DNA of 64,000 nt, from NCBI RefSeq assembly GCF_014170375.1, contig NZ_LZZW01000012.1:62001-126000 (forward strand). Direction: 5' to 3'. Positions 1 through 64,000 of this stretch are shown here, in pieces. Made by a program: the position numbers and the translations under genes. Numbering within the stretch: position 1 is the first letter of the stretch; each line of letters starts with the position of its first letter. Source of the DNA: Variovorax sp. UMC13 (GTDB taxonomy: Bacteria; Pseudomonadota; Gammaproteobacteria; Burkholderiales; Burkholderiaceae_C). The notes beneath the pieces are model-generated. The model ran no database searches. It saw only the letters and a program-made list of their open reading frames with translations, and was not told the DNA's origin.

Positions 1-2974
1 CACGCCGCGCGTGATGAGCGACCGCGGGCCGATCGACCTGCGGCAGATCTGGCGTTTCGGCATTTCGGGCGACAAGCCGATCGTGCTGGTGCACATCCAC
101 TCGACCATCGGCATGGGCCTGCTCAACACGCTGCTGCGCGCCCAGCCCTGGTGGGGCTTCGGCGGCGTGGCCTGCGACCTGGTGGTGCTCAACGGCGAAC
201 CGAACTCCTACCTGATGCCACTGCAGCGCGAGATCGAGGCGCTGCGCGCCCGGGTGGCGCACGAGACGCAGAACAGCTTCCCGCGCAACGACGCGGCCGG
301 CTTCTACCTGCTGCGCGATGCCGAGGTCGCGGCCTCGGAGAAGGCCGCGCTGTCGACCTTCGCGCGCGCGGTGTTCCGCGCCGACGGCCGTTCGCTCGAG
401 GCCCAGGTGGCCGCGCTGCGCGACGCCGCCGTGCCCGCGGTGGCGGACGCCGCGGTGCCGCACACGCCGCTCGCGCTGCGGCCGGCGCCCACGCAGGTCG
501 ATGCCGCCGCGCAGCCGCCGCAGGGCGGCTTCGATGCCGAGAGCGGCGAGTTCCGCTTCGAGGTCGACCTGAACCGGCGCACGCCCAAGCCCTGGATCAA
601 CGTGATCGCCAACGCGTCCTTCGGTTTCCAGGTGTCGGAATCGGGCACCGGCTACACCTGGGCCGTAAACAGCCGCATGCACCAGCTCACGCCCTGGTCC
701 AACGACCCGGTGCAGGACCCGGCCTTCGAGCACTACCTGCTGCAGGACCTGGACACGCGCGAACTGCTGCCGCTCACGCCCGCCAGCCGCGGCGGCAGCG
801 CCGCGCGGCATCGCGTGCGCCACGGCCAGGGCTACACCGTGTTCGAGTGCCTGCACCACAACATGGTGCTCGAGACCACCTTCTTCGCCGACCGCGACGA
901 GCGCATGAAGCTGGTCCAGGTGCAGGTGCGCAACGAAGGCGTCGGCCGGCGCCGCCTGCGCGCGCTGGCGATGGTCGAGTGGCAGATGGGGGCCGCACGC
1001 GGCGAGCGCCGCACGGTGCACAGCTGGAAGGGCGAAGGCCTGCCGGCGGTGTTCGGCCAGCAGCGCGAATCCAGCGCGGGCTTCGGCGGCAGCACGGCCT
1101 TCGTCGCGCTGGCCGGCCTGCCGGGCGCGGTGCAGTGGACCTGCGAGCGCAGCGAATTTTTCGCCGGCCATGGCGGCATCGAGGTGCCCGACACGCTGGG
1201 CCAGCGTGCCGGCAGCGGGCTCGATGCCTGCGCGGCGATCGGCGCCGAGTTCACGCTCGAGGCTGGCCAGGGCCTGCGCTTCTGCTTCATGCTAGGCCAG
1301 GCCGACGATGCCGAAGCCGCCACCCAACTGGCCCGCCGCTGGCAGGCGCGCGACGTGGACCAGGCGCTGCAACAGGCGCGCGGCTTCTGGGACGAGCTGC
1401 TGGGCCGGCTGCAGGTGCGCACGCCCGACCCGCTGTTCGATGCCATGGTCAACCGCTGGCTGGTCTACCAGACGCTGGTCTGCCGGCTCTGGTCGAAGGC
1501 CGGCTTCTACCAGGCCGGCGGCGCCTTCGGCTTCCGCGACCAGCTGCAGGACGCGATGGCGTTCGCGCTGACCGACCCGGCGCGGCTGCGCGAGCAGATC
1601 CTCGTCAACGCGGCACGACAGTTCCCCGAGGGCGACGTGCAGCACTGGTGGCACATGCCTGGCGGCGCGGGCGTGCGCACGCATTTCTCCGACGACCTGC
1701 TGTGGCTGCCCTACGCGGTGGCGCACTATGTCGAGGTGTCGGGCGACGCCACGGTGCTCGAACACGTCGTGCCCTTCATCGACGGCCCGGCGATCCCCGA
1801 AGGCGCGGAAGACGCCTACTACGCGCCGCACACCAGCCCTGAACGCGCCAACGTTTACGAGCACGGCGCGCGCGCCATCGACCACAGCCTGGCGGTCGGC
1901 GTGCACGGCCTGCCGCTGATGGGCACGGGCGACTGGAACGACGGCATGAACCGCGTCGGCCACGAGGGCCGCGGCGAATCGGTGTGGCTGGCCTGGTTCC
2001 TGTGCAGCGTGGTCGAGCGCTATGCGCCGATCGCGCAGTCACGCCATGAACACGCGCGCGCCGAACGCTGGCTGGCGGCACGCCAGGGCTGGATCGCCGC
2101 GCTGCACGACGCCGGCTGGGACGGCGCCTGGTTCCGCCGCGCCTTCTTCGACAACGGCGCGCCGCTGGGCTCGTCGGCCAACGACGAGTGCCGCATCGAC
2201 CTGATCGCGCAGGCCTGGTCGGTGCTCTCGGGCGCGTCCGACACCGCCCACACGCAGCCCGCGATGGCATCGATGAAGGCACAGCTGCACGACGACGCCG
2301 CGGGCCTGCTGCGGCTGCTGCATCCGCCGCTCGCGCATTCGGCGAACAACCCGGGCTACATCCAGGCCTACCCGCCGGGCGTGCGCGAGAACGGCGGCCA
2401 GTACGCGCATGCGGCCGTGTGGGGGCTGATGGCGCAGGCGCTGTCGGGCGACGTCGAGGCCGCTTGGCAGAGCTTCGAGGGCCTGAGCCCCGCCCACCGC
2501 GCCCGCCATGCGACGCGCGGCCCGGCCTACGAGCTCGAGCCCTATGTGATGGCCGGCGACATCTACGGCGCCGCGCCCTATGTGGGCCGCGGCGGCTGGA
2601 GCTGGTACACCGGCTCGGCCGCCTGGCTGCACCGAGCGGCGATCGAGACCCTGCTGGGGCTGGTGGTGCGCGGCGACCGGCTGTCGGTCACGCCGCGCGT
2701 GCCGGCGCACTGGCCGGGCTTCGAGATGGTGCTGCGGCTGGACGGCCGGGTCGTCACGCTGCAGTACGGCGAGGCGCGCACGCAGGGCGTGGCGCTCGCG
2801 GTCGGCGAATGGATCGACTGGCGCCATGCCAGCACCGAGGGCGCGGCGGCAGCCGATGCGACGCAGGCCGTGTGGGTGTCGATCACCCCCGCGGCCGGTC
2901 GAAGCGATGCCGCGACTCAGAAGTCGATCGCGGCCGACAGCATCAGCGTGCGCGGCGCGCCGACGGTCACGTAG
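1..2974 (+). CDS. ndvB: Cyclic beta-1,2-glucan synthase-like protein, C-terminal part (5' end outside window)
   Basis: The reading frame is open to the left edge, so about 990 C-terminal residues of a larger protein are visible; full NdvB/ChvB proteins are about 2,800 residues. The visible part is the GH94 (former GT36) module. A beta-sandwich domain containing PWINVIANASFGFQ is followed by an alpha/alpha-barrel with GAFGFRDQLQDAMA and the GDWNDG motif at nt 1928-1945, whose first Asp matches the catalytic acid of cellobiose-type phosphorylases. In NdvB this module trims glucan chains and sets ring size; the glycosyltransferase and membrane parts would lie upstream. The last 19 codons run antisense into the convergent receptor gene, an overlap of 58 bp. 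Family assignment is firm. Whether the product is strictly beta-1,2 cyclic glucan or the protein is a related GH94 enzyme cannot be decided from this part. Confidence 0.8.
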   Translation, partial: TPRVMSDRGPIDLRQIWRFGISGDKPIVLVHIHSTIGMGLLNTLLRAQPWWGFGGVACDLVVLNGEPNSYLMPLQREIEALRARVAHETQNSFPRNDAAGFYLLRDAEVAASEKAALSTFARAVFRADGRSLEAQVAALRDAAVPAVADAAVPHTPLALRPAPTQVDAAAQPPQGGFDAESGEFRFEVDLNRRTPKPWINVIANASFGFQVSESGTGYTWAVNSRMHQLTPWSNDPVQDPAFEHYLLQDLDTRELLPLTPASRGGSAARHRVRHGQGYTVFECLHHNMVLETTFFADRDERMKLVQVQVRNEGVGRRRLRALAMVEWQMGAARGERRTVHSWKGEGLPAVFGQQRESSAGFGGSTAFVALAGLPGAVQWTCERSEFFAGHGGIEVPDTLGQRAGSGLDACAAIGAEFTLEAGQGLRFCFMLGQADDAEAATQLARRWQARDVDQALQQARGFWDELLGRLQVRTPDPLFDAMVNRWLVYQTLVCRLWSKAGFYQAGGAFGFRDQLQDAMAFALTDPARLREQILVNAARQFPEGDVQHWWHMPGGAGVRTHFSDDLLWLPYAVAHYVEVSGDATVLEHVVPFIDGPAIPEGAEDAYYAPHTSPERANVYEHGARAIDHSLAVGVHGLPLMGTGDWNDGMNRVGHEGRGESVWLAWFLCSVVERYAPIAQSRHEHARAERWLAARQGWIAALHDAGWDGAWFRRAFFDNGAPLGSSANDECRIDLIAQAWSVLSGASDTAHTQPAMASMKAQLHDDAAGLLRLLHPPLAHSANNPGYIQAYPPGVRENGGQYAHAAVWGLMAQALSGDVEAAWQSFEGLSPAHRARHATRGPAYELEPYVMAGDIYGAAPYVGRGGWSWYTGSAAWLHRAAIETLLGLVVRGDRLSVTPRVPAHWPGFEMVLRLDGRVVTLQYGEARTQGVALAVGEWIDWRHASTEGAAAADATQAVWVSITPAAGRSDAATQKSIAADSISVRGAPTVT

Positions 2975-5094
2975 GTGCTGGTGACCCAGTAGGCCTTGTC
3001 GGCCACGTTCTCGAGGTTGGCGCGCAGGGTCAGGGGCTTGCCCGCCAGCTTGGTGACGTAGCGCGCGCCGATGTCCAGCCGCGTCCAGCTGGGCATGCGC
3101 AGCAGGTTGGCGGCGTCGTAGTAGGTCGACGAGGTGTTGATCACGCGGCCGTTGAAGCTCAGGCCCGGCACCCACGGGGTGTCCCAGTCGAGGCCGACGT
3201 TGAAGGTGCGGTCCGGCACGCCGTTGGCGTCGTTGCCCTGGTTCACGCCGCCCTGGGTGCGGGTCAGCTTGGCGTCGTTGAACGAGGCGCTGGCCATGGC
3301 GCGCAGGCCCCGCTGGAGTTCGCCGTACATCGTCAGCTCCAGGCCGCGGTTGCGCTGCTCGCCGCCGAAGCTGTAGACCTGCGTGACGGTGTCGGTCGTG
3401 GCGTTCGGCCGGGTGATCTGGTAGACCGCCGCCTGGGTGGTCAGCGTGCCCCAGTCGGCCTTGACGCCCACCTCGTACTGCTTGGACTTCTGCGGTGCGA
3501 ACACCTGGCCGCGGTTGGCGGCGGTCGGCCCCGCGATGCCACCGGCCATCAGGCCCGCGGTGTAGTTGCCGTAGACCGAGATGTTCTGCTGCGGCTTGAA
3601 CACCAGGCCGACCAGCGGCGTGACGGCGCTGGCGTCGTAGGCAGTGGAACCGTTGACGCTCTTCTGGTTGATGGTCTGGTCGCGCAGGCCCAGCGTCAGC
3701 AGGAAGCGGTCGCTGAAGAAGGACATCGTGTCGGCGACCGCCAGGCTGTACTGCGACAGCTCGGCCGTCTTGCTGGGTTCGCCGCGCGCGAAGTTGATCG
3801 CCGGCAGCGGCGACGGGTTGTAGAGGTTCGACGCGACGGGGGTGGTGGTCAGCTGGTAGAAGTAGCCCGTTTCGCGGTCCATGCGGTTGGCCGCCAGCAC
3901 CAGCGAGTGGCCGACGGCGCCGGTCTTGAAGCGCGTGCGCAGGCCGATCTCGGCCGAGGTGGTCTTGTTGTACTCGTCGTAGTAGCCGTTGTTGACCGAG
4001 AAGTTGCCCTGCGTGTTGGGGCGCAGGTCGACCGGGCGGGTGACGGCGGTGGGGAAGTTCTGGTCGGTCGACACGTCGCTGTAGCCCACGCCGCCATAGA
4101 CGGTGGTGTCGCTGTCGATGTCGAACTCCAGGCGCGACATCACGGTCTTGGCCTTGTCCGTGAGTTCGGCGCCCGGGTAGAAGCTCGAGCGGTTGTCGGG
4201 CACGGCCGGGACCTGGGTGATGCCGCTGCGGAAGGCGATCTGCGGGCGGAACTCGGTGGTCTTGCCGCTGGTGGTGAGCGCGTCCAGCGACCAGCGCAGG
4301 CGACTGCCCGCGTAGTCGATGCCCACCGATCCCAGGCCCAGCCGCTGGCGGCCGCCGTCGACGTTGCCCTCGCCGTTGCGCCACACGCCGTTGACGCGCA
4401 CGCCCCACTGGTTGTCGTCGCCGAAGCGGCGGCCCACGTCCAGATGGGTGCCGAACTGGGCGTCGCTCATGTAGGTGGTGCTCAGGCGCGTGAGCGGCAC
4501 GTCGGCGGCGCGCTTGGTCACCACGTTGATGCTGCCGCCGATGCTGCCGTTGGGTCCCACGCCGTTGGTCAGCGAGCCCGGGCCCTTGAGCACTTCCACC
4601 CGCTCGATCATCTCGAGCGGGATGCGGGTCGCGGGCGCGAGGCCGAACAGGCCGTTCATGGCGACGTCGCGCGAGCCGACGGCGAAGCCGCGGATCTGGA
4701 AGTCGTCGCCATAGCCGCCTCGCGCCGCCAGGGTGCGCACCGAGGCGTCGTTCATGACCACGTCGGCGATGGTCAGCGCCTGCTGGTTGTCGATCAGCTC
4801 CGAGGTGTAGTTGGTGGTGCTGAAGGGCACGTTCATCAGGTCGGTGATGCCGAGGATGCCCAGGCTGCCGCCGCGCGCGAACTGGCCGCCCGAGTAGGTC
4901 TTCTGCAGGCCGCCGATGGCCTCGGCCTGGTCGGTGACCACCACTTCCTTCAGCTGGGTCTCCGTCGTCTGGGCCGCGGCCCCTGCAGCGGCGAGCACGA
5001 GGCAGGCGCCCAGGGAATGACGCAGCAGGTGGGCAAGCGGCGTGGGGGCGAAACGGAAATCTGCGCGGGAAGAGGAACCGGAGGGCAAAGGCAT
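2917..5094 (-). CDS. TonB-dependent siderophore receptor
   Basis: This 725-residue outer-membrane protein has a basic N-terminus and a hydrophobic signal segment ending near AGAAAQ. A plug domain follows (LKEVVVTDQ TonB-box region, then MIERVEVLKGPGSL and GGSINVVTKRA, typical of ferric-siderophore receptors). The rest is a long beta-barrel that ends in the aromatic residue of AAIDF, as outer-membrane insertion requires. No extra N-terminal STN signalling domain is seen, so it is probably not a FecA-type transducer. The leader carries a Fur-box-like 19-mer 118 nt upstream of the start, so iron-repressed expression is expected. The transported siderophore cannot be told from sequence. The gene stands alone with no exporter or biosynthesis genes nearby. 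Confidence 0.93.
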   Translation of the reverse strand: MPLPSGSSSRADFRFAPTPLAHLLRHSLGACLVLAAAGAAAQTTETQLKEVVVTDQAEAIGGLQKTYSGGQFARGGSLGILGITDLMNVPFSTTNYTSELIDNQQALTIADVVMNDASVRTLAARGGYGDDFQIRGFAVGSRDVAMNGLFGLAPATRIPLEMIERVEVLKGPGSLTNGVGPNGSIGGSINVVTKRAADVPLTRLSTTYMSDAQFGTHLDVGRRFGDDNQWGVRVNGVWRNGEGNVDGGRQRLGLGSVGIDYAGSRLRWSLDALTTSGKTTEFRPQIAFRSGITQVPAVPDNRSSFYPGAELTDKAKTVMSRLEFDIDSDTTVYGGVGYSDVSTDQNFPTAVTRPVDLRPNTQGNFSVNNGYYDEYNKTTSAEIGLRTRFKTGAVGHSLVLAANRMDRETGYFYQLTTTPVASNLYNPSPLPAINFARGEPSKTAELSQYSLAVADTMSFFSDRFLLTLGLRDQTINQKSVNGSTAYDASAVTPLVGLVFKPQQNISVYGNYTAGLMAGGIAGPTAANRGQVFAPQKSKQYEVGVKADWGTLTTQAAVYQITRPNATTDTVTQVYSFGGEQRNRGLELTMYGELQRGLRAMASASFNDAKLTRTQGGVNQGNDANGVPDRTFNVGLDWDTPWVPGLSFNGRVINTSSTYYDAANLLRMPSWTRLDIGARYVTKLAGKPLTLRANLENVADKAYWVTSTYVTVGAPRTLMLSAAIDF

Positions 5095-5211
5095 GGAGAC
5101 GAACGGGAGGAGAAAGGAGGATGGGCACCGGGGGCCGGGCGCACCGGACAGCCGGGCGTCGGCAAGGCGGCGCTGGCACGCGATGTGTCATTCCGGCTCA
5201 AAGCGAAACGG

Positions 5212-5230
5212 AATAACAATGATTCTTATT
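5212..5230 (-). promoter_or_regulatory. Fur-box-like operator upstream of the siderophore receptor
   Basis: On the minus strand this reads AATAAGAATCATTGTTATT, a close match to the 19-bp Fur consensus GATAATGATAATCATTATC. It lies in a short AT-rich island, and a TATAAT-like hexamer directly upstream on the minus strand would place Fur over the promoter. Its position before a siderophore receptor supports the call. Binding is inferred from motif and context. Confidence 0.75.
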
Positions 5231-5333
5231 ATATAAACGCATGTAACGAATCTCGTCGCCCTGCCCTCAACAAGAAACAAACGTGGATGGATTGTTGTTC
5301 GAGTGCGACGCCGTCGGCACCCGCAGGCCTGCG

Positions 5334-6062
5334 CTAGGGCGTGGCGGCCAGGCCTTCCTCGGCGCGTATGTAACCCGGCTGCAGCAGCAGCGCACGCCGG
5401 TAGTCGGCCCTCGCATCGGCGGGACGGCCGGCGCGGACCAGCAGGTCGGCGCGGTTGCAGAGGATCTGCGCGCTGGGCGGCTGCGCCGCGATGGCGGCGC
5501 CGTAGGCGGCCAGCGCTTCGGGATCGCGGCCCAGGTCGTGCAGCAGGCCGGCGCGCAGGTTGTGCGCGATGCTCCAGCCGGGCGCGCGGGCGACCAGCGC
5601 ATCGACGGTCGCCAGCGCGTCTGCCGGGCGCCCCAGTTCGGCCTCGATGCCGGCCCGGCGCACCGCGAACCAGCGGTTGTCGGGCGCCAGCCGCGTCGCG
5701 CGCTCCATGTGCGCGAGCGCTTCGAAGAGCTGGCCGTCGCGGGCCAGGAGCGAGGCGATGAAGTTCTGCACGTCGGCCTGCTCCGGGTAGGCCGCCTCCA
5801 GCGCCTGCGCGCGCTGCAGCGCCAGCGCCAGGTCGCCCTCGCGCACCGCCTGCCCGATGCGCGCGTTGCGCTCGCGCGCGTCCGGGGGCAGCCCGCGGAT
5901 GCGGGCCGCCAGCGCCCGCTGCTCGGTGCGCATTTCCTGGCGGTAGGCGTCGTCGAGATCCTCGGGGCCCGGCGTGCGCGGCTGCGCCGAGGCAGCGGCC
6001 GCGCACAGCAGCGTCGCCACCAGGAGCTGCGCGCGGCCCGGGCGGCGCAGCCCTTCAGTCAC
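5334..6062 (-). CDS. Periplasmic tetratricopeptide-repeat protein
   Basis: The 242-residue product has a hydrophobic signal segment (LLVATLLCAAAASAQ), a charged linker and about four TPR units with the usual Gly/Ala/Leu/Pro spacing (for example LGRDPEALAAYGAAIAAQP and AGRPADARADYRRALLLQP). TPR arrays bind protein partners; there is no catalytic motif. Translation starts at a GTG whose first 8 nt overlap the end of the upstream permease gene, so the two are probably translationally coupled. The specific role is unknown. The context is the permease and the LytTR regulator of the same minus-strand operon. Confidence 0.75.
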   Translation of the reverse strand: MTEGLRRPGRAQLLVATLLCAAAASAQPRTPGPEDLDDAYRQEMRTEQRALAARIRGLPPDARERNARIGQAVREGDLALALQRAQALEAAYPEQADVQNFIASLLARDGQLFEALAHMERATRLAPDNRWFAVRRAGIEAELGRPADALATVDALVARAPGWSIAHNLRAGLLHDLGRDPEALAAYGAAIAAQPPSAQILCNRADLLVRAGRPADARADYRRALLLQPGYIRAEEGLAATP

Positions 6063-7290
6063 CGAGCAGTTCGCCGATGGGCTGCAGGTCCTCGACCCGG
6101 TCGCAGATGGACTTCACGACCATCATGATCGGGATGCCCAGCAGCAGCCCCCAGATGCCCCAGAGCCAGCCCCAGAAGATCACGCCGATGAACACCGCCA
6201 CCGGGTTCATGCGGCTGGTGCGGCTGGTGAGCCAGGGCACCAGCAGGTTGCCCACCAGCGTGTGGATCAACAGCGAGGTGCCGCCCACCCCCAGCGCCAT
6301 CTCGACCCCGTTGAACTGCAGGAAGGCCACCAGCGCCGAGGCGCCCATCACGATCACCGAGCCCACGTAGGGGATCAGGTTGGTGACCGCCGCGAGGATG
6401 CCCCAGACCGCCGCGTTCTCCAGCCCGATGGCCCAGAAAGCCAGGCCGGTGGCGACGCCCACCAGTGCGCTGCTGGCGATCTGCACCAGCAGGTAGCGCT
6501 GGATGTGGCCGGTGATGTCGTCCAGCACATGCACCGTGACCCGCTTCTTGCTGAGGCTGTTGCCCGCGATCTTCACCAGCTTGCGCCGGAAGGTGTCGCC
6601 CGAGCACAGCGCGAAGAAGGTCAGGAAGGCCACCAGCGTGAGCTGGCCGGCCGCGGTCATGAGGCCGACCGTGCCGCTCCAGAGGTAGTCGCGCACGTTG
6701 AAGGGCGGGCGCTCGACGATCACCCGCTGCACGCCGCGCCGCGCGGCCGGCGCCGCCTGCGCGGCCTGCTCGAGCTGGGCGGCGGCCTTCTGCACGGTGT
6801 CGAGCGCACTGGCGTTGTCGCTCGGCCCGCGCACCATCGCCAGGCGCAGCTTCTGCGCGGCCAGCGGCAGCGAGTCGACCAGTTCGGTCGCGCTGCCCGA
6901 CAGCGAATAGCCGGTCCAGCCCAAGGCGCCGCCGATGGCCAGCAGGATCGCCGCCGCGGCCAGCGCGCGCGGCACGTGCCAGCGCACCAGCCGGTTGACC
7001 ACCGGCGCCAGCGCGTAGGTCGCCAGCAGGCTCAGCATCAGCGGAATGAAGACCGCCGCGGCCCAGTGCAGGGCGAACACGCTGGCCAGCACCGCGACCA
7101 GCACCAGCGAGGCGCTGCGCACGTCGACCGGCATCTGGAGCAGCACACGGTCGCGCGCCTCTTCGGCCGCTTCCTGCATGACTTCGCGCACCACGTCCGG
7201 CGCCGGCGCGGGGGTGCCGTCGGCGGGCAGGGGCTCGGGCTCGGGGGCCGCCTCGACCGGCACGCCCTCGATGGGATGGATGGCACTCAT
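6055..7290 (-). CDS. AI-2E family transporter (PerM/TqsA-like permease)
   Basis: This 411-residue integral membrane protein starts with an acidic, Pro-rich cytoplasmic segment of about 55 residues. Paired hydrophobic helices follow, then a soluble loop (about 130-200) and the family's conserved C-terminal half, including AAVTNLIPYVGSVI, NLLVPWLTSRTSRMNPVAVF and GIWGLLLGIPIMM. Family members export small molecules such as AI-2 (TqsA) or act as Na+/H+ antiporters; the substrate here cannot be assigned. The start codon overlaps the stop of the response regulator gene (ATGA), and the 3' end overlaps the TPR gene, so all three are likely one transcript. The family is certain, the substrate unknown. 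Confidence 0.88.
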   Translation of the reverse strand: MSAIHPIEGVPVEAAPEPEPLPADGTPAPAPDVVREVMQEAAEEARDRVLLQMPVDVRSASLVLVAVLASVFALHWAAAVFIPLMLSLLATYALAPVVNRLVRWHVPRALAAAAILLAIGGALGWTGYSLSGSATELVDSLPLAAQKLRLAMVRGPSDNASALDTVQKAAAQLEQAAQAAPAARRGVQRVIVERPPFNVRDYLWSGTVGLMTAAGQLTLVAFLTFFALCSGDTFRRKLVKIAGNSLSKKRVTVHVLDDITGHIQRYLLVQIASSALVGVATGLAFWAIGLENAAVWGILAAVTNLIPYVGSVIVMGASALVAFLQFNGVEMALGVGGTSLLIHTLVGNLLVPWLTSRTSRMNPVAVFIGVIFWGWLWGIWGLLLGIPIMMVVKSICDRVEDLQPIGELLGD

Positions 7291-8036
7291 GGCGTCTCCT
7301 TCAAAGCTTCACGCACGCAGGCCAGCTGGCGGCGCGACACCACCACCGGCTCCGCGATGCCGTCCAGGCGCAGGGCCCAGCCTTCGGCGTCCTCGCCGTC
7401 GTCGTATTTCTCGAGCGCGCGGATCGCGGCGCGCGCCACCAGCGCATTGCGGTGCACGCGAACGAAGTGCTGCGGGTAGCGCGCCTCGAAATCGGCCAGC
7501 GAGCCGTCGAGGATGTGGCTGCGGGTGGCGGTGCGCACCGTGAGGTACTTGTATTCCGACTTGAGGTAGAGCACCGAGGCCAGCGGCACGCGCTCGGTGC
7601 GGCCGCGGTCCTGGATCAGCAGGTGCGGCTGCGGCGGCGCTTCGGGCGCCGGCGCGCGCTGTTCCTTGAGATGGCGCTCGACCTTCTGCAAGGCCTGCTG
7701 CAGGCGCTCGACGCGCACCGGCTTGGTCAGGTAGTCGACCGCGTCGAGCTCGAAGGCGGTCACGGCATGGGCCGCGTGGGCGGTGACGAACACCACGGCC
7801 GGCGCGTCGGGCCGGCCCTGCAGGCTGCGCGCGAAGGCCAGGCCGTCCATGCCCGGCATGTGGATGTCGAGCAGCACCAGGTCGAGCCGCAGGCGATCGA
7901 CCTGTTCGCGCGCCTGCTCGGCGTTCGCGGCCTCCCCCACCACCTCGGCGCCGGGCGTTCGGCAATCGCCCAGCAGCGTGCGCAGGCGCGAGCGCGCCAG
8001 CGCTTCGTCATCGACGATCAGGATTCTCAGTGTCAT
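7287..8036 (-). CDS. LytTR-type response regulator, AlgR-like
   Basis: The 249-residue protein has a receiver domain at the N-terminus (acidic pocket VDDEA, phospho-acceptor Asp57 in LVLLDIHMPG, Thr85, Lys105 in DYLTKPV). The C-terminal LytTR DNA-binding domain (about 145-249) contains KSEYKYLTVRT and FVRVHRNALVAR. Proteins of this layout bind paired direct repeats and control exopolysaccharide, twitching or virulence genes; AlgR of Pseudomonas is the best-known case. A strong purine-rich ribosome-binding region precedes the ATG. The gene follows its sensor kinase by 35 nt and shares ATGA with the next gene. Position beside argH matches the argH-algZ-algR order known in Pseudomonas, which supports an AlgR-like identity. 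Confidence 0.9.
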   Translation of the reverse strand: MTLRILIVDDEALARSRLRTLLGDCRTPGAEVVGEAANAEQAREQVDRLRLDLVLLDIHMPGMDGLAFARSLQGRPDAPAVVFVTAHAAHAVTAFELDAVDYLTKPVRVERLQQALQKVERHLKEQRAPAPEAPPQPHLLIQDRGRTERVPLASVLYLKSEYKYLTVRTATRSHILDGSLADFEARYPQHFVRVHRNALVARAAIRALEKYDDGEDAEGWALRLDGIAEPVVVSRRQLACVREALKETP

Positions 8037-8071
8037 TTTTTTCTCTCCTCCCTCCAACCCGTGGTTCGGAC

Positions 8072-9139
8072 TCATGATCCCAGCGGGACCACGATCCGCA
8101 CACGGTAATTCTTCTGTTCGAGTCCGGCGCTGAACTGGGCCTGCACGTCGTGCAGCAGGCGCAGCCGGTCGCGCACGTTGGCCAATGCGATGCCGTGGCC
8201 GCGCGGCAGCGGCTGCTCGGCCCAGCGCAAGGGCGGCAGGCTGTTGATCACCTCGATCACCGCCAGCGCGCCGCGCCGCTCGGTGCGGATGCGCAGCTGC
8301 GCGCCCTCGGGACTGGGCTCCACCCCGTGCTTGACCGCATTCTCGACCAGCGGCTGCAGCAGCAGCGCCGGCAGCCGGGCCGCGCTGGCCGCCGGGTCCA
8401 GGTCCCAGCGGATCGCCAGCCGCTCGCCGAAGCGCACCTGCTCGATCGCCAGGTAGCGCTCGGCCAGCGCGATCTCGTCGGCCAGCGTGACCGCCTGCTC
8501 CGGATCGGCCAGCGCCCGCCGGAACAGCTCGGCCAGGTCCTCGAGCATGGCCTCGGCCTTGGCCGGCTCCTCGCGCACCAGCGCGATCGCGGTGTTGAGC
8601 GTGTTGAACAGGAAATGGGGCCGGATGCGCGCCTGCAGCTCCTCCAGCCGCGCGGTGGTGGCGGCCGGCGTGCGGCCGCGGGCGCGCAGCACCAGCCCGG
8701 CCATGATCAGGCCGGCGAACATGGCGCCGGCCGCCGCGCTGGCGATCCAGGGCGCCGCGGCCACCACGCCGGTGAGCCAGAGCAGCGCACAGCCGTAGAG
8801 CGCGGCCACCGCACCGAGCGCGGCACCGGCCGCGTACTGGGCCGGCCGCGCCAGCCGCGCCAGCAGCTTCTTGAGCGCGCAGGCCAGCACCAGCCACAGC
8901 AGCGTGGCCGGCAACGCGCCGCCGGTGACGGTGGCCGACAGCACCAGCCAGTCGGCCGGCGAGCGCGCCAGGAACAGCGTCGCCACCCCCACCACCGCCT
9001 CCACCAGCAGCACGGCACGCAGCACCACGCCGATCTGGCAGGCGTCGAACAGGCCGCCAGAAACCACGCGCGCCGCCGCCCGCGCCGGCTTTCGCGCGGG
9101 TGTGGAAGGGGGGGCCGATAAAATCGCCGGATTGCGCAT
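8072..9139 (-). CDS. LytS-family sensor histidine kinase, AlgZ/FimS-like
   Basis: This protein of about 355 residues has four to six hydrophobic helices in its first 150 residues, with no large periplasmic domain, then a His_kinase module with [12 protein letters not shown] (phospho-acceptor His near 175). A HATPase domain follows with the N-box [14 protein letters not shown] and the G-box [13 protein letters not shown]. It should phosphorylate the LytTR regulator encoded just downstream. ATG at 9139 is preferred; a GTG three codons upstream (9148) is also possible and neither has a clear Shine-Dalgarno. It is divergent from argH with about 50 bp between them. Confidence 0.88.
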
Positions 9140-9151
9140 CACAGACACATC

Positions 9152-9164
9152 GGGTTATCAACCC
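9152..9164. promoter_or_regulatory. Short inverted repeat in the argH/kinase divergent promoter region
   Basis: GGGTT-ATC-AACCC is a 5-bp inverted repeat in the roughly 50 bp that separate the two divergent start codons. Its position would let one protein affect both genes. The repeat is short, so chance occurrence is possible and no regulator is assigned. Confidence 0.3.
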
Positions 9165-9188
9165 ATTATTGCCTTCCCTAGGCCCTCC

Positions 9189-10586
<1,398 letters not shown>

Positions 10587-10593
10587 GCGCCCC

Positions 10594-11202
10594 ATGAGCG
10601 CCGTCCGCCCCCCCGAGGACACCGGCAAGTCCGAGATCCTGGACGCGCTCGCCTCGCGCCCCTCCTTCAACGGCCCGAGCTTCTCGCTGCGCAACCGGCT
10701 GCTGCGCGCGCTCTTCATCGTGGTCTGGGCCGCCACCGCCACCTGGACGCCGCGCCAGCTTGCGCCCTGGCGCAGGTTCCTGCTGCGCGCCTTCGGCGCC
10801 TCGATGGCCCCGCGCAGCGACGTGCGCGGCAGCGCCAGGGTCTGGTACCCGCCCAACCTCGTGATGCACGAGGGCGCGGTGATCGGTCCGCGGGTCAACT
10901 GCTACAACCTGGGCCCGATCACGATCGGGCGCCGGGCGCTGATCTCGCAGGACGCCCACCTGTGCAGCGGCACGCACGATTTCGACGACCCGCACTTCCA
11001 GCTGCAGGCGCGCGCCATCGTCATCGGCGCCCAGGCCTGGGTCTGCGCCGAGGCCTTCGTCGGGCCCGGCACCCAGGTCGGCGAGGGCGCGGTGGTCGGC
11101 GCCCGCTGCGTGACCTTCGGCGAACTCGCCCCCTGGACCGTCTACGCCGGCAACCCGGGCCGGCCGGTGCGCGAACGCAAGCGCTTCGAACCGCTGCCCT
11201 GA
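10594..11202 (+). CDS. WcaF-like hexapeptide-repeat acetyltransferase
   Basis: This 202-residue protein has a left-handed beta-helix pattern of imperfect hexapeptides (GAVIGPRVNCYNLGPITIG, then IVIGAQAWVCAEAFVGPG) and the C-terminal YAGNPGRPVRER typical of sugar O-acetyltransferases. A putative acceptor-binding His lies in CSGTHDF. Relatives are labelled colanic-acid acetyltransferase WcaF and acetylate polysaccharide sugars with acetyl-CoA. It follows argH by only 8 nt and is probably co-transcribed, although no functional link is obvious. The sugar-nucleotide genes 3.5 kb downstream make an envelope polysaccharide role plausible. The acceptor sugar is unknown. Confidence 0.82.
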   Translation: MSAVRPPEDTGKSEILDALASRPSFNGPSFSLRNRLLRALFIVVWAATATWTPRQLAPWRRFLLRAFGASMAPRSDVRGSARVWYPPNLVMHEGAVIGPRVNCYNLGPITIGRRALISQDAHLCSGTHDFDDPHFQLQARAIVIGAQAWVCAEAFVGPGTQVGEGAVVGARCVTFGELAPWTVYAGNPGRPVRERKRFEPLP

Positions 11203-11215
11203 ACCGGCGCCGGGC

Positions 11216-11242
11216 TGAATCCGGCGGGCCCCGCAAGCCGTA
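11216..11242 (+). promoter_or_regulatory. Candidate ECF-type promoter upstream of the sigma factor gene
   Basis: TGAATCC and CGTA are separated by 16 nt, which resembles the ATCC/CGTA pattern of some ECF promoters (TGATCC-CGTA class). It lies 37 nt before the ATG of the ECF sigma gene, where autoregulation is common. This is based on one site only, so it is a weak prediction. Confidence 0.3.
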
Positions 11243-11278
11243 CCCTTGGTATGGCCACTGCTGCCCCACAATGTCTGC

Positions 11279-11854
11279 ATGACAGATCCCAGCCCCGACA
11301 CCGAACTGATGGCGTTGATCGACCGCGTCGGCCAGCGCGACGAAGCCGCGCTGCGCCAGCTCTACGACCGGACCTCGCCCCGCCTGTTCGGGCTGGCGCT
11401 GCGCGTGGTGCGCCAGCGCGAATGGGCCGAGGACGTGCTGCAGGAAGCCTTCATGACCATCTGGCGCGTGGCCGGCGACTACCGCGGCACGCTGAGCCCG
11501 CCGCTGGCCTGGCTGGGGCTGATCGTGCGCAGCCGCGCGCTCGACCTGCTGCGCCGCCGCACCGCCGACCGCGCCCAGCTCACGCAGGAATTCGACGAGC
11601 TCATGGCCGAGACGCTGGAGTCCGGCGCGCCCAACCCCATGGACATGGCCGATGCCGGCGAGCAGGCCTGGGCGCTGCACCAGTGCCTGCAGCAGCTCGA
11701 GGGCAAGCAGCGCGAGGTGGTGAGCCTGGCCTACCTGCGCGACCTGAGCCATGGCGAGCTGGCCGAACAGCTCAAGCTGCCGCTGGGCACGGTCAAGACC
11801 TGGATTCGCCGAGGGCTGGAGAAGCTGCGCGTCTGCATGGGCCGCTTCGCGTGA
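11279..11854 (+). CDS. ECF-family RNA polymerase sigma factor
   Basis: This protein of about 191 residues has sigma region 2 (LYDRTSPRLFGLALRVV and WAEDVLQEAFMTIWR, the core-binding and -10 recognition helices). A short linker leads to sigma region 4 (REVVSLAYLRDLSHGELAEQ and PLGTVKTWIRRGLEKLR, the -35 recognition helix-turn-helix). Regions 1 and 3 are absent, as expected for ECF factors. ATG 11279 is chosen because the extra upstream codons would need a TTG start and are not domain-like. The anti-sigma gene begins 10 nt later, so the two are almost certainly co-transcribed. It resembles sigma factors paired with RskA-like anti-sigmas; the signal and regulon are unknown. Confidence 0.92.
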   Translation: MTDPSPDTELMALIDRVGQRDEAALRQLYDRTSPRLFGLALRVVRQREWAEDVLQEAFMTIWRVAGDYRGTLSPPLAWLGLIVRSRALDLLRRRTADRAQLTQEFDELMAETLESGAPNPMDMADAGEQAWALHQCLQQLEGKQREVVSLAYLRDLSHGELAEQLKLPLGTVKTWIRRGLEKLRVCMGRFA

Positions 11855-11864
11855 AGGACGCATC

Positions 11865-12620
11865 ATGAACATTTCCACCCCCGCCGAACGGCTCGAACTG
11901 CTGGCCGCGAGCTATGCACTGGGCACGCTGCGCGGCGGCGCGCGCCGCCGCTTCGAGACCCTGGCCCGCGAACAGGCGCCGGTGCGCGCCGCGGCGCTGA
12001 TCTGGCAGGGCCGGCTGGCCAGCCTGACCGAACTCGAGGCCAGCACCGTGCCCGACGCCGCGGTCTGGACCCGCGTGCGCAACCAGATCGAGGTCGAGAA
12101 GGAAGAACAGGCGCTGGCGCGCCAGCGTGCCGCGGCCGCGCCCGCCGACGCGCCGCCGCCGCGCGGCTGGCTGCGCAGCCTGGCGCTGTGGCGTGGTGCC
12201 ACCGCCGCGGGCGCGCTGGCCACCGTGCTGGCCGTGGTGGTCGGCGTGAACCTGCGCGACGAGCTGCGCAACGCCCCCAACGTGCGCTACGTGGCCGTGC
12301 TGTCCGACGACAAGGCGGCCGCCTCGATGCTCGTGACCTTCGACCCCACCAAGCGCCAGCTGACGCTGCAGCGGGTCGGCGAGTACAGCGAGGGCGAGGA
12401 CAAGTCGCTCGAGCTCTGGGCCCTGCCCCCGGGCGGCGCGCCGCGCTCGCTGGGCGTGCTCGACCGGGCGCCGGCGCTGCGGCTGGCGGTGGCGGAATCC
12501 GAGGTGCGCGAGGTGCCGGCGCTCGCGATCTCGCTCGAGCGCAAGGGTGGCGTGCCGCGCGGCCAGGGGCCGGCCGGCCCGATCGTGTTCAAGGGCGCGC
12601 TGATCGAAAAGATGCTCTGA
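11865..12620 (+). CDS. RskA-like membrane anti-sigma factor
   Basis: The 251-residue protein has an N-terminal cytoplasmic anti-sigma region (ERLELLAASYALGTLRGGARRRFE, the RskA/YlaD-type helix rather than a zinc HxxxCxxC motif). One transmembrane helix lies at about 106-124 (GATAAGALATVLAVVVGV). The periplasmic RskA C-terminal domain contains LELWALPPGG and LGVLDRA. It should hold the ECF sigma factor at the membrane until a periplasmic signal triggers release or proteolysis. ATG 11865 is in a good position 10 nt after the sigma stop codon. Confidence 0.88.
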   Translation: MNISTPAERLELLAASYALGTLRGGARRRFETLAREQAPVRAAALIWQGRLASLTELEASTVPDAAVWTRVRNQIEVEKEEQALARQRAAAAPADAPPPRGWLRSLALWRGATAAGALATVLAVVVGVNLRDELRNAPNVRYVAVLSDDKAAASMLVTFDPTKRQLTLQRVGEYSEGEDKSLELWALPPGGAPRSLGVLDRAPALRLAVAESEVREVPALAISLERKGGVPRGQGPAGPIVFKGALIEKML

Positions 12621-12702
12621 CGGGGAACCATCGCCGCGATTTTTAGTTCGCACGCCCTTGGTCTGCCAACCGCCGGCCCCCGCCGTGCGTTGTGTGGACT
12701 CC

Positions 12703-13512
12703 ATGCCGCCGATGAAATCCTCCGCCTTCGTCCTGTGCCTGGCGCTCGCTCTGGGCGCCGCGGGCGCCGCCCGGGCCCAGCTGCCCGCCGCGCCGCAGGC
12801 GCTGCCGTCCGCCTCGCCCGACTACCTGGCCGCGATGAACCGCTGGCGCGGTTCGCTCAGCGCCTTCGCGAGCGCCGACAAGGAAAAGCTGCCCGCCACC
12901 GACGGCGTGCTCTTCGTGGGCAGCTCCACCATCCGCATGTGGACCCACCTGGCGCAGGACTTCCGCCAGTCGCCGGTGGTCATCAACCGCGGTTTCGGCG
13001 GCTCGACCATGGCCGACTGCAGCCTGTTCACCCACGAGCTGGTGGTGCGCTACCGGCCGCGCCACGTGCTGGTCTACGCGGGCGACAACGACCTGGCCGA
13101 AGGCCGCACGCCGCTGCAGGTGCTCGAGAGCTTCGCCCAGTTCGCCAACACCGTGCGCGAGACGCTGCCCGAGGCCCGCATCAGCTACATCTCGATCAAG
13201 CCCAGCCCCTCGCGCGAGGCGCTGATGGCCAAGATCCGCAGCACCAACGACATCATCGCGGCCTACGTGCGCACCATGGCCAATGCCGAGTACATCGACA
13301 TCTTCACGCCGATGCTGGGCGCCGACGGACGCCCGCGCGCCGAGCTCTTCCTCGGCGACCGGCTGCACATGAACGAGACCGGCTACCGGCTCTGGCAATC
13401 GGTGATCTCGGCCCACGTGACCGCGCCCGAGACCCTGGCGGCCAGCCCCGCCCCGCGGCCGGTACAGTCCGGCCCGGGCGTGCCCAGCGGCGTCTTCGTC
13501 CCGACGCCCTGA
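12703..13512 (+). CDS. Secreted SGNH/GDSL-type hydrolase
   Basis: A product of about 269 residues with a clear signal peptide (SSAFVLCLALALGAAGAARA) and the SGNH blocks: VLFVGSSTIRMW (nucleophile Ser), GFGGSTMADC (Gly block), VYAGDNDLAEG (Asn block) and LHMNETGY (Asp-x-x-His block, DRLHMN). These enzymes remove acyl or acetyl groups from lipids or sugars. Two ATG codons, 12703 and 12712, are both possible; the second gives the most standard signal peptide. It lies between the sigma/anti-sigma pair and the surface-sugar genes, so deacetylation of an envelope sugar is a reasonable but unproven guess. Confidence 0.85.
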   Translation: MPPMKSSAFVLCLALALGAAGAARAQLPAAPQALPSASPDYLAAMNRWRGSLSAFASADKEKLPATDGVLFVGSSTIRMWTHLAQDFRQSPVVINRGFGGSTMADCSLFTHELVVRYRPRHVLVYAGDNDLAEGRTPLQVLESFAQFANTVRETLPEARISYISIKPSPSREALMAKIRSTNDIIAAYVRTMANAEYIDIFTPMLGADGRPRAELFLGDRLHMNETGYRLWQSVISAHVTAPETLAASPAPRPVQSGPGVPSGVFVPTP

Positions 13513-13760
13513 CGGGCATCGGCGCGGCCCGAGCAAGCAGCCGCCCATGACGACGCAGGCCCGAGCGCCCTCCCCGCCCAGGCCCAGTTCACATTCGTTG
13601 AACGTTCCGGTATTTCTTGACACATTTGCGGGGCACGCAGGGCTCCAGCGGCGCAATGCGCCTCAAAATGTAAGAAATTGGTGCTAAAGTTTAAATTCCT
13701 TTTCAGGCCGTGCACTGGCCTTTGCAAGGGCGAAAACCCGCACTGCACACCTTGAAAGCC
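13513..13760. other. Intergenic leader before the surface-sugar cluster
   Basis: This 248-bp stretch has no credible gene. Its right part (about 13,600-13,705) is noticeably AT-richer than its surroundings and holds a TTGACA at 13617-13622, a GAACGTTC palindrome near 13,600 and TTTAAATTCC near 13,690. No well-spaced -35/-10 pair could be fixed, but a promoter for the downstream glycosyltransferase cluster probably lies here. Confidence 0.4.
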
Positions 13761-14603
13761 ATGGAACATTCCCGCTGCATCGTCGTCATCCTCACCTTCA
13801 ACTCCGCCGCGATCGTCCGCGAGACGGTGGGCGAGGCGCTGAAGGTCAGCCCCCATGTCTACGCGGTGGATTCCTTCTCCAGCGACGGCACGCCGCAGAT
13901 CCTCGAGGAACTGGGCTGCACGGTGGTCCAGCGCGCCTTCTCCAACTACAGCGACCAGCGCAACTGGGCCATCGCCCAGGTCGAGCCGCACTGCGACTGG
14001 CAGCTGCACCTGGACGCCGACGAGGTGCTCGACGCCCAGGCGGTGCGCGAGATCGGCGCCCTGCTGGCCGGCACGCCGGCGCATGACGCCTACCTGCTGC
14101 GCCGGCGCGACTACTTCATGGGCAAGATGCTGCGCTTCAGCGGCGTCAACCCCTGGCATCTGCGGCTGTTCCGCTCGGGCCGCGGCCGCTGCGAAGCGCG
14201 GCTGTACGACCAGCATTTCATCAGCCCGTCCACGCCCGCGCGGCTTGCGGGCTTCATGCACGACAAGAACTCCGCCAGGCTGACCGACTGGATCGCCAGC
14301 CACAACCGCTGGAGCGACGCCGAGGCCAAGGAGAAGCTGGCCCCCCAGGGCGCCGCCGACGGCGTGCTGCAGCCGCGCCTCCTGGGCGACCCGCGGGAGC
14401 GCACGCGCTTCATCAAGGAGCTCTACTACAAGCTGCCGAGCGGCCTGCGGGTGTCGAGCTACTTCCTCTACCGCTACGTCTTCCGCCTGGGCTTCCTGGA
14501 CGGCGTGACGGGCTTCTACTTCGCCTTCTTCCAGGCCCTGTGGTTCCGCATGCTGGTCGACGCGAAGATGTACGAGCAGCGCGCCCAGCAGCGCGCCCCC
14601 TGA
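13761..14603 (+). CDS. Family 2 glycosyltransferase
   Basis: This 280-residue GT-A fold enzyme opens with [18 protein letters not shown], followed by [18 protein letters not shown] (nucleotide-binding Asp) and [11 protein letters not shown] (the DxD-type metal site, near residue 83). It resembles WaaE/KdtX-like transferases that add sugars to lipopolysaccharide or related glycans. The C-terminus carries one or two hydrophobic stretches ([15 protein letters not shown]), suggesting membrane association. ATG 13761 begins MEHSRC and lacks the non-conserved extension that a GTG 51 nt upstream would give. It leads a same-strand set with the UDP-xylose genes that begin 26 nt downstream, so its donor could be one of those nucleotide sugars. 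Confidence 0.85.
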
Positions 14604-14629
14604 TCCTTTTTATCTGTTCTTACGGAGTG

Positions 14630-15610
<981 letters not shown>

Positions 15611-15623
15611 AGGACCCGAACAA

Positions 15624-16991
15624 ATGAAAATCTCGATCATCGGCACCGGCTACGTCGGCCTCGTCACCGGCGCCTGCCTGGCGGACATCGGCAACAACGT
15701 CTTCTGCCTGGACGTGGACCCGCGCAAGATCGCCATCCTGAAGGAAGGCGGCATCCCGATCTACGAACCCGGGCTGGCCGACGTGGTCCAGTCCAACGTG
15801 GAGGCCGGCCGGCTGGAGTTCTCGACCGACATCGAGGCCTCGGTGGCGCACGGCGAAGTGCAGTTCATCGCGGTCGGCACGCCGCCCGACGAGGACGGCA
15901 GCGCCGACCTGCAGTACGTGCTGGCCGCGGCCCGCAACATCGGCCGCTACATGGAGAGCTTCAAGGTGGTGGTCGACAAGTCGACCGTGCCGGTGGGCAC
16001 CGCCGACAAGGTGAGCGCGGTGATCCGAGAGGAGCTCGAAAAGCGCGGCCGCACCGACCTCGGCTTCTCGGTGGTGAGCAACCCCGAGTTCCTCAAGGAA
16101 GGCGCGGCGGTCGACGACTTCATGCGCCCCGACCGCATCGTGATCGGCGTGGCCGACGACGACAACGGCCGCGAGGCCCTGGCCGCGATGCGCAAGCTCT
16201 ATGCGCCCTTCAACCGCAACCACGAGCGCACCCGCGTGATGGACGTGCGTTCGGCCGAGTTCGCCAAGTACGCGGCCAACGCCATGCTGGCCACGCGCAT
16301 CAGCTTCATGAACGAGCTGGCCAACCTGGCCGACCGCGTGGGCGCCGACATCGAGTCGGTGCGCCAGGGCATCGGCTCCGACCCGCGCATCGGCTACAGC
16401 TTCCTCTACGCCGGCACCGGCTACGGCGGCAGCTGCTTCCCCAAGGACATCCAGGCGCTGACCCGCATCGCGCGCGACAACGGCCAGACGCTGCGCGTGC
16501 TGGAGTCGGTCGAGGCGGTGAACGACGAGCAGAAGACGGTGCTGACCGACAAGGTCTTCGCGCGCTTCGGCGCCGACCTGAGCGGCCGCAGCTTCGCGCT
16601 GTGGGGCCTGGCCTTCAAGCCCAACACCGACGACATGCGCGAAGCGCCGAGCCGGGTGGTGATCGGTGCGCTGCTGCGCGCCGGTGCGCGCATCGTGGCG
16701 CACGACCCGATCGCCGTGACCGAGACCCGCCGCGTGCTCGCGCTCGACTTCGCCGACGCGCCCGTGCTGCTCGACCAGATCAGCTACGCCAAGGACCCGA
16801 TGACGGCGCTCGAGGGTGCCGACGCGCTGATCATCGTGACCGAGTGGAAGGCCTACCACAGCCCCAACATCGAGCGGCTCAAGTCGACCATGAAGTCGCC
16901 GATCGTGTTCGACGGCCGCAACCTCTACGAGCCGGCGGTCATGAAGGCCGGCGGCGTGACCTACCACGGCATCGGCCGCAACAGCGTCTGA
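15624..16991 (+). CDS. ugd: UDP-glucose 6-dehydrogenase
   Basis: The 455-residue enzyme oxidises UDP-glucose twice with NAD+ to give UDP-glucuronate. The N-terminal Rossmann fold begins [19 protein letters not shown]. The catalytic cysteine is in [12 protein letters not shown] (Cys271). The C-terminal UDP-binding domain includes [18 protein letters not shown]. Length is normal. It lies 13 nt after the decarboxylase, so the two enzymes together turn UDP-glucose (from GalU, also in this window) into UDP-xylose. The gene converges on the OpgC-like gene with a hairpin between the stop codons. Confidence 0.95.
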
Positions 16992-16998
16992 GGACCGG

Positions 16999-17018
16999 GC
17001 CGCGGCTCAGTCCGCGGC
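16999..17018. terminator. GC hairpin between convergent ugd and OpgC-like genes
   Basis: GCCGCGG and CCGCGGC form a 7-bp perfect stem around a 6-nt loop, overlapping the stop codon of the minus-strand gene. There is no T-tract, so intrinsic termination is uncertain. It may only slow or stabilise the converging transcripts. Confidence 0.3.
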
Positions 17019-18188
17019 GCGCAGCCGCAGCCGCGCCGCCTTGCGCACATCGAGCCACAGCGTGACCCGCGCCACCGCGTAGAGCCCGGCGAACACCACG
17101 CCCAGCAGCAGCGCATCACCCCAGGCCGGCCGCACCAGCTGGTTGCTGCCGTAGAAGGCCAGCACCAGCAGCACCGCCACCAGGTGGGCGCAGAACACCG
17201 GCAGCGAGGCCGAGCCCATCGCCTCCAGCGCATGGAGCCGCGGCAGCCTGCGCGCCAGCGCGGGCCCGAAGCCGATCGCCAGCACGCCCAGCGCCACCAG
17301 GTTCAGGATGCGCAGCGGGCCGAGCTGCCACTTGTCGAACAGCAGGTTGAGCTGCTCGTCGGCTCCGAAGGGCGCCTGGCCGTTGAGGCCGTGATGGCGC
17401 CAGTACAGCCCGTACAGCGCCACGGCGGTGGCCGCCAGCAGCAGCCACGGCGGCAGGCGCATCGGCCGCGCGCCCGGCGCGCTGCGGCTGGCGCCCAGCC
17501 ACAGGCCCATGAACCACAGGAACTGCCAGGCATAGGCATTGAAGGCGCCCATCTCGTGGAAGGGCACCGACAGGCCGGTCCAGCGCACCACCCCCACGTA
17601 GATCCATTCGCTCAGGCCGAACTGCGCCAGCGCCCAGACGGTGGTGCTGGCCAGCACCACGCCCAGCCAGCCGTGGCGCATCGCGAGGGCCAGCACCCAG
17701 GGGCTGAGCAGCATGAAGAAGATGTACATCGGCAGGATGTCCAGCAGCGGCGGCTCGTAGACCAGCAGCAGGCCGAACAGGAAGCCCTCGCGCGGCTGCT
17801 CCAGGTAGAAGGACATCAGGTCCTTCACGGCCGGCTGGTCGATGCGCAGGCCGACGGCCGCGATGATGGTGAACAGGAACAGCAGCGTGGCCGCCTGCGC
17901 CAGGTAGATGCGCAGCGCGCGGCGCCAGAAGGCGCGGCGCATCGCGTCGACCCCCTCGCGGTAGCCGGCGCGGCTGTAGACCAGGCCGGCCATGAAGGCC
18001 GACAGCAGCACGAAGCCCTCGGCCGCCGACACGAAGCCGAAGGGCTGGCCCAGCGGATCGGTCAGGCGCGAAGGCAGGTGCGTGAGCGTCATCAGCACCA
18101 GCATCAGCCCACGCAGCGCATCCACCTCCCAGTAGCGTGGCGAGGCCGGGCGCACCGACGGCGCGCCCTGGGCGTGGATCGGCACCAT
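17007..18188 (-). CDS. OpgC-like membrane acyltransferase
   Basis: A protein of about 393 residues with roughly ten transmembrane helices. It begins RYWEVDALRGLMLVLMTLTHLPS, the conserved opening of the OpgC family and of acyltransferase-3-like proteins (Asp/Arg after the first charged segment, then a His). OpgC proteins succinylate osmoregulated periplasmic glucans. ATG 18188 is chosen because it gives the expected N-terminus and does not overlap the upstream glycosyltransferase gene, which ends at 18199. The two minus-strand genes are likely one operon. The cyclic glucan synthase at the left edge of the window would supply a matching substrate, though the genes are 14 kb apart. Confidence 0.82.
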   Translation of the reverse strand: MVPIHAQGAPSVRPASPRYWEVDALRGLMLVLMTLTHLPSRLTDPLGQPFGFVSAAEGFVLLSAFMAGLVYSRAGYREGVDAMRRAFWRRALRIYLAQAATLLFLFTIIAAVGLRIDQPAVKDLMSFYLEQPREGFLFGLLLVYEPPLLDILPMYIFFMLLSPWVLALAMRHGWLGVVLASTTVWALAQFGLSEWIYVGVVRWTGLSVPFHEMGAFNAYAWQFLWFMGLWLGASRSAPGARPMRLPPWLLLAATAVALYGLYWRHHGLNGQAPFGADEQLNLLFDKWQLGPLRILNLVALGVLAIGFGPALARRLPRLHALEAMGSASLPVFCAHLVAVLLVLAFYGSNQLVRPAWGDALLLGVVFAGLYAVARVTLWLDVRKAARLRLRAAD

Positions 18189-18198
18189 GCGCTCGGAC

Positions 18199-19443
18199 TC
18201 AGACGGTCGCGCGGATCGCGTCGACGATGGCTTCGCCGTAGCGCTGCCATGAATACTCGGCCGCATGCCGCGCCGCGCGGGCCTTCATCGCCACCAGCTC
18301 GGGCCGGTGCTGGTTGAGCCAGGCCAGCCTGTCTGCGATGGCCTCGGGCGAACGGATCGGCACCAGGAAACCCGTTTCACCCTCGACCACCAGGTCGGCG
18401 CCGCCGGTGTTGGGCGTGATCACCACCGGCAGGCCCTGGCTCATGGCTTCCTGCATCACCAGCGCGCGGCCCTCGACGATCGAGGGCAGGCAGAACACGT
18501 CACAGCTGCGCATCAGCGCCAGCACCTCGGCATGCGGGCGGCCCTTCTCGTGGATGAAGCCCGGGCATTCGCGCTGGTAGAAGTCGAGCTCGGCCAGCGG
18601 CGCGCCCATCACCCGCAATTCGATGTTCTCGCCGCCCAGCAGGCGCATCGCCTGCATCAGGTCGGCCAGGCCCTTGCGCTGGCCCATCGAGCCCGCGAAC
18701 AGCACGCGCATCGGCCGCGCCGGGTCGAGCGCGGCCTCGGACCAGCCGCCGGTCCAGACCGGGGGCGAACCGAAGGGCGACATCACGCAGGCCTTCTGCG
18801 CCGCCGAGGCCGGCAGCGAATCGCGCACGAAGTGGCTGGCCACCACGACCAGGTCGGCCAGCGCCAGCTCCTCGGTCTTGCGGTCGAGCTTGGCCTGCGA
18901 GTCGAGCAGGCCGCCGCCCAGGGTGGGCGCCCAGGCGGGCAGGCGCTCGCCCTCCTCCTGCATCAGGCGCCGGCCCAGTTCCCAGTAGGCGATGGGCAGG
19001 TCGTAGATGCGTTTCAGGCCCAGCGTGCGGGCCGAGCGGAAGGTAGCGAGCGCGCCGTCCTCGTAGGCGTACACGCCCTTCAGGCCTTCGCGCGACTGCA
19101 GCCGGGGCAAGGTGCCCGCGACGAAACGGTCGAAGTCACGGATCACCGCGTCGACCGAGGCGAAGCCCTCTTCGTGCCGCAGCGGACCGCGCCAGCCCAG
19201 CGCACCGCAGGCCACGCGCGCGATCTCGCGTCCCGGGTGCTGCAGCAGCTTGTCGCGCGGCACGTCGAAGCGCCGGCGCATCCATTCGTTGCGCAGGCGC
19301 CCGGGCATCAGCTTCAGGGCGAGGCTCTGGTCGTCGGCGGCGACGGTGGTGGCGAAGCGGCCCAGCATTCCGGCCGCCTGCAAGGCGTCGAGCATGGCGC
19401 GCACATTCTGGTTGCCCGCGGGATGGCTCAACAGCAGTGTCAT
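18199..19443 (-). CDS. Family 4 glycosyltransferase
   Basis: This 414-residue GT-B enzyme carries the retaining GT4 donor-binding half: RVLFAGSMGQRKGLADLMQAM (GxxxxRKG, phosphate contacts) and FCLPSIVEGRALVMQEAMS (E-x7-E signature with the family Glu pair), then GLPVVITPNTGGADLV. The N-terminal acceptor half has no strong motifs. It is cytoplasmic or peripheral, using an activated sugar as donor, and probably takes part in envelope polysaccharide assembly with the neighbouring sugar genes. The start ATG 19443 is preceded by a 134-nt gap shared divergently with the macroglobulin gene. Confidence 0.88.
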   Translation of the reverse strand: MTLLLSHPAGNQNVRAMLDALQAAGMLGRFATTVAADDQSLALKLMPGRLRNEWMRRRFDVPRDKLLQHPGREIARVACGALGWRGPLRHEEGFASVDAVIRDFDRFVAGTLPRLQSREGLKGVYAYEDGALATFRSARTLGLKRIYDLPIAYWELGRRLMQEEGERLPAWAPTLGGGLLDSQAKLDRKTEELALADLVVVASHFVRDSLPASAAQKACVMSPFGSPPVWTGGWSEAALDPARPMRVLFAGSMGQRKGLADLMQAMRLLGGENIELRVMGAPLAELDFYQRECPGFIHEKGRPHAEVLALMRSCDVFCLPSIVEGRALVMQEAMSQGLPVVITPNTGGADLVVEGETGFLVPIRSPEAIADRLAWLNQHRPELVAMKARAARHAAEYSWQRYGEAIVDAIRATV

Positions 19444-19577
19444 GGCGGCCGATCATAGTGGAGCGATTGTTTCCAGAGGGGGCGAAACCGGGTGTTTGGC
19501 ACGATCCGGTGAGGCCTTTTGCCTTCTAGGCGCCCCTTCGAGTTGCGCTACGCTGCAAACCCGAAGGAGAACGTCCC

Positions 19578-22500
19578 TTGAAGACAAGAACAACCGCTTC
19601 CGTCATCACCGCCGCGCTGCTCGCGCTGGCCGCATTCGAGGCCAGTGCCCTGCAGACCCTGAGCGTCACACCGCAGGGCGAGGTCGCCCGCGTGCGCCAG
19701 GTGGTGGCCAAGTTCGATGCCGCCGCCGTCAACTTCGGCGACCCCAAGGCCGCCGCGCCTTTCACCGTGAGCTGCAACGACGCGCAGGCCGCCAAGGGCA
19801 CCGGGCGCTGGACCGGCGAGAAGCAGTGGGTCTACGACTTCGAGAACGACCTGCCGCCCGGCGTGCGCTGCACCGTGAGCCGCGTGCCCAACTTCAAGCC
19901 GGCCGCGGGCGGCGACTGGAGCGGCCCGGAGCGCCACAGCTTCAACACCGGCGGCCCCTTCGTGCGCAACATCCAGCCCAGCTACGGGAAGATCGACGAG
20001 CAGCAGTCCTTCGTGCTCGAGTTCAACGGCCCGGCCACGCTGGCCAGCGTGCGCGACAACGTCTGGTGCGCGGCCGACGACATCGGCGAGCGCATCCCGG
20101 TGCGGCTGCTCGAGGGCAGCGACCGCGAGGCGCTGCTCAAGGCCGCCGGCCGCGACCGCGCCGCCCAGAAGGAGCCGCTGCGCTTCGCCACGCTGCAGTG
20201 CAACCGCACCCTGAGCGCGGGCAGCCGCGTCCAGCTGGTCTACGGCCAGGGCGTGGCCACGCCCTCGGGCATCGTCAACACCACCGAGAAGCGCTTCAGC
20301 TACGAGGTGCGCGACCCCTTCGCGGTGTCCTTCACCTGCGAGCGCGAGAACGCGCAGGCCGCCTGCCTGCCGCTGCGGCCGATGGAGCTGCGCTTCAACG
20401 CGCCGGTCACGCGCAAGCTGGCCAGCCAGATCCGCCTGAGCGGTGGCGGCCAGACGCTCAAGCCCAAGTTCAACGACGAGGAGAACGCCGCCAGCGACGA
20501 CGCGGTGATCGAGTCGGTGCGCTTCGTGCCGCCCTTCCCCGAAGAGACGCCCTTCAAGGTCGAGCTGCCTTCGAAGTTCGAGGACGCCTCGGGCCGCGCG
20601 CTGGGCGAGCCCGGCACCTTCCCCTTGGCCGTCGCCACCGGCGCGATGCCGCCGCTGGCCAAGTTCGCGGCCTCGCCCTTCGGCGTGCTCGAACGCCTGG
20701 CCGAGCCTGGCGGCGTCGCGATGATGCCGGTCACGGTGCGGCGCGTGGAACCCGAACTGCAGGTGCAGGCGCTCACGCCCGGCAAGGTCAGCGACCTGAA
20801 CCCGAAGACCGACGCCGAGATCATCGCCTGGTATCGCAAGGTGCGGCGCTACGACGAGCGCTCGTCCATCGACCGCGCCACCGCGGGCCGCGACAGCCGC
20901 GGCCCCCTGCCGCCGGTGATCGACCGCGACAACCGCAGCAGCGTGCAGACCCGCATGGTGTCGCTGCTGGGCGGCCTGCCCGGCGTGAAGACGCTGGACA
21001 TGCCCAAGGCCGGCGACGCGGGCCCCGCCGGGCGCCCCTTCGAGGTCATCGGCATCCCGCTGACGCCGGGCTTCCACGTGCTGGAGATCGCGTCGAAGAA
21101 GCTGGGCGATGCCTTGCTCGACGAGCGCTACGGCGACGGCCGCACGATGTACGTGCGCACCACCGCGCTGGCCACCAACCTCGCGGTGCACTTCAAGCTG
21201 GGGCGCGAGAACGCCGTGGCCTGGGTCACGACGCTCGACAAGGGCCAGGTGGTGCCCAACGCCGCGGTGCGGGTCTCGGACTGCCGCGGCCGCGAGGTGG
21301 CCAAGGGCAGCACCGACGCCAGCGGCGTCGTGACGCTGGCCGGCATCTCGTCCAGCCCGCCCAGCTGCTCGGGCGAGAACGACTACGGCAACGACGCCTA
21401 CTTCGTGAGCGCCCGCGCCACGCTCACCGATGCCGGCGACAAGAACGCCAAGCCGGTGGAAGACCTGGCCTTCACCTGGAGCGACTGGCAGCGCGGCATC
21501 GAGCCCTGGCGCTTCAACGTACCGACCAGCCTCGAACCCGAGCCCGACCGCATCGCGCACACGGTGTTCGACCGCACGCTGTTCCGTGCCGGCGAGACGG
21601 TGTCGATGAAGCACCTGATCCGCGCCCAGACCGCCAAGGGCTTCGGCCTGCCCGACGCACTGCCCGACACGCTGGTCGTCACGCACAGCGGCAGCGGCCA
21701 GAAGTTCACCCAGCCCGTGGCCTGGCGCAAGACCGCCACCGGCGGCCTGAGCGCGGTCAACACCTTCGCCATTCCGCCGGCCGCCAAGCTGGGCGTCTAC
21801 CAGGTCGAACTGCGCAGCGCCAAGGGCAAGGGCGGCGACGACGACGACTACCAGCGCAGCTTCGGCAGCGGCCAGTTCCGGGTCGAGGAGTTCCGCCTGC
21901 CGGTGCTCGAGGGCCGCGTGACGCCCAGCGACAAGAAGCCGCTGGTGGCCGTCACCTCGCTGCCCACCGACGTGCAGATCAACTACGTGGCGGGTGGCGG
22001 CGCGGCCAACCTGCCGGTGCGCGTGTCGGCCATGGTGCGCGGCAAGAGCCTGTCCTTCGCCGACTACGACAGCTTCAACTTCTCGCCGCCGCGCCAGCAG
22101 GGCGACAGCGCGGCCGCCGATGCAGACGAGGACGCCTCGGCCTCGGCCGACACCCGCGTGATCGCCGACAAGCTGCCGGTCACGCTGGACCGCAACGGCG
22201 CCGGCAAGCTCACGATCGACAAGGTGCCGCTGGCCAAGGCCACGCCGCGCGAGCTGCTGATCGAAGCCACCTACTCCGACCCGAACGGCGAGGTGCAGAC
22301 CATCCGCAGCACGCAGACGCTGTGGCCGGCCGAGGTGATCGCCGGCCTCAAGACCGAAGGCTGGGTCTCGACCGACAAGAAGCTCAAGTTCCAGGCGCTG
22401 GCGCTGGACCTCGCCGGCAAGGCGCAGGCCGGCGTGAAGGTGCAGGTGAACGCCGTCGCGCGCATCACCACCACCAGCCGCAAGCGCATGGTCGGGGGCT

Positions 22501-25500
22501 TCTACACCTACGACAACAAGACCGAGCTCAAGGACCTGGGCACGGTGTGCACCGGCACCAGCGACCTGCGCGGCCTGGTGCTGTGCGAGGCCGCGCTCAA
22601 GGAGGCCGGCGAGGTCGAGCTGGTGGTGACCGCCAGCGACAAGGAAGGCCGCGAGAGCAAGGCCGCGGGCTCGGTCTACGTGACCCGCCAGGGCGAGCTG
22701 TGGTTCGGCGGCGAGGACAACGACCGCATCGACGTGCTGCCCGAGAAGAAGAACTACCAGCCCGGCGAGGTCGCCAAGTTCCAGGTGCGCAGCCCCTTCC
22801 GCTTCGCGACCGCGCTGGTCGCGGTGGAACGCGAAGGCGTGATCGAGACGCACGTGGTGCAGCTCAACGGCCAGGACCCGACCGTGAGCCTGCAGGTCAA
22901 GCCCGAATGGGGCCCCAACGCCTACGTCAGCGTGCTCGCGCTGCGCGGCCGGCTGCGCGAGGTGCCCTGGTACAGCTTCTTCACCTGGGGCTTCAAGGCG
23001 CCGCGCGAGTGGTGGACCGCTTTCTGGTACGAGGGCAAGGAATACGTCGCGCCGACCGCGCTGGTCGACCTGAGCAAGCCGGCCTACCGCTTCGGCCTGG
23101 CCGAGATCCGCGTCGGCACGCAGGCCCACCGCATCGACGTCAAGGTCACGAGCGACAAGCCCAGCTACCCGGTGCGCGGCCAGGCCCAGGTCACCATCTC
23201 GGCCAAGCTGCCCGACGGCAAGCCGGCCGCGGGCGCCGAGGTCGCGCTGGCCGCGGTCGACCAGGCGCTGCTCGAGCTGATGCCCAACGACAGCTGGAAC
23301 CTGCTCGAGGCCATGCTGCAGCGACGCAGCTGGGGCGTCTCGACCTCGACCGCGCAGATGGAGATCGTCGGGCGCCGGCACTACGGCAAGAAGGCCGTGC
23401 CTGCGGGCGGCGGCGGCGGCAAGGGCCAGACGCGCGAACTGCTCGACACCCTGCTGCTGTGGAACCCCTCGGTGGTGCTCGACGCCAACGGCCAGGCGGT
23501 GGTGACGGTGCCGCTCAACGATGCGCTGACCACCTTCAAGATCGTCGCCGTGGCCGACATGGGCACCGGCCTGTTCGGCACCGGGCAGGCGAGCATCCAG
23601 GCCACGCAGGACCTGCAGATCATCAGCGGCCTGCCGCCGCTGGTGCGCGAGGACGACCAGTTCCGCGCGCAGCTCACCTTGCGCAACACCACGCAGAAGG
23701 CGATGAAGGTCGAGGCCACGCCGCGCGCGACCCTGCTCACGCTCGAGCCGCAGACGGTCGAGATCCCGGCCGGCGAAGCGCGCGAGCTGGCCTGGAACGT
23801 GACGGCGCCGGCCCAGCTCGCGCAGACGCGGGCCGAGGCCATCCTGTGGGAAATCGAGGCCAGGGACACGCTGGGCGGCGCGCGCGATGCGCTCAAGGTG
23901 CGCCAGCGCATCGTGCCGGCCGTGCCGCTCACGGTGCAGCAGGCCACGCTGGTGCAGGTCGACGGCAGCTTCACGCTCGACGTGGCGCCGCCGGCCGACG
24001 CGCTGCCCAACCGCGGCGGCCTGAAGATGTCGCTGCAGCCCAAGCTGGCCGAAGGCATGCCGGGCGTGCGCGACTGGTTCGCCAACTACCCCTTCAGCTG
24101 CCTCGAGCAGAAGACCAGCAAGGCCATCGGCCTGCGCGACGGCAAGCTGTGGCAGGGCGTGGTGGCGCAGCTGCCCAGCTACCTCGACAGCGACGGCCTG
24201 GCGAGCTACTTCCCGCCGCGCGACGGCGAATCGAACCGCGGCAGCGACATCCTCACCTCCTACCTGCTGGCCGCCACGCATGAGGCCTCGTCCATCGACC
24301 CGGCCTTCGCGCTGTCGGACGCGGCGCGCGCGCCGATGGAAAGCGGCCTGATCGCCTTCGTCGAAGGCCGGATCCAGCGCGAGTTCTGGAGCCCGCGCAA
24401 GGACCTGGACGTGCGCAAGCTGGCCGCGCTGGAAGCCCTGTCGCGCTACGGCAAGGCACGCGGCGCCATGACCGCGAGCATCACCATCGCGCCCAACCAG
24501 TGGCCCACCAGCGCGGTGATCGACTGGATGCAGATCCTGAAGCGCGTGCCCGACGTGCCGCAGCGCCAGCAGCGGCTGGACGAGGCCGGCAACGTGCTCA
24601 AGGCGCGGCTGTCCTACCAGGGCACCAAGCTGATCTTCAGCACCGAGCAGGACGACTACTGGTGGTGGCTCATGACCAACGGCGACGTCAACACCGCGCG
24701 GCTGCTCCTGGCGGTGATGGACGACCCGGCCTGGAAGGACGACATCGGCCGGCTGGCCAACGGCTTCATCGGCCGCCAGCAGAACGGCGCCTGGCACACC
24801 ACCACGGCCAACCTCTGGGGCGGGCTGGCGCTCGACCGCTTCTCGAAGGTGTTCGAGAGCACGCCGGTGACCGGCACCACCACCGCCGTGCTGCGCCCGC
24901 CGGCCGTCGGCAACGCCGATTCGGCGGCCCGCACCGACAGCGTGGACTGGAGCCGCGTCGAGCGCGTGAAGGCCAGCGACGCCACCGGCGCGCCCAACCA
25001 GGCCACCTGGTTCGGCGCCCCCGCGTCGCCCGGCAACCTGCGCAACAACACCATGTTCCTGCCCTGGAAGCAGCCGACCCAGGAGACGTTGACGGTCACC
25101 CAGAGCGGCACCGGCAAGCCCTGGCTCACGCTGCAGTCGGTGGCCGCGGTGCAGCTCAAGGCGCCGTTCGCGGCCGGCTATGCGATCAAGAAGACCATCA
25201 CGCCGGTCGAGCAGGCCAAGGCCGGCCAGTACACGCGCGGCGACATCCTGCGCGTCACGCTCGAGGTCAACGCCAGCGCCGACATGACCTGGGTCGCCAT
25301 CACCGACCCGGTGCCCGGCGGCGCGACCATCCTGGGCAGCGGCCTGGGCCGCGACTCGCAGATCGCCACGCAGGGCGAGAAGCGCAGCGGCGCCGGCTGG
25401 CCGGCCTTCGAGGAGCGCAGCTTCGAGTCCTTCCGCAGCTACTACGAGTACCTGCCCAAGGGCGTGGTGAAGATGGAGTACACGGTGCGGCTCAACAACG

Positions 25501-25607
25501 TGGGCGACTTCGCGCTGCCGCCCAGCCGCGTCGAGGCGCTCTATGCGCCCGAGATGTTCGGCGAGGCGCCTAACGCGCGCGTGAAGGTGGAGCCGGCCGC
25601 GAAATGA
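19578..25607 (+). CDS. Bacterial alpha-2-macroglobulin with thioester motif
   Basis: The 2,009-residue protein traps proteases in the periplasm. It has a signal peptide (VITAALLALAAFEASA) without a lipobox, repeated macroglobulin-like beta domains, an A2M_N segment (PDRIAHTVFDRTLFRAGETV) and the central A2M domain (TRELLDTLLLWNPSVVLD, then PLNDALTTFKIVAVAD). The thioester motif CLEQ has its Cys at residue 1508, followed by an alpha-toroid and a C-terminal macroglobulin domain. It therefore resembles thioester-bearing E. coli YfhM rather than the thioester-less YfaS type, but it is secreted soluble instead of lipid-anchored. Length is longer than YfhM (about 1,650). The start is a TTG, supported by AAGGAG at 19563-19568. 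Its usual partner pbpC lies 1.9 kb downstream. Confidence 0.93.
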   Translation: MKTRTTASVITAALLALAAFEASALQTLSVTPQGEVARVRQVVAKFDAAAVNFGDPKAAAPFTVSCNDAQAAKGTGRWTGEKQWVYDFENDLPPGVRCTVSRVPNFKPAAGGDWSGPERHSFNTGGPFVRNIQPSYGKIDEQQSFVLEFNGPATLASVRDNVWCAADDIGERIPVRLLEGSDREALLKAAGRDRAAQKEPLRFATLQCNRTLSAGSRVQLVYGQGVATPSGIVNTTEKRFSYEVRDPFAVSFTCERENAQAACLPLRPMELRFNAPVTRKLASQIRLSGGGQTLKPKFNDEENAASDDAVIESVRFVPPFPEETPFKVELPSKFEDASGRALGEPGTFPLAVATGAMPPLAKFAASPFGVLERLAEPGGVAMMPVTVRRVEPELQVQALTPGKVSDLNPKTDAEIIAWYRKVRRYDERSSIDRATAGRDSRGPLPPVIDRDNRSSVQTRMVSLLGGLPGVKTLDMPKAGDAGPAGRPFEVIGIPLTPGFHVLEIASKKLGDALLDERYGDGRTMYVRTTALATNLAVHFKLGRENAVAWVTTLDKGQVVPNAAVRVSDCRGREVAKGSTDASGVVTLAGISSSPPSCSGENDYGNDAYFVSARATLTDAGDKNAKPVEDLAFTWSDWQRGIEPWRFNVPTSLEPEPDRIAHTVFDRTLFRAGETVSMKHLIRAQTAKGFGLPDALPDTLVVTHSGSGQKFTQPVAWRKTATGGLSAVNTFAIPPAAKLGVYQVELRSAKGKGGDDDDYQRSFGSGQFRVEEFRLPVLEGRVTPSDKKPLVAVTSLPTDVQINYVAGGGAANLPVRVSAMVRGKSLSFADYDSFNFSPPRQQGDSAAADADEDASASADTRVIADKLPVTLDRNGAGKLTIDKVPLAKATPRELLIEATYSDPNGEVQTIRSTQTLWPAEVIAGLKTEGWVSTDKKLKFQALALDLAGKAQAGVKVQVNAVARITTTSRKRMVGGFYTYDNKTELKDLGTVCTGTSDLRGLVLCEAALKEAGEVELVVTASDKEGRESKAAGSVYVTRQGELWFGGEDNDRIDVLPEKKNYQPGEVAKFQVRSPFRFATALVAVEREGVIETHVVQLNGQDPTVSLQVKPEWGPNAYVSVLALRGRLREVPWYSFFTWGFKAPREWWTAFWYEGKEYVAPTALVDLSKPAYRFGLAEIRVGTQAHRIDVKVTSDKPSYPVRGQAQVTISAKLPDGKPAAGAEVALAAVDQALLELMPNDSWNLLEAMLQRRSWGVSTSTAQMEIVGRRHYGKKAVPAGGGGGKGQTRELLDTLLLWNPSVVLDANGQAVVTVPLNDALTTFKIVAVADMGTGLFGTGQASIQATQDLQIISGLPPLVREDDQFRAQLTLRNTTQKAMKVEATPRATLLTLEPQTVEIPAGEARELAWNVTAPAQLAQTRAEAILWEIEARDTLGGARDALKVRQRIVPAVPLTVQQATLVQVDGSFTLDVAPPADALPNRGGLKMSLQPKLAEGMPGVRDWFANYPFSCLEQKTSKAIGLRDGKLWQGVVAQLPSYLDSDGLASYFPPRDGESNRGSDILTSYLLAATHEASSIDPAFALSDAARAPMESGLIAFVEGRIQREFWSPRKDLDVRKLAALEALSRYGKARGAMTASITIAPNQWPTSAVIDWMQILKRVPDVPQRQQRLDEAGNVLKARLSYQGTKLIFSTEQDDYWWWLMTNGDVNTARLLLAVMDDPAWKDDIGRLANGFIGRQQNGAWHTTTANLWGGLALDRFSKVFESTPVTGTTTAVLRPPAVGNADSAARTDSVDWSRVERVKASDATGAPNQATWFGAPASPGNLRNNTMFLPWKQPTQETLTVTQSGTGKPWLTLQSVAAVQLKAPFAAGYAIKKTITPVEQAKAGQYTRGDILRVTLEVNASADMTWVAITDPVPGGATILGSGLGRDSQIATQGEKRSGAGWPAFEERSFESFRSYYEYLPKGVVKMEYTVRLNNVGDFALPPSRVEALYAPEMFGEAPNARVKVEPAAK

Positions 25608-25649
25608 GCGCGGCGCGCGCCCGGCTTCGGCCAGGCGTGCCGCCGGCGC

Positions 25650-26072
25650 TCAGCGCTGGACGTTGACGACGGTCGCCTGCATCAGCGCGACCACCTTGTA
25701 GGCCTCGCCCGCGCCGGCGAAGGCTCGCACCTCGCCCGAGCAGACGGTCATCAGCCGGCCCGCGTTGACCACGCGGCCGATGGCGAGGAAGCGCTCGCCC
25801 AGCGCGGGGCGCATCAGGTTGATCTTGAACTCGGCCGTGACCACCTCGAAGCCGGCCGGCGCCTTCGTCAGCGCCGCGTAGCCGCAGGCGCTGTCGACGA
25901 TGCTGGTGGTGGCGCCCGCGTGCAGGTAGCCGTGCTGCTGCGACAGCGCCTTGGAGAAGGGCAGCGCAATGTGGACCTCGCCGTCGGCCACATGCACCAG
26001 CCTGGCGCCGATGGTGGCCATCAGGCCCTGAGCGTCGAAGCTGGCGGCAATGCGTGGGAAGAGATCGCTCAT
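25650..26072 (-). CDS. PaaI-family hotdog thioesterase
   Basis: This 140-residue single hotdog-fold protein carries the PaaI pattern HGYLHAGATTSIVDSACGYAA, where the HG and the later Asp/Ser sit at the active site, and the core strand FEVVTAEFKINLMRP. Such enzymes hydrolyse acyl-CoA thioesters, often aromatic ones. No aromatic catabolism genes are adjacent, so the substrate is open. It is convergent with the macroglobulin gene. Confidence 0.85.
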   Translation of the reverse strand: MSDLFPRIAASFDAQGLMATIGARLVHVADGEVHIALPFSKALSQQHGYLHAGATTSIVDSACGYAALTKAPAGFEVVTAEFKINLMRPALGERFLAIGRVVNAGRLMTVCSGEVRAFAGAGEAYKVVALMQATVVNVQR

Positions 26073-26106
26073 GGGGAACCGTGAAAAGTTGAGAAGGGAT
26101 ACGCCG

Positions 26107-26358
26107 CTACGACAGCCAGCGCAGGCGGGCCCAGAAGCGGTCGCCCCAGCGGACCGCGCAGGCGCCGCACGCGACGATGGCCAGCAGCACGACCGCGCCC
26201 ATGGCGAGGCCGCTCAGCGGCCACAGCCGCACGCACAGGCCCAGTCCCACCACCAGGCCCAGCAGGGCGCCGCAGCCGAAGCGCACCTTGCGCTCGAACG
26301 CGTCCACCTGTCGCCCCTGCGGCGCGGGGCGGTGGCTTGTTGCGGTGTGTCTGTCCAT
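26107..26358 (-). CDS. Small membrane protein of unknown function
   Basis: The 83-residue product has a polar N-terminus followed by two hydrophobic helices (GALLGLVVGLGLCVRLW and GLAMGAVVLLAIVACGACAV) and a basic C-terminal tail. I do not recognise the family. It lies between the thioesterase and another small membrane protein gene on the same strand, 50 nt apart, so the two small genes may be co-expressed. The hydrophobic pattern makes a real gene likely. Confidence 0.55.
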   Translation of the reverse strand: MDRHTATSHRPAPQGRQVDAFERKVRFGCGALLGLVVGLGLCVRLWPLSGLAMGAVVLLAIVACGACAVRWGDRFWARLRWLS

Positions 26359-26408
26359 CCTCGTTTCGGGTCGCCAGCGATCCGGTCGAGGATGCCACAG
26401 TGTCTGCG

Positions 26409-26693
26409 TCAGTCGGTGGCGTCGCGCCGCGTGCTCCGGCTGAGCACGATGTCCAGCGCCAGCAGCACGATGGCGATGGCCAGCAGCGCCAGGCTCACGG
26501 GGATCAGACCGAACAGCGGTTCGTACAGAAAGCCGTGGGGATCGACCTCGCTGGTGCCGAACAGCAGCTGCACCGCGAAGCAGGCGAGGGACAGGCCCAG
26601 CGTCAGCAGCCAGAGCCAGCGCCGCAGCGGGGCGCGGCTTTTCCGTGCGGAGGGGGAAATGGCGTGGGTGGGCCCCGCGTCCTTGTCGGTCAT
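26409..26693 (-). CDS. Small two-helix membrane protein of unknown function
   Basis: This 94-residue product has a basic N-terminal segment (SARKSRAPLRRW), two transmembrane helices (LWLLTLGLSLACFAVQLLF and IPVSLALLAIAIVLLALDIV), a short loop and a basic tail. Positive-inside charges suggest both termini are cytoplasmic. The family is not recognised. It is divergent from the DUF2164 gene with 135 nt between. Confidence 0.55.
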   Translation of the reverse strand: MTDKDAGPTHAISPSARKSRAPLRRWLWLLTLGLSLACFAVQLLFGTSEVDPHGFLYEPLFGLIPVSLALLAIAIVLLALDIVLSRSTRRDATD

Positions 26694-26828
26694 GTGTATC
26701 TCCCGGGATGTGTGACATCCGCTTGGAGCCCGTCGGCCGGCAATGGTTCAGCGCGCCACGCCCCTCCACCGAAAGGCGGCACACTGCGGGTCCGACTGCC
26801 GCCCAACCTTCCCCACCGAGTTCTCGCC

Positions 26829-27107
26829 ATGACCCTCGAACTGTCCCGTGAAGCACGCCAGCAGGCCATCAGCTCCATCGAGCGCTACTTCGTCGAACAC
26901 ATGGACGGCCAGAAGATCGGCAACATCACAGCCGGCGCGCTGCTGGGCTTCTTCCTCGAGGAGATCGGCCCCGTGCTCTACAACCGGGGCGTGGCCGATG
27001 CGCAGGAACGCCTGCAGGCGCGGGTGGCCGAACTCGACATCGAGGTGCACGAGGAAGAATTCGACTACTGGCGCAAGTACGACAAGCAGACCAAGGGACG
27101 GCGCTGA
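26829..27107 (+). CDS. DUF2164-family protein
   Basis: The 92-residue cytoplasmic protein matches the DUF2164 pattern: an N-terminal helix LSREARQQAISSIERYFVEH, then GNITAGALLGFFLEEIGPVLYNRGV and an acidic C-terminal helix. The function of the family is not known. Start ATG 26829 gives the expected N-terminus; longer in-frame upstream starts add unrelated sequence. Confidence 0.8.
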   Translation: MTLELSREARQQAISSIERYFVEHMDGQKIGNITAGALLGFFLEEIGPVLYNRGVADAQERLQARVAELDIEVHEEEFDYWRKYDKQTKGRR

Positions 27108-27130
27108 GCCGCCCCGGCGTCATCGCGGCC

Positions 27131-27337
27131 TCAGTCGCGGCGCGGGTCGTTCGGGCGCCGGTCGTAGCGGTTGGGCACGCCGTCGCCATCGCGATCGCGG
27201 TCGTAGCGGTTGGGTGTGCCGTCGCGGTCGCGATCGCGCATGCCCGGGCCCGGCGGCGGCGGACGGTTGTCGTACGGGGCGACCACGCAGCCGGCCAGGG
27301 TGGCGGATGCGGCGAGCAAGACGAGCAGTGTCTTCAT
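27131..27337 (-). CDS. Small lipoprotein with DRDGD repeats
   Basis: The 68-residue protein starts with MKTLLVLLAASATLAGC, a lipoprotein signal peptide with the LAGC lipobox (lipidated Cys17). A Pro-rich spacer leads to two repeats of the form DRDGxxNRYDRDR. Such Asp-rich DxDxDG segments resemble thrombospondin-3 or EF-hand-like calcium-binding loops, so metal binding at the outer membrane is possible. The C-terminus (RRPNDPRRD) is basic and acidic mixed. No close family name is recognised. It is divergent from pbpC. Confidence 0.7.
   Translation of the reverse strand: MKTLLVLLAASATLAGCVVAPYDNRPPPPGPGMRDRDRDGTPNRYDRDRDGDGVPNRYDRRPNDPRRD
27159..27236. repeat. Two 39-bp tandem repeats inside the small lipoprotein gene
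   Basis: Two head-to-tail 39-bp units starting at 27159 and 27198 differ at only a few bases. They encode two copies of a 13-residue Asp/Arg-rich unit. The reading frame is kept because 39 is divisible by three, so unit number could vary between strains without breaking the gene. Confidence 0.8.
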
Positions 27338-27499
27338 GGGGTCTTCCTTTCGTTGGGCAGGGGCCGCAGGACACGGCGTGAGGCCACTGTGGCCTTCCCC
27401 GGTGTCCGGGCCATCGGCGCGACGCGCGCAGTTCGCGTAGGCCGGCACCCCGTCCGTCGCGCGGCAGAATGGCGGCGTCCCCGGGCCTCGCCCCTTTTC

Positions 27500-29671
27500 A
27501 TGAAACTCACCTCGCCCGCCCTTCTCCTCACCACGGCGCTGCTGCTCGTGGCGTCGGCCCCCGCCCTTGCGCTCGACAGCTTCGACCAGGTGCGGCGCGC
27601 CCAACAGCCCTCCGACACCGCCGTGCTCGACCGCGACGGCGTGCTGCTGCAGCGCGTACGCACCGACGCCACGGTGCGCCGCGGCCAGTGGATCGCGCTG
27701 GCCGACGTGTCGCCCGCGCTGCGCACGGCGATGGTGCTCAGCGAGGACCGCCGCTTCTACGAACACAGTGGCGTCGACTGGCGCGCGGTCTCGGCCGCGG
27801 CCTGGGGCAACCTCTGGAACACCCGCACCCGCGGCGCCTCGACCATCACGATGCAGCTGGCCGGCCTGCTCGACGACGAACTGCGGCGCGCCGGCGGCGG
27901 CCGCAGCCTGACGCAGAAGCTGGGCCAGACGGTCGCGGCCGGCCAGCTCGAACGCCAGTGGCGCAAGGACCAGATCCTCGAGGCCTACCTCAACAGCGTG
28001 CCCTTCCGCGGCGAGCTCGTGGGCATCGACGCGCTCTCGCGCACGCTGTTCGGCAAGGCGCCGCACGGCCTCGATGCGCGCGAGGCGGCGGTGGCGGCCT
28101 CGCTGGTGCGCGCGCCCAACGCCGGGCCCGCGCGCGTCGCGCAGCGCGCCTGCGAGGTGATGAAGGCGATGGAGGCGAGCGAGGCCGATCGGCGCCGCGT
28201 CGACTGCTCGGCGCTCGACATGTTCACCAGCGCGGCCCTGCAGCGCCGCGCCTTCGACCCCAGCGAAGGCATCGCGCCGCACCTGGCGCGCCGCGCGCTG
28301 CAGGAGCGACGCGCGTCCACGGCGAAGGCCGGCGACACCGAACTGCGCACCACGCTGCGCGCACCGCTGCAGCGCTTCGCGCAGGCCACGCTGCAGCGCC
28401 ACCTGCGCGAACTGCACGGCCGCAACGTCGAGGACGCGGCGCTGGTGGTGCTCGACAACGCCAGCGGCGAGGTGCTGGCCTGGGTCGGTTCCTCGGGCCA
28501 ACTGAGCCGCGCGGCCGAGGTCGACGGCGTGCTCGCGCAGCGCCAGCCCGGCTCCACGCTCAAGCCGCTGCTCTATGCGCAGGCCGTCGCCGAGCGGCGG
28601 CTGACTGCGGCCTCGCTGCTCGACGACTCGTCGGCGCAGATCAACACCGCGAGCGGCCTCTACATCCCGCAGAACTACGACCGGCGCTTCAAGGGCCTGG
28701 TCTCGGCGCGCACCGCGCTGGCCGCCTCGCTCAACGTGCCGGCGGTGCGCACGCTGGTGATGGTCTCGCCCGAGGCCTTCGCGCGCCAGCTGCGCGGCGC
28801 GGGCATCGCGCTGCGCGAGAGCGGCGGCTACTACGGCTACAGCCTGGCGCTGGGCAGCGCCGAGGTCTCGCTGCTGGCGCTGACCAACAGCTACCGCACC
28901 CTGGCCAACGGCGGGCGCTACGGCGAGACCCGCATCCTGCCCGCCGCGCAACCCGCGGCCGCGACCCAGGCCCTCGATGCGCGCGCCGCCTTCATCGTGG
29001 GCGACATCCTGTCCGATGCCAATGCACGCACCCGCACCTTCGGCGTCGACAGCGTGCTGGGCACGCGCTTCTGGACGGCGGTGAAGACCGGCACCAGCAA
29101 GGACATGCGCGACAACTGGGCCGTGGGCTGGTCGCAGCGCTACACGGTGGGCGTGTGGGTCGGCAACGCCAGCGGCGCGCCGATGTGGGATGTGAGCGGC
29201 ACCAGCGGCGCGGCGCCCGTCTGGGCCGAGGTGATGGGCTTCCTGCATGCGCGCGAACCCAGCCGCGCCCCGACGCCGCCTGCGGGCCTGGTGCAGCTGC
29301 CGGTGCGTTTCGGCGATGCGATCGAAGCACCGCGCGAGGAGTGGTTCCTCGCCGGCACCGAGCAGCCGCTGTTCGCGCGCGACACCCCGGCCGCCGACCC
29401 CGAGGCCGGCGCGCGCATCACCGCACCGGCCGACGGCTCGATCATCGCGCTCGATCCCGACATCCCGCCCACGCGCCAGCGCGTGCGCTTCGAGGCCCAG
29501 GGCAGCGGCCTGCAGTGGCGCATCGACGGCAAGCCCTTCGCGCGCGGCAACCGCGCGCTGTGGCTGCCCTGGCCCGGGCGGCATGTGATCGAGCTGACCG
29601 ATGCACGCGGCCGCGTGCTCGACCAGGTCCGGCTCGAGGTGCGGGGCGCCGGGGTGGTCGCCCGACGCTAG
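27500..29671 (+). CDS. pbpC: Penicillin-binding protein 1C
   Basis: This 723-residue bifunctional peptidoglycan synthase has an N-terminal signal/anchor. A GT51 glycosyltransferase domain follows, with the catalytic Glu in [16 protein letters not shown] (Glu82) and [14 protein letters not shown]. The transpeptidase domain has Ser352-x-x-Lys in [14 protein letters not shown] as the second motif and KTGTSKD as the third. A C-terminal BiPBP_C domain (from about 620) is specific for PBP1C. Start ATG 27500 gives a typical signal segment. In E. coli pbpC follows the macroglobulin gene yfhM, and the same pairing is kept here with five small genes in between, supporting a joint defence and repair role in the periplasm. 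Confidence 0.94.
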
Positions 29672-29783
29672 CCCGGCCGCGATCCCCCTGCGCGCGGGTC
29701 GGACGCGATGCCCGCTGACAGCACGCCCGAGCGGGTCGCCGCACAATCGGAGGCGCCCAAATCTCATACAACAAGGCGAATCC

Positions 29784-31109
29784 ATGTCTGTCACCGCTCC
29801 CCCCGCCGCGGGCGCCTCGGCCCCGCCGCGCGCCTACACCTCCGAGGAAAAACGCCACCGCATCTTCGCGATCATGGCCGCCTCCTCCGGCAACCTGGTC
29901 GAATGGTTCGACTTCTACGTCTACGCCTTCTCCGCGCTGTATTTCGCGCCGGCGTTCTTCCCCAAGTCCGACCCCACCGCACAGCTGCTCAACACCGCGG
30001 GCGTGTTCGCGGCCGGCTTCCTGATGCGCCCGATCGGCGGCTGGCTGTTCGGCCGCATCGCCGACCGGGTGGGCCGCAAGACCTCGATGCTGATCTCGGT
30101 CACGATGATGTGCGGTGGCTCGCTGGTCATCGCCTGCCTGCCGACCTATGCGCAGATCGGCGCCTGGGCGCCCTTCCTGCTCCTGGTGTGCCGGCTGTTC
30201 CAGGGCCTGTCGGTGGGCGGCGAATACGGCACCACCGCCACCTACATGAGCGAGATCGCGCTGCGCGGCCAGCGCGGCTTCTTCTCCTCCTTCCAGTACG
30301 TCACGCTGATCGGCGGCCAGCTGCTCGCGGTGCTGGTGATCGTGGTGCTCGAGCAGTTCCTCGACGAGGCCGAACTCAAGGCCTGGGGCTGGCGCATTCC
30401 CTTCGTGATCGGCGCCATCGCGGCCGTGGTCGCGCTGCTGCTGCGCCGCACATTGCACGAGACACAGACCGCCGAGGCCAAGGCCAACAAGGAAGCCGGC
30501 AGCATGGCCGGGCTGTTCAAGCACCACAAGGCGGCCTTCTTCACGGTGCTGGGCTACACGGCCGGCGGCTCGCTGATCTTCTACACCTTCACCACCTACA
30601 TGCAGAAGTACCTGGTGAACACGGTGCACCTGCCGATCAAGACCACCAGCTACGTGATGACCTGCGCGCTGTTCGTCTACATGTGCATGCAGCCGCTGTT
30701 CGGCATGCTGTCGGACCGCATCGGCCGGCGCAACAACATGCTGCTGTTCGGCGGCCTGGGCGCGCTCGCCACGGTGCCGATCCTGACCGCGCTGCAGCAT
30801 GTGACGAGCCCGATCGTGGCCTTCGTGCTGATCATCGTGGCGCTGGCCATCGTGAGCTTCTACACCTCGATCAGCGGCATCGTGAAGGCCGAGATGTTCC
30901 CGCCCGAAGTGCGCGCGCTGGGCGTGGGCCTGGCCTATGCGGTGGCCAACGCGATCTTCGGCGGCTCGGCCGAGTACGTGGCGTTGGGCCTCAAGAGCCT
31001 GGGCCACGAATCGGCCTTCTACTGGTACGTGACGGCGATGATGGTGATCGCCTTCCTGGTGAGCCTGCGGCTGCCCCGGCAGGCGAACTACCTGCACCAC
31101 GACCACTGA
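29784..31109 (+). CDS. kgtP: Alpha-ketoglutarate permease (MFS)
   Basis: The 441-residue, 12-helix major facilitator imports alpha-ketoglutarate with protons. It matches KgtP closely along its length, including [36 protein letters not shown] (MFS motif A), [19 protein letters not shown] and [16 protein letters not shown]. The start ATG 29784 follows AAGGCG. It is one of two organic-acid transporters in this section, with dctA about 5 kb away. Confidence 0.93.
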
Positions 31110-31119
31110 GCGAGAACGA

Positions 31120-32463
31120 TCAACGGCCCGCGGCCGGCACCCGCGTCGCCAGCGCGGGCGGCGTGTAGTCGGGCCGCAGCTGGCAGCCCTTGCCGAAGTC
31201 GGCTTCGTACTGCGCACACAGCTGCGCGACCTTCTGCGGCGTGGGCTTCTCGCCGCGATCGATCCAGTCGAGCAGCGCGCGCATCAGCGCCGGGTACTCC
31301 GGATCGCTGAGGTAGCTGTGGGTCGACTGTTCGCTGAAGGTCTGCACCAGCCGGTCCGAGGCGCCGGCCGCGTCGACGATGTCCTTGTAGCTGTGCTCGA
31401 GCTCGACGAAGGCCGTCGGGTCATGGATGGCGTGTAGCGTGAGCACCGGCAGGCGCAGGCGCCCGCCGGGCCGGCTGTCGGCCGCGAGCGCCGCCACGGC
31501 CACGGGGTCGGCCTCGTAGCGCAGCACGCCGGCGTTCAAGGCCGCATCGTCGCTCGAGCCGCTGTAGACCACCTTCGCATTGCCGAAGGGGTTGCGGTCG
31601 CCGAGCCGCTTCTGCGTGAGATCCCTGAACAGGAAGGTGGCCCAGCTCAGGTGGCTGAGCAGGCTGCGCTCGGGAATGCGCACCACCGACAGGATGGTCT
31701 GCAGCCGCTGCGCCTGCTCGGGGCTGCGTTGTGCCGCGGGCAGGCCGACGCCGGTGCACTCGCGCACGCGTTCGGCCAGCTCGGCATGCGTGAGCGTCGC
31801 GCCCGCCGGCAGGCCCTGCCACAGCGGGTAGGCCGGCTCGTCGGGCCGCGGATGGTTGCGGCAGACGTACTGGTAGACCACACGCAGGTCGAGCCGGAAT
31901 TCGTAGGCGTTGCCGCCACCGCTGAGCACGCCGCTGGTCAACAGCACGCCGTCGTAGGCCGGCCGCTGGCCCGGCACCGGGCCGTAGCGTTCGGCGGCCT
32001 TCGAGGCGACCCCGCCGCCATAGCTCTGGCCATGCAGCACGGTGCGCCGCGGCTGGCCGAAGGACTGCACGAAGAGGCGGCGCAGGCGTTCGGTGTCCTC
32101 GCCCGCCATGGTCACGCCGTAGCCGCCACGGCGGTAGGTCGAGCCGGCCCAAGCATAGCCGGCCTTGACCATCACCGACCAGCGCTGCAGGTCCTCGGCG
32201 CCGCGCGCCAGGGTCGGCGCGCCCAGCTCCGGGCCGCCGTGCGTGTGCATCACCAGCACATCGCGCTGCCAGCCGGCGGGGATCGCGATCCAGTAGAGCG
32301 CGCCCTCGGCATCGCGGCCGTTGTAGCAGCGTGCATCGGCCGGCACGCTGGCCGGGCAGGCGGCCGGCTGCGGGGCCGTGGCGTCAGGCGCGGCGCTGGC
32401 CGCGCCCACGACGCAGGCCAGGCCGAAGGCGAGCGCGGCGCGACGGCCTTGGCGCGCGTTCAA
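31120..32463 (-). CDS. Secreted alpha/beta hydrolase
   Basis: This 447-residue protein begins at a TTG that overlaps the stop codon of the preceding tannase-like gene (TTGA), so translation is probably coupled. A signal peptide (LAFGLACVVGAASA) precedes an alpha/beta-hydrolase domain with an oxyanion segment VLVMHTHGGPE and the nucleophile elbow LHGQSYGGGV. A His near TLHAIHDP or STHSY would complete the triad. Family members include peptidases and esterases; the substrate is not assignable. Tight linkage to the tannase-like lipoprotein suggests they act on the same polymer or ester outside the cytoplasm. Confidence 0.72.
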   Translation of the reverse strand: MNARQGRRAALAFGLACVVGAASAAPDATAPQPAACPASVPADARCYNGRDAEGALYWIAIPAGWQRDVLVMHTHGGPELGAPTLARGAEDLQRWSVMVKAGYAWAGSTYRRGGYGVTMAGEDTERLRRLFVQSFGQPRRTVLHGQSYGGGVASKAAERYGPVPGQRPAYDGVLLTSGVLSGGGNAYEFRLDLRVVYQYVCRNHPRPDEPAYPLWQGLPAGATLTHAELAERVRECTGVGLPAAQRSPEQAQRLQTILSVVRIPERSLLSHLSWATFLFRDLTQKRLGDRNPFGNAKVVYSGSSDDAALNAGVLRYEADPVAVAALAADSRPGGRLRLPVLTLHAIHDPTAFVELEHSYKDIVDAAGASDRLVQTFSEQSTHSYLSDPEYPALMRALLDWIDRGEKPTPQKVAQLCAQYEADFGKGCQLRPDYTPPALATRVPAAGR

Positions 32464-35180
32464 TTCCGCACCCCGAGTTCGAAGGCCGCGCCGCTGCCGC
32501 CCTGCGCGACGAAGCCCAGCACGCCCGCGCTGTGGATGAAATGGCCGGCCCGCGTGCCGCTGCCCTGCAGCACGCCCAGCACCGGGCTGTCGGCCACCAG
32601 CGTGCCGGTCGCGCCGCCGAGGTTCAGGCTGCTGCCCGCAAGGGTCGCCTCGTGCGCCGTGCCGTCGCTGCCGGCCATCAGGTAGCGGCCATCGGCCGCG
32701 CCCGCCACCACGCCCTGCTGCACCGCCTGCAGGCGCAGGCCGAAGCGCGTGCCCGACTCGCGCACCAGGAACAGCGGCACCGTGGTGGCGCCCACCTTGC
32801 CGAAGATCACCGAGCCGCTCGGCGTGCCGCCGGTGGTGGTGGCCGAACCGGTCGGCGAGGTGCTCATCATGTCGAAGGCATTGCGGCCGGCGTTGTACAC
32901 GAGGTAGCCCTTGGTGGTGGAGGTGCAGTCCGCATCGTAGGTCATGAAGCCACCCGTCACCGGGTCCTGGCAGGACTGGAAGGTCCCCGCGTTGCGCACG
33001 CGCGTCGATCCCGCGTAGCCGCTGGCCGTGCCGCCCGCGCCGTACTGCACGCCGGCGCTGTTGAAGATGTTGGCGACCGGGTTGAAGGTCGCCGGGGCCG
33101 CACTGTTCTCGAAGCTGTTCTGGAACGCGATCAGCGGCACGAAGCTGTTGCCGCTGGGCGTCGCGATGCCGCCCTGCACCACGCCGCCGGCGCCCAGCAC
33201 GAAGGTCGCGCCGTTCTCGGCGCTGCCGTAGCTGCAGGCGCCCAGCGGCAGCAGCGTGCCCGTGCGCTGCGTGCCGGCCGGGCGCTGCAGGCTGGCATCC
33301 AGCGTGAGCGTGTAGTGCAGCGTGGCCGGGTCGAGCGACAGGCGCAGCTCCTCGCCGAGGAAGTCGCCGCCCTTGTAGACCGTGGCGACCGCGGGCAGGT
33401 TCGGGCAGGCCAGCGGGTCGACCGTCTCGGTCACGCAGCTGTAGTTGACCGCCGCGTCCAGGCTGCCGCTGCCCTTGTACTTGGGCCAGGCCGGGAACTG
33501 GCACAGCGGCCGAGTGCGGCCATAGGTGGCGGGCACCGCGTCGACCGCCACGCCGGTGGCGGGCGCGAGGCCACCCTCGACCCAGTTCTCCAGCGCCGCC
33601 AGCGAGTCCCAGTTGGGAATGAAGACGCCGGTGCCGTGACCCATGCCCGGCACCGTGTAGAAGCGCACGCCCTGGTCGACCGCGGCCTGCCCCACGGTGG
33701 CGACCACGCGCCGGTAGTAGTCGATGGTCGAGTTGGGGCTGATCACCTCGTCGCCCAGGCCGTGCAGCAGGATCAGCCGGCCGCCGCGCGCCAGGAAGGG
33801 CCGCAGGTCGGGGTCGGTCGCGTCGGTGATGGCCGAGGCCTCGACGACGCGCGCGGTGAACGCGCCCGGGTCGAGCGGATCGAGCGTGAGCGAATCGAAG
33901 GTGGCGTTGCGCGTCACGAAGAACTTGGCCCACTGGTCGCCGGTGACGTACATGTTGGCGTCGGCCGAGGTCGCGGGATTGCCCGGCGTGCGGCGCGTGC
34001 CGAGGTCGCGCGTGGTGAAGGGGCCGGCCACCAGCGCGCCTTCGAGGATGTTGTAGCCGCCGGCGCGCGTGGTGCCGTTGGCGAGCGCGTAGCGGGTGAA
34101 TTCGAGCGGCGACTCGATCGCGCGGATGCTCGCGAGCTGCGGGTCCGACAGGCAGCCGTCGCCGCTGTCGGTGCCGCCGCTGCAGCGCAAGCTGTCGAGG
34201 ATCTGCGTGTTGAGCTGGCGGCAGCTCTCGACGTTGCTCACGATGCCGTCGGCCGCGCCGTCGAGCTTGTCGCAGGCGGCCAGCACGGTGCGCTGCACCA
34301 GCAGCGTCTTCGCGACGTTGAGCCAGCCGGCACCGCCGTTGGCGTAGAGCGCACGGCCCACCGCCAGGTTCGACAGCCGGGTGCCGGCGTAGTTGAGCGC
34401 CGGCTCGTTGGCGATCACGCCGTCGTAGTCGGCGGGCCAGCGCTGGATGTGGGCCAGCGCGTCGCGCCCGCCGGTGGAGGTGCCGAGGAAGTAGGCATGC
34501 GCCGGCGCGCGTCCGTAGTGCGCCTGCACCAGCTGCAGCGCCACGTCGTGCGTCTTCTTCAGCGCCTGCCCGCCGTAGTTGGCCAGCGCCTCGTCGTTGG
34601 CGGCGAACTGCGCGTCGGTGATGCTGCCGCTCTGGTGGCCGCCGTCGTCGCCGAAGGTCACGTAGCCCAACGCGAGAGGCGCGGGCTTGTCGATCGGGCC
34701 GAAGCGGATCGGCTCGGTGCCGTCGATCAGCCGGCCGTTGAAGCCGCCGCCGCCGAAGTGGATCAGCTTGCGGTTCCACTGCTGCGGCAGGTTGACCGCG
34801 AACTGGATCACCGGCGCCTGCGCATCGATGGGCTGGATGGTGCCGCGCACCCGGCAGTAATCGCCCAGCGTGTTGCCGGCATCGCCGGCGCCCACGGCCG
34901 TCGCCGTGGTGATGGTGGCCCCCTGCGTCGGCAGGCCGATGCGCGCGGGCGCGATGACCGTGCCGGCCAGCGCGCTGCAGGCCACCAAAGGTGCCGTCGG
35001 CACTTCGGGCTGCGGTGGGGGGCCGTCGGGATCGGCGCCGGTCGGGGGCGGCTGGGTGGCAACCGGCGGCACGGCGGCACCATCGCTGCCGCCGCCGCAG
35101 GCGGTCAACAGCAGGGCAAGGCCGAAGAGTGCCGGCAGCGCGGTGGCACGGCCGGCGAGAAGAGGATGGCGCAAAGGCAT
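32460..35180 (-). CDS. Tannase/feruloyl-esterase family lipoprotein with C-terminal extension
   Basis: The 906-residue protein has a lipoprotein signal (LFGLALLLTAC, lipidated Cys28) and a Pro-rich linker. The tannase/feruloyl esterase domain spans about 65-560: nucleophile Ser235 in FLGTSTGGRDAL, LILLHGLGDEVISPNSTIDYY with the probable Asp, and His515 in VPGMGHGTG. Known enzymes cut gallate or ferulate esters. The usual paired cysteines next to the catalytic Ser and His (CS-D-HC motif) are both replaced here (TS and HG). The last 340 or so residues form a beta-rich, Ser/Thr/Gly-rich extension of unknown role. ATG 35180 is chosen because it gives the lipoprotein signal. Confidence 0.82.
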   Translation of the reverse strand: MPLRHPLLAGRATALPALFGLALLLTACGGGSDGAAVPPVATQPPPTGADPDGPPPQPEVPTAPLVACSALAGTVIAPARIGLPTQGATITTATAVGAGDAGNTLGDYCRVRGTIQPIDAQAPVIQFAVNLPQQWNRKLIHFGGGGFNGRLIDGTEPIRFGPIDKPAPLALGYVTFGDDGGHQSGSITDAQFAANDEALANYGGQALKKTHDVALQLVQAHYGRAPAHAYFLGTSTGGRDALAHIQRWPADYDGVIANEPALNYAGTRLSNLAVGRALYANGGAGWLNVAKTLLVQRTVLAACDKLDGAADGIVSNVESCRQLNTQILDSLRCSGGTDSGDGCLSDPQLASIRAIESPLEFTRYALANGTTRAGGYNILEGALVAGPFTTRDLGTRRTPGNPATSADANMYVTGDQWAKFFVTRNATFDSLTLDPLDPGAFTARVVEASAITDATDPDLRPFLARGGRLILLHGLGDEVISPNSTIDYYRRVVATVGQAAVDQGVRFYTVPGMGHGTGVFIPNWDSLAALENWVEGGLAPATGVAVDAVPATYGRTRPLCQFPAWPKYKGSGSLDAAVNYSCVTETVDPLACPNLPAVATVYKGGDFLGEELRLSLDPATLHYTLTLDASLQRPAGTQRTGTLLPLGACSYGSAENGATFVLGAGGVVQGGIATPSGNSFVPLIAFQNSFENSAAPATFNPVANIFNSAGVQYGAGGTASGYAGSTRVRNAGTFQSCQDPVTGGFMTYDADCTSTTKGYLVYNAGRNAFDMMSTSPTGSATTTGGTPSGSVIFGKVGATTVPLFLVRESGTRFGLRLQAVQQGVVAGAADGRYLMAGSDGTAHEATLAGSSLNLGGATGTLVADSPVLGVLQGSGTRAGHFIHSAGVLGFVAQGGSGAAFELGVRN

Positions 35181-35355
35181 GGGTGTCTCCGAACGGGGAC
35201 CTCGCGGGGCCCCTTGGTGATGGGCGAGCCGACGATAGGCGGCACGCCAACCCCAGGTCAAATACGAAAACAGGACCCGTTCGATACTTGAAAGATATGG
35301 AGATGCGCGCGCGTCTCCTCGGCCCATGCAGGCGCCGGCCCGCCTCGGGCGCGGG

Positions 35356-36708
35356 TCAGGCGCGTGGCGCCTCGCCAGCCATGCGCTCGGTCTTTGCGTT
35401 GAGCAGCACCTCGGGCTCGTTGGCCTCGACCCAGCTCTCGTTGTTGAGGGCCGCGTGCAGTCGCTTCTCGTCGAGCTCGTCGGTCCACTTGGCCACCACG
35501 ATGGTGGCCACGCCGTTGCCGATCAGGTTGGTCAGCGCGCGCGCCTCGGACATGAAGCGGTCGATGCCGAGGATCAGCGCCAGGCCCGCCACCGGCACAT
35601 GGCCCACGGCCGACAGCGTGGCCGCCAGCACGATGAAGCCGCTGCCGGTGACGCCGGCCGCGCCCTTGGAAGTCAGCAGCAGCACCGCCAGCAGCGTGAT
35701 CTCCTGCACCAGCGTCATGTCGGTGTTGGTGGCCTGCGCGATGAACACCGCGGCCATCGTGAGGTAGATCGAGGTGCCGTCGAGGTTGAAGGAGTAGCCG
35801 GTCGGGATCACCAGGCCCACGCAGGTCTTCTTGGCGCCCAGGTTCTCCATCTTCTCCATCATGCGCGGCAGCACCGATTCGGACGACGAGGTGCCCAGCA
35901 CGATCAGCAGTTCTTCCTTGATGTACTTGATGAACTTCCAGATGCTGAAGCCGTGGAAGCGCGCGATGCCGCCCAGCACCACGAAGATGAACAGCAGGCA
36001 GGTCAGGTAGAACACGCCCATCAGCTTGCCCAGCGAGAACAGCGAGCCGATGCCGTACTTGCCGATGGTGAAGGCCATGGCGCCGAAGGCACCGATGGGC
36101 GCCAGCTTCATGATGTAGTTGACGATCACGAACAGCACGTGCGAGCCCTTCTCGATCACGTCGAACACCAGCGTGCCGCGGCCGCCGAACTTGTGCAGCG
36201 CGAAGCCGAACAGCACGGCGATCAGCAGCACCTGCAGGATCTCGCCCTTGGCGAAGGCGTCGACCAGCGTGTTGGGGATGATGTTGATCAGGAAGTCGAC
36301 CGTGCCCTGCATCTTGCCCGGGCCGGTGTAGGCGGCGATGGACTTGGTGTCGATGGTGGACGGGTCGATGTTCATGCCCGCGCCGGGCTTGAACACGTTG
36401 ACCAGCACCAGCCCGACCACCAGCGCGATGCTGCTCACGACCTCGAAGTACAGCAGCGCCAGGCCGCCGGTCTTGCCGACCTTCTTCATGTCCTCCATGC
36501 CGGCGATGCCGACCACCACGGTGCAGAAGATGATCGGCGCGATCATCATCTTGATGAGCTTGATGAAGGCGTCGCCCAGCGGCTTCATCGATTCGCCGAC
36601 CTGGGGATAGAAGTAGCCCAGGGCCACGCCGATGATCACCGCGGTGATGACCTGGACGTAGAGCGACCGATAGAGGGGAAGCTTGGTCGTGCTTGGCTGT
36701 GTTGTCAT
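35356..36708 (-). CDS. dctA: C4-dicarboxylate transporter DctA
   Basis: This 450-residue sodium/proton:dicarboxylate symporter of the DAACS family takes up succinate, fumarate and malate. Characteristic segments are [36 protein letters not shown], the Ser-rich re-entrant loop [28 protein letters not shown] and [15 protein letters not shown]. Length is normal. It probably has its own promoter in the 112-nt gap before it. No sigma-54 site was recognised there, and no dctBD genes are in view. Confidence 0.95.
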
Positions 36709-36820
36709 GTTTTTGCCTGCAGGAAAGTGAAGGTGTCTGCGCGCGGAAAGCGTCGAAGCGTCTGGTGCTCGGCCCGCCGGTGCGGGCGTGGATTCTCCTC
36801 CTTGCGGTGCAGGCTTTCAG

Positions 36821-37381
36821 TCAGTCGGCGGTCAGCCAGCGTTCGGGGTAATGTGAAACGAAGCCCTCCGGCGTGAGGTTCAGCAGGGCCGAATAGCCGA
36901 AGCGCGGCGCCTCGTACCAGCAGGCACCGGCGCTGCGTTGCGCATAACGTTGTTCGAGCAGCCCCAGGCTGCGTTCGTCGGCATCCAGCCAGGCGGCCGG
37001 CGCATCGGCGGCCTCGCCCGGTTTCAGGCCCAGGCGCCGCAGCGCGATCAGGTTGGTGGCGGGCGTGAAGCCCAGGTCGAGGTCCATGCAGTGCGCCAGG
37101 TCGGGCACCGCCTCGTCGTTGAGCAGCCAGCCGCCGCGCGCGTTGCGCGTGACCGACAGGTCGATGTTCTCGCCGTCGACCCAGCCGCGCACCGTGCCCC
37201 ATTGGGTGTGCCACAGCGCATCGCAGCGCACCCGGTAGTGGAGCTGGACATGCCGGCCCTGCGGGTCGGAAAAGACGGCGGCACCGTCGAGCTGCCATGC
37301 CGTGTCGTTGCGCTCGAGCCGGCAGGCGTCGTGGCCTGGTGCGTCGAGGCGGCGCCAGAGGATCGAGGCGACGGTGTGCAT
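36821..37381 (-). CDS. Putative glycolipid-binding family protein
   Basis: The 186-residue soluble protein has a Trp-rich N-terminal strand pattern (ILWRRLDAPGHDACRLE), VRCDALWHTQWGTVRGW and a conserved-looking DLDLGFTPATNLIALRR, as in proteins annotated as putative glycolipid-binding (PF06475). There is no signal peptide. Function is not established for the family. The start ATG 37381 is chosen over an upstream alternative that would add 12 basic residues. It is divergent from dinB. Confidence 0.65.
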   Translation of the reverse strand: MHTVASILWRRLDAPGHDACRLERNDTAWQLDGAAVFSDPQGRHVQLHYRVRCDALWHTQWGTVRGWVDGENIDLSVTRNARGGWLLNDEAVPDLAHCMDLDLGFTPATNLIALRRLGLKPGEAADAPAAWLDADERSLGLLEQRYAQRSAGACWYEAPRFGYSALLNLTPEGFVSHYPERWLTAD

Positions 37382-37455
37382 GGGCGCGATGATGGCGCGC
37401 CGCCGGGCCCGGCGCAAGCGCTGTACAAGGTTTCGTCACAAGCGAAAATCATGCT

Positions 37456-38688
37456 GTGACCGTTGTTTCCCCTTCTCCCTTGCGCCGCATCGCCCATCTG
37501 GACATGGATGCGTTCTTCGCGTCGGTGGAGCTGCTGCGCTATCCCCAGCTCAAGGGGCTGCCGATGGTGATCGGCGGCGGGCGGCGCAAGGTCGACGAGA
37601 TCGTGGAGCGCGACCATGCCGGGCGGGCGCTGTCCGAGATCCCGGTCGAGGCTTTCCCGCTGCTCAAGGACTACGTGGGCCGCGGCGTGATCACCACCGC
37701 CACCTACGCCGCGCGCCAGTTCGGCGTGGGCTCGGCCATGGGCATGATGAAGGCCGCCAAGCTGTGCCCCCAGGCAATCGTGCTGCCGGTGGACTTCGAC
37801 GAGGTGCGGCGGCTGTCGCGGCTGTTCAAGAGCGTGATCCGCGAGATCGCGCCGGTGGTGGAAGACCGCGGCGTCGACGAGGTCTACATCGATTTCACCG
37901 AAGTGCCCGGCGGCCAGCGCGAGGGCGGCCGGGTGCTGGCGCGGCTGATCCAGAAATCGATCTTCCAGGCCACCGGCCTGACCTGCTCGATCGGCGTGGC
38001 GCCCAACAAGCTGATCGCCAAGCTGGCCAGCGAGTTCGACAAGCCCAACGGCATCTCGATCGTCTACGCGAGCGACCTGGAGCCCCGGATCTGGCCGCTG
38101 CCCTGCCGCAAGGTCAACGGCATCGGCCCCAAGGCCGACGAAAAGCTCAAGCGCCTGGGCATAGCGACCGTGGGCCAGCTGGCGGCGCGCGACCGCGACT
38201 GGCTGATCGCGAATTTCGGCAAGGCCACGGGCGCCTGGATGCACGAGGTGTCCTGGGGTCGCGACGACCGGCCGGTGGTCACGGAAAGCGAGCCGGTCTC
38301 GATGAGCCGCGAGACCACCTTCGACCGCGACCTGCACGCGGTGCGCGACCGGGCCGAGCTGGGCGCGATCTTCACCCACCTGTGCGAGAAGGTGGCGGAA
38401 GACCTGCGGCGCAAGGGCTACGTGGGCAAGACCATCGGCATCAAGCTGCGCTACGACGACTTCAAGAGCGCCACCCGCGACCAGACCATCGACCGCTTCA
38501 CCGACGACGGCAAAACCATCCGCCAGATCGGCGGCCAGTGCCTCAAGCGGGTGCCGCTGGAGCGCCCGCTGCGGCTGCTGGGCGTGCGCGTGGGCGCGCT
38601 GGCCAAGGCGGGCAGCCCGGAGGCGCTGGCGCCGGCCGGCACGCGCGCGGCGGCGGAACCGGTCTCGACCACCGCGTCGCTGTTCTGA
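37456..38688 (+). CDS. dinB: DNA polymerase IV (Y-family)
   Basis: This 410-residue translesion polymerase starts at GTG 37456. Palm catalytic residues are in HLDMDAFFASVE (Asp16, steric-gate Phe) and RGVDEVYIDFTE (Asp-Glu). The little-finger domain ends the conserved part. Compared with E. coli DinB there is about a 28-residue insertion in the fingers between VIGGG and GRGVITTATYAAR. The C-terminus ends TASLF, a reduced version of the beta-clamp binding peptide. No LexA box was recognised upstream. The DUF2459 gene begins 1 nt after the stop. Confidence 0.93.
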   Translation: MTVVSPSPLRRIAHLDMDAFFASVELLRYPQLKGLPMVIGGGRRKVDEIVERDHAGRALSEIPVEAFPLLKDYVGRGVITTATYAARQFGVGSAMGMMKAAKLCPQAIVLPVDFDEVRRLSRLFKSVIREIAPVVEDRGVDEVYIDFTEVPGGQREGGRVLARLIQKSIFQATGLTCSIGVAPNKLIAKLASEFDKPNGISIVYASDLEPRIWPLPCRKVNGIGPKADEKLKRLGIATVGQLAARDRDWLIANFGKATGAWMHEVSWGRDDRPVVTESEPVSMSRETTFDRDLHAVRDRAELGAIFTHLCEKVAEDLRRKGYVGKTIGIKLRYDDFKSATRDQTIDRFTDDGKTIRQIGGQCLKRVPLERPLRLLGVRVGALAKAGSPEALAPAGTRAAAEPVSTTASLF

Positions 38689-38689
38689 G

Positions 38690-39367
38690 ATGGCACGCTG
38701 GTTGCGGCGCATCGCCTTCGCACTGCTGGGCTTGCTGGCCGCCCTCGGGCTGTATGTCGCAGTGGCCTTCGCGCTGGTGTTCTGGCCGGCCAACGCCGGC
38801 CCGGCCCGCGAGCCGCCCGAAGTCGAGGCCTGGGTGCTGAGCAACGGCGTGCACACAGACCTGGTGCTGCCGATCCGCTCGGCCGCCATCGACTGGCGGC
38901 AGCTCTTCCCGCTCGCGGACTTCCAGGCCGTGCCGGCCGATGCCGAGTTCGTCGCCATCGGCTGGGGCGACCGCGAGTTCTACCTGCACACCCCCACCTG
39001 GGCCGACCTCACGGCCAGGCGCGCGGTCGGGGCGCTGCTGGGCGGCAACCGCGCGCTGCTGCACGTGAGCTACCTGCAGCGCGCGCAGCTGCGCCAGGGC
39101 GCCTACCGGCTGCCGCTCTCGGCCGCGCAGTACGCACGGCTGGTGGACCATGTGCGCGCCGCGCTGCTTTCGGGCCGCGCGACACCCATCGCGGGTGCGC
39201 ACTACGACGCGCAGGACGCCTTCTACGAAGCCGAGGGCGGCTACAACCTGTTCGAGACCTGCAACACCTGGACCGGCCGCGGGCTGCGGCGCGCGGGCGT
39301 CACGGTGAGCCGCTGGACGCCCTTCGACTTCAACGTGACCTGGCACCTGGCGCCGGCGGTGCCCTGA
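38690..39367 (+). CDS. DUF2459 / TIGR02117 family protein
   Basis: The 225-residue protein has one N-terminal transmembrane helix (LLGLLAALGLYVAVAFALVFW) and a periplasmic domain. The domain contains VLSNGVHTDLVLPI (His near the start of the domain), FVAIGWGDREFYLHTP and LFETCNTWTGRGLR (conserved Cys), which suggests a papain-like Cys-His fold. The family is named from its occurrence near urease genes in some bacteria and its function is unknown. Its ATG follows the dinB stop by one base, so it is probably co-transcribed with dinB. Confidence 0.8.
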   Translation: MARWLRRIAFALLGLLAALGLYVAVAFALVFWPANAGPAREPPEVEAWVLSNGVHTDLVLPIRSAAIDWRQLFPLADFQAVPADAEFVAIGWGDREFYLHTPTWADLTARRAVGALLGGNRALLHVSYLQRAQLRQGAYRLPLSAAQYARLVDHVRAALLSGRATPIAGAHYDAQDAFYEAEGGYNLFETCNTWTGRGLRRAGVTVSRWTPFDFNVTWHLAPAVP

Positions 39368-39377
39368 GCGCGGTGGC

Positions 39378-40658
39378 TCAGTCCAGGCCGTCGAACTCCG
39401 CGTCGTCGGGCCCGATGTGGGCGGGCGAGCGCCAGCCGGCGTCGCGCATCGAGCGCGCCACCTGGTGCTCCACGCCCATCAGCACCGCGAACAGTGCCAT
39501 GCGCACCGGGATGCCGTTGTCGGTCTGGCGGAAGATCGCCAGCCGCGGGTCGTGGTTGAGGTCGATGCTCAGGTCGTTCGCGCCCGGACGGCCGTCGCGC
39601 GGCAGCGGGTGCATCAGGATGGTGTCGGGCTTGCAGACCCGGTCGACCAGCGCCTTGCAGACCTGGAACTCGGGCGTGTAGCCCTCGATCTCCTCGCCCG
39701 CGAAGCGCTCCTTCTGGATCCGCGTGGCATAGACCACGTCGGCGCCGCGCAGGCCTTCCTCGAGCGAGGGCGTCTGCTCGACCACATGGCCGTTGCGCGC
39801 CACCAGGTCCACCAGGTAGGCCGGCATCTCCAGCGAAGGCGGTGCGATCAGCGTGAACTTGAGCCCGCGGTACAGCGCCAGCAGCCGGATCAGCGAATGC
39901 ACGGTGCGGCCGTACTTGAGGTCGCCCACCATCGCCACGTGCGTGCCGTCGACCAGCTTGCCCATGCGCGAGAATTCGCGCTGGATGGTGTAGAGGTCGA
40001 GGATGGCCTGGCTCGGGTGCTCGCCCGGGCCGTCGCCGGCGTTGATGACCGGGATGTTGGTGGCGCGCGCGAACTCGGCCACCGAGCCCTGCTCGGGATG
40101 GCGCACCACCAGCGCATCGACGTAGCCGCTCATCACGCGGCTGGTGTCGTAGATCGATTCGCCCTTGGCCATCGAGGAGAAGGTGAAGCCGGTGGTGTCG
40201 CAGACCGTGCCGCCCAGCCGGCAGAAGGCCGCGCCGAAGCTCACGCGGGTGCGGGTGCTGGCCTCGAAGAACAGGCTGCCCAGCACCGCGCCCTCGAGCA
40301 CGCGCGAGACCTTTTGGCGCCGGGCGATGGGCTGCATCACGTCGGCCACCTGGAACAGGTCCTCGAGGCTGTCGCGGTTGAACTGCGCCACCGACAGCAG
40401 GTGCGGCCGGCCCTCGGCCGCCATGCGCTGGCCCAGCGGACGGGCGTCGGCGCCCGAGGCCGGCAGCGCCTCGCGCTGCAGGATCTCGGCGACGAACTTG
40501 CCCACCATCTCGGGCATGGCGCGCGATTCGCCGGAGTCGGCCGGCAGCAGCCAGGTGTCGAGGGCCCGGCGGCGCACGCCCAACCGTTCGGAAAAAGCGT
40601 CGCGGGTGAGGTTGAGGCGACGCATCGCGTCGCGGAGGATGTCTTGTTGCTGGCTCAT
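39378..40658 (-). CDS. pyrB: Aspartate carbamoyltransferase with N-terminal helix-turn-helix-like domain
   Basis: The 426-residue enzyme joins carbamoyl phosphate and aspartate in pyrimidine synthesis. The catalytic part (about 85-420) has the carbamoyl-phosphate motif FFEASTRTR (134-138), VMVGDLKYGRTVHSL-like sequence (MVGDLKYGRTVHS) and MHPLPRDGRP. It is longer than the usual 310 residues of PyrB because the first 65 or so form a separate helical domain (ILRDAMRRLNLTRDAFSERL, then VRRRALDTWLLP) resembling an XRE-type DNA-binding fold. ATG 40658 is the start that keeps this domain intact. No pyrI, pyrR or pyrC lies beside it. Confidence 0.93.
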   Translation of the reverse strand: MSQQQDILRDAMRRLNLTRDAFSERLGVRRRALDTWLLPADSGESRAMPEMVGKFVAEILQREALPASGADARPLGQRMAAEGRPHLLSVAQFNRDSLEDLFQVADVMQPIARRQKVSRVLEGAVLGSLFFEASTRTRVSFGAAFCRLGGTVCDTTGFTFSSMAKGESIYDTSRVMSGYVDALVVRHPEQGSVAEFARATNIPVINAGDGPGEHPSQAILDLYTIQREFSRMGKLVDGTHVAMVGDLKYGRTVHSLIRLLALYRGLKFTLIAPPSLEMPAYLVDLVARNGHVVEQTPSLEEGLRGADVVYATRIQKERFAGEEIEGYTPEFQVCKALVDRVCKPDTILMHPLPRDGRPGANDLSIDLNHDPRLAIFRQTDNGIPVRMALFAVLMGVEHQVARSMRDAGWRSPAHIGPDDAEFDGLD

Positions 40659-40735
40659 GGGCGCGAAATATACGCCTTGAGCCGCCACTTCACATCAACA
40701 TTTACGCATTGCGCACACTTTCGACTGCAATCAGC

Positions 40736-41767
40736 TCAGAGCTTGGGCACGCCGCCTTGCCATTGGGGCCAGTTCGCCACGATGTGGTCGACCACGCGGC
40801 TGCCGACCTTCTCGATGTTCTCCACCGTCTCGGCAAAGCCGCCGGCGGTCTCGCCCGGGGCCGGGTCCAGGTGCTGCAGCGTGGTTTCCTTCGGGTTGCC
40901 CTGGTCGAAGTTGACCGCGCCGCGCAGGCTCATCACGCGCTCGGTGCCGTGGGTGCGGTTGATCACCAGCGTGATCGCGGCCGCTTCCATCTCGGTGATC
41001 ACGTAGTCGTCGGCGCCGTAGAGCTTGGCGATGTACTGCGCCTGCCTCGACATGCCCGGGCCGTGGAAGAAGGTGTCGCCGGTCATGTGGGTGCCGGTGC
41101 CGACGAAGGGCGCGCGGCGGGCCGCGGCGTCGGGATAGCGCAGGCGGTAGGTGCGGGCGCTGTCCGAATCCTTGAGCGGCGTGTCGCCCGAGAGCTTCAT
41201 GGCCCAGCCGACCAGCGCCGGATTGAGCTGGAAGCGGCGGTAGTTCTCGTAGCCCTTGCGCGGCATGAAGGTCGGCTCGCCCGACTTGTTCTCCTCGGGC
41301 GCCCAGCGGTGGCCCAGGTCGTAATCGACCAGCCAGGTGGCCCAGTTGACCTCGCCGATGGTGCCGCGCGAAGGCGGCGTGCCGGCCACGCCCGAGATCA
41401 CGTAGTAGGCCTGCGAGAAGTCGAAGGCCGGGTTCAGCAGGATGGCCTGCATCGACGAGGAGGAATTGACCTTGCCCATGCCCAGCACCGCGCCGCAGAC
41501 GCCGTCGGCGTTGCAGTACACGGGCTGCAGCGCGCCGGGCACGGTGACCGGTTTGGCGTCCTTCCAGTAGCGCTCGTACCAGTGCTGGAACTCGCCCGCG
41601 CGGTCGCCCGTGTTCTGGCCGATCTCGAACATGGCGGCGACGAAGACCTTGACGCGGACCGGCGCCGCGGCGGCGGGGGTCGAGGGCGTGGAGGCGCAGC
41701 CGGCCGAGACGGCGGCGGCCAGCAGCAGCGCGGGCCAGCGCGCATGGGACAGGAAGGAGACGGACAT
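40736..41767 (-). CDS. Purine nucleoside permease-family lipoprotein
   Basis: This 343-residue protein belongs to the NUP family (PF06516), named after a fungal nucleoside permease but sharing the fold of purine nucleoside phosphorylases. It contains VKVFVAAMFEIGQNTGD, GAVLGMGKVNSSSSMQAIL, YVISGVAGTPP and ITEMEAAAITLVINR (nucleoside-binding Glu region). A lipobox (AAAVSAGC) predicts a lipid anchor. ATG 41767 gives the lipoprotein signal. Function in bacteria is unproven; nucleoside binding or cleavage in the periplasm is the likely role. Confidence 0.82.
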   Translation of the reverse strand: MSVSFLSHARWPALLLAAAVSAGCASTPSTPAAAAPVRVKVFVAAMFEIGQNTGDRAGEFQHWYERYWKDAKPVTVPGALQPVYCNADGVCGAVLGMGKVNSSSSMQAILLNPAFDFSQAYYVISGVAGTPPSRGTIGEVNWATWLVDYDLGHRWAPEENKSGEPTFMPRKGYENYRRFQLNPALVGWAMKLSGDTPLKDSDSARTYRLRYPDAAARRAPFVGTGTHMTGDTFFHGPGMSRQAQYIAKLYGADDYVITEMEAAAITLVINRTHGTERVMSLRGAVNFDQGNPKETTLQHLDPAPGETAGGFAETVENIEKVGSRVVDHIVANWPQWQGGVPKL

Positions 41768-41910
41768 GGTGGGGCTTTCGAAAGGAATCATGGAAGTCTA
41801 AAAGGTGACCGGGGAGAACGGGCAGGCCGCGCACCCGGCGCGTTTGCGGCGTCCTACAGCCGCCCATGGCAGCGGGCCGCATCGTGGGCCCACTCACCCA
41901 AGCACATCAC

Positions 41911-43119
41911 ATGCCTACCGCCGCTGCCTCCCTGCGCCCCACCCCGCTGGCCAATGGCCTGGTCTATGTGAACCCCGAGATGCCGGGCCTGCGGCGCGTC
42001 CGCCAGGGCGAGCACTTCCGCTTCAAGGACGCCAAGGGCCAGTGGGTGCGCGACGCCGACGAGATCGCCCGCATCCGCAGCCTGGCGATCCCGCCGGCCT
42101 ACACCGAGGTCTGGATCTGCCCGCTGCCCAACGGCCACCTGCAGGCCACCGGCCTCGACGCCCGCGGCCGCAAGCAGTACCGCTACCACCCCGACTGGCG
42201 CCTGCTCAAGGACGAGAGCAAGTTCGAGCGGCTCGAGGCCTTCGGCCGCGCGCTGCCCCGCATCCGCGCACGCGTGGCGCGCGACCTCGAGGGCGGGGCC
42301 CGCACCGCGCCCACGCGCGAGCGCGTTCTGGCCACGCTGGTGCGCCTGCTCGACACCACCTTCCTGCGCGTGGGCAACGAGGAGTACGCGGCCAGCAACG
42401 GCTCCTACGGCCTGACCACGCTGCGCAACAAGCACGCGGCGGTGCGCGGCAGCTCGCTCAAGCTGCGCTTTCGCGGCAAGAGCGGCGTGCAGCACGAGGC
42501 CGAGGTGGACGACCCGCGCGTGGCCAAAGTGGTGCGCGCCTGCCAGCAGCTGCCGGGCCAGGAGCTGTTCCAGTACGTGGATGCCGAGGGCGCGCCGCAC
42601 GGCCTGTCGTCGACCGACGTCAACGACTACCTGCGCGAGGCCGCCGGCGACAACTTCACGGCCAAGGATTTCCGCACCTGGCACGGCACGGTGCAGGCGC
42701 TGGAGCTGACGCGCCTGGCCTGCGACCGCAACGGCGACGAAACGGCGACGCCGGCGATGCGCTACAGCGCCAAGGAGATCGTGGCGGCGGTCGCGCGCCA
42801 GCTGGGCAACACGCCGGCCGTGTGCCGCAAGGCCTATGTGCATCCGGCCGTGCTCGCGCTCGGGGCCACGCTGGCGGCCGACGCGGGCACGATGAACGAG
42901 GTCTGGGAAAAGATCGCGGGCCAGGCCAGGAGCCGGCGCCGGCTCTATGCCGCCGAGGCGCGGCTGCTCGCCTTCCTGGTGGCGCATGCCCGCCGCACGG
43001 CGCGCGAAGCGAAGAAGGCCGCGGCCGCGCCGCGGCGAGCGCGCCGCGCCACGGCGCCGTTGGCTCAGGCGGCGGCGAGCGTCAGGCGGACCGCGTCGCG
43101 CTCGATGGCCAGCGCATAA
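41911..43119 (+). CDS. DNA topoisomerase IB
   Basis: The 402-residue viral/bacterial-type topoisomerase IB relaxes supercoils through a 3'-phosphotyrosine intermediate. The N-terminal domain (LVYVNPEMPGLRRVRQGEHF) precedes the catalytic domain, which has VRLLDTTFLRVGNEEY, GLTTLRNKH (Arg), KDFRTWHGTV (Arg/His) and nucleophile Tyr309 in CRKAYVHPAV. The C-terminal tail is Ala/Arg-rich and its last 55 nt overlap the convergent histidine kinase-like gene. ATG 41911 fits the family N-terminus. Confidence 0.93.
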   Translation: MPTAAASLRPTPLANGLVYVNPEMPGLRRVRQGEHFRFKDAKGQWVRDADEIARIRSLAIPPAYTEVWICPLPNGHLQATGLDARGRKQYRYHPDWRLLKDESKFERLEAFGRALPRIRARVARDLEGGARTAPTRERVLATLVRLLDTTFLRVGNEEYAASNGSYGLTTLRNKHAAVRGSSLKLRFRGKSGVQHEAEVDDPRVAKVVRACQQLPGQELFQYVDAEGAPHGLSSTDVNDYLREAAGDNFTAKDFRTWHGTVQALELTRLACDRNGDETATPAMRYSAKEIVAAVARQLGNTPAVCRKAYVHPAVLALGATLAADAGTMNEVWEKIAGQARSRRRLYAAEARLLAFLVAHARRTAREAKKAAAAPRRARRATAPLAQAAASVRRTASRSMASA

Positions 43120-43745
43120 CCGAGGTCATCGGCCAGGGACTGCAACGCGATCGCGTCGATGGCCAGCATGCGCGGCGCCCGGTGCGCACCCGCCATGGCG
43201 TCGGCCCCGTCGGCCTCGCCGGCCGTCACGCGCAGCCACAGCGCATCGTCCCCGTCGGCCGACACCGTGACCGTGCCGACGTCGGTCGGCGTGTCGTGCA
43301 GGTAGCCCAGCGCGCCGAGGAACAGGTAGCGCAGCGCGGCGCTCGACGGCCATTTGGGCGCGCCGTCGATCGGCGCCTGCAGCGCGCCATCGACCTGCAG
43401 GTGGATGCCCTGCAGCTCGAAGGCCGCGCGCATCAGCCCCACGCCCTGCGCCACCAAGGCGTGGCGGGTGATGCCTTCGTCGTCGATGGCGAGCTCCCAG
43501 TCGCGCAGCGAACGCACCGCGTTCACCAGTTCGGCGATCTGGCTGTCGATCAGCGTCACCCGTTGTTCGCAGACCACCGGATCGATGGCCGGCGCCGCCA
43601 CCTGGCGCCGCAGCATCAGCAGCCCCATGCGCATCACCGAGACCGGCCCGGTCATGTCGTGACGCAGCGCGGGCAGGGCCCGGATCAGCAGTTCATGGCG
43701 CACACCCGCAGCGATCCAGCTGCGCGCGCCCGGGGAGGCTTTCAT
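43065..43745 (-). CDS. Degenerate histidine kinase / histidine phosphotransferase-like protein
   Basis: This 226-residue cytoplasmic protein has a dimerisation and phospho-acceptor helix with LRHDMTGPVSVMRMGLLMLRR (His29-Asp30, the HD/HE type H-box) and a second helix. The following fold looks like a kinase ATPase domain but lacks the N-box Asn (LFLGALGYL in its place) and any glycine-rich G-box. It has no sensor or membrane part. This layout recalls histidine phosphotransferases such as ChpT, which pass phosphate without binding ATP. Its start overlaps the stop of the receiver gene by ATGA, so the pair is one unit. Confidence 0.7.
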   Translation of the reverse strand: MKASPGARSWIAAGVRHELLIRALPALRHDMTGPVSVMRMGLLMLRRQVAAPAIDPVVCEQRVTLIDSQIAELVNAVRSLRDWELAIDDEGITRHALVAQGVGLMRAAFELQGIHLQVDGALQAPIDGAPKWPSSAALRYLFLGALGYLHDTPTDVGTVTVSADGDDALWLRVTAGEADGADAMAGAHRAPRMLAIDAIALQSLADDLGYALAIERDAVRLTLAAA

Positions 43746-44104
43746 GAGGCCGGGGCGCTGCGGGCCAGTTCGAGGATGCGGTCGAGCGCATCGAAGTCGA
43801 TGGGCTTCTGCAGGTGGTGGTCGAACAGGCCGGCGTGGGCGCCCGTGGTCTCGTGCGAGGAGAGCCCGGTGACCGCGACCAGCAGCGGCGGTCTCGCGCG
43901 CTCGCGCAGCTGGCGAGCGACTTCGGTGCCCGGCAGGTCGGGCAGCGTGATGTCGATCAACGCAATGTCGAAGGACTCGTTGGCGCAGACCGCCAGCGCC
44001 TCGCGGGCCGTATAGGTGCAGCGGGCGCTGTGATCCTGCAGCGACAGCAGTTCCTGCAACAGGTCGGCAGCGGCCTCGTTGTCATCAACGATCAACACAT
44101 TCAC
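43742..44104 (-). CDS. Single-domain response regulator
   Basis: The 120-residue protein consists of a receiver domain only: VDDNEA acidic pocket, phospho-acceptor Asp51 in IALIDITLPDLPG, Thr79 in VAVTGLS and Lys100 in LQKPIDFD. There is no output domain, so it must act through protein contacts or as a phosphate relay with the adjacent phosphotransferase-like protein, which it overlaps by 4 nt. Targets are unknown. Confidence 0.88.
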   Translation of the reverse strand: MNVLIVDDNEAAADLLQELLSLQDHSARCTYTAREALAVCANESFDIALIDITLPDLPGTEVARQLRERARPPLLVAVTGLSSHETTGAHAGLFDHHLQKPIDFDALDRILELARSAPAS

Positions 44105-44170
44105 AAAAGTTTCCCGAGAAAAGGTTCCAGAGTATCGGCGTCGGGCGCGATCTCTTATGTAGGCGCAAGC

Positions 44171-45028
44171 CTACTGTCGCGCCGTGCGTGCGTTGAGCGG
44201 CAGCGCCTGCGGCCAGCTGGTGCGGAACGGGTTGATGTCCAGCCCGCCGCGCCGGGTGTAGCGCGCATAGACGGCGAGCTTGGTCGGCTGGCACCGTTCC
44301 CAGATGTCGCGGAACATGCGCTCGGCGCAGGGCTCGTGGAATTCGTTGTGGTTGCGGAAGCTCACGATGTAGGCCAGCAGCCCCGCCTGGTCGATGGCCG
44401 GGCCGCTGTAGCGGATCTGCACGCTGCCCCAGTCGGGCTGGCCCGTGACCAGGCAGTTGCTCTTGAGCAGCCGGCTGGTCAGCGTCTCGGTGACGGCCGG
44501 CTGGGTGGTGTCGCTCTTGAGCAGTTCGGGCGCGGGCTGGTAGTGGGTGCACTCGATGTCGAGGCGGTCCAGGTCCAGGCCGTCGAGCTCGTGCACCGGC
44601 TCGCGGTCGAACAGCTCGGGCGTCAGCAGCTTCACGCCGATGCCGCCGCTGCGCCCGCTGCCGCGCCAGGCCGCCTCGGCCAGGTCGGCGCGCAGCGTGT
44701 CGCGCACCGCCGCTGCATCGGCGAAGACGCTGTTGTTGAAGCTGTTGAGGTAGAGCTTGAAGGACTTGCTCTCGATGATGTGCGGCGTCTCGCAGGGCAC
44801 GGTGATGTGCGCGATCGCGACCTGCGGCTTGCCGCGCGGGTTGAGCCAGCTCAGTTCGAAGGCCGTCCAGAGGTCGGCGCCGAAGAAGGGCAGCGCGTCG
44901 TCGGCGATGCCCATGGCGGCGCGCTGGGTGGCGCGCGCGATGGGAAAGAGCAGCGTGGGGTCGTAGCGGTCGGCATAGGCCGAGCTGCGGCCCAGCTGGG
45001 ATTGTTCGGGGGTGTTGTCGAGGCTCAT
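44171..45028 (-). CDS. queF: NADPH-dependent 7-cyano-7-deazaguanine reductase
   Basis: This 285-residue enzyme reduces preQ0 to preQ1 for queuosine in tRNA. It is the long, YqcD-like E. coli form with two T-fold halves. It shows the NADPH motif [13 protein letters not shown], catalytic Cys192 in [14 protein letters not shown] and Asp199 in the same stretch, positions nearly equal to the E. coli enzyme. No other queuosine gene and no preQ1 riboswitch are visible next to it. It probably shares a transcript with the hydrolase gene upstream in the minus direction. Confidence 0.96.
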
Positions 45029-45038
45029 GGGGTGTCTT

Positions 45039-45941
45039 TTAGGCGGATTGCGTTTCCTGCGAGGCCTGGAGGAAAGGAACCATGTGCGCGAGCAGGACTT
45101 CGGCCAGCCGCGGCGACAGGTCGTGGCCCATGCCGGGAATCGCGACGAACTGCGCGCCCGGGATGCGCCGCGCGGTGTCCTGGCCGCAGGCGAAGGGCAC
45201 CAGCGGATCGGCGTCGCCGTGGATCACCAGCGTGGGGCAGGCGATGCGCGCCAGCAGCCGCTCGCGCCCGCTGTCGGCGGCGACGGCCGTCATCTGGCGC
45301 ACCAGGCCGTGCGGGCGGTAGGCGCGGCGCAGCGCGCGGGTGAGGCGCGCGCGCAGCGCCGCGTCGTCGGGCGGATAGGCCGGGCCGGCGATCAGCCGCA
45401 CCAGCTGCATGCTGTGGTGCACGCGCGCCGCCTCGTCGCGCGCCAGCGGACGGCGCAGCGACAGCGCCATCACGTCGCGGCGCGGCCCGGGCAGGCCGCG
45501 CGCGCCGCTGGAGCTCATCAGGCTGACCAGGCTGGCGACGCGCCGCGGCGCGGTGGCGGCCATGCGCTGGGCGATCATGCCGCCCATCGAGGCGCCGATC
45601 ACGTGGGCCTGCTGCACGCCCAGCGCATCGAGCACGCCGATCGCGTCGTCGGCCATGTCCTGGAGGCCGTAGGCCGAGCGCACCGGCAGGCGCAGCTGGA
45701 AGCGCAGGCCCTGCCACAGCAGGTTGCCGGTGCCGGCGGCGTCGAAGTCCTGGCTCAGGCCGGCGTCGCGGTTGTCGTGGCGCAGCACGCGGAAGCCCGC
45801 GTCGACCAGCGCCTGCACGAAGTTGTCGGGCCAGGCGATCAGCTGCATGCCCAGGCCCATGATCAGCAGCACCACGGGGCGCTCGTCGCCGCCGCCGCTG
45901 TCCTCGACCTCGATGCCGATGCCGTTGGCGCGCACCCTCAT
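45039..45941 (-). CDS. Alpha/beta hydrolase
   Basis: The 300-residue cytoplasmic protein has an alpha/beta-hydrolase fold: [16 protein letters not shown] (oxyanion region), [14 protein letters not shown], nucleophile elbow [15 protein letters not shown], acid in [11 protein letters not shown] and His in [10 protein letters not shown]. Such proteins act on esters, lactones or C-C bonds; the exact substrate is unknown. ATG 45941 is preferred and lies 16 nt after the oxygenase stop codon, implying co-transcription. Confidence 0.85.
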
Positions 45942-45957
45942 GGCCGGGCCTTGCGAT

Positions 45958-46803
45958 TCATATGAACTCGCGCTCGCGCAGCCACTTGGTCGCAACCCAT
46001 TTCTCGCCTTCCAGCACCGGCGCGCCGCCGTGCAGCGTGCGGGTGTCGGGATGGGGCCGGTCGTAGCTGAAGAAGACGCCGGTGCCGCGCTTGGGCGCGA
46101 CCTCGAGCCCGACGTCGGGGAAGGTGGTGGCGCCGCCCTTGACCGGCTCCTGCAGGTACATCACGAGCGTGCCCACGCGCTGGCCGCCGCGCCGCAGGAT
46201 GGTCGGCGTGCCGGGCTCGCCCGGGTCGAAGTAGTCGTAGTGCGGCCGGTACTGGGCGCCGGGCCCGTAGCGCAGCACCTGCAAACCCTCGCCGAACACC
46301 AGCGGCCAGTTGAGCAGCGCGGCGATGCGCTGCTCGACGCGCGCCACGACCTCGGTCTCGCCGCGCTCGAAGAACATGCCGTCGCTGGTGCGGTCGACGT
46401 TGAGCACCTCGCCGCCGGTCTGGGTCTCGACGGTCAGCGAGCGGGCCAGGCGCTTGCGCGCGCTGGCGATCAGCGCCTCGCATTCCTCGTCGGCCAGCAG
46501 GTCGCCGAAGACCACCACCCGCGGATGGGCCAGCGTGTGCAGCACGTGCACCCGGCGGTCGCCGGCCTCGAGGTAGAGCGGCGAGCCTTCGAGGTCGGGC
46601 CCGGGCAGGGCGGCCGAGGCGGCGGTCACCGTCACCGGCGCGATCTCGGGCGCGCCGCGTTCGATCTCGGCCAGCGCGGCATCGGTGGCCGTGTCCTGCC
46701 AGCCGGCCATGCGCATCGAGGTGCGCAGCGCCGCGACGGAATGGCCGGCGGCCAGCTGGGCCACGACCCATTCGCGCAGTTCGGGGGTGACGGGTTGCGT
46801 CAT
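45958..46803 (-). CDS. 2-oxoglutarate/Fe(II)-dependent prolyl 4-hydroxylase-like oxygenase
   Basis: This 281-residue enzyme has an N-terminal helical segment (about 1-60) and a P4Hc domain. Its iron ligands are His188 and Asp190 in YRPHYDYFDPG and His258 in TLHGGAPV, and Lys268 in KWVATKW binds 2-oxoglutarate. LRYGPGAQYRP and GGATTFPDVGL are typical of bacterial prolyl 4-hydroxylases. The protein substrate is unknown; in other bacteria the homologue hydroxylates a translation factor. ATG 46803 gives a compact protein, 10 nt downstream of yaaA. Confidence 0.88.
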   Translation of the reverse strand: MTQPVTPELREWVVAQLAAGHSVAALRTSMRMAGWQDTATDAALAEIERGAPEIAPVTVTAASAALPGPDLEGSPLYLEAGDRRVHVLHTLAHPRVVVFGDLLADEECEALIASARKRLARSLTVETQTGGEVLNVDRTSDGMFFERGETEVVARVEQRIAALLNWPLVFGEGLQVLRYGPGAQYRPHYDYFDPGEPGTPTILRRGGQRVGTLVMYLQEPVKGGATTFPDVGLEVAPKRGTGVFFSYDRPHPDTRTLHGGAPVLEGEKWVATKWLREREFI

Positions 46804-46813
46804 CGCATCCTCC

Positions 46814-47596
46814 TCAGGTCTTTCGTCGGAACACCAGCCTTTCAGGCAGCGAGACCGCCGCGTCGAAGGCATACCCTTCCAGGTCGAATTTTTCCAGCGC
46901 CTTGGGCGTGGCCGCCTTGTGCAGCACGGCCCAGCGCGCCATCAGGCCGCGGGCCCGCTTGGCGTAGAAGCTCACGATCTTGTACTGATCGCCCTTGCCT
47001 TCCTGGAACACGCATTCCACCACGCGCGCCTTGAGCACCTTGCGATCGACCGACTTGAAGTATTCCTGCGACGCCAGGTTGATCACCACCGGCGTGCGGT
47101 CGGCCGCCAGCCGTTCGTTGAGGTGGGCCGCGATGCGCTCGCCCCAGAAGGCGTAGAGGTCCTTGCCATGGCGGTTGGCCAGCTGCGTGCCCATCTCCAG
47201 CCGGTAGGGCTGGAGCCGGTCGAGCGGACGCAGCACGCCGTAGAGGCCGCTGAGGATGCAGACGTGGTCCTGCGCCCAATCGAGCTGCCTGGCCGTCAGG
47301 GTCTTGGCATCGAGGCCGCCGTAGACATCGCCGTCGAAGGCCAGCGCGGCCTGGCGCGCGTTCTTCTCGGTGCCCCTGGTCGACCATGCGGCGTAGCGCG
47401 CGACGTTGAGCGCCGACAGCTTGTCCGACAGGTGCATCAGCTCGGCGACCTGCTGCGGCGATTGCTGGCGCAGCAGGCCGATCAGTTCGGCGGCCGGGCC
47501 GCGCGGGCCTTCGAACACGGGCTGGGTGGCGGGGAGACCTTCGGGGAGGGGGCTGTCGTAGTCGAGCGACTTGGCGGGCGAGAGCAGAAAAAGCAT
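46814..47596 (-). CDS. yaaA: Peroxide stress protein YaaA
   Basis: The 260-residue DUF328/UPF0246 protein begins [18 protein letters not shown] and has [38 protein letters not shown] and YAFWGERI, all characteristic of the family. In E. coli YaaA binds DNA and limits free iron during peroxide stress. It heads a minus-strand group with the oxygenase and hydrolase genes and is divergent from valS. Confidence 0.94.
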
Positions 47597-47724
47597 GGAC
47601 GGAATTATGGGCGCGGCCCGCGACCGGCCCGGGGCCGCGCCGGAGGGCCCGGGTAAAATTGCGGGCTTCCCCATCTTCTGTCAGCGACGGCCCCGATGAG
47701 GTGCCGCTCGCCATCCATCACGCC

Positions 47725-50613
47725 ATGAGCGAACCCACTGCCCAACCCGGCCTCGAGAGCCTGTCCAAATCCTTCGAACCCGTCGCCATCGAGGCGCACT
47801 GGGGTCCGGAGTGGGAGCGGCGCGGCTACGCCAAGGCCGGCTACCGCGGCACGCAGCAAGCCAGGGAAGGCGCCGACGCCTTCGCGATCCAGCTGCCGCC
47901 CCCCAACGTGACCGGCACGCTGCACATGGGCCATGCGTTCAACCAGACCGTCATGGACACGCTCACCCGCTACCACCGCATGAAGGGCGACAACACGCTG
48001 TGGGTGCCGGGCACCGACCATGCGGGCATCGCGACGCAGATCGTGGTCGAGCGCCAGCTGCAGGCGCAGAACATCAGCCGCCACGCCATGGGCCCGACCC
48101 CGGCCGAGGCGCGCAAGAACTTCGTCGCCAAGGTCTGGGAATGGAAGGAGCAGTCGGGCAACACCATCACCCAGCAGATGCGCCGCATGGGCGACACGGT
48201 GGACTGGAGCCGCGAGTACTTCACCATGGACGACGACCTCTCGCAGGTCGTGACGCAGACCTTCGTCGCGCTCTATGAAGAAGGCCTGATCTACCGCGGC
48301 AAGCGCCTGGGCAACTGGGACCCGGTGCTCAAGACCTCGGTGAGCGACCTGGAAGTCGAGAGCGAGGAGGAAGACGGTTTCCTCTGGCACATCGCCTACC
48401 CGCTGGAAGACGGCAGCGGCACGCTGACCGTGGCCACCACCCGGCCCGAGACCATGCTGGGCGACACGGCCGTGATGGTCCACCCGGAAGACGAGCGCTA
48501 CCGGCACCTGATCGGCCAGCGCGTGAAGCTGCCGCTGGTCGACAAGCTGATCCCGATCATCGCGGACGACTACGTCGACAAGGAATTCGGCACCGGCGTG
48601 GTCAAGGTCACGCCGGCCCACGACTACAACGACTATGCGGTCGGCCAGCGCCATCAGCTCGAGATGATCGGCGTGCTGACGCTCGACGCGACCATCAACC
48701 AGAACGCGCCCGAGAAGTACCGCGGCCTGGACCGCTTCGTGGCGCGCAAGGCCATCGTGGCCGACCTCGAGGCGCTGGGCCTGCTGGTCGAGGTCAAGAA
48801 GCACAAGCTGATGGTGCCGCGCTGCGCGCGCTCCGGCGCGGTGGTCGAACCCATGCTGACCGACCAGTGGTACGTGGCCATGACCAAGGCCGGCCACGAC
48901 GGCCAGTCGATCGCGCAGAAGGCCATCGACGCGGTGAAGTCGGGCGAGGTGCGCTTCGTGCCCGAGAACTGGGTCAACACCTACAACCACTGGATGGAGA
49001 ACATCCAGGACTGGACCATCTCGCGCCAGCTCTGGTGGGGCCACCAGATCCCGGCCTGGTACGACGAAGACGGGAACGTCTACGTCGCGCACGACGAGGC
49101 CGAGGCGCAGGCCAAGGCGCCCGGCAAGACGCTGCGCCGGGACGAGGACGTGCTCGACACCTGGTACTCGTCGGCGCTGGTGCCCTTCTCGTCGCTGGGC
49201 TGGCCCGAGAAGACCAAGGAGCTCGAGCTCTACCTGCCCTCCTCCGTGCTGGTCACGGGCTACGACATCATCTTCTTCTGGGTCGCCCGGATGATCATGA
49301 TGACCAAGCACTTCATCGGCAAGGTCCCGTTCCGTGACGTCTACATGCACGGCCTGGTGCGCGACGCGCAGGGCAAGAAGATGAGCAAGTCCGAGGGCAA
49401 CGTGCTCGATCCGGTCGACCTGATCGACGGCATCGCGCTGCCCGAACTGCTCGACAAGCGCACCCAGGGCCTGCGCAAGCCCGAGACCGCGCCGGCGGTG
49501 CGCAAGAACACGCAGAAGGAATTTCCCGAGGGCATCCCGGCCTTCGGCGCCGATGCGCTGCGCTTCACCTTCGCCTCGCTGGCCTCGCTGGGCCGCAACA
49601 TCAACTTCGACTCCAAGCGCTGCGAGGGCTACCGCAACTTCTGCAACAAGCTCTGGAACGCCACCCGTTTCGTGCTGATGAACTGCGAAGGCCAGGATTG
49701 CGGCCTGCGCGAGCACACCAAGGAAGAATGCGCGCCCGGTGGACCGTCGCACGGCTACCTCCAGTTCAGCCAGGCCGACCGCTGGATCGTGTCGCGCCTG
49801 CAGCGCGTCGAGGCCGAGGTCGCCAAGGGCTTCGAGGACTACCGCCTGGACAACGTGGCCAACGCGATCTACCAGTTCGCCTGGGACGAGTTCTGCGACT
49901 GGTACCTGGAGATCGCCAAGGTGCAGATCCAGACCGGCACCGAATCCCAGCAGCGCGCCACCCGCCGCACGCTCATCCGCACGCTGGAGACCCTGCTGCG
50001 CCTGGCGCACCCGGTGATCCCCTTCATCACCGAGGAACTCTGGCAGAAGGTCGCGCCGGTCGCGGGCCGGCAGGCCGAGTCGATCATGATCGCCGCCTAT
50101 CCGCTGAGCCAGCCCGAGCGCATCGACGAGACGGCCGAGGCCCATGTGGCGCGGCTCAAGGCCCTGGTCGACGCCTGCCGCACGCTGCGCGGCGAGATGA
50201 ACGTCTCGCCCGCCACCCGGCTGCCGCTCTACGCGGTGGCCGACACGGCGGCCGACAGCGCCTTCCTGCGCGAAGTGGCGCCGGTGCTGCAGACGCTGGC
50301 CAAGCTCAAGGAGGTCCGGGTCTTCGACGACGAGGCGACCTGGGCCGGCGCGGCGGGCGCGGCGCCCGTGGCGGTGGTGGGCGCGGCGCGCCTGTGCCTG
50401 CACATGGAAGTCGACAAGGTGGCGGAAAAAGCCCGGATCGGCAAGGAAATTGCCCGGATCGAGGGCGAGATCGCCAAGGTCAACGGCAAACTCGGCAACG
50501 AGGCCTTCGTGGCGAAGGCGCCGGCGGCCGTGATCACGCAGGAACGCCAGCGGCTCACGGACTTCAGCGCCATGCTGGCCCGCCTGGGCGACCAGCTAGT
50601 GCGCCTCGGCTGA
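47725..50613 (+). CDS. valS: Valyl-tRNA synthetase
   Basis: This 962-residue class I synthetase charges tRNA-Val. It has the HIGH-type motif [14 protein letters not shown] (about residue 59-72), a CP1 editing domain ([16 protein letters not shown]), the KMSKS motif [14 protein letters not shown] (about 551), an anticodon-binding domain and a C-terminal coiled coil ([20 protein letters not shown]). ATG 47725 gives MSEPTAQPG. Length is normal. Confidence 0.97.
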
Positions 50614-50675
50614 CAGCCACGGTCACGTTCAGCCCGTACCATCCACCGTCCCCAACTCTTCCTCCGATCGAGTTC

Positions 50676-51563
50676 ATGTCCAACACCACGCGCATCCGCA
50701 AAGCAGTTTTCCCCGTGGCCGGTTTCGGCACCCGCTTCCTGCCCGCCACCAAGGCCCAGCCCAAGGAGATGCTGCCGGTGGTCGACAAGCCACTGATCCA
50801 GTACGCGGTCGAAGAGGCCTATGCGGCCGGCATCCGCGACATGATCTTCGTGACCGGCCGCAACAAGCGCGCCATCGAAGACCACTACGACACGGCCTAC
50901 GAACTGGAAAACCAGCTCGAAGCCAGCGGCAAGACCGCGCTGCTCAACATCGCCCGCTCGGTCATGCCCGACGACATGACCGTGTCCTATGTGCGCCAGC
51001 CGCGCATGCTGGGCCTGGGCCATGCGGTGCTGTGCGCCGAGCACCTGGTGGGCAACGAGCCCTTCGCCGTGCTGCTGGCCGATGACCTGATGGTCGGCCC
51101 GCCGGACGGACAACCCGTGCTGGCCCAGATGACCGCGGCCTTCGCGCAGCTGGGCCGTTCGCTGCTGGCGGTGCAGGAAGTGCCGCTGGACCAGGTCAAG
51201 CGCTACGGCATCGTGGCCGGCGACACCATCGACGAAGGCCTGGTCAAGGTCAACAAGATGGTCGAGAAGCCCTCGCCCGAAGCCGCGCCTTCGCGCCTGG
51301 GCGTGGCCGGCCGCTATGTGCTCACGCCGGGCGTGTTCGCCGAGATCCGCAACCAGCCCAAGGGCGCGGGCGGCGAGATCCAGCTCACCGACGGCATCGC
51401 AGCGCTGATGAAAAAGGAAGCGGTCTACGCCTATGCCTACAAGGGCATCCGCTACGACTGCGGCAGCAAGGAAGGCTTCCTGCAGGCCACGGTCGAACTG
51501 GCGCTGGCCCACCCCGAGGTCGGCGGCCAGTTCCGCGAATACCTCAAGACCCTGGCGCTCTGA
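50676..51563 (+). CDS. galU: UTP-glucose-1-phosphate uridylyltransferase
   Basis: The 295-residue enzyme makes UDP-glucose. It shows the nucleotidyltransferase signature [50 protein letters not shown] (metal-binding Asp) and [14 protein letters not shown]. The start ATG 50676 lies 62 nt after valS. Its product feeds Ugd and any glucan synthase, so it serves the sugar genes elsewhere in the window. Its last 20 nt overlap the convergent SGNH gene. Confidence 0.96.
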
Positions 51564-52653
51564 GCGAGGCCTCGGCCAGCGGCAGCACGAAGCGCGCGAC
51601 ATCGGCGTCGCTCAGCGGCGTGAGCGGCAGGCCGAAGCCCTCGCGCAGCCGCGCCACCAGGGCTTGCGCCCACAGGGCGTTGTAGACCAGGCCCGCGTGG
51701 TCGTCCTCCAGGATGGCGTGCGTGGGCGCGTTGCCCAGGGTGTTGCTCACCTGCAGCGAGCCGCCGATCGTGAGCGTGCGGTAGGCCGGCTTGCCCTCGG
51801 CGTCGCGCGCGCCCCAGTGCGCCCGCACCCAGGCATCGTCGTCGAAGAAGATCGTCCGGGGCTCCGCTTCGGCCATGGCGCGCAGCGCCGCGTTGAGCCG
51901 GTCCAGCGCGGACACGATGTTGGCCGACTCGCGCGCGCTCTGCCAGCGCTCGAACTGCAGCGGATCGGCGGCTTCGTTCGACACCCCGACCACCACGACG
52001 CGGGTGTCCGGATGGCGTACATGGATCAGGCGCACGCTCTCGCGGATGCGCTGCGTGCAGCGCTCGAGCACCTCGCGCACCACCGGGGCCTGCGGATCGC
52101 CGGCCTGCTCGGCCAGGTGCGCGGACCAGTCGCCGAGCCCGCTGCGGATCACCACCACGCCCTGGCGCCAGCGCGTGGGCTCCCGGTCCATCAGCGCGAC
52201 CAGCCGCGGGGCCTGCCTGAACTTGCCCTCGGTCAGCTCGTTGCAGCCCATGGCCGAGTGGGCGAAGTTGTAGAGGTAGTCTTCCTTGCGCGGCGCGCGC
52301 CCCACGGGCAGGCCCAGCAGGTCGAACAGCCGCGGCACGATGCCCGAATGCCCCCAGCGCACCCAGGGCCCGAGGTCGAATTCGTCGCCGCGCAGGCGGG
52401 CGAGGATCTCGCCCCACTGGAAGGTGCGGGCCTGGTTGCTTCCGCCGCGCTCGCCCGACGCTTCAGGGAAGGACAGCCGGTCCTGGTAGGAATGGCTGTT
52501 GGAGTCGCCCAGGATCGCCAGCGGGATGGCCGTGGCCGGCACGCTGCGCTGCCGGGCCTCGTCGGGCAGGCCGTCGCCCCATCGCAGCAGCCCCCAGCCC
52601 AGTGCGGCACAGAGCATGGTCGCCAGAGCTGTTCGCCACGCGATGCGCCGCAT
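51544..52653 (-). CDS. Membrane-anchored SGNH-fold protein
   Basis: A protein of about 369 residues with an N-terminal signal anchor ([18 protein letters not shown]) and a periplasmic SGNH/GDSL-like domain starting with [20 protein letters not shown] (nucleophile Ser in GDSN), [15 protein letters not shown] and, near the end, [13 protein letters not shown] (Asp-x-x-His-like). Similar proteins remove or transfer acyl groups on surface sugars. ATG 52653 is chosen; a GTG three codons upstream is possible. It converges on galU with a 20-bp overlap. Confidence 0.7.
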
Positions 52654-52768
52654 GGCCGCCACTCAGGACGCGTGCAGGAAGCGTCGCGAGCGCGCCGAAC
52701 CTGCGTCGAGGAACGGTGCCGCGCGCCGGTGCGGGATCGGTGGGCGCGGCAGCTTCATGCGCGCCTTC

Positions 52769-52996
52769 TCAGCGGCGGCGCAGGATGTGGATGTACTCGC
52801 TGCCGACGGTCTGCTGCTCGACCAGGTCGTTGCCGGTCTGGCGGGCGAAGGCCTGGAAGTCGCGCAGCGAGCCCGCGTCGGTCGACACCACCTTCAGCAG
52901 CTGGCCGCTCTGCATGTCGTTGAGCGAGCGCTTGGCCTTGAGGATGGGCAGCGGGCAGTTCAGGCCGCGGGTGTCGAGCTCTTGATGGATGTGCAT
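52769..52996 (-). CDS. TusA-family sulfur carrier protein
   Basis: The 75-residue protein has the family motif LDTRGLNCPLPILKAKR with active Cys14 in the CPxP signature, and the overall two-layer fold pattern. Members carry sulfur as a persulfide for tRNA thiolation or sulfur metabolism. It lies 13 nt downstream of the NUDIX gene and in the same run as cysM, so a sulfur-related transcript is possible. Confidence 0.9.
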   Translation of the reverse strand: MHIHQELDTRGLNCPLPILKAKRSLNDMQSGQLLKVVSTDAGSLRDFQAFARQTGNDLVEQQTVGSEYIHILRRR

Positions 52997-53009
52997 GGCG
53001 TTCGCGATT

Positions 53010-53564
53010 CTAGGTCGCCTGGTCGGCGGGCGCGACCGCCGGGCGGGGCCATTCGACGAAGGCGGGCTCGTGCCCGCGGGTGCGCAGCCAGTCGGCCAGC
53101 GCGTAGCCGGTGCCCGCCGGCCAGCACTTGAGGTCCGGCAGGTCGTAGAGCCGGTAGTCGACCAGTTCGGGCGAGAGCCGGACCTCGCCGTCGGCCACCA
53201 CGTGGTAGGCGATGATGACCTGGTTCATGCGCTGGAAGTCGTAGACGCCGACCAGCGCCACCGCGCTCGCGTCGAGGTTGGTTTCCTCCTTGACCTCGCG
53301 CGCGATGCCCTCCTGCGGCGTTTCGCCGGCCTCCATGAAGCCGGTGATCAGCGCGTACATCTTGTGCTGCCAGGCGGCGTTGCGCGCCAGCAGCACCTGC
53401 CCGCGGTACTCGACGATCGCGGCCAGCACCGGCGTCGGGTTGTTCCAGTGCGTCCAGTCGCAGTTCGGGCAGCGCAGGCGCGTGGTGAGGCCGCTGTCCT
53501 CGTGCTGTTCGATGTGGGCCAGCGGTGTCGCGCAGGCCGGGCAGAAGGTGGGGACGAAGACCAT
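53010..53564 (-). CDS. NUDIX hydrolase with zinc ribbon (NudC-like)
   Basis: The 184-residue protein starts with a zinc ribbon (Cys8, Cys11, Cys32, Cys35). The NUDIX domain follows, with the box GFMEAGETPQEGIAREVKEE (from residue 75) holding the metal-binding Glu residues. A zinc ribbon before the NUDIX domain is typical of NudC-type NAD(H) pyrophosphatases, but the protein is shorter than E. coli NudC (257), lacking its N-terminal domain. The substrate is therefore uncertain. It follows cysM by 9 nt. Confidence 0.85.
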   Translation of the reverse strand: MVFVPTFCPACATPLAHIEQHEDSGLTTRLRCPNCDWTHWNNPTPVLAAIVEYRGQVLLARNAAWQHKMYALITGFMEAGETPQEGIAREVKEETNLDASAVALVGVYDFQRMNQVIIAYHVVADGEVRLSPELVDYRLYDLPDLKCWPAGTGYALADWLRTRGHEPAFVEWPRPAVAPADQAT

Positions 53565-53573
53565 CGGGCGCGA

Positions 53574-54476
53574 TCAGGCGGGGAACACGCCGGTCGACAG
53601 GTAGCGGTCGCCGCGGTCGCAGACCACGAACACGATGGTCGCGTTCTCCACCGTCTTGGCGATCTCGAGCGCCGCCCACAGCGCGCCGGCGGCCGAGATG
53701 CCGCCGAAGATGCCCTCTTCGCGGGCCAGGCGCCGCGCCATGTCCTCGGCGTTGTCCTGGCTCACGTTGACCACCTGGTCGACCCGGCTCGGGTCGAAGA
53801 TCTTGGGCATGTATTCCTGCGGCCACTTGCGGATGCCCGGGATGCGCGAGCCGTCCTCGGGCTGCGCGCCCACGATCTGCACCGCGGGGTTCTTCTCCTT
53901 GAGGAAGCGCGACACCCCGGTGATGGTGCCGGTGGTGCCCATGGCGCTCACGAAATGCGTGACCTTGCCATGGGTGTCGGCCCAGATCTCGGGGCCGGTG
54001 GTCTCGTAGTGGATGCGCGGGTTGTCGGGGTTGGCGAACTGGTCAAGCACGCGGCCCTTGCCCTGCGCGACCATCTGGTCGGCCAGGTCGCGCGCGTACT
54101 CCATGCCGCCGCTCTTGGGCGTGAGCACGAGTTCGGCACCGAAGGCCTTCATGGTCTGGGCGCGTTCGATCGACAGGTCCTCCGGCATGATCAGCACCAT
54201 GCGGTAGCCCTTGATGGCCGCGGCCATGGCCAGCGCGATGCCGGTGTTGCCGGAGGTGGCCTCGATCAGCGTGTCGCCGGGCTTGATCTCGCCGCGCTCC
54301 TCGGCGCGCCGGATCATCGACAGGGCGGGCCGGTCCTTCACGGAACCGGCCGGGTTGTTGCCTTCCAGCTTGCCCAGGATCACGTTACCGCGCCGTACGT
54401 TGTCCGCGGCGCCAATGCGCTGCAGTGCCACCAGCGGCGTCTTGCCGATGGCATCTTCGATGGTCGGGTATTTCAT
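53574..54476 (-). CDS. cysM: Cysteine synthase B
   Basis: The 300-residue PLP enzyme makes cysteine from O-acetylserine and sulfide or thiosulfate. The PLP Lys47 lies in NPAGSVKDRPAL, and EATSGNTGIALAM and AMGTTGTITGVSRFL bind the cofactor phosphate and substrate. EGIFGGISAAGALWAAL and a short C-terminus favour CysM over CysK. ATG 54476 begins MKYPTIEDAIG. It heads the cysM-NUDIX-tusA run and is divergent from the tRNA-Leu region. Confidence 0.95.
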   Translation of the reverse strand: MKYPTIEDAIGKTPLVALQRIGAADNVRRGNVILGKLEGNNPAGSVKDRPALSMIRRAEERGEIKPGDTLIEATSGNTGIALAMAAAIKGYRMVLIMPEDLSIERAQTMKAFGAELVLTPKSGGMEYARDLADQMVAQGKGRVLDQFANPDNPRIHYETTGPEIWADTHGKVTHFVSAMGTTGTITGVSRFLKEKNPAVQIVGAQPEDGSRIPGIRKWPQEYMPKIFDPSRVDQVVNVSQDNAEDMARRLAREEGIFGGISAAGALWAALEIAKTVENATIVFVVCDRGDRYLSTGVFPA

Positions 54477-54487
54477 GCTGAGCACTG

Positions 54488-54496
54488 TGCCATAAT
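54488..54496 (+). promoter_or_regulatory. Candidate extended -10 promoter for the tRNA-Leu region
   Basis: TGC-CATAAT is an extended -10 element about 22 nt before the first tRNA-Leu 5' end at 54518. No good -35 hexamer is present at the usual distance. No convincing promoter was found directly before the complete intron-bearing tRNA at 54744, so this one may serve both by read-through. Confidence 0.35.
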
Positions 54497-54517
54497 TTTG
54501 AGCTTCTCTCCTTCCGT

Positions 54518-54556
54518 GCCCGGGTGGTGAAATTGGTAGACGCAGGGGACTCAAAA
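54518..54556 (+). pseudogene. Truncated tRNA-Leu(CAA), 5' half only
   Basis: This segment matches the 5' exon of the complete tRNA-Leu at 54744 almost base for base (one difference in the acceptor stem, GCCCGGG instead of GCCCGAG). It continues without an intron through the anticodon loop CTCAAAA. After 54556 the expected anticodon-stem strand TCCCC and the rest of the tRNA are missing. It therefore shows the uninterrupted anticodon and breaks exactly at the end of the anticodon loop. It cannot make a tRNA. The following 187 bp to 54743 hold no gene I can support. Confidence 0.8.
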
Positions 54557-54743
54557 ATAGGGACTTCTACGTAGTTCTTGCTTGAGGTCACTGCCTGCCA
54601 AGCCGCATGGGACAAGGGATTGAGTGATAAATCGCCTCTTGATCGAGATGCCTGCATTTCGAGCCAGGAGTCAGCTAGGAGCCAGGACGATGCAAGCTGG
54701 CTCCCAGTGAGGAGTAGATAGTTGAAGTAGCATCGTGCGTCAT

Positions 54744-55065
54744 GCCCGAGTGGTGAAATTGGTAGACGCAGGGGACTCAGACCAAATTTGAGCCCTCCGG
54801 GGGAAACCCCAGAGGTGAAGCCCGTCAAACTCGGCGAAGGCCCTGGACGCAAGTCCGAGCTAATACCGAGCCAAGCCCTGGAGCCGAAAGGCTCCTCGGA
54901 AGGTGTAGAGAGCAGACGGCGGGCACCTACGGCCGAAAGGCTATGGTGAAGGCGTGCTCCAGCCCACGAACGCCGTTTCTTCGGAGACGGCGGCGGCGAA
55001 AGCCGAAGTGGGAAGAAAATCCCCCGCCGCAAGGCGTGCCGGTTCGATTCCGGCCTCGGGCACCA
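54744..55065 (+). tRNA. tRNA-Leu (anticodon CAA) split by a group I intron
   Basis: The exons are 54744-54778 and 55016-55065. Acceptor strands GCCCGAG (54744-54750) and CTCGGGC (55055-55061) pair perfectly and a CCA end is encoded (55063-55065). The D-arm sequence GTGAAATTGGTAGACGC is leucine-like. The anticodon stem GGGGA/TCCCC closes a loop CTCAAAA once the exons are joined, giving anticodon CAA. A long class II variable arm (CGCCGCAAGGCG) and a normal T-arm (GCCGG-TTCGATT-CCGGC) follow. The intron lies between C34 and A35. Joined length is 85 nt. CAA reads UUG codons. Confidence 0.92.
54779..55015 (+). ncRNA. Group I intron (IC3 type) in the tRNA-Leu anticodon
   Basis: The 237-nt intron shows the conserved core of the small self-splicing tRNA introns of Azoarcus and cyanobacteria: GAGCCAAGC (54868-54876), GAAGGTGTAGAGA (54899-54911), AGACGGC (54914-54920), CACCTA (54924-54929) and CTATGGTGAAGGC (54941-54953). 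It ends in G (55015) as required. CUC of the 5' exon pairs with GAG at 54790-54792 to form P1. There is no homing endonuclease frame. Splicing would be protein-independent or nearly so, initiated by guanosine. The insertion point equals that of cyanobacterial tRNA-Leu(UAA) introns. Confidence 0.92.
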
Positions 55066-55072
55066 ATTCAAG

Positions 55073-55103
55073 AGCCGCCTCTGTCAAGCAGAGGCGGCTT
55101 TTT
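55073..55103 (+). terminator. Rho-independent terminator of tRNA-Leu
   Basis: AGCCGCCTCTG and CAGAGGCGGCT form an 11-bp perfect stem around TCAAG, followed by a TTTTT tract (55099-55103). It lies 8 nt after the tRNA CCA end. The same DNA encodes the C-terminal codons of the convergent DUF2274 gene. Confidence 0.93.
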
Positions 55104-55326
55104 CGTTCTTGGTCTGCGTGCGCTTGAATCCTCGATCCCCCGCCATGAAGGTTTCCAGCATGTACGGGATCAGCATCGTGGCATCGACCGCCTCCCCATA
55201 CGCCTGCGCGTACAGCGCGGCATAGCGGTCAAGGTCGGCTTTCAGGCTGACCGAGCACGCAAAGGTTAGCTTCGTGGACTCCAGCTTGGGCAGCGGCCCC
55301 AGCCGCAATTTCTTCGTCGTGCTCAT
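55084..55326 (-). CDS. DUF2274 protein at the end of the trb operon
   Basis: The 80-residue protein begins MSTTKKLRLGPLPKLES and has a ribbon-helix-helix-like stretch LTFACSVSLKADLDRYAALY, so DNA binding is possible. DUF2274 genes regularly follow trbI in Tn4371-like and related ICEs. Its ATG overlaps the trbI stop (ATGA). The last four residues and stop codon (AASA-stop) lie in the tRNA terminator stem, that is, on the host side of the proposed attachment site. The C-terminus may therefore differ from copies of the element elsewhere. Confidence 0.85.
   Translation of the reverse strand: MSTTKKLRLGPLPKLESTKLTFACSVSLKADLDRYAALYAQAYGEAVDATMLIPYMLETFMAGDRGFKRTQTKNEKAASA
55099..55106. other. Candidate ICE attachment site TTTTTCGT
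   Basis: This 8-mer lies at the junction of the chromosomal tRNA terminator and the conjugation operon. It differs by one base from TTTTTCAT, the known target and end sequence of Tn4371-family ICEs. The trb genes end here in the orientation expected for that family's trb-proximal end. The other end is outside the window, so the direct repeat could not be confirmed. Confidence 0.5.
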
Positions 55327-56585
55327 CGCATCGCCCCCCGCTGGAAGAACATCGGCTGGTACGGTCGCAACACCAGATCGCGGTTGACGATGATCCGCAC
55401 CGGCAGGCCCGGCCGCTCCGTCAAGGTCGGCTGAATGTTCATGTTGCGCCGGGTCATCTCCTGGCCGACCTGATTGATGCTGTCCTGCGCGCTGTCGCGC
55501 CCGGCAATCACGATGCGGTTGCCGTTCTGCCGGTTCTCCGGCGCGGCCAGCTCCGCGCCCACGCCCAGCAGTGTCGTCAGCGCCGCACCGGCAAAGACGC
55601 GATCCCAGTGCCAATCGACGCCATCCTCCAGGCCGGAGTAGCCGGCCGGGTCGGCGCCCGCGAGGTTGTCGAGCTTCAGCGAAGACGTATCCGGCAAGAT
55701 AATGCGGTTCCACACCACCTGCACGCGGCTCTGCCCATAGCTCATCTGGCTGTTGTACTTGCCCATGAGGCGCGAGCCCTGAGGGATCAACAGAAACTTG
55801 CCCGTGGCCGAGTCGTAGACCGGCTCCGTCACCGTGCCAATCACGTCGCCCGGCAGGTCCGACTTGATGCCTGTCACCAGCGCCCCGGCGATCACCGTCC
55901 CGGCCATCATCTGGTACGGCGAGGCTGGCATTTGCAGATTGCCAGAATTGCGGGTTTCCGTAGAACCGCCTTTCAGGAAAGCCTCTTTCTGGTCTTGCCG
56001 GTTCTGCACGGCGGTCGGGTCGGCAGGCTGGGCAGCCGTCGAGGCCGGCCCAGCGGCCAGCGGGTCGAAGCCCGCCAAGGTCGATGCCGGGCCAGCCGCT
56101 TGCGCAGTCGCTGGCGCTGCGGTCTTGCCGGGCGTACCAGAATGGAAGAACACCGAGGAAGCCGCTGCCGCTTCGGCTTCCTTGCGCCGAGCGTCCTCCG
56201 GGTCGTGGCCCGGTGGCGCATACGTGGGTGTCACCGGCTGCTGCGCCTTCACGATGGCAGGGCCGAGATCGCCCGGCAGCGGCGGCCCCAGCTCCGGCAC
56301 CTTCCGCAGCTTGGAGTAATCCGAAGGCAGGCCATCCAGCCCCTCGGACTTCGAGACGCGATCCACGTTGTAAAGCTCGGTCTGCTCGCCTGCGCCGCGC
56401 CGATGTGGCTGCAATGACCAGATCGTGGCCCCTAGCACGGCGACCGACAGGCCGCCCGTGAGCATGGCCAAGGTGCGCCGATTCAGGCGTGTGACCGGGC
56501 GCGGCTGGGCGCGCAGCGCCACCGCCTCGGGCGCGACCTTGCCCGCCTGTGGCGTGCCAAGATCGCGAGTGTCGTCCTGGCTCAT
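55323..56585 (-). CDS. trbI: TrbI / VirB10-like conjugal transfer protein
   Basis: This 420-residue protein spans inner and outer membranes in the type IV secretion core complex. It has a cytoplasmic N-terminus, one transmembrane helix (LAMLTGGLSVAVLGATIWSL), a long Pro/Ala-rich periplasmic linker and the conserved C-terminal VirB10 domain. Within that domain are GTVIAGALVTGIKSDLPGDV, LLIPQGSRLMGKYNSQ, VWNRIILPD and a hydrophobic antenna region (FAGAALTTLLGVGAEL). It starts 2 nt after trbG ends and overlaps DUF2274. Confidence 0.95.
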   Translation of the reverse strand: MSQDDTRDLGTPQAGKVAPEAVALRAQPRPVTRLNRRTLAMLTGGLSVAVLGATIWSLQPHRRGAGEQTELYNVDRVSKSEGLDGLPSDYSKLRKVPELGPPLPGDLGPAIVKAQQPVTPTYAPPGHDPEDARRKEAEAAAASSVFFHSGTPGKTAAPATAQAAGPASTLAGFDPLAAGPASTAAQPADPTAVQNRQDQKEAFLKGGSTETRNSGNLQMPASPYQMMAGTVIAGALVTGIKSDLPGDVIGTVTEPVYDSATGKFLLIPQGSRLMGKYNSQMSYGQSRVQVVWNRIILPDTSSLKLDNLAGADPAGYSGLEDGVDWHWDRVFAGAALTTLLGVGAELAAPENRQNGNRIVIAGRDSAQDSINQVGQEMTRRNMNIQPTLTERPGLPVRIIVNRDLVLRPYQPMFFQRGAMR

Positions 56586-56587
56586 GG

Positions 56588-57580
56588 TCAGTTCCTCCGC
56601 GTGCCACCGGAAACGCCATCGGTGCGCTCGATCCGCACCACATCGCCCTTGTCTCCGCCCAGGCGCAGTTCGGCCGCACCGAACAGGCGATCCACGATGT
56701 AATACGGCGACCGAAAACGGTAGTTCACCAACTGCCCGTCGCCCTGCGCGCCGATGACGAACAGCGGCGGCAGCTCGCCCTGCGCGATGCCCGGCGGGAA
56801 CTGGATGTAGACCTTCCCGCCGTCATCGAAGGCGCGCAGCGGCTTCCACGGCGGATTGCTGCCGCTGACCGCGTAGCGGAAGCGGATCTTCTCCAGCGAC
56901 AGGCCGCTATCGACCGGCGCGACGGCGCTGGCCGCTTGCGCCTGGCGCTGCAGGGCCAGCATCTTGTCCTTCGGGTACTCCCAGGACAACGACGCCATCC
57001 ACGTCTTCTCGGTCGAAGTCAGCTCCAGCAGGTAGGTGCGCCGGCTGGTGGTGATGACTAGGTTGGTCTTCAACCCCGAGCGGATCGGTTTGACCATCAC
57101 ATTGACGCGCAGCGCATCGCCGCTGCCGCTCGACGTGTCCCCGACGATCCAGCGAACCGTGTCGCCAGCAGCCACCGTCACCAGCTCCTCACCAGGCTGG
57201 AGCGCGATCACCGTCACGCGGCCCACGGCCGCATAGACCTGATACAGCGCGCCATCTGTGAAGGGCCACACTTGAATCGCGTTGACGTAGCCCTCGCGCG
57301 TGGGCGCAATACGCGCCTCGGCGTTGGCGCGAGACACGCGCACGGTTTCATCGGCGGGTTCTGCGACGGACTTGGCATCCGGCACAGGTTTCATCTGCGC
57401 TGGCATCGGCAGCACCTGCGGCACAGCCACTACCTCCACAGGCGTAGGCGGCTCCGGCAGCGGCTGGGCCTGCACCGGCTCATCGAGCGAGATGGACGGC
57501 GGCGGCTTGCCCTGCGTAGCGCAGCCCGTGAGGGCAAGCAGCATGATCGGCAAGGCGGATTTACGGAAAAGATCATTCAT
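56588..57580 (-). CDS. trbG: TrbG / VirB9-like conjugal transfer protein
   Basis: The 330-residue core-complex protein has a lipoprotein-type signal (LPIMLLALTGC, predicted lipidated Cys). A Pro-rich segment precedes the VirB9/CagX domain with AIQVWPFTDGALYQVYAAVG, VTVIALQPGEELVTVAAGD, TNLVITTSRRTYLLELTS and the C-terminal PWKPLRAFDDGGKVYIQFP. VirB9 normally works with the lipoprotein VirB7; here the lipobox on TrbG itself may replace that anchor. ATG 57580 overlaps the trbF stop by 4 nt. Confidence 0.94.
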   Translation of the reverse strand: MNDLFRKSALPIMLLALTGCATQGKPPPSISLDEPVQAQPLPEPPTPVEVVAVPQVLPMPAQMKPVPDAKSVAEPADETVRVSRANAEARIAPTREGYVNAIQVWPFTDGALYQVYAAVGRVTVIALQPGEELVTVAAGDTVRWIVGDTSSGSGDALRVNVMVKPIRSGLKTNLVITTSRRTYLLELTSTEKTWMASLSWEYPKDKMLALQRQAQAASAVAPVDSGLSLEKIRFRYAVSGSNPPWKPLRAFDDGGKVYIQFPPGIAQGELPPLFVIGAQGDGQLVNYRFRSPYYIVDRLFGAAELRLGGDKGDVVRIERTDGVSGGTRRN

Positions 57581-58281
57581 GGTTTTGCTCCTTCGTTCGC
57601 TTCCAGTTCGCGGCTCCACGACAGCCCGTTGGCGTAGATGCCCAGGGGGTTTTTGCGCACGCGCTGCTCGGTGCGCGGCGTCTGCTGCACGATGGACACC
57701 ACGGCGTTCCAGCGTTCGGTGCGATCCAGCGCGCCGTTGACGAAGCGCGTCTCCGTCCAGCGCACGTTGAACGACGTGTCGCTGGCGCGGGTCACGCTGC
57801 TGATCTGCACCGTCACCGACTCCTTGCCGATACGCGCGAACGGATCGTTCACGCGGGCGTACTCGTTGAGCACCACGGCGCCTTTGTCGGTCGTGTAGTC
57901 ATAGGCATCGAGCCAGTTCTGCCGCACCACGATGGGGTCGATGGACAGCGAGCGCACCAGACCGATGAAGCGGCCGAGGTGGTAAGCAATCTGCGCATCG
58001 CTGGGCCGGTACGGCGTGGCCGCTTCGCCGACAGCGCGCACCTGACCCGAGTTGTCCACCTCGATGACGTAGGGGGTGACGATGGACTGCGCGGAACGCC
58101 AGACCAGGCCACCGGCCATCAGTACGGCCAAAGTGAGGCAGCCGAAGGCCATGAACCGCCAGTTCTTCGCCTGTACGCGGGCCGAGCCGATGCGCTCGTC
58201 CCAGGCCTGGGCGGCGGATTGGTACGGGGTAGCAGGCTGCGGTGTGTTGGCATAGCGCACCTGCGGTCTTTTGAATCGCAT
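57577..58281 (-). CDS. trbF: TrbF / VirB8-like conjugal transfer protein
   Basis: This 234-residue bitopic inner-membrane protein has an N-terminal cytoplasmic tail, one transmembrane helix (FMAFGCLTLAVLMAGGLVW) and a periplasmic VirB8 domain with TPYVIEVDNSGQVRAVG, FIGLVRSLSIDPIVVRQNW and SFNVRWTETRF. It helps assemble the secretion channel. ATGA overlap with trbG shows coupled translation. Confidence 0.94.
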   Translation of the reverse strand: MRFKRPQVRYANTPQPATPYQSAAQAWDERIGSARVQAKNWRFMAFGCLTLAVLMAGGLVWRSAQSIVTPYVIEVDNSGQVRAVGEAATPYRPSDAQIAYHLGRFIGLVRSLSIDPIVVRQNWLDAYDYTTDKGAVVLNEYARVNDPFARIGKESVTVQISSVTRASDTSFNVRWTETRFVNGALDRTERWNAVVSIVQQTPRTEQRVRKNPLGIYANGLSWSRELEANEGAKP

Positions 58282-58299
58282 GGGAGTTCTCCTTCAAGA

Positions 58300-59634
58300 T
58301 CAGGAATCGGAATCACGCAGGCTTGGCCCCTGGCTGGAGCTGCCGCCGTCGCCGCCGCGCAGCGTGTGGGCGGCGGTCGTCGCGGCATGGGTGAGTTGCT
58401 GCCTGCGGTGCAGGCGCTTGGCCCAGGCGGGTTGTTCGGCAGACGGAGCCGATCCGCTAGCGTCAGGGTCGGCGTGCGCGGCGCCGGAGGCCGGCGCGTC
58501 ATCGGGCCGAAAGGCCGCCGCCATGCGTTCCTTCATCGACCGCGCCCCATCGGCGACTTTCTGCCCGGCCGCCTGCGCGCCGGTCTTGGCAACATTGCCC
58601 ACGCCGGCGGCGGCACCCTTCAGGCCGCCACCGGCCGAAGTGGAGCCCGCCTGGTACGTCGACTTGGCGCTGCTGGCGGTCGATGCCATCGAGCGGGCGG
58701 CGGCGGGTGCCATGCGTGCCCCGGCCGCCACTGCGCTTCCGACGCCGGTAGCCGCGGCACCGACCGCCACGGCGGTTCCGGCTGCGCCGATGGCAGCACC
58801 GGCCATCGCGCCCGCGCCGAGCTGTGGCCCACCGGACACCAAGCCTGTCGCAATGCCCGGCCCAAAGATGCCCAGGGCCAGCATGGACAATGAGGCCAGC
58901 ATGATGACCAGCGCCTGGTCGATGGACGGCTCGGAACCGGGCGGTATCCTGAATTCGGCGAACAGCCCTGAGCCGATACCCACGACGACGGCGAGCACCA
59001 GCACCTTGATGCCCGAGGACACCACGTTGCCCAGCACCTTCTCGGCCATAAACGCTGTCTTGTTCCAGAGGGCAAACGGCACCAGCACGAAGCCCGCCAG
59101 CGTGGTCAGCTTGAACTCGATCAACGTGACGAAGAGTTGCACCGCCAGCACGAAGAAGCTGACGATGACCACCAGCCAAGCGAGAAATAGCACGACGATG
59201 GGCGCGATGTGGATGAAGACCTCCGGGAAGCCCGCCATCTCCCGGATCTGGTCGAGGATGGGCGCCGCTGCGTCGATACCGGCCTTGGCCAACCGTCCCG
59301 GCTGCAGGAAGTTGCCCATGCTCAAGGTCGAGCCGCTGGCCGTCAGGCCCAGCCCGGCGAATGAGCGGAACAGGATGCCCGCCAGGGTGTTGAAATTGCC
59401 GATGATGTAGGCGAAGGCACCCACGTACAGCACCTTGCGGATCAGCTTGGCGATCACGTCCTCGCCCTGGCCGGTGGCATGCCCCATCGCCCAGAACAGC
59501 CCGGCGAGCGTCATGTCGATGACGATCAACGTTGCGGTCAGGAACGCCACCTCGCCATGCAACAGTCCGAAGCCCGAGTCGATGTAGCGCGAGAAGATGT
59601 CGAGGAAGCGGTCAATGACCGAAACGTCGTTCAT
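58300..59634 (-). CDS. trbL: TrbL / VirB6-like conjugal transfer protein
   Basis: The 444-residue polytopic inner-membrane protein has five or more hydrophobic helices in the first 270 residues (including FLTATLIVIDMTLAGLFWAM and TTLAGFVLVPFALWNKTAF, the family's conserved Trp region). A long Ala/Gly-rich cytoplasmic or periplasmic tail follows, ending with a charged, low-complexity segment. VirB6-type proteins form part of the inner-membrane channel. It follows trbJ by 12 nt with no trbK between. Confidence 0.94.
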   Translation of the reverse strand: MNDVSVIDRFLDIFSRYIDSGFGLLHGEVAFLTATLIVIDMTLAGLFWAMGHATGQGEDVIAKLIRKVLYVGAFAYIIGNFNTLAGILFRSFAGLGLTASGSTLSMGNFLQPGRLAKAGIDAAAPILDQIREMAGFPEVFIHIAPIVVLFLAWLVVIVSFFVLAVQLFVTLIEFKLTTLAGFVLVPFALWNKTAFMAEKVLGNVVSSGIKVLVLAVVVGIGSGLFAEFRIPPGSEPSIDQALVIMLASLSMLALGIFGPGIATGLVSGGPQLGAGAMAGAAIGAAGTAVAVGAAATGVGSAVAAGARMAPAAARSMASTASSAKSTYQAGSTSAGGGLKGAAAGVGNVAKTGAQAAGQKVADGARSMKERMAAAFRPDDAPASGAAHADPDASGSAPSAEQPAWAKRLHRRQQLTHAATTAAHTLRGGDGGSSSQGPSLRDSDS

Positions 59635-59646
59635 GGCCTGGCTCCG

Positions 59647-60375
59647 TCAACGACTGTAGAAATCGACGGACCGCGGCGTGTACGGCGTGCCCTCACCCAG
59701 GAAGCGCCGGTTCACCTCGCGGCCCCGCTCCACGGCGGCGGCCTGCCGCGCCAGTTCCAGCGAGCCCGCGCGATCCTGCGTGATCTGCAGCCGCTGCGTT
59801 TGGATCGACTGCTTGGCCTGCAGGGCCAGCAACTGGTTCGTGGCCTGCATCGCCTGCAAAGCGCCCACCGCCGATTGGCTCTTGCCCACGAGGTCGGCCA
59901 GCACGCCTTCGTCGTCGCTCAGGTTCTGCGATGCCTGAGCCTGCATCTGCATGGTGGTCTGCAGGCCATCGAGCGTGTTCTTCCAGCGTTCCTGCGCGTC
60001 GCGGTACATCTGGTTGCCGCTCACGGTGGCGGCGTATTGCTCGGGGTACAGGCGCTGGAATTCCCGATCCAGATTCGTCACGTCATAGGCCAAGCCCTTG
60101 GCCTGCGCGATCAGCCGCTGGGTGGTCGCCAGATTGGCGCGCAGCTGGCCGACCACGCTGGATGGCAGACTGGCCAGGTTGCGCGCCTGGTTGATGAGCA
60201 TCTGCGCTTCGTTCTGGAGCTGCTTGATCTGGTTGTTGATCTGCTCCAGCGTGCGGATCGCGGTCAGCGTGTTCTGCACGAGGTTCGTGGGGTCGATCAC
60301 GACCCATTGCGCCTGCACGGCGGTAGCGGTGCAAAGCATGGCCGCGACGGCGGCGGCGAGAAGACGCTTTTTCAT
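59647..60375 (-). CDS. trbJ: TrbJ / VirB5-like conjugal transfer protein
   Basis: This 242-residue periplasmic protein has a cleavable signal peptide (LLAAAVAAMLCTATAVQA|Q). The mature part is mostly helical with long Gln/Leu-rich coiled-coil segments (IRTLEQINNQIKQLQNEAQ), as in VirB5/TrbJ minor pilins or adhesins. ATG 60375 overlaps the trbE stop by 4 nt. TrbJ contributes to pilus assembly and mating contact. Confidence 0.92.
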   Translation of the reverse strand: MKKRLLAAAVAAMLCTATAVQAQWVVIDPTNLVQNTLTAIRTLEQINNQIKQLQNEAQMLINQARNLASLPSSVVGQLRANLATTQRLIAQAKGLAYDVTNLDREFQRLYPEQYAATVSGNQMYRDAQERWKNTLDGLQTTMQMQAQASQNLSDDEGVLADLVGKSQSAVGALQAMQATNQLLALQAKQSIQTQRLQITQDRAGSLELARQAAAVERGREVNRRFLGEGTPYTPRSVDFYSR

Positions 60376-62810
60376 GATGGGTTCTCCTGGAGATGGGTGG
60401 ACGGGAACGAGGACAGCAGGTCGGCGGCCCAATTCAGGCCGCGATGGCGCAGCCACGCGGCTACGAACGGGGTGGAAGCGGATGAAGCGGCAGCGAGCAC
60501 CGCGTCGATGTCGCGCTGGTCTTGCGGCGTGGACGTGCCCGCAAAGGCCAGCGTCGCGGCGCCCAGGTCGAGGTCGAACAGGCGGTTGCCGAGTCGGGAT
60601 TGGTAGTAGTAGTCGCGCTTGGGCTGCGCGGTCGCCACGATCTCGATCTGGCGCGAGTTCAGCCCGAAGCCTTCGTAGATAACCCTGATCTGCGGCTCGG
60701 TCGCCTGTGGGTTGGGCAGGAAGATGCGGCTCGCGCAGCTCTCGATGATTGCGGGCGCGATGCTCGAATCCTTGATGTCCGCCAGGCTCTGCGTGGCGAA
60801 GATGACGCTCACGTTCTTCTTGCGCAGCGTCTTGAGCCATTGGCGGATGCGCGCCGCAAACACCGGGTCATCGAGGAACAGCCACGCTTCATCGAGGATC
60901 AGCAGCGTGGGCGCACCGTCGAAGCGTTCATCGAAGCGCGCAAAGAGGTAATGCAGCACGGCCATGACGGCGGCCTTGCTGTGCATCAGTTCCTCCATCT
61001 CGAAGCACTGCACGGAGCCGGCGCCCAGGCGATCCGAATCCGCATCCAGCAGCTTGCCGTGGGCGCCGCCCAGCACGTACGGCGCGAGCGCCTGGCGCAG
61101 CGCATTCGATTGCAGCAGCACCGACAGGCCGGTCATCGTGCGCTGCTCCACCGGCGCACCGGCGAGACTGCCGAGCGCCGACCAGATGGCGGCCTTCTCT
61201 TCGGGGCCGACGGCTACACCCTCATGCCGCAAGCGCCCTTCGATCCATTCGGCGGCCCAGGTGCGGTAGCCCTCGCGGTCGATGCGGGCGAGAGGCTGAA
61301 ACGCGATCTCGCCATCCATCCCGAGGTCGTAGTGCTCGCCACCCAGCCCGAGGATGGTGGCGCGCATCGAGCGTCCCATGTCGAAGGCAAAGATGCGCGA
61401 GCCGCGATAGCGCCGAAACTGCATCGCCAATGTGGCGAGCAGCACCGACTTGCCCATGCCCGTAGGACCAGCCACCAGCGTGTGGCCCACGTCGCCGATG
61501 TGCGTCACCAGCCGGAACGGCGTCGCGCCCTCAGTGCGCGTGACGATCAGCGGCGGGCCGTCGAGGTGCGCGTTCTTCTCCGGCCCGGCCCATACCGCCG
61601 ACACCGGCATCAGGTGCGCCAGGTTCAACGTGGAGACAATGGGCTGGCGCACGTTCGCGTAGGCATGACCCGGAATGGACGACAGCCACGCATCCACGGC
61701 GTTGAGCGTTTCGGGGATGGTGACGAAGCCACGCCCCTGGATGACGCGCTCCACCCTGCGCAGCTTCTCGTCGGCCACGGCGGCATCCGCGTCCATGACG
61801 GTGACGGTCGCTGTCACGTAGCCGAAGGCCACTTGATCGCTGCCCAGCTCCTGCAAGGCGGCATCGGCATCGGTGGCCTTGTTGCTGGCGTCGGTATCGA
61901 CCAGCGGGCTTTCTTGCTGGAAGATCGTCTCGCGCAGCAGCGCGATGACGTTCTTGCGCTTGGCGAACCACTGGCGGCGCAAGCGCCCCAACTCCCGTTC
62001 CGCCTCGGATTTGTCGAGGCACAGAAAGCGCGTGCTCCAGCGATACCCAAATCCCAGGCGGTTGAGGTCGTCCAGAATCCCCGGCCAGGTCGAGGTCGGG
62101 AAACCGCGCACCGTCGCCACGCGCAGATGCTGGTCGCCCAGCATCGGTGCCAGGCCGCCGATCAGCGGCGCGTCGGCTAGCAGAGCGTCGAGGTGGAATG
62201 GCACCTCGGGCACGCCCACGCGGTAACGCCGCGTTGAAACGGTGGCATGCAGGTAGGTCAGCGTCTGGCTGTCATCGAGCCAGACGATCTCCGGCATCAC
62301 GCCATCGAGCAGGTCAAAGATGCGATCCGTCTCCGCGACGAAGGCAGTTAGGCGCTCGCGCCAATCCACGCCTTCGGTGGGTCGGTTCTCATAGAGCAGC
62401 CCTGCTGCGCGGGCGCGCGACTCCTCGGCCGGCAGGTACACCAGCGTGAGGTGGTAGCCACTCTCGAAATGGTTGCCCGAGTCCTCGAAGGCGGCGCGGC
62501 GCTCCTCGTCCACCAGCCAGGACAGCGGCTCAGGAAACTCCGAGTGCGGGTAGCTGGCCGCGGGCCGGCGCTCGGCTTCGATGAACAGCGCCCAGCCCGA
62601 GCTCAGGCGGCGCAGCGCGTTGTTCAGCCGCGCCGACGTGGAGATCAACTCGCCCTGCGTCGCGCTGTCGAGGTCAGGCCCCCGAAAGCGCGCCGTGCGC
62701 TGGAAGGCGCCATCCTTGTTCAGCACGACGCCCGGCGCGATCAGCCCGGCCCAAGGCAGCCAGTCGGCCAGCAGCGCCGGCCGCTGGCGGTATTCGGCAA
62801 GGTTCAGCAT
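60372..62810 (-). CDS. trbE: TrbE / VirB4-like secretion ATPase
   Basis: The 812-residue ATPase powers pilus assembly and transfer. It has the N-terminal VirB4 domain (LNLAEYRQRPALLADWLPWA) and a C-terminal RecA-like domain with Walker A AGPTGMGKSVL (about residue 450) and Walker B TLLILDEAWLFLDDP (about 640), followed by VSVIFATQSLADI. Length is usual. ATG 62810 begins MLNLAEY, 10 nt after trbD. Confidence 0.96.
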   Translation of the reverse strand: MLNLAEYRQRPALLADWLPWAGLIAPGVVLNKDGAFQRTARFRGPDLDSATQGELISTSARLNNALRRLSSGWALFIEAERRPAASYPHSEFPEPLSWLVDEERRAAFEDSGNHFESGYHLTLVYLPAEESRARAAGLLYENRPTEGVDWRERLTAFVAETDRIFDLLDGVMPEIVWLDDSQTLTYLHATVSTRRYRVGVPEVPFHLDALLADAPLIGGLAPMLGDQHLRVATVRGFPTSTWPGILDDLNRLGFGYRWSTRFLCLDKSEAERELGRLRRQWFAKRKNVIALLRETIFQQESPLVDTDASNKATDADAALQELGSDQVAFGYVTATVTVMDADAAVADEKLRRVERVIQGRGFVTIPETLNAVDAWLSSIPGHAYANVRQPIVSTLNLAHLMPVSAVWAGPEKNAHLDGPPLIVTRTEGATPFRLVTHIGDVGHTLVAGPTGMGKSVLLATLAMQFRRYRGSRIFAFDMGRSMRATILGLGGEHYDLGMDGEIAFQPLARIDREGYRTWAAEWIEGRLRHEGVAVGPEEKAAIWSALGSLAGAPVEQRTMTGLSVLLQSNALRQALAPYVLGGAHGKLLDADSDRLGAGSVQCFEMEELMHSKAAVMAVLHYLFARFDERFDGAPTLLILDEAWLFLDDPVFAARIRQWLKTLRKKNVSVIFATQSLADIKDSSIAPAIIESCASRIFLPNPQATEPQIRVIYEGFGLNSRQIEIVATAQPKRDYYYQSRLGNRLFDLDLGAATLAFAGTSTPQDQRDIDAVLAAASSASTPFVAAWLRHRGLNWAADLLSSFPSTHLQENPS

Positions 62811-62820
62811 GGCATTCCCC

Positions 62821-63105
62821 TCACACGTCCAGCAGCGGCCGGTGCTTGATGTGGCGCGCGAAGACCTGCATGAACTGCGGATCGACACGCGCACCCCAGA
62901 CCGCCAGCGCATGGCCGGCGATCCAGAGCACCACGCCCGGAATCCACAGTTGCAGGCCCAAGCCCACGGCGGCGGCCAAGGTGCCATTGGCAATCGCCAC
63001 TGTGCGCGGCGCGCCGCCCAGCAGGATCGGCTCGGTCAGCGAGCGATGCAGGGGCACCTCGAAACCTGGAGCGAACCCCTGCACGCCATCGTGGGCCGCG
63101 TTCAT
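62821..63105 (-). CDS. trbD: TrbD / VirB3-like conjugal transfer protein
   Basis: This 94-residue inner-membrane protein has PLHRSLTEPILLGGAPR (the conserved VirB3/TrbD opening), then hydrophobic helices (TLAAAVGLGLQLWIPGVVLW) and a basic tail. It works with the VirB4 ATPase. ATG 63105 overlaps the trbC stop. Confidence 0.92.
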   Translation of the reverse strand: MNAAHDGVQGFAPGFEVPLHRSLTEPILLGGAPRTVAIANGTLAAAVGLGLQLWIPGVVLWIAGHALAVWGARVDPQFMQVFARHIKHRPLLDV

Positions 63106-63494
63106 ACGACGGCCCCGCCCGAGAAGCTGAAGAACGACAGGAAGAACGAGGACGCGGCAAACGCGATCGACAGACCGAAGACGATCTGGATCAGCTTGCG
63201 GAACCCGCCCGAGGTATCGCCGAAGGCCAGCGCCAGGCCCGTGGCGATGATGATGATGACCGCGATGATCCGGGCCACCGGACCCTGGATCGACTCCAGG
63301 ATGGATTGCAGCGGCCCCTCCCAGGGCATCGAGGAACCTGCGGCCTGCGCGGTGCCTGCGAGCAGCAGCATCAGCGCCGCGAGCATCAGACCCTGCAGGG
63401 CCGGGCGCGCCAAGCCATCCAGCCGCGCGGGGTGGCAGCGCAGGGCAAGCGGGTTTACAGAAATACGGAAAGCAGGAACGATCATCTGCGTCAT
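63102..63494 (-). CDS. trbC: TrbC / VirB2-like pilin precursor
   Basis: The 130-residue precursor has a long leader with a hydrophobic signal (LMLAALMLLLAGTAQA) and a mature part of about 80 residues with two hydrophobic helices (RIIAVIIIIATGLALAFGD and IQIVFGLSIAFAASSFFLSF) separated by a short loop, the shape of conjugative pilins. It is the pilus subunit. Overlap with trbB and trbD keeps it in the operon. Confidence 0.93.
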   Translation of the reverse strand: MTQMIVPAFRISVNPLALRCHPARLDGLARPALQGLMLAALMLLLAGTAQAAGSSMPWEGPLQSILESIQGPVARIIAVIIIIATGLALAFGDTSGGFRKLIQIVFGLSIAFAASSFFLSFFSFSGGAVV

Positions 63495-64000
63495 GGCAGT
63501 TCTCCAGGTTGATCAGGGGACACGGAAGAAAGGTCGGACTGCGGCAGCAGCTCCGGGAATGGAGCCTCCAGCGCATCCGCCAGTTGGTAGCCCGAGCCGT
63601 CGAAGCCGACGACCCGAGCGATGCTCTCGATGCGGCGCTTGCGTCCGCGCCCGGCAATGTGGATGACCACGTTGACCGCTTCCGCGATCAGCGCACGGGG
63701 CGGGTTCACCGCCACTTCGAGAATCAGTTGCTCCAGGCGCAGCAGCGCGCCCAGCGCGGAGCCGGCGTGGATCGTGGCGATGCCGCCGGGGTGGCCGGTG
63801 CCCCAGACCTTGATGAGATCCAGTGCCTCGGCGCCGCGCACCTCGCCGACGACCACACGATCCGGGCGCAGGCGCATGGACGAACGCACCAGCTCGGTCA
63901 TGGACACGACGCCCTGGCGCGTGCGCAGCGGTACGTGATCGCGCGCCGCGCATTGCAGCTCCACCGTGTCTTCGAGCACCAGCACGCGGTCGCCCGTGGC
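63491..64000 (-). CDS. trbB: TrbB / VirB11-like secretion ATPase (C-terminal part)
   Basis: About 170 C-terminal residues are visible; the gene runs off the right edge. Present are [10 protein letters not shown] (Asp box), [32 protein letters not shown] (given here only as the Walker B/Asp-Glu region at about nt 63,840-63,930) and [17 protein letters not shown] (His box) of the VirB11 hexameric ATPases. The Walker A motif must lie outside the window. It is the first trb gene of the operon. Confidence 0.94.

Follow-up and report, generated by a model that had tools for sequence, protein, structure and literature searches.

An integrative conjugative element (ICE) of 66.8 kb occupies the anticodon loop of the tRNA-Leu(CAA) gene of Variovorax sp. 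UMC13, and just inside its left end it carries a second, complete tRNA-Leu(CAA) gene that is interrupted by a group I intron. Both this architecture and the identity of the locus as the left end of such an element are close to certain. The intron lies inside the element's own 7-nt integration core, CTCAAAA, which it splits into CTC and AAAA. We posit, with a probability of about two in three, that the element splits the host tRNA-Leu(CAA) via this core, that the intron shields the spare gene from the element's integrase, and that splicing restores the tRNA.

The split host gene and the boundaries of the element

In the window (the whole 64-kb stretch of DNA that was analysed), the host tRNA-Leu(CAA) gene is truncated in the anticodon loop, with its 5′ half at 54518-54556 on the forward strand. 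The last 7 nt of this half, CTCAAAA (54550-54556), are the integration core and the left end of the element, and beyond them the half runs into non-tRNA DNA. A whole-genome search placed the 3′ half at G000:C12:183385-183437, 66.8 kb from the 5′ half, where CTCAAAA again forms the junction with the right end of the element. All 7 acceptor-stem positions pair between the halves (GCCCGGG/CCCGGGC). CTCAAAA makes up the whole anticodon loop (positions 32-38), and the tRNA and the element ends have no further sequence in common. Since the ends match the tRNA over only 7 nt, nothing restores the host gene and the split is permanent. The same whole-genome search found no further tRNA-Leu(CAA) in the window genome, its two full-length matches being an intact tRNA-Leu(UAA) (L004) and, by reading, a tRNA-Leu(UAG).

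G896 and G965, both from the genus of the window genome, represent the empty site and hold an intact, intronless tRNA-Leu(CAA). Window positions 53501-54556 align to both. In each, the alignment to the left flank of the window (88.8% and 84.7%) shares exactly 7 nt with the alignment to the right tRNA half; past the right tRNA half, the DNA of G896 and G965 gave no alignment to the window genome. Left of the insertion lies a host gene for a PALP-family enzyme (53574-54554, reverse strand, Pfam, start codon uncertain), which we take to be cysM-like. To the right of the core, an unstranded left-end spacer (54557-54743) starts ATAGGGACTTCTACGTAG and has close likes in other insertions.

The intron-bearing tRNA gene

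The replacement tRNA-Leu(CAA) lies 226 bp inside the left end of the element, in the same orientation as the host gene. By sequence reading and ARAGORN, its 5′ exon (54744-54778, forward strand) ends in C34; the group I intron follows at 54779-55015 on the same strand, 237 nt long with a terminal G at 55015, between positions 34 and 35; and the 3′ exon (55016-55065, forward strand) starts AAAATCCCC and runs through to CCA. The gene pairs 7/7 with itself in the acceptor stem (GCCCGAG/CTCGGGC) and is followed 3′ by a terminator-like hairpin (55070-55102, forward strand), and a promoter consensus scan of 54440-55140 returned no match. The original prediction, made from the sequence alone, had placed a group I intron in a beta-proteobacterial tRNA-Leu(CAA) at 54744-55065; these coordinates proved exact, the 237-nt insert was confirmed by direct sequence reading, and the host assignment was right. 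ARAGORN with introns allowed also agreed with the predicted complete exons, giving a tRNA-Leu(CAA) of 85 bases with an intron of 237 (gactc-intron-aaaat); in default mode it reported zero tRNA in the 64-kb window. The terminal G of the intron was read directly in the window and also by ARAGORN, and it recurs in 132/132 intron rows measured, where the finder script demanded a G. Splicing after U33 was ruled out by reading, as no 3′ exon starting CAAAA is present. The predicted insertion at 34/35 likewise held up: it is that of the tRNA-Leu(UAA) introns, unlike that of the tRNA-Ile(CAU) relatives L033, L037 and L038, Azoarcus-type group I introns of other Burkholderiales that by reading follow U36.

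Structurally, the helices of the window intron were placed at 54776-54778/54790-54792 (P1), 54820-54826/54918-54924 (P3), 54831-54834/54866-54869 (P4) and 54910-54914/54955-54959 (P7). The check proposed for the prediction, a significant match to the Rfam model RF00028, was not obtained (18.7 bits, E = 0.39, cut-off 50), yet this model is insensitive for tRNA-type introns. It gave no match up to E = 1 for L017, which is the window intron, or for its relatives L024 and L042; a close CAA relative, L018, scored 35.7 bits (E = 8e-6). The Azoarcus-type tRNA-Ile intron L038 (47.3 bits) also falls under the cut-off, and we therefore rejected RF00028 as a yes/no test. Group I identity was borne out by two other lines of evidence. 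A hidden Markov model built from 20 tRNA-Leu(UAA) introns, drawn from other genomes and from plasmids with the window excluded, matches 54784-55014 with E = 1.9e-56, which is its sole match in the 64 kb at E ≤ 10. In addition, 39 aligned introns (22 with C34 and 17 with U34) were compared over P1-P9 without P6: 92.6% of cells are paired under the group I secondary structure, 38 pairs have changes on both sides, and the covariation score is 0.353. On each of the five measures 0/500 shuffles came up to the observed value, and when the structure was slid along, pairing dropped to about 30-45%. P7, the pseudoknot partner of P3, is 100% paired in 39/39 introns with 3 covarying pairs, including two adjacent pairs that have swapped jointly (G-C in 32 and C-G in 7; C-G in 31, U-A in 7 and U.G in 1). 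The tRNA-type group I core (P3-P8, with the P7 pseudoknot) is thus supported by covariation.

At the 5′ splice site, the 39 aligned introns have C-G in 22, U.G in 16 and U-A in 1, the window having C34-G. The distribution follows the anticodon, with C-G in CAA introns (their search pattern included the guide GAG) and U.G in UAA introns with one exception. To our knowledge, U.G is near-universal at the group I 5′ splice site. C-G is a conserved trait here, and we do not take the missing U.G as ground to exclude group I membership; it looks as if the anticodon went from UAA to CAA with the guide unchanged, and the C-G pair may slow the first splicing step. The same pair, together with the intact tRNA-Leu(UAA) gene of this genome, could speak for a dead copy, in which the tRNA stays unspliced because the splice-site wobble is lost and UUG is read by tRNA-Leu(UAA). 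We regard this as highly improbable, given that the acceptor strands of the element tRNA form 7 Watson-Crick pairs in 24/24 elements compared and that P7 is maintained in every intron aligned.

Content of the element

Directly right of the intron-bearing tRNA, a reverse-strand cluster at 55323-63657 encodes, by Pfam, TrbI, CagX/TrbG-like, VirB8/TrbF-like, TrbL, CagE/TrbE-like ATPase, VirB3-like and TrbC proteins; the Trb letters other than TrbI, TrbL, TrbC and TrbE are equivalents that we presume. It is followed by part of a TrbB-like secretion ATPase (63491-64000, reverse strand, Pfam T2SSE), whose whole open reading frame, G000:C12:125491-126528, continues past the window end. Type IV transfer genes are thus present in the element, which also encodes a ParB-domain protein, an 800-aa DUF3363 protein, of a domain that we take to be linked to relaxases, and metabolic cargo (an acyl-CoA dehydrogenase, an AMP-binding enzyme, a short-chain dehydrogenase and a periplasmic binding protein). 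At the other end, 178 bp from the right core, stands a 450-aa protein with Phage_integrase, arm-binding and SAM-like domains, which make it a tyrosine integrase at one element end. The Trb-type transfer genes are shared with Tn4371-like elements, a name and kinship that we assume, and integrase relatives of about 59-64% identity may belong there. Nine loci of these relatives were scanned for motifs in flanks of about 1.5 kb; eight have no tRNA half, and the remaining one (L152) has one motif that is not readable as tRNA.

The window element differs from a copy in Bordetella ansorpii (G687) by 1 base in 66,842, which points to a transfer that took place very recently or, with lower probability, to one contaminant present in both. 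Element and intron thus move between genera, as they would if the intron were a selfish RNA riding the element to its own benefit. We consider this very unlikely: intron length is 204-262 nt in all 132 rows measured, which would leave no room for a homing endonuclease, and the element by itself explains the spread.

Recurrence of the arrangement

A CAA leucine tRNA as host of such an intron had been called less familiar in this lineage. In 84,980 species genomes, a pattern scan that looked for the intron P1-P3 blocks after a tRNA-Leu 5′ exon with C34 showed that such hosts are not rare. The scan found 104 stretches, nearly all labelled proteobacterial; by record title, they come mostly from beta- and gamma-proteobacteria, many being metagenome-assembled genomes (MAGs) named only Proteobacteria or Pseudomonadota. 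The 3′ exon was readable in 102/104, all tRNA-Leu(CAA) with the intron between 34 and 35; because GAG was a required part of the pattern at the guide, introns with other guides would have escaped it. One contig filed as a Mycobacterium MAG (L057) holds a proteobacterial-type intron tRNA, probably through a binning error. With L018 (an extra locus outside the scan), L042 and the window, the 102 give 105 CAA rows with both exons, 104 of them distinct (L042 is the same locus as L138); L026 and L045 are likewise one locus. L059, where the locus ends in the intron, and L110, whose intron breaks off, have no readable 3′ exon and stand outside the 105; the genome of L059 is G687, where the full arrangement is present.

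A clean split host 5′ half, with ACTC and then AAAA, was found 218-292 bp upstream in 27/105 rows including the window, after five of 32 upstream 5′-half matches had been dropped (L071 and L079 imperfect, L072 in tandem, L073 47 nt away and L125 not ending in ACTC). At L072 (844-1700), an intron-bearing tRNA-Leu(UAA) and an intron-bearing tRNA-Leu(CAA) stand in tandem, 588 bp apart. The other 78/105 rows have no clean split host half upstream, and since these are most of the CAA-intron loci, the intron apparently also exists in resident genes. Candidatus Vallotia offers resident-looking examples, its reduced genomes (L080, L106, L118 and L120; records of about 1.1 Mb) retaining an intron-bearing tRNA-Leu(CAA). 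The window gene could accordingly be pictured, as the original prediction had it, as a plain resident chromosomal tRNA gene with an intron that has no functional link to the neighbouring element. This picture is contradicted by the clean cases and has hardly any probability left: the host halves change from host to host (their starts include GCCGAAG, TCCGAAG, GCCTCGG, GCCGGAG and GCCCAGG), whereas the intron-bearing tRNA starts GCCCGAG or GCCCGGG in 27/27, and the left-end spacer at these loci comes in a few types, most starting AAAAATAGG.

Twenty-four genomes were examined for tRNA pieces and integrase, covering 22 of the 26 other clean loci (all save L084, L092, L097 and L100) plus L059 and L049. 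In 21/24, the host 3′ half has an integrase at a distance of 170-180 bp; that of G671 is an 86-aa stump at a contig end and that of G668 is in two frames, and the assemblies of G667, G677 and G685 yielded no integrase. In all 21 right ends read (20 genomes and the window), CTCAAAA is the point where element DNA gives way to host tRNA. Of 23 CAA elements, 22 have host halves that form 7 Watson-Crick pairs with each other, and one has halves that form 6; the host 5′ half forms only 4-6 pairs with the element's own 3′ exon in 13/23. The order of host 5′ half, intron-bearing tRNA, integrase and host 3′ half thus recurs in more than 20 genomes. Sizes were computed by hand from coordinates for elements on one contig, the ends lying on separate contigs elsewhere: those of the window, G683, G684, G686 and G687 are each 66.8 kb, and the others are about 49.5 kb (G670), about 18 (G680), 77.5 (G675), 73.4 (G678), 25.5 (G673), about 71 (G681), 50.2 (G906), 82.4 (G692) and 58.2 kb (G950).

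Two loci depart from this layout. A gamma-proteobacterial element (L064, G668:C69:22231-42636) has its integrase in two pieces and two 3′ halves 8.8 kb apart, perhaps as two elements in a row. In Pusillimonas caeni (L204), two intron-bearing tRNA-Leu(CAA) genes lie about 5 kb apart, and the stretch read contains no bare 5′ half; this may be a recombined element end.

Integrase phylogeny and a parallel case at tRNA-Leu(UAA)

Starting from the integrase, near matches at a threshold of E ≤ 1e-180 were found in ten genomes (G000, G804, G692, G778, G856, G859, G877, G906, G950 and G267), of which five (G804, G778, G856, G859 and G877) coincide by coordinates with genomes already counted. The intron-bearing tRNA stands behind a split host half in 9/10, with left end and integrase on different contigs in G778, G859 and G877. 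The tenth, G267, shows a right end only, beside a contig end and a degenerate 3′ half; it has an intact tRNA-Leu(CAA) elsewhere and no visible intron-bearing tRNA. The nine are not nine independent events, because elements of one integrase clade are kin. A class-wide integrase search at E ≤ 1e-168 found only the window genome itself (1/369 genomes). Set against the 9/10 above, BLAST with the window intron found a tRNA-Leu(CAA) intron in only 3/300 genomes of the order (the window genome, G207 and G164), and among the 22 BLAST loci of the order L034 is unclassified and L025 is an intron fragment without tRNA exons. Phage records gave partial matches only (14 records); in Gordonia phage Daredevil, a 74% match to part of the intron (NC_048021.1:41853-41971) has no listed feature at that place.

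Evolutionarily, CAA-site integrases group in a single clade (24 rows including G267, support 98/96, midpoint root). A parallel arrangement exists at tRNA-Leu(UAA), which L192, L194, L195 and L019 show as elements that split this gene at CTTAAAA and carry an intron-bearing tRNA-Leu(UAA). In Variovorax sp. Root473 (G684), the host tRNA-Leu(UAA) is split at CTTAAAA, an intron-bearing tRNA-Leu(UAA) lies 203 bp inside the UAA element, and at the other end the host 3′ half is flanked by an integrase of 66% identity, 177 bp away from the core. Similar UAA left ends, left ends only, were found in G906, G193 and G965 (L194, L019 and L195), the empty UAA target is seen in G896 (L196), and no split half was found at the other UAA-type loci examined. 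The single UAA-type integrase in the tree falls outside the CAA clade on a long branch, and the arrangement therefore arose twice or predates the split.

These data also bear on whether the intron has any role in integration. An ancestral element may simply have captured a leucine tRNA that held its intron and, precise loss being rare, carried it along ever since. Introns in tRNA-Leu usually sit at this very site, and the match to the core may therefore be accidental; tRNA-Leu(UAA) introns without an upstream split half are frequent among the Burkholderiales loci examined; and the correlation between intron and integrase distances is only moderate (Mantel r 0.50, 5/5000 permutations as high, n = 22 elements). 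Against this, the intron is retained with integrases down to 67% identity and recurs at another anticodon together with a separate integrase lineage, and all assessable integrase-first elements have it (9/9). We judge such passive carriage unlikely, though it keeps appreciable weight.

Intron-bearing tRNA-Leu(UAA) genes also occur on resistance plasmids. A complete one with a group I intron lies at 5995-6292 of L009 (Klebsiella pneumoniae plasmid NZ_KT818627.1), genes of this type having as neighbours aac(3)-IId and an AAA-ATPase, which in one record is tunicamycin-resistance-like. The intron and 3′ part of the L009 gene have matches in 1353 plasmid records, 1246 of them over at least 80%. The window tRNA has a match in 624/5426 complete Escherichia coli genomes, with 575/654 places plasmid-borne and no annotated feature underneath in 8/8 rows among the matches listed.

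A proposed integrase shield

Functionally, we propose that the tyrosine integrase recombines at CTCAAAA, in the anticodon loop of tRNA-Leu(CAA), and would thereby split the host gene permanently, the element supplying a complete spare tRNA-Leu(CAA) instead of restoring that gene; crossover by the element's own integrase, splicing and tRNA function are here predicted from sequence. An intact spare would give the integrase another attB (GGGGA-CTCAAAA-TCCCC), some hundreds of bases away from the element end, and the tRNA target is not freely mutable, because the anticodon stem-loop is needed for function. The intron between C34 and A35 would break the core and put 237 bp between the anticodon-stem arms in DNA, so that the integrase should not be able to act on the spare gene, and predicted self-splicing would rejoin the exons in RNA to give tRNA-Leu(CAA). 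The shielding role, which the position of the intron suggests, is likely; it would account for the presence of an intron in the spare, for the position of that intron, and for element ends that need no further tRNA sequence. More broadly, proteobacterial tRNA-Leu group I introns could be kept as anticodon-loop integrase shields, with at least two integrase lineages depending on them and many resident intron-bearing tRNAs being remnants of decayed elements, a proposal that we advance tentatively and at slightly under even odds.

Relation to known systems and significance

The window intron resembles the cyanobacterial and plastid tRNA-Leu(UAA) introns and the Azoarcus tRNA-Ile(CAU) intron in its core blocks, P3/P7 pseudoknot, small size and anticodon-loop site, and shares the exact insertion point with the tRNA-Leu(UAA) group, of which a proteobacterial member was reportedly described by Vepritskiy and colleagues in 2002. 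It differs from them in its CAA anticodon, in having C-G and not U.G, and in its place on a conjugative element at that element's own core.

Islands in tRNA genes as catalogued by Islander likewise combine a tyrosine integrase, an anticodon-loop crossover and displaced tRNA fragments at the ends, and there the gene is restored by a tRNA fragment within attP (PMC4383910). In contrast to this standard case, the ends described here match the tRNA over 7 nt only, the island end does not complete the host tRNA, and a separate, whole, intron-bearing tRNA is supplied. Island finding by Islander begins with detected tRNA genes (PMC4383910); as default ARAGORN does not find the intron-bearing tRNA, elements of this kind may go unnoticed.

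Closer in concept is the reported proposal of Randau and Soell that archaeal tRNA introns and split genes block integration by viruses and other elements (PMC4090602, PMC3218864). There too an anticodon-loop intron disrupts attB, but the likely user here is the element itself, the setting is bacterial, and the intron is of group I and predicted to self-splice. A search of the full-text literature, in which subscription journals are thinly covered, found no description of a group I intron tied to an integrase, island, conjugative element or attachment site.

If our reading is true, the intron lets a widespread conjugative element destroy a host tRNA gene and yet supply a spare that its integrase should not use, and the archaeal proposal of tRNA introns as guards becomes concretely testable in bacteria. 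Bacterial group I introns have been assumed to be benign selfish elements (PMC3984707); if they act as shields, they would have a selected function in the biology of mobile elements.
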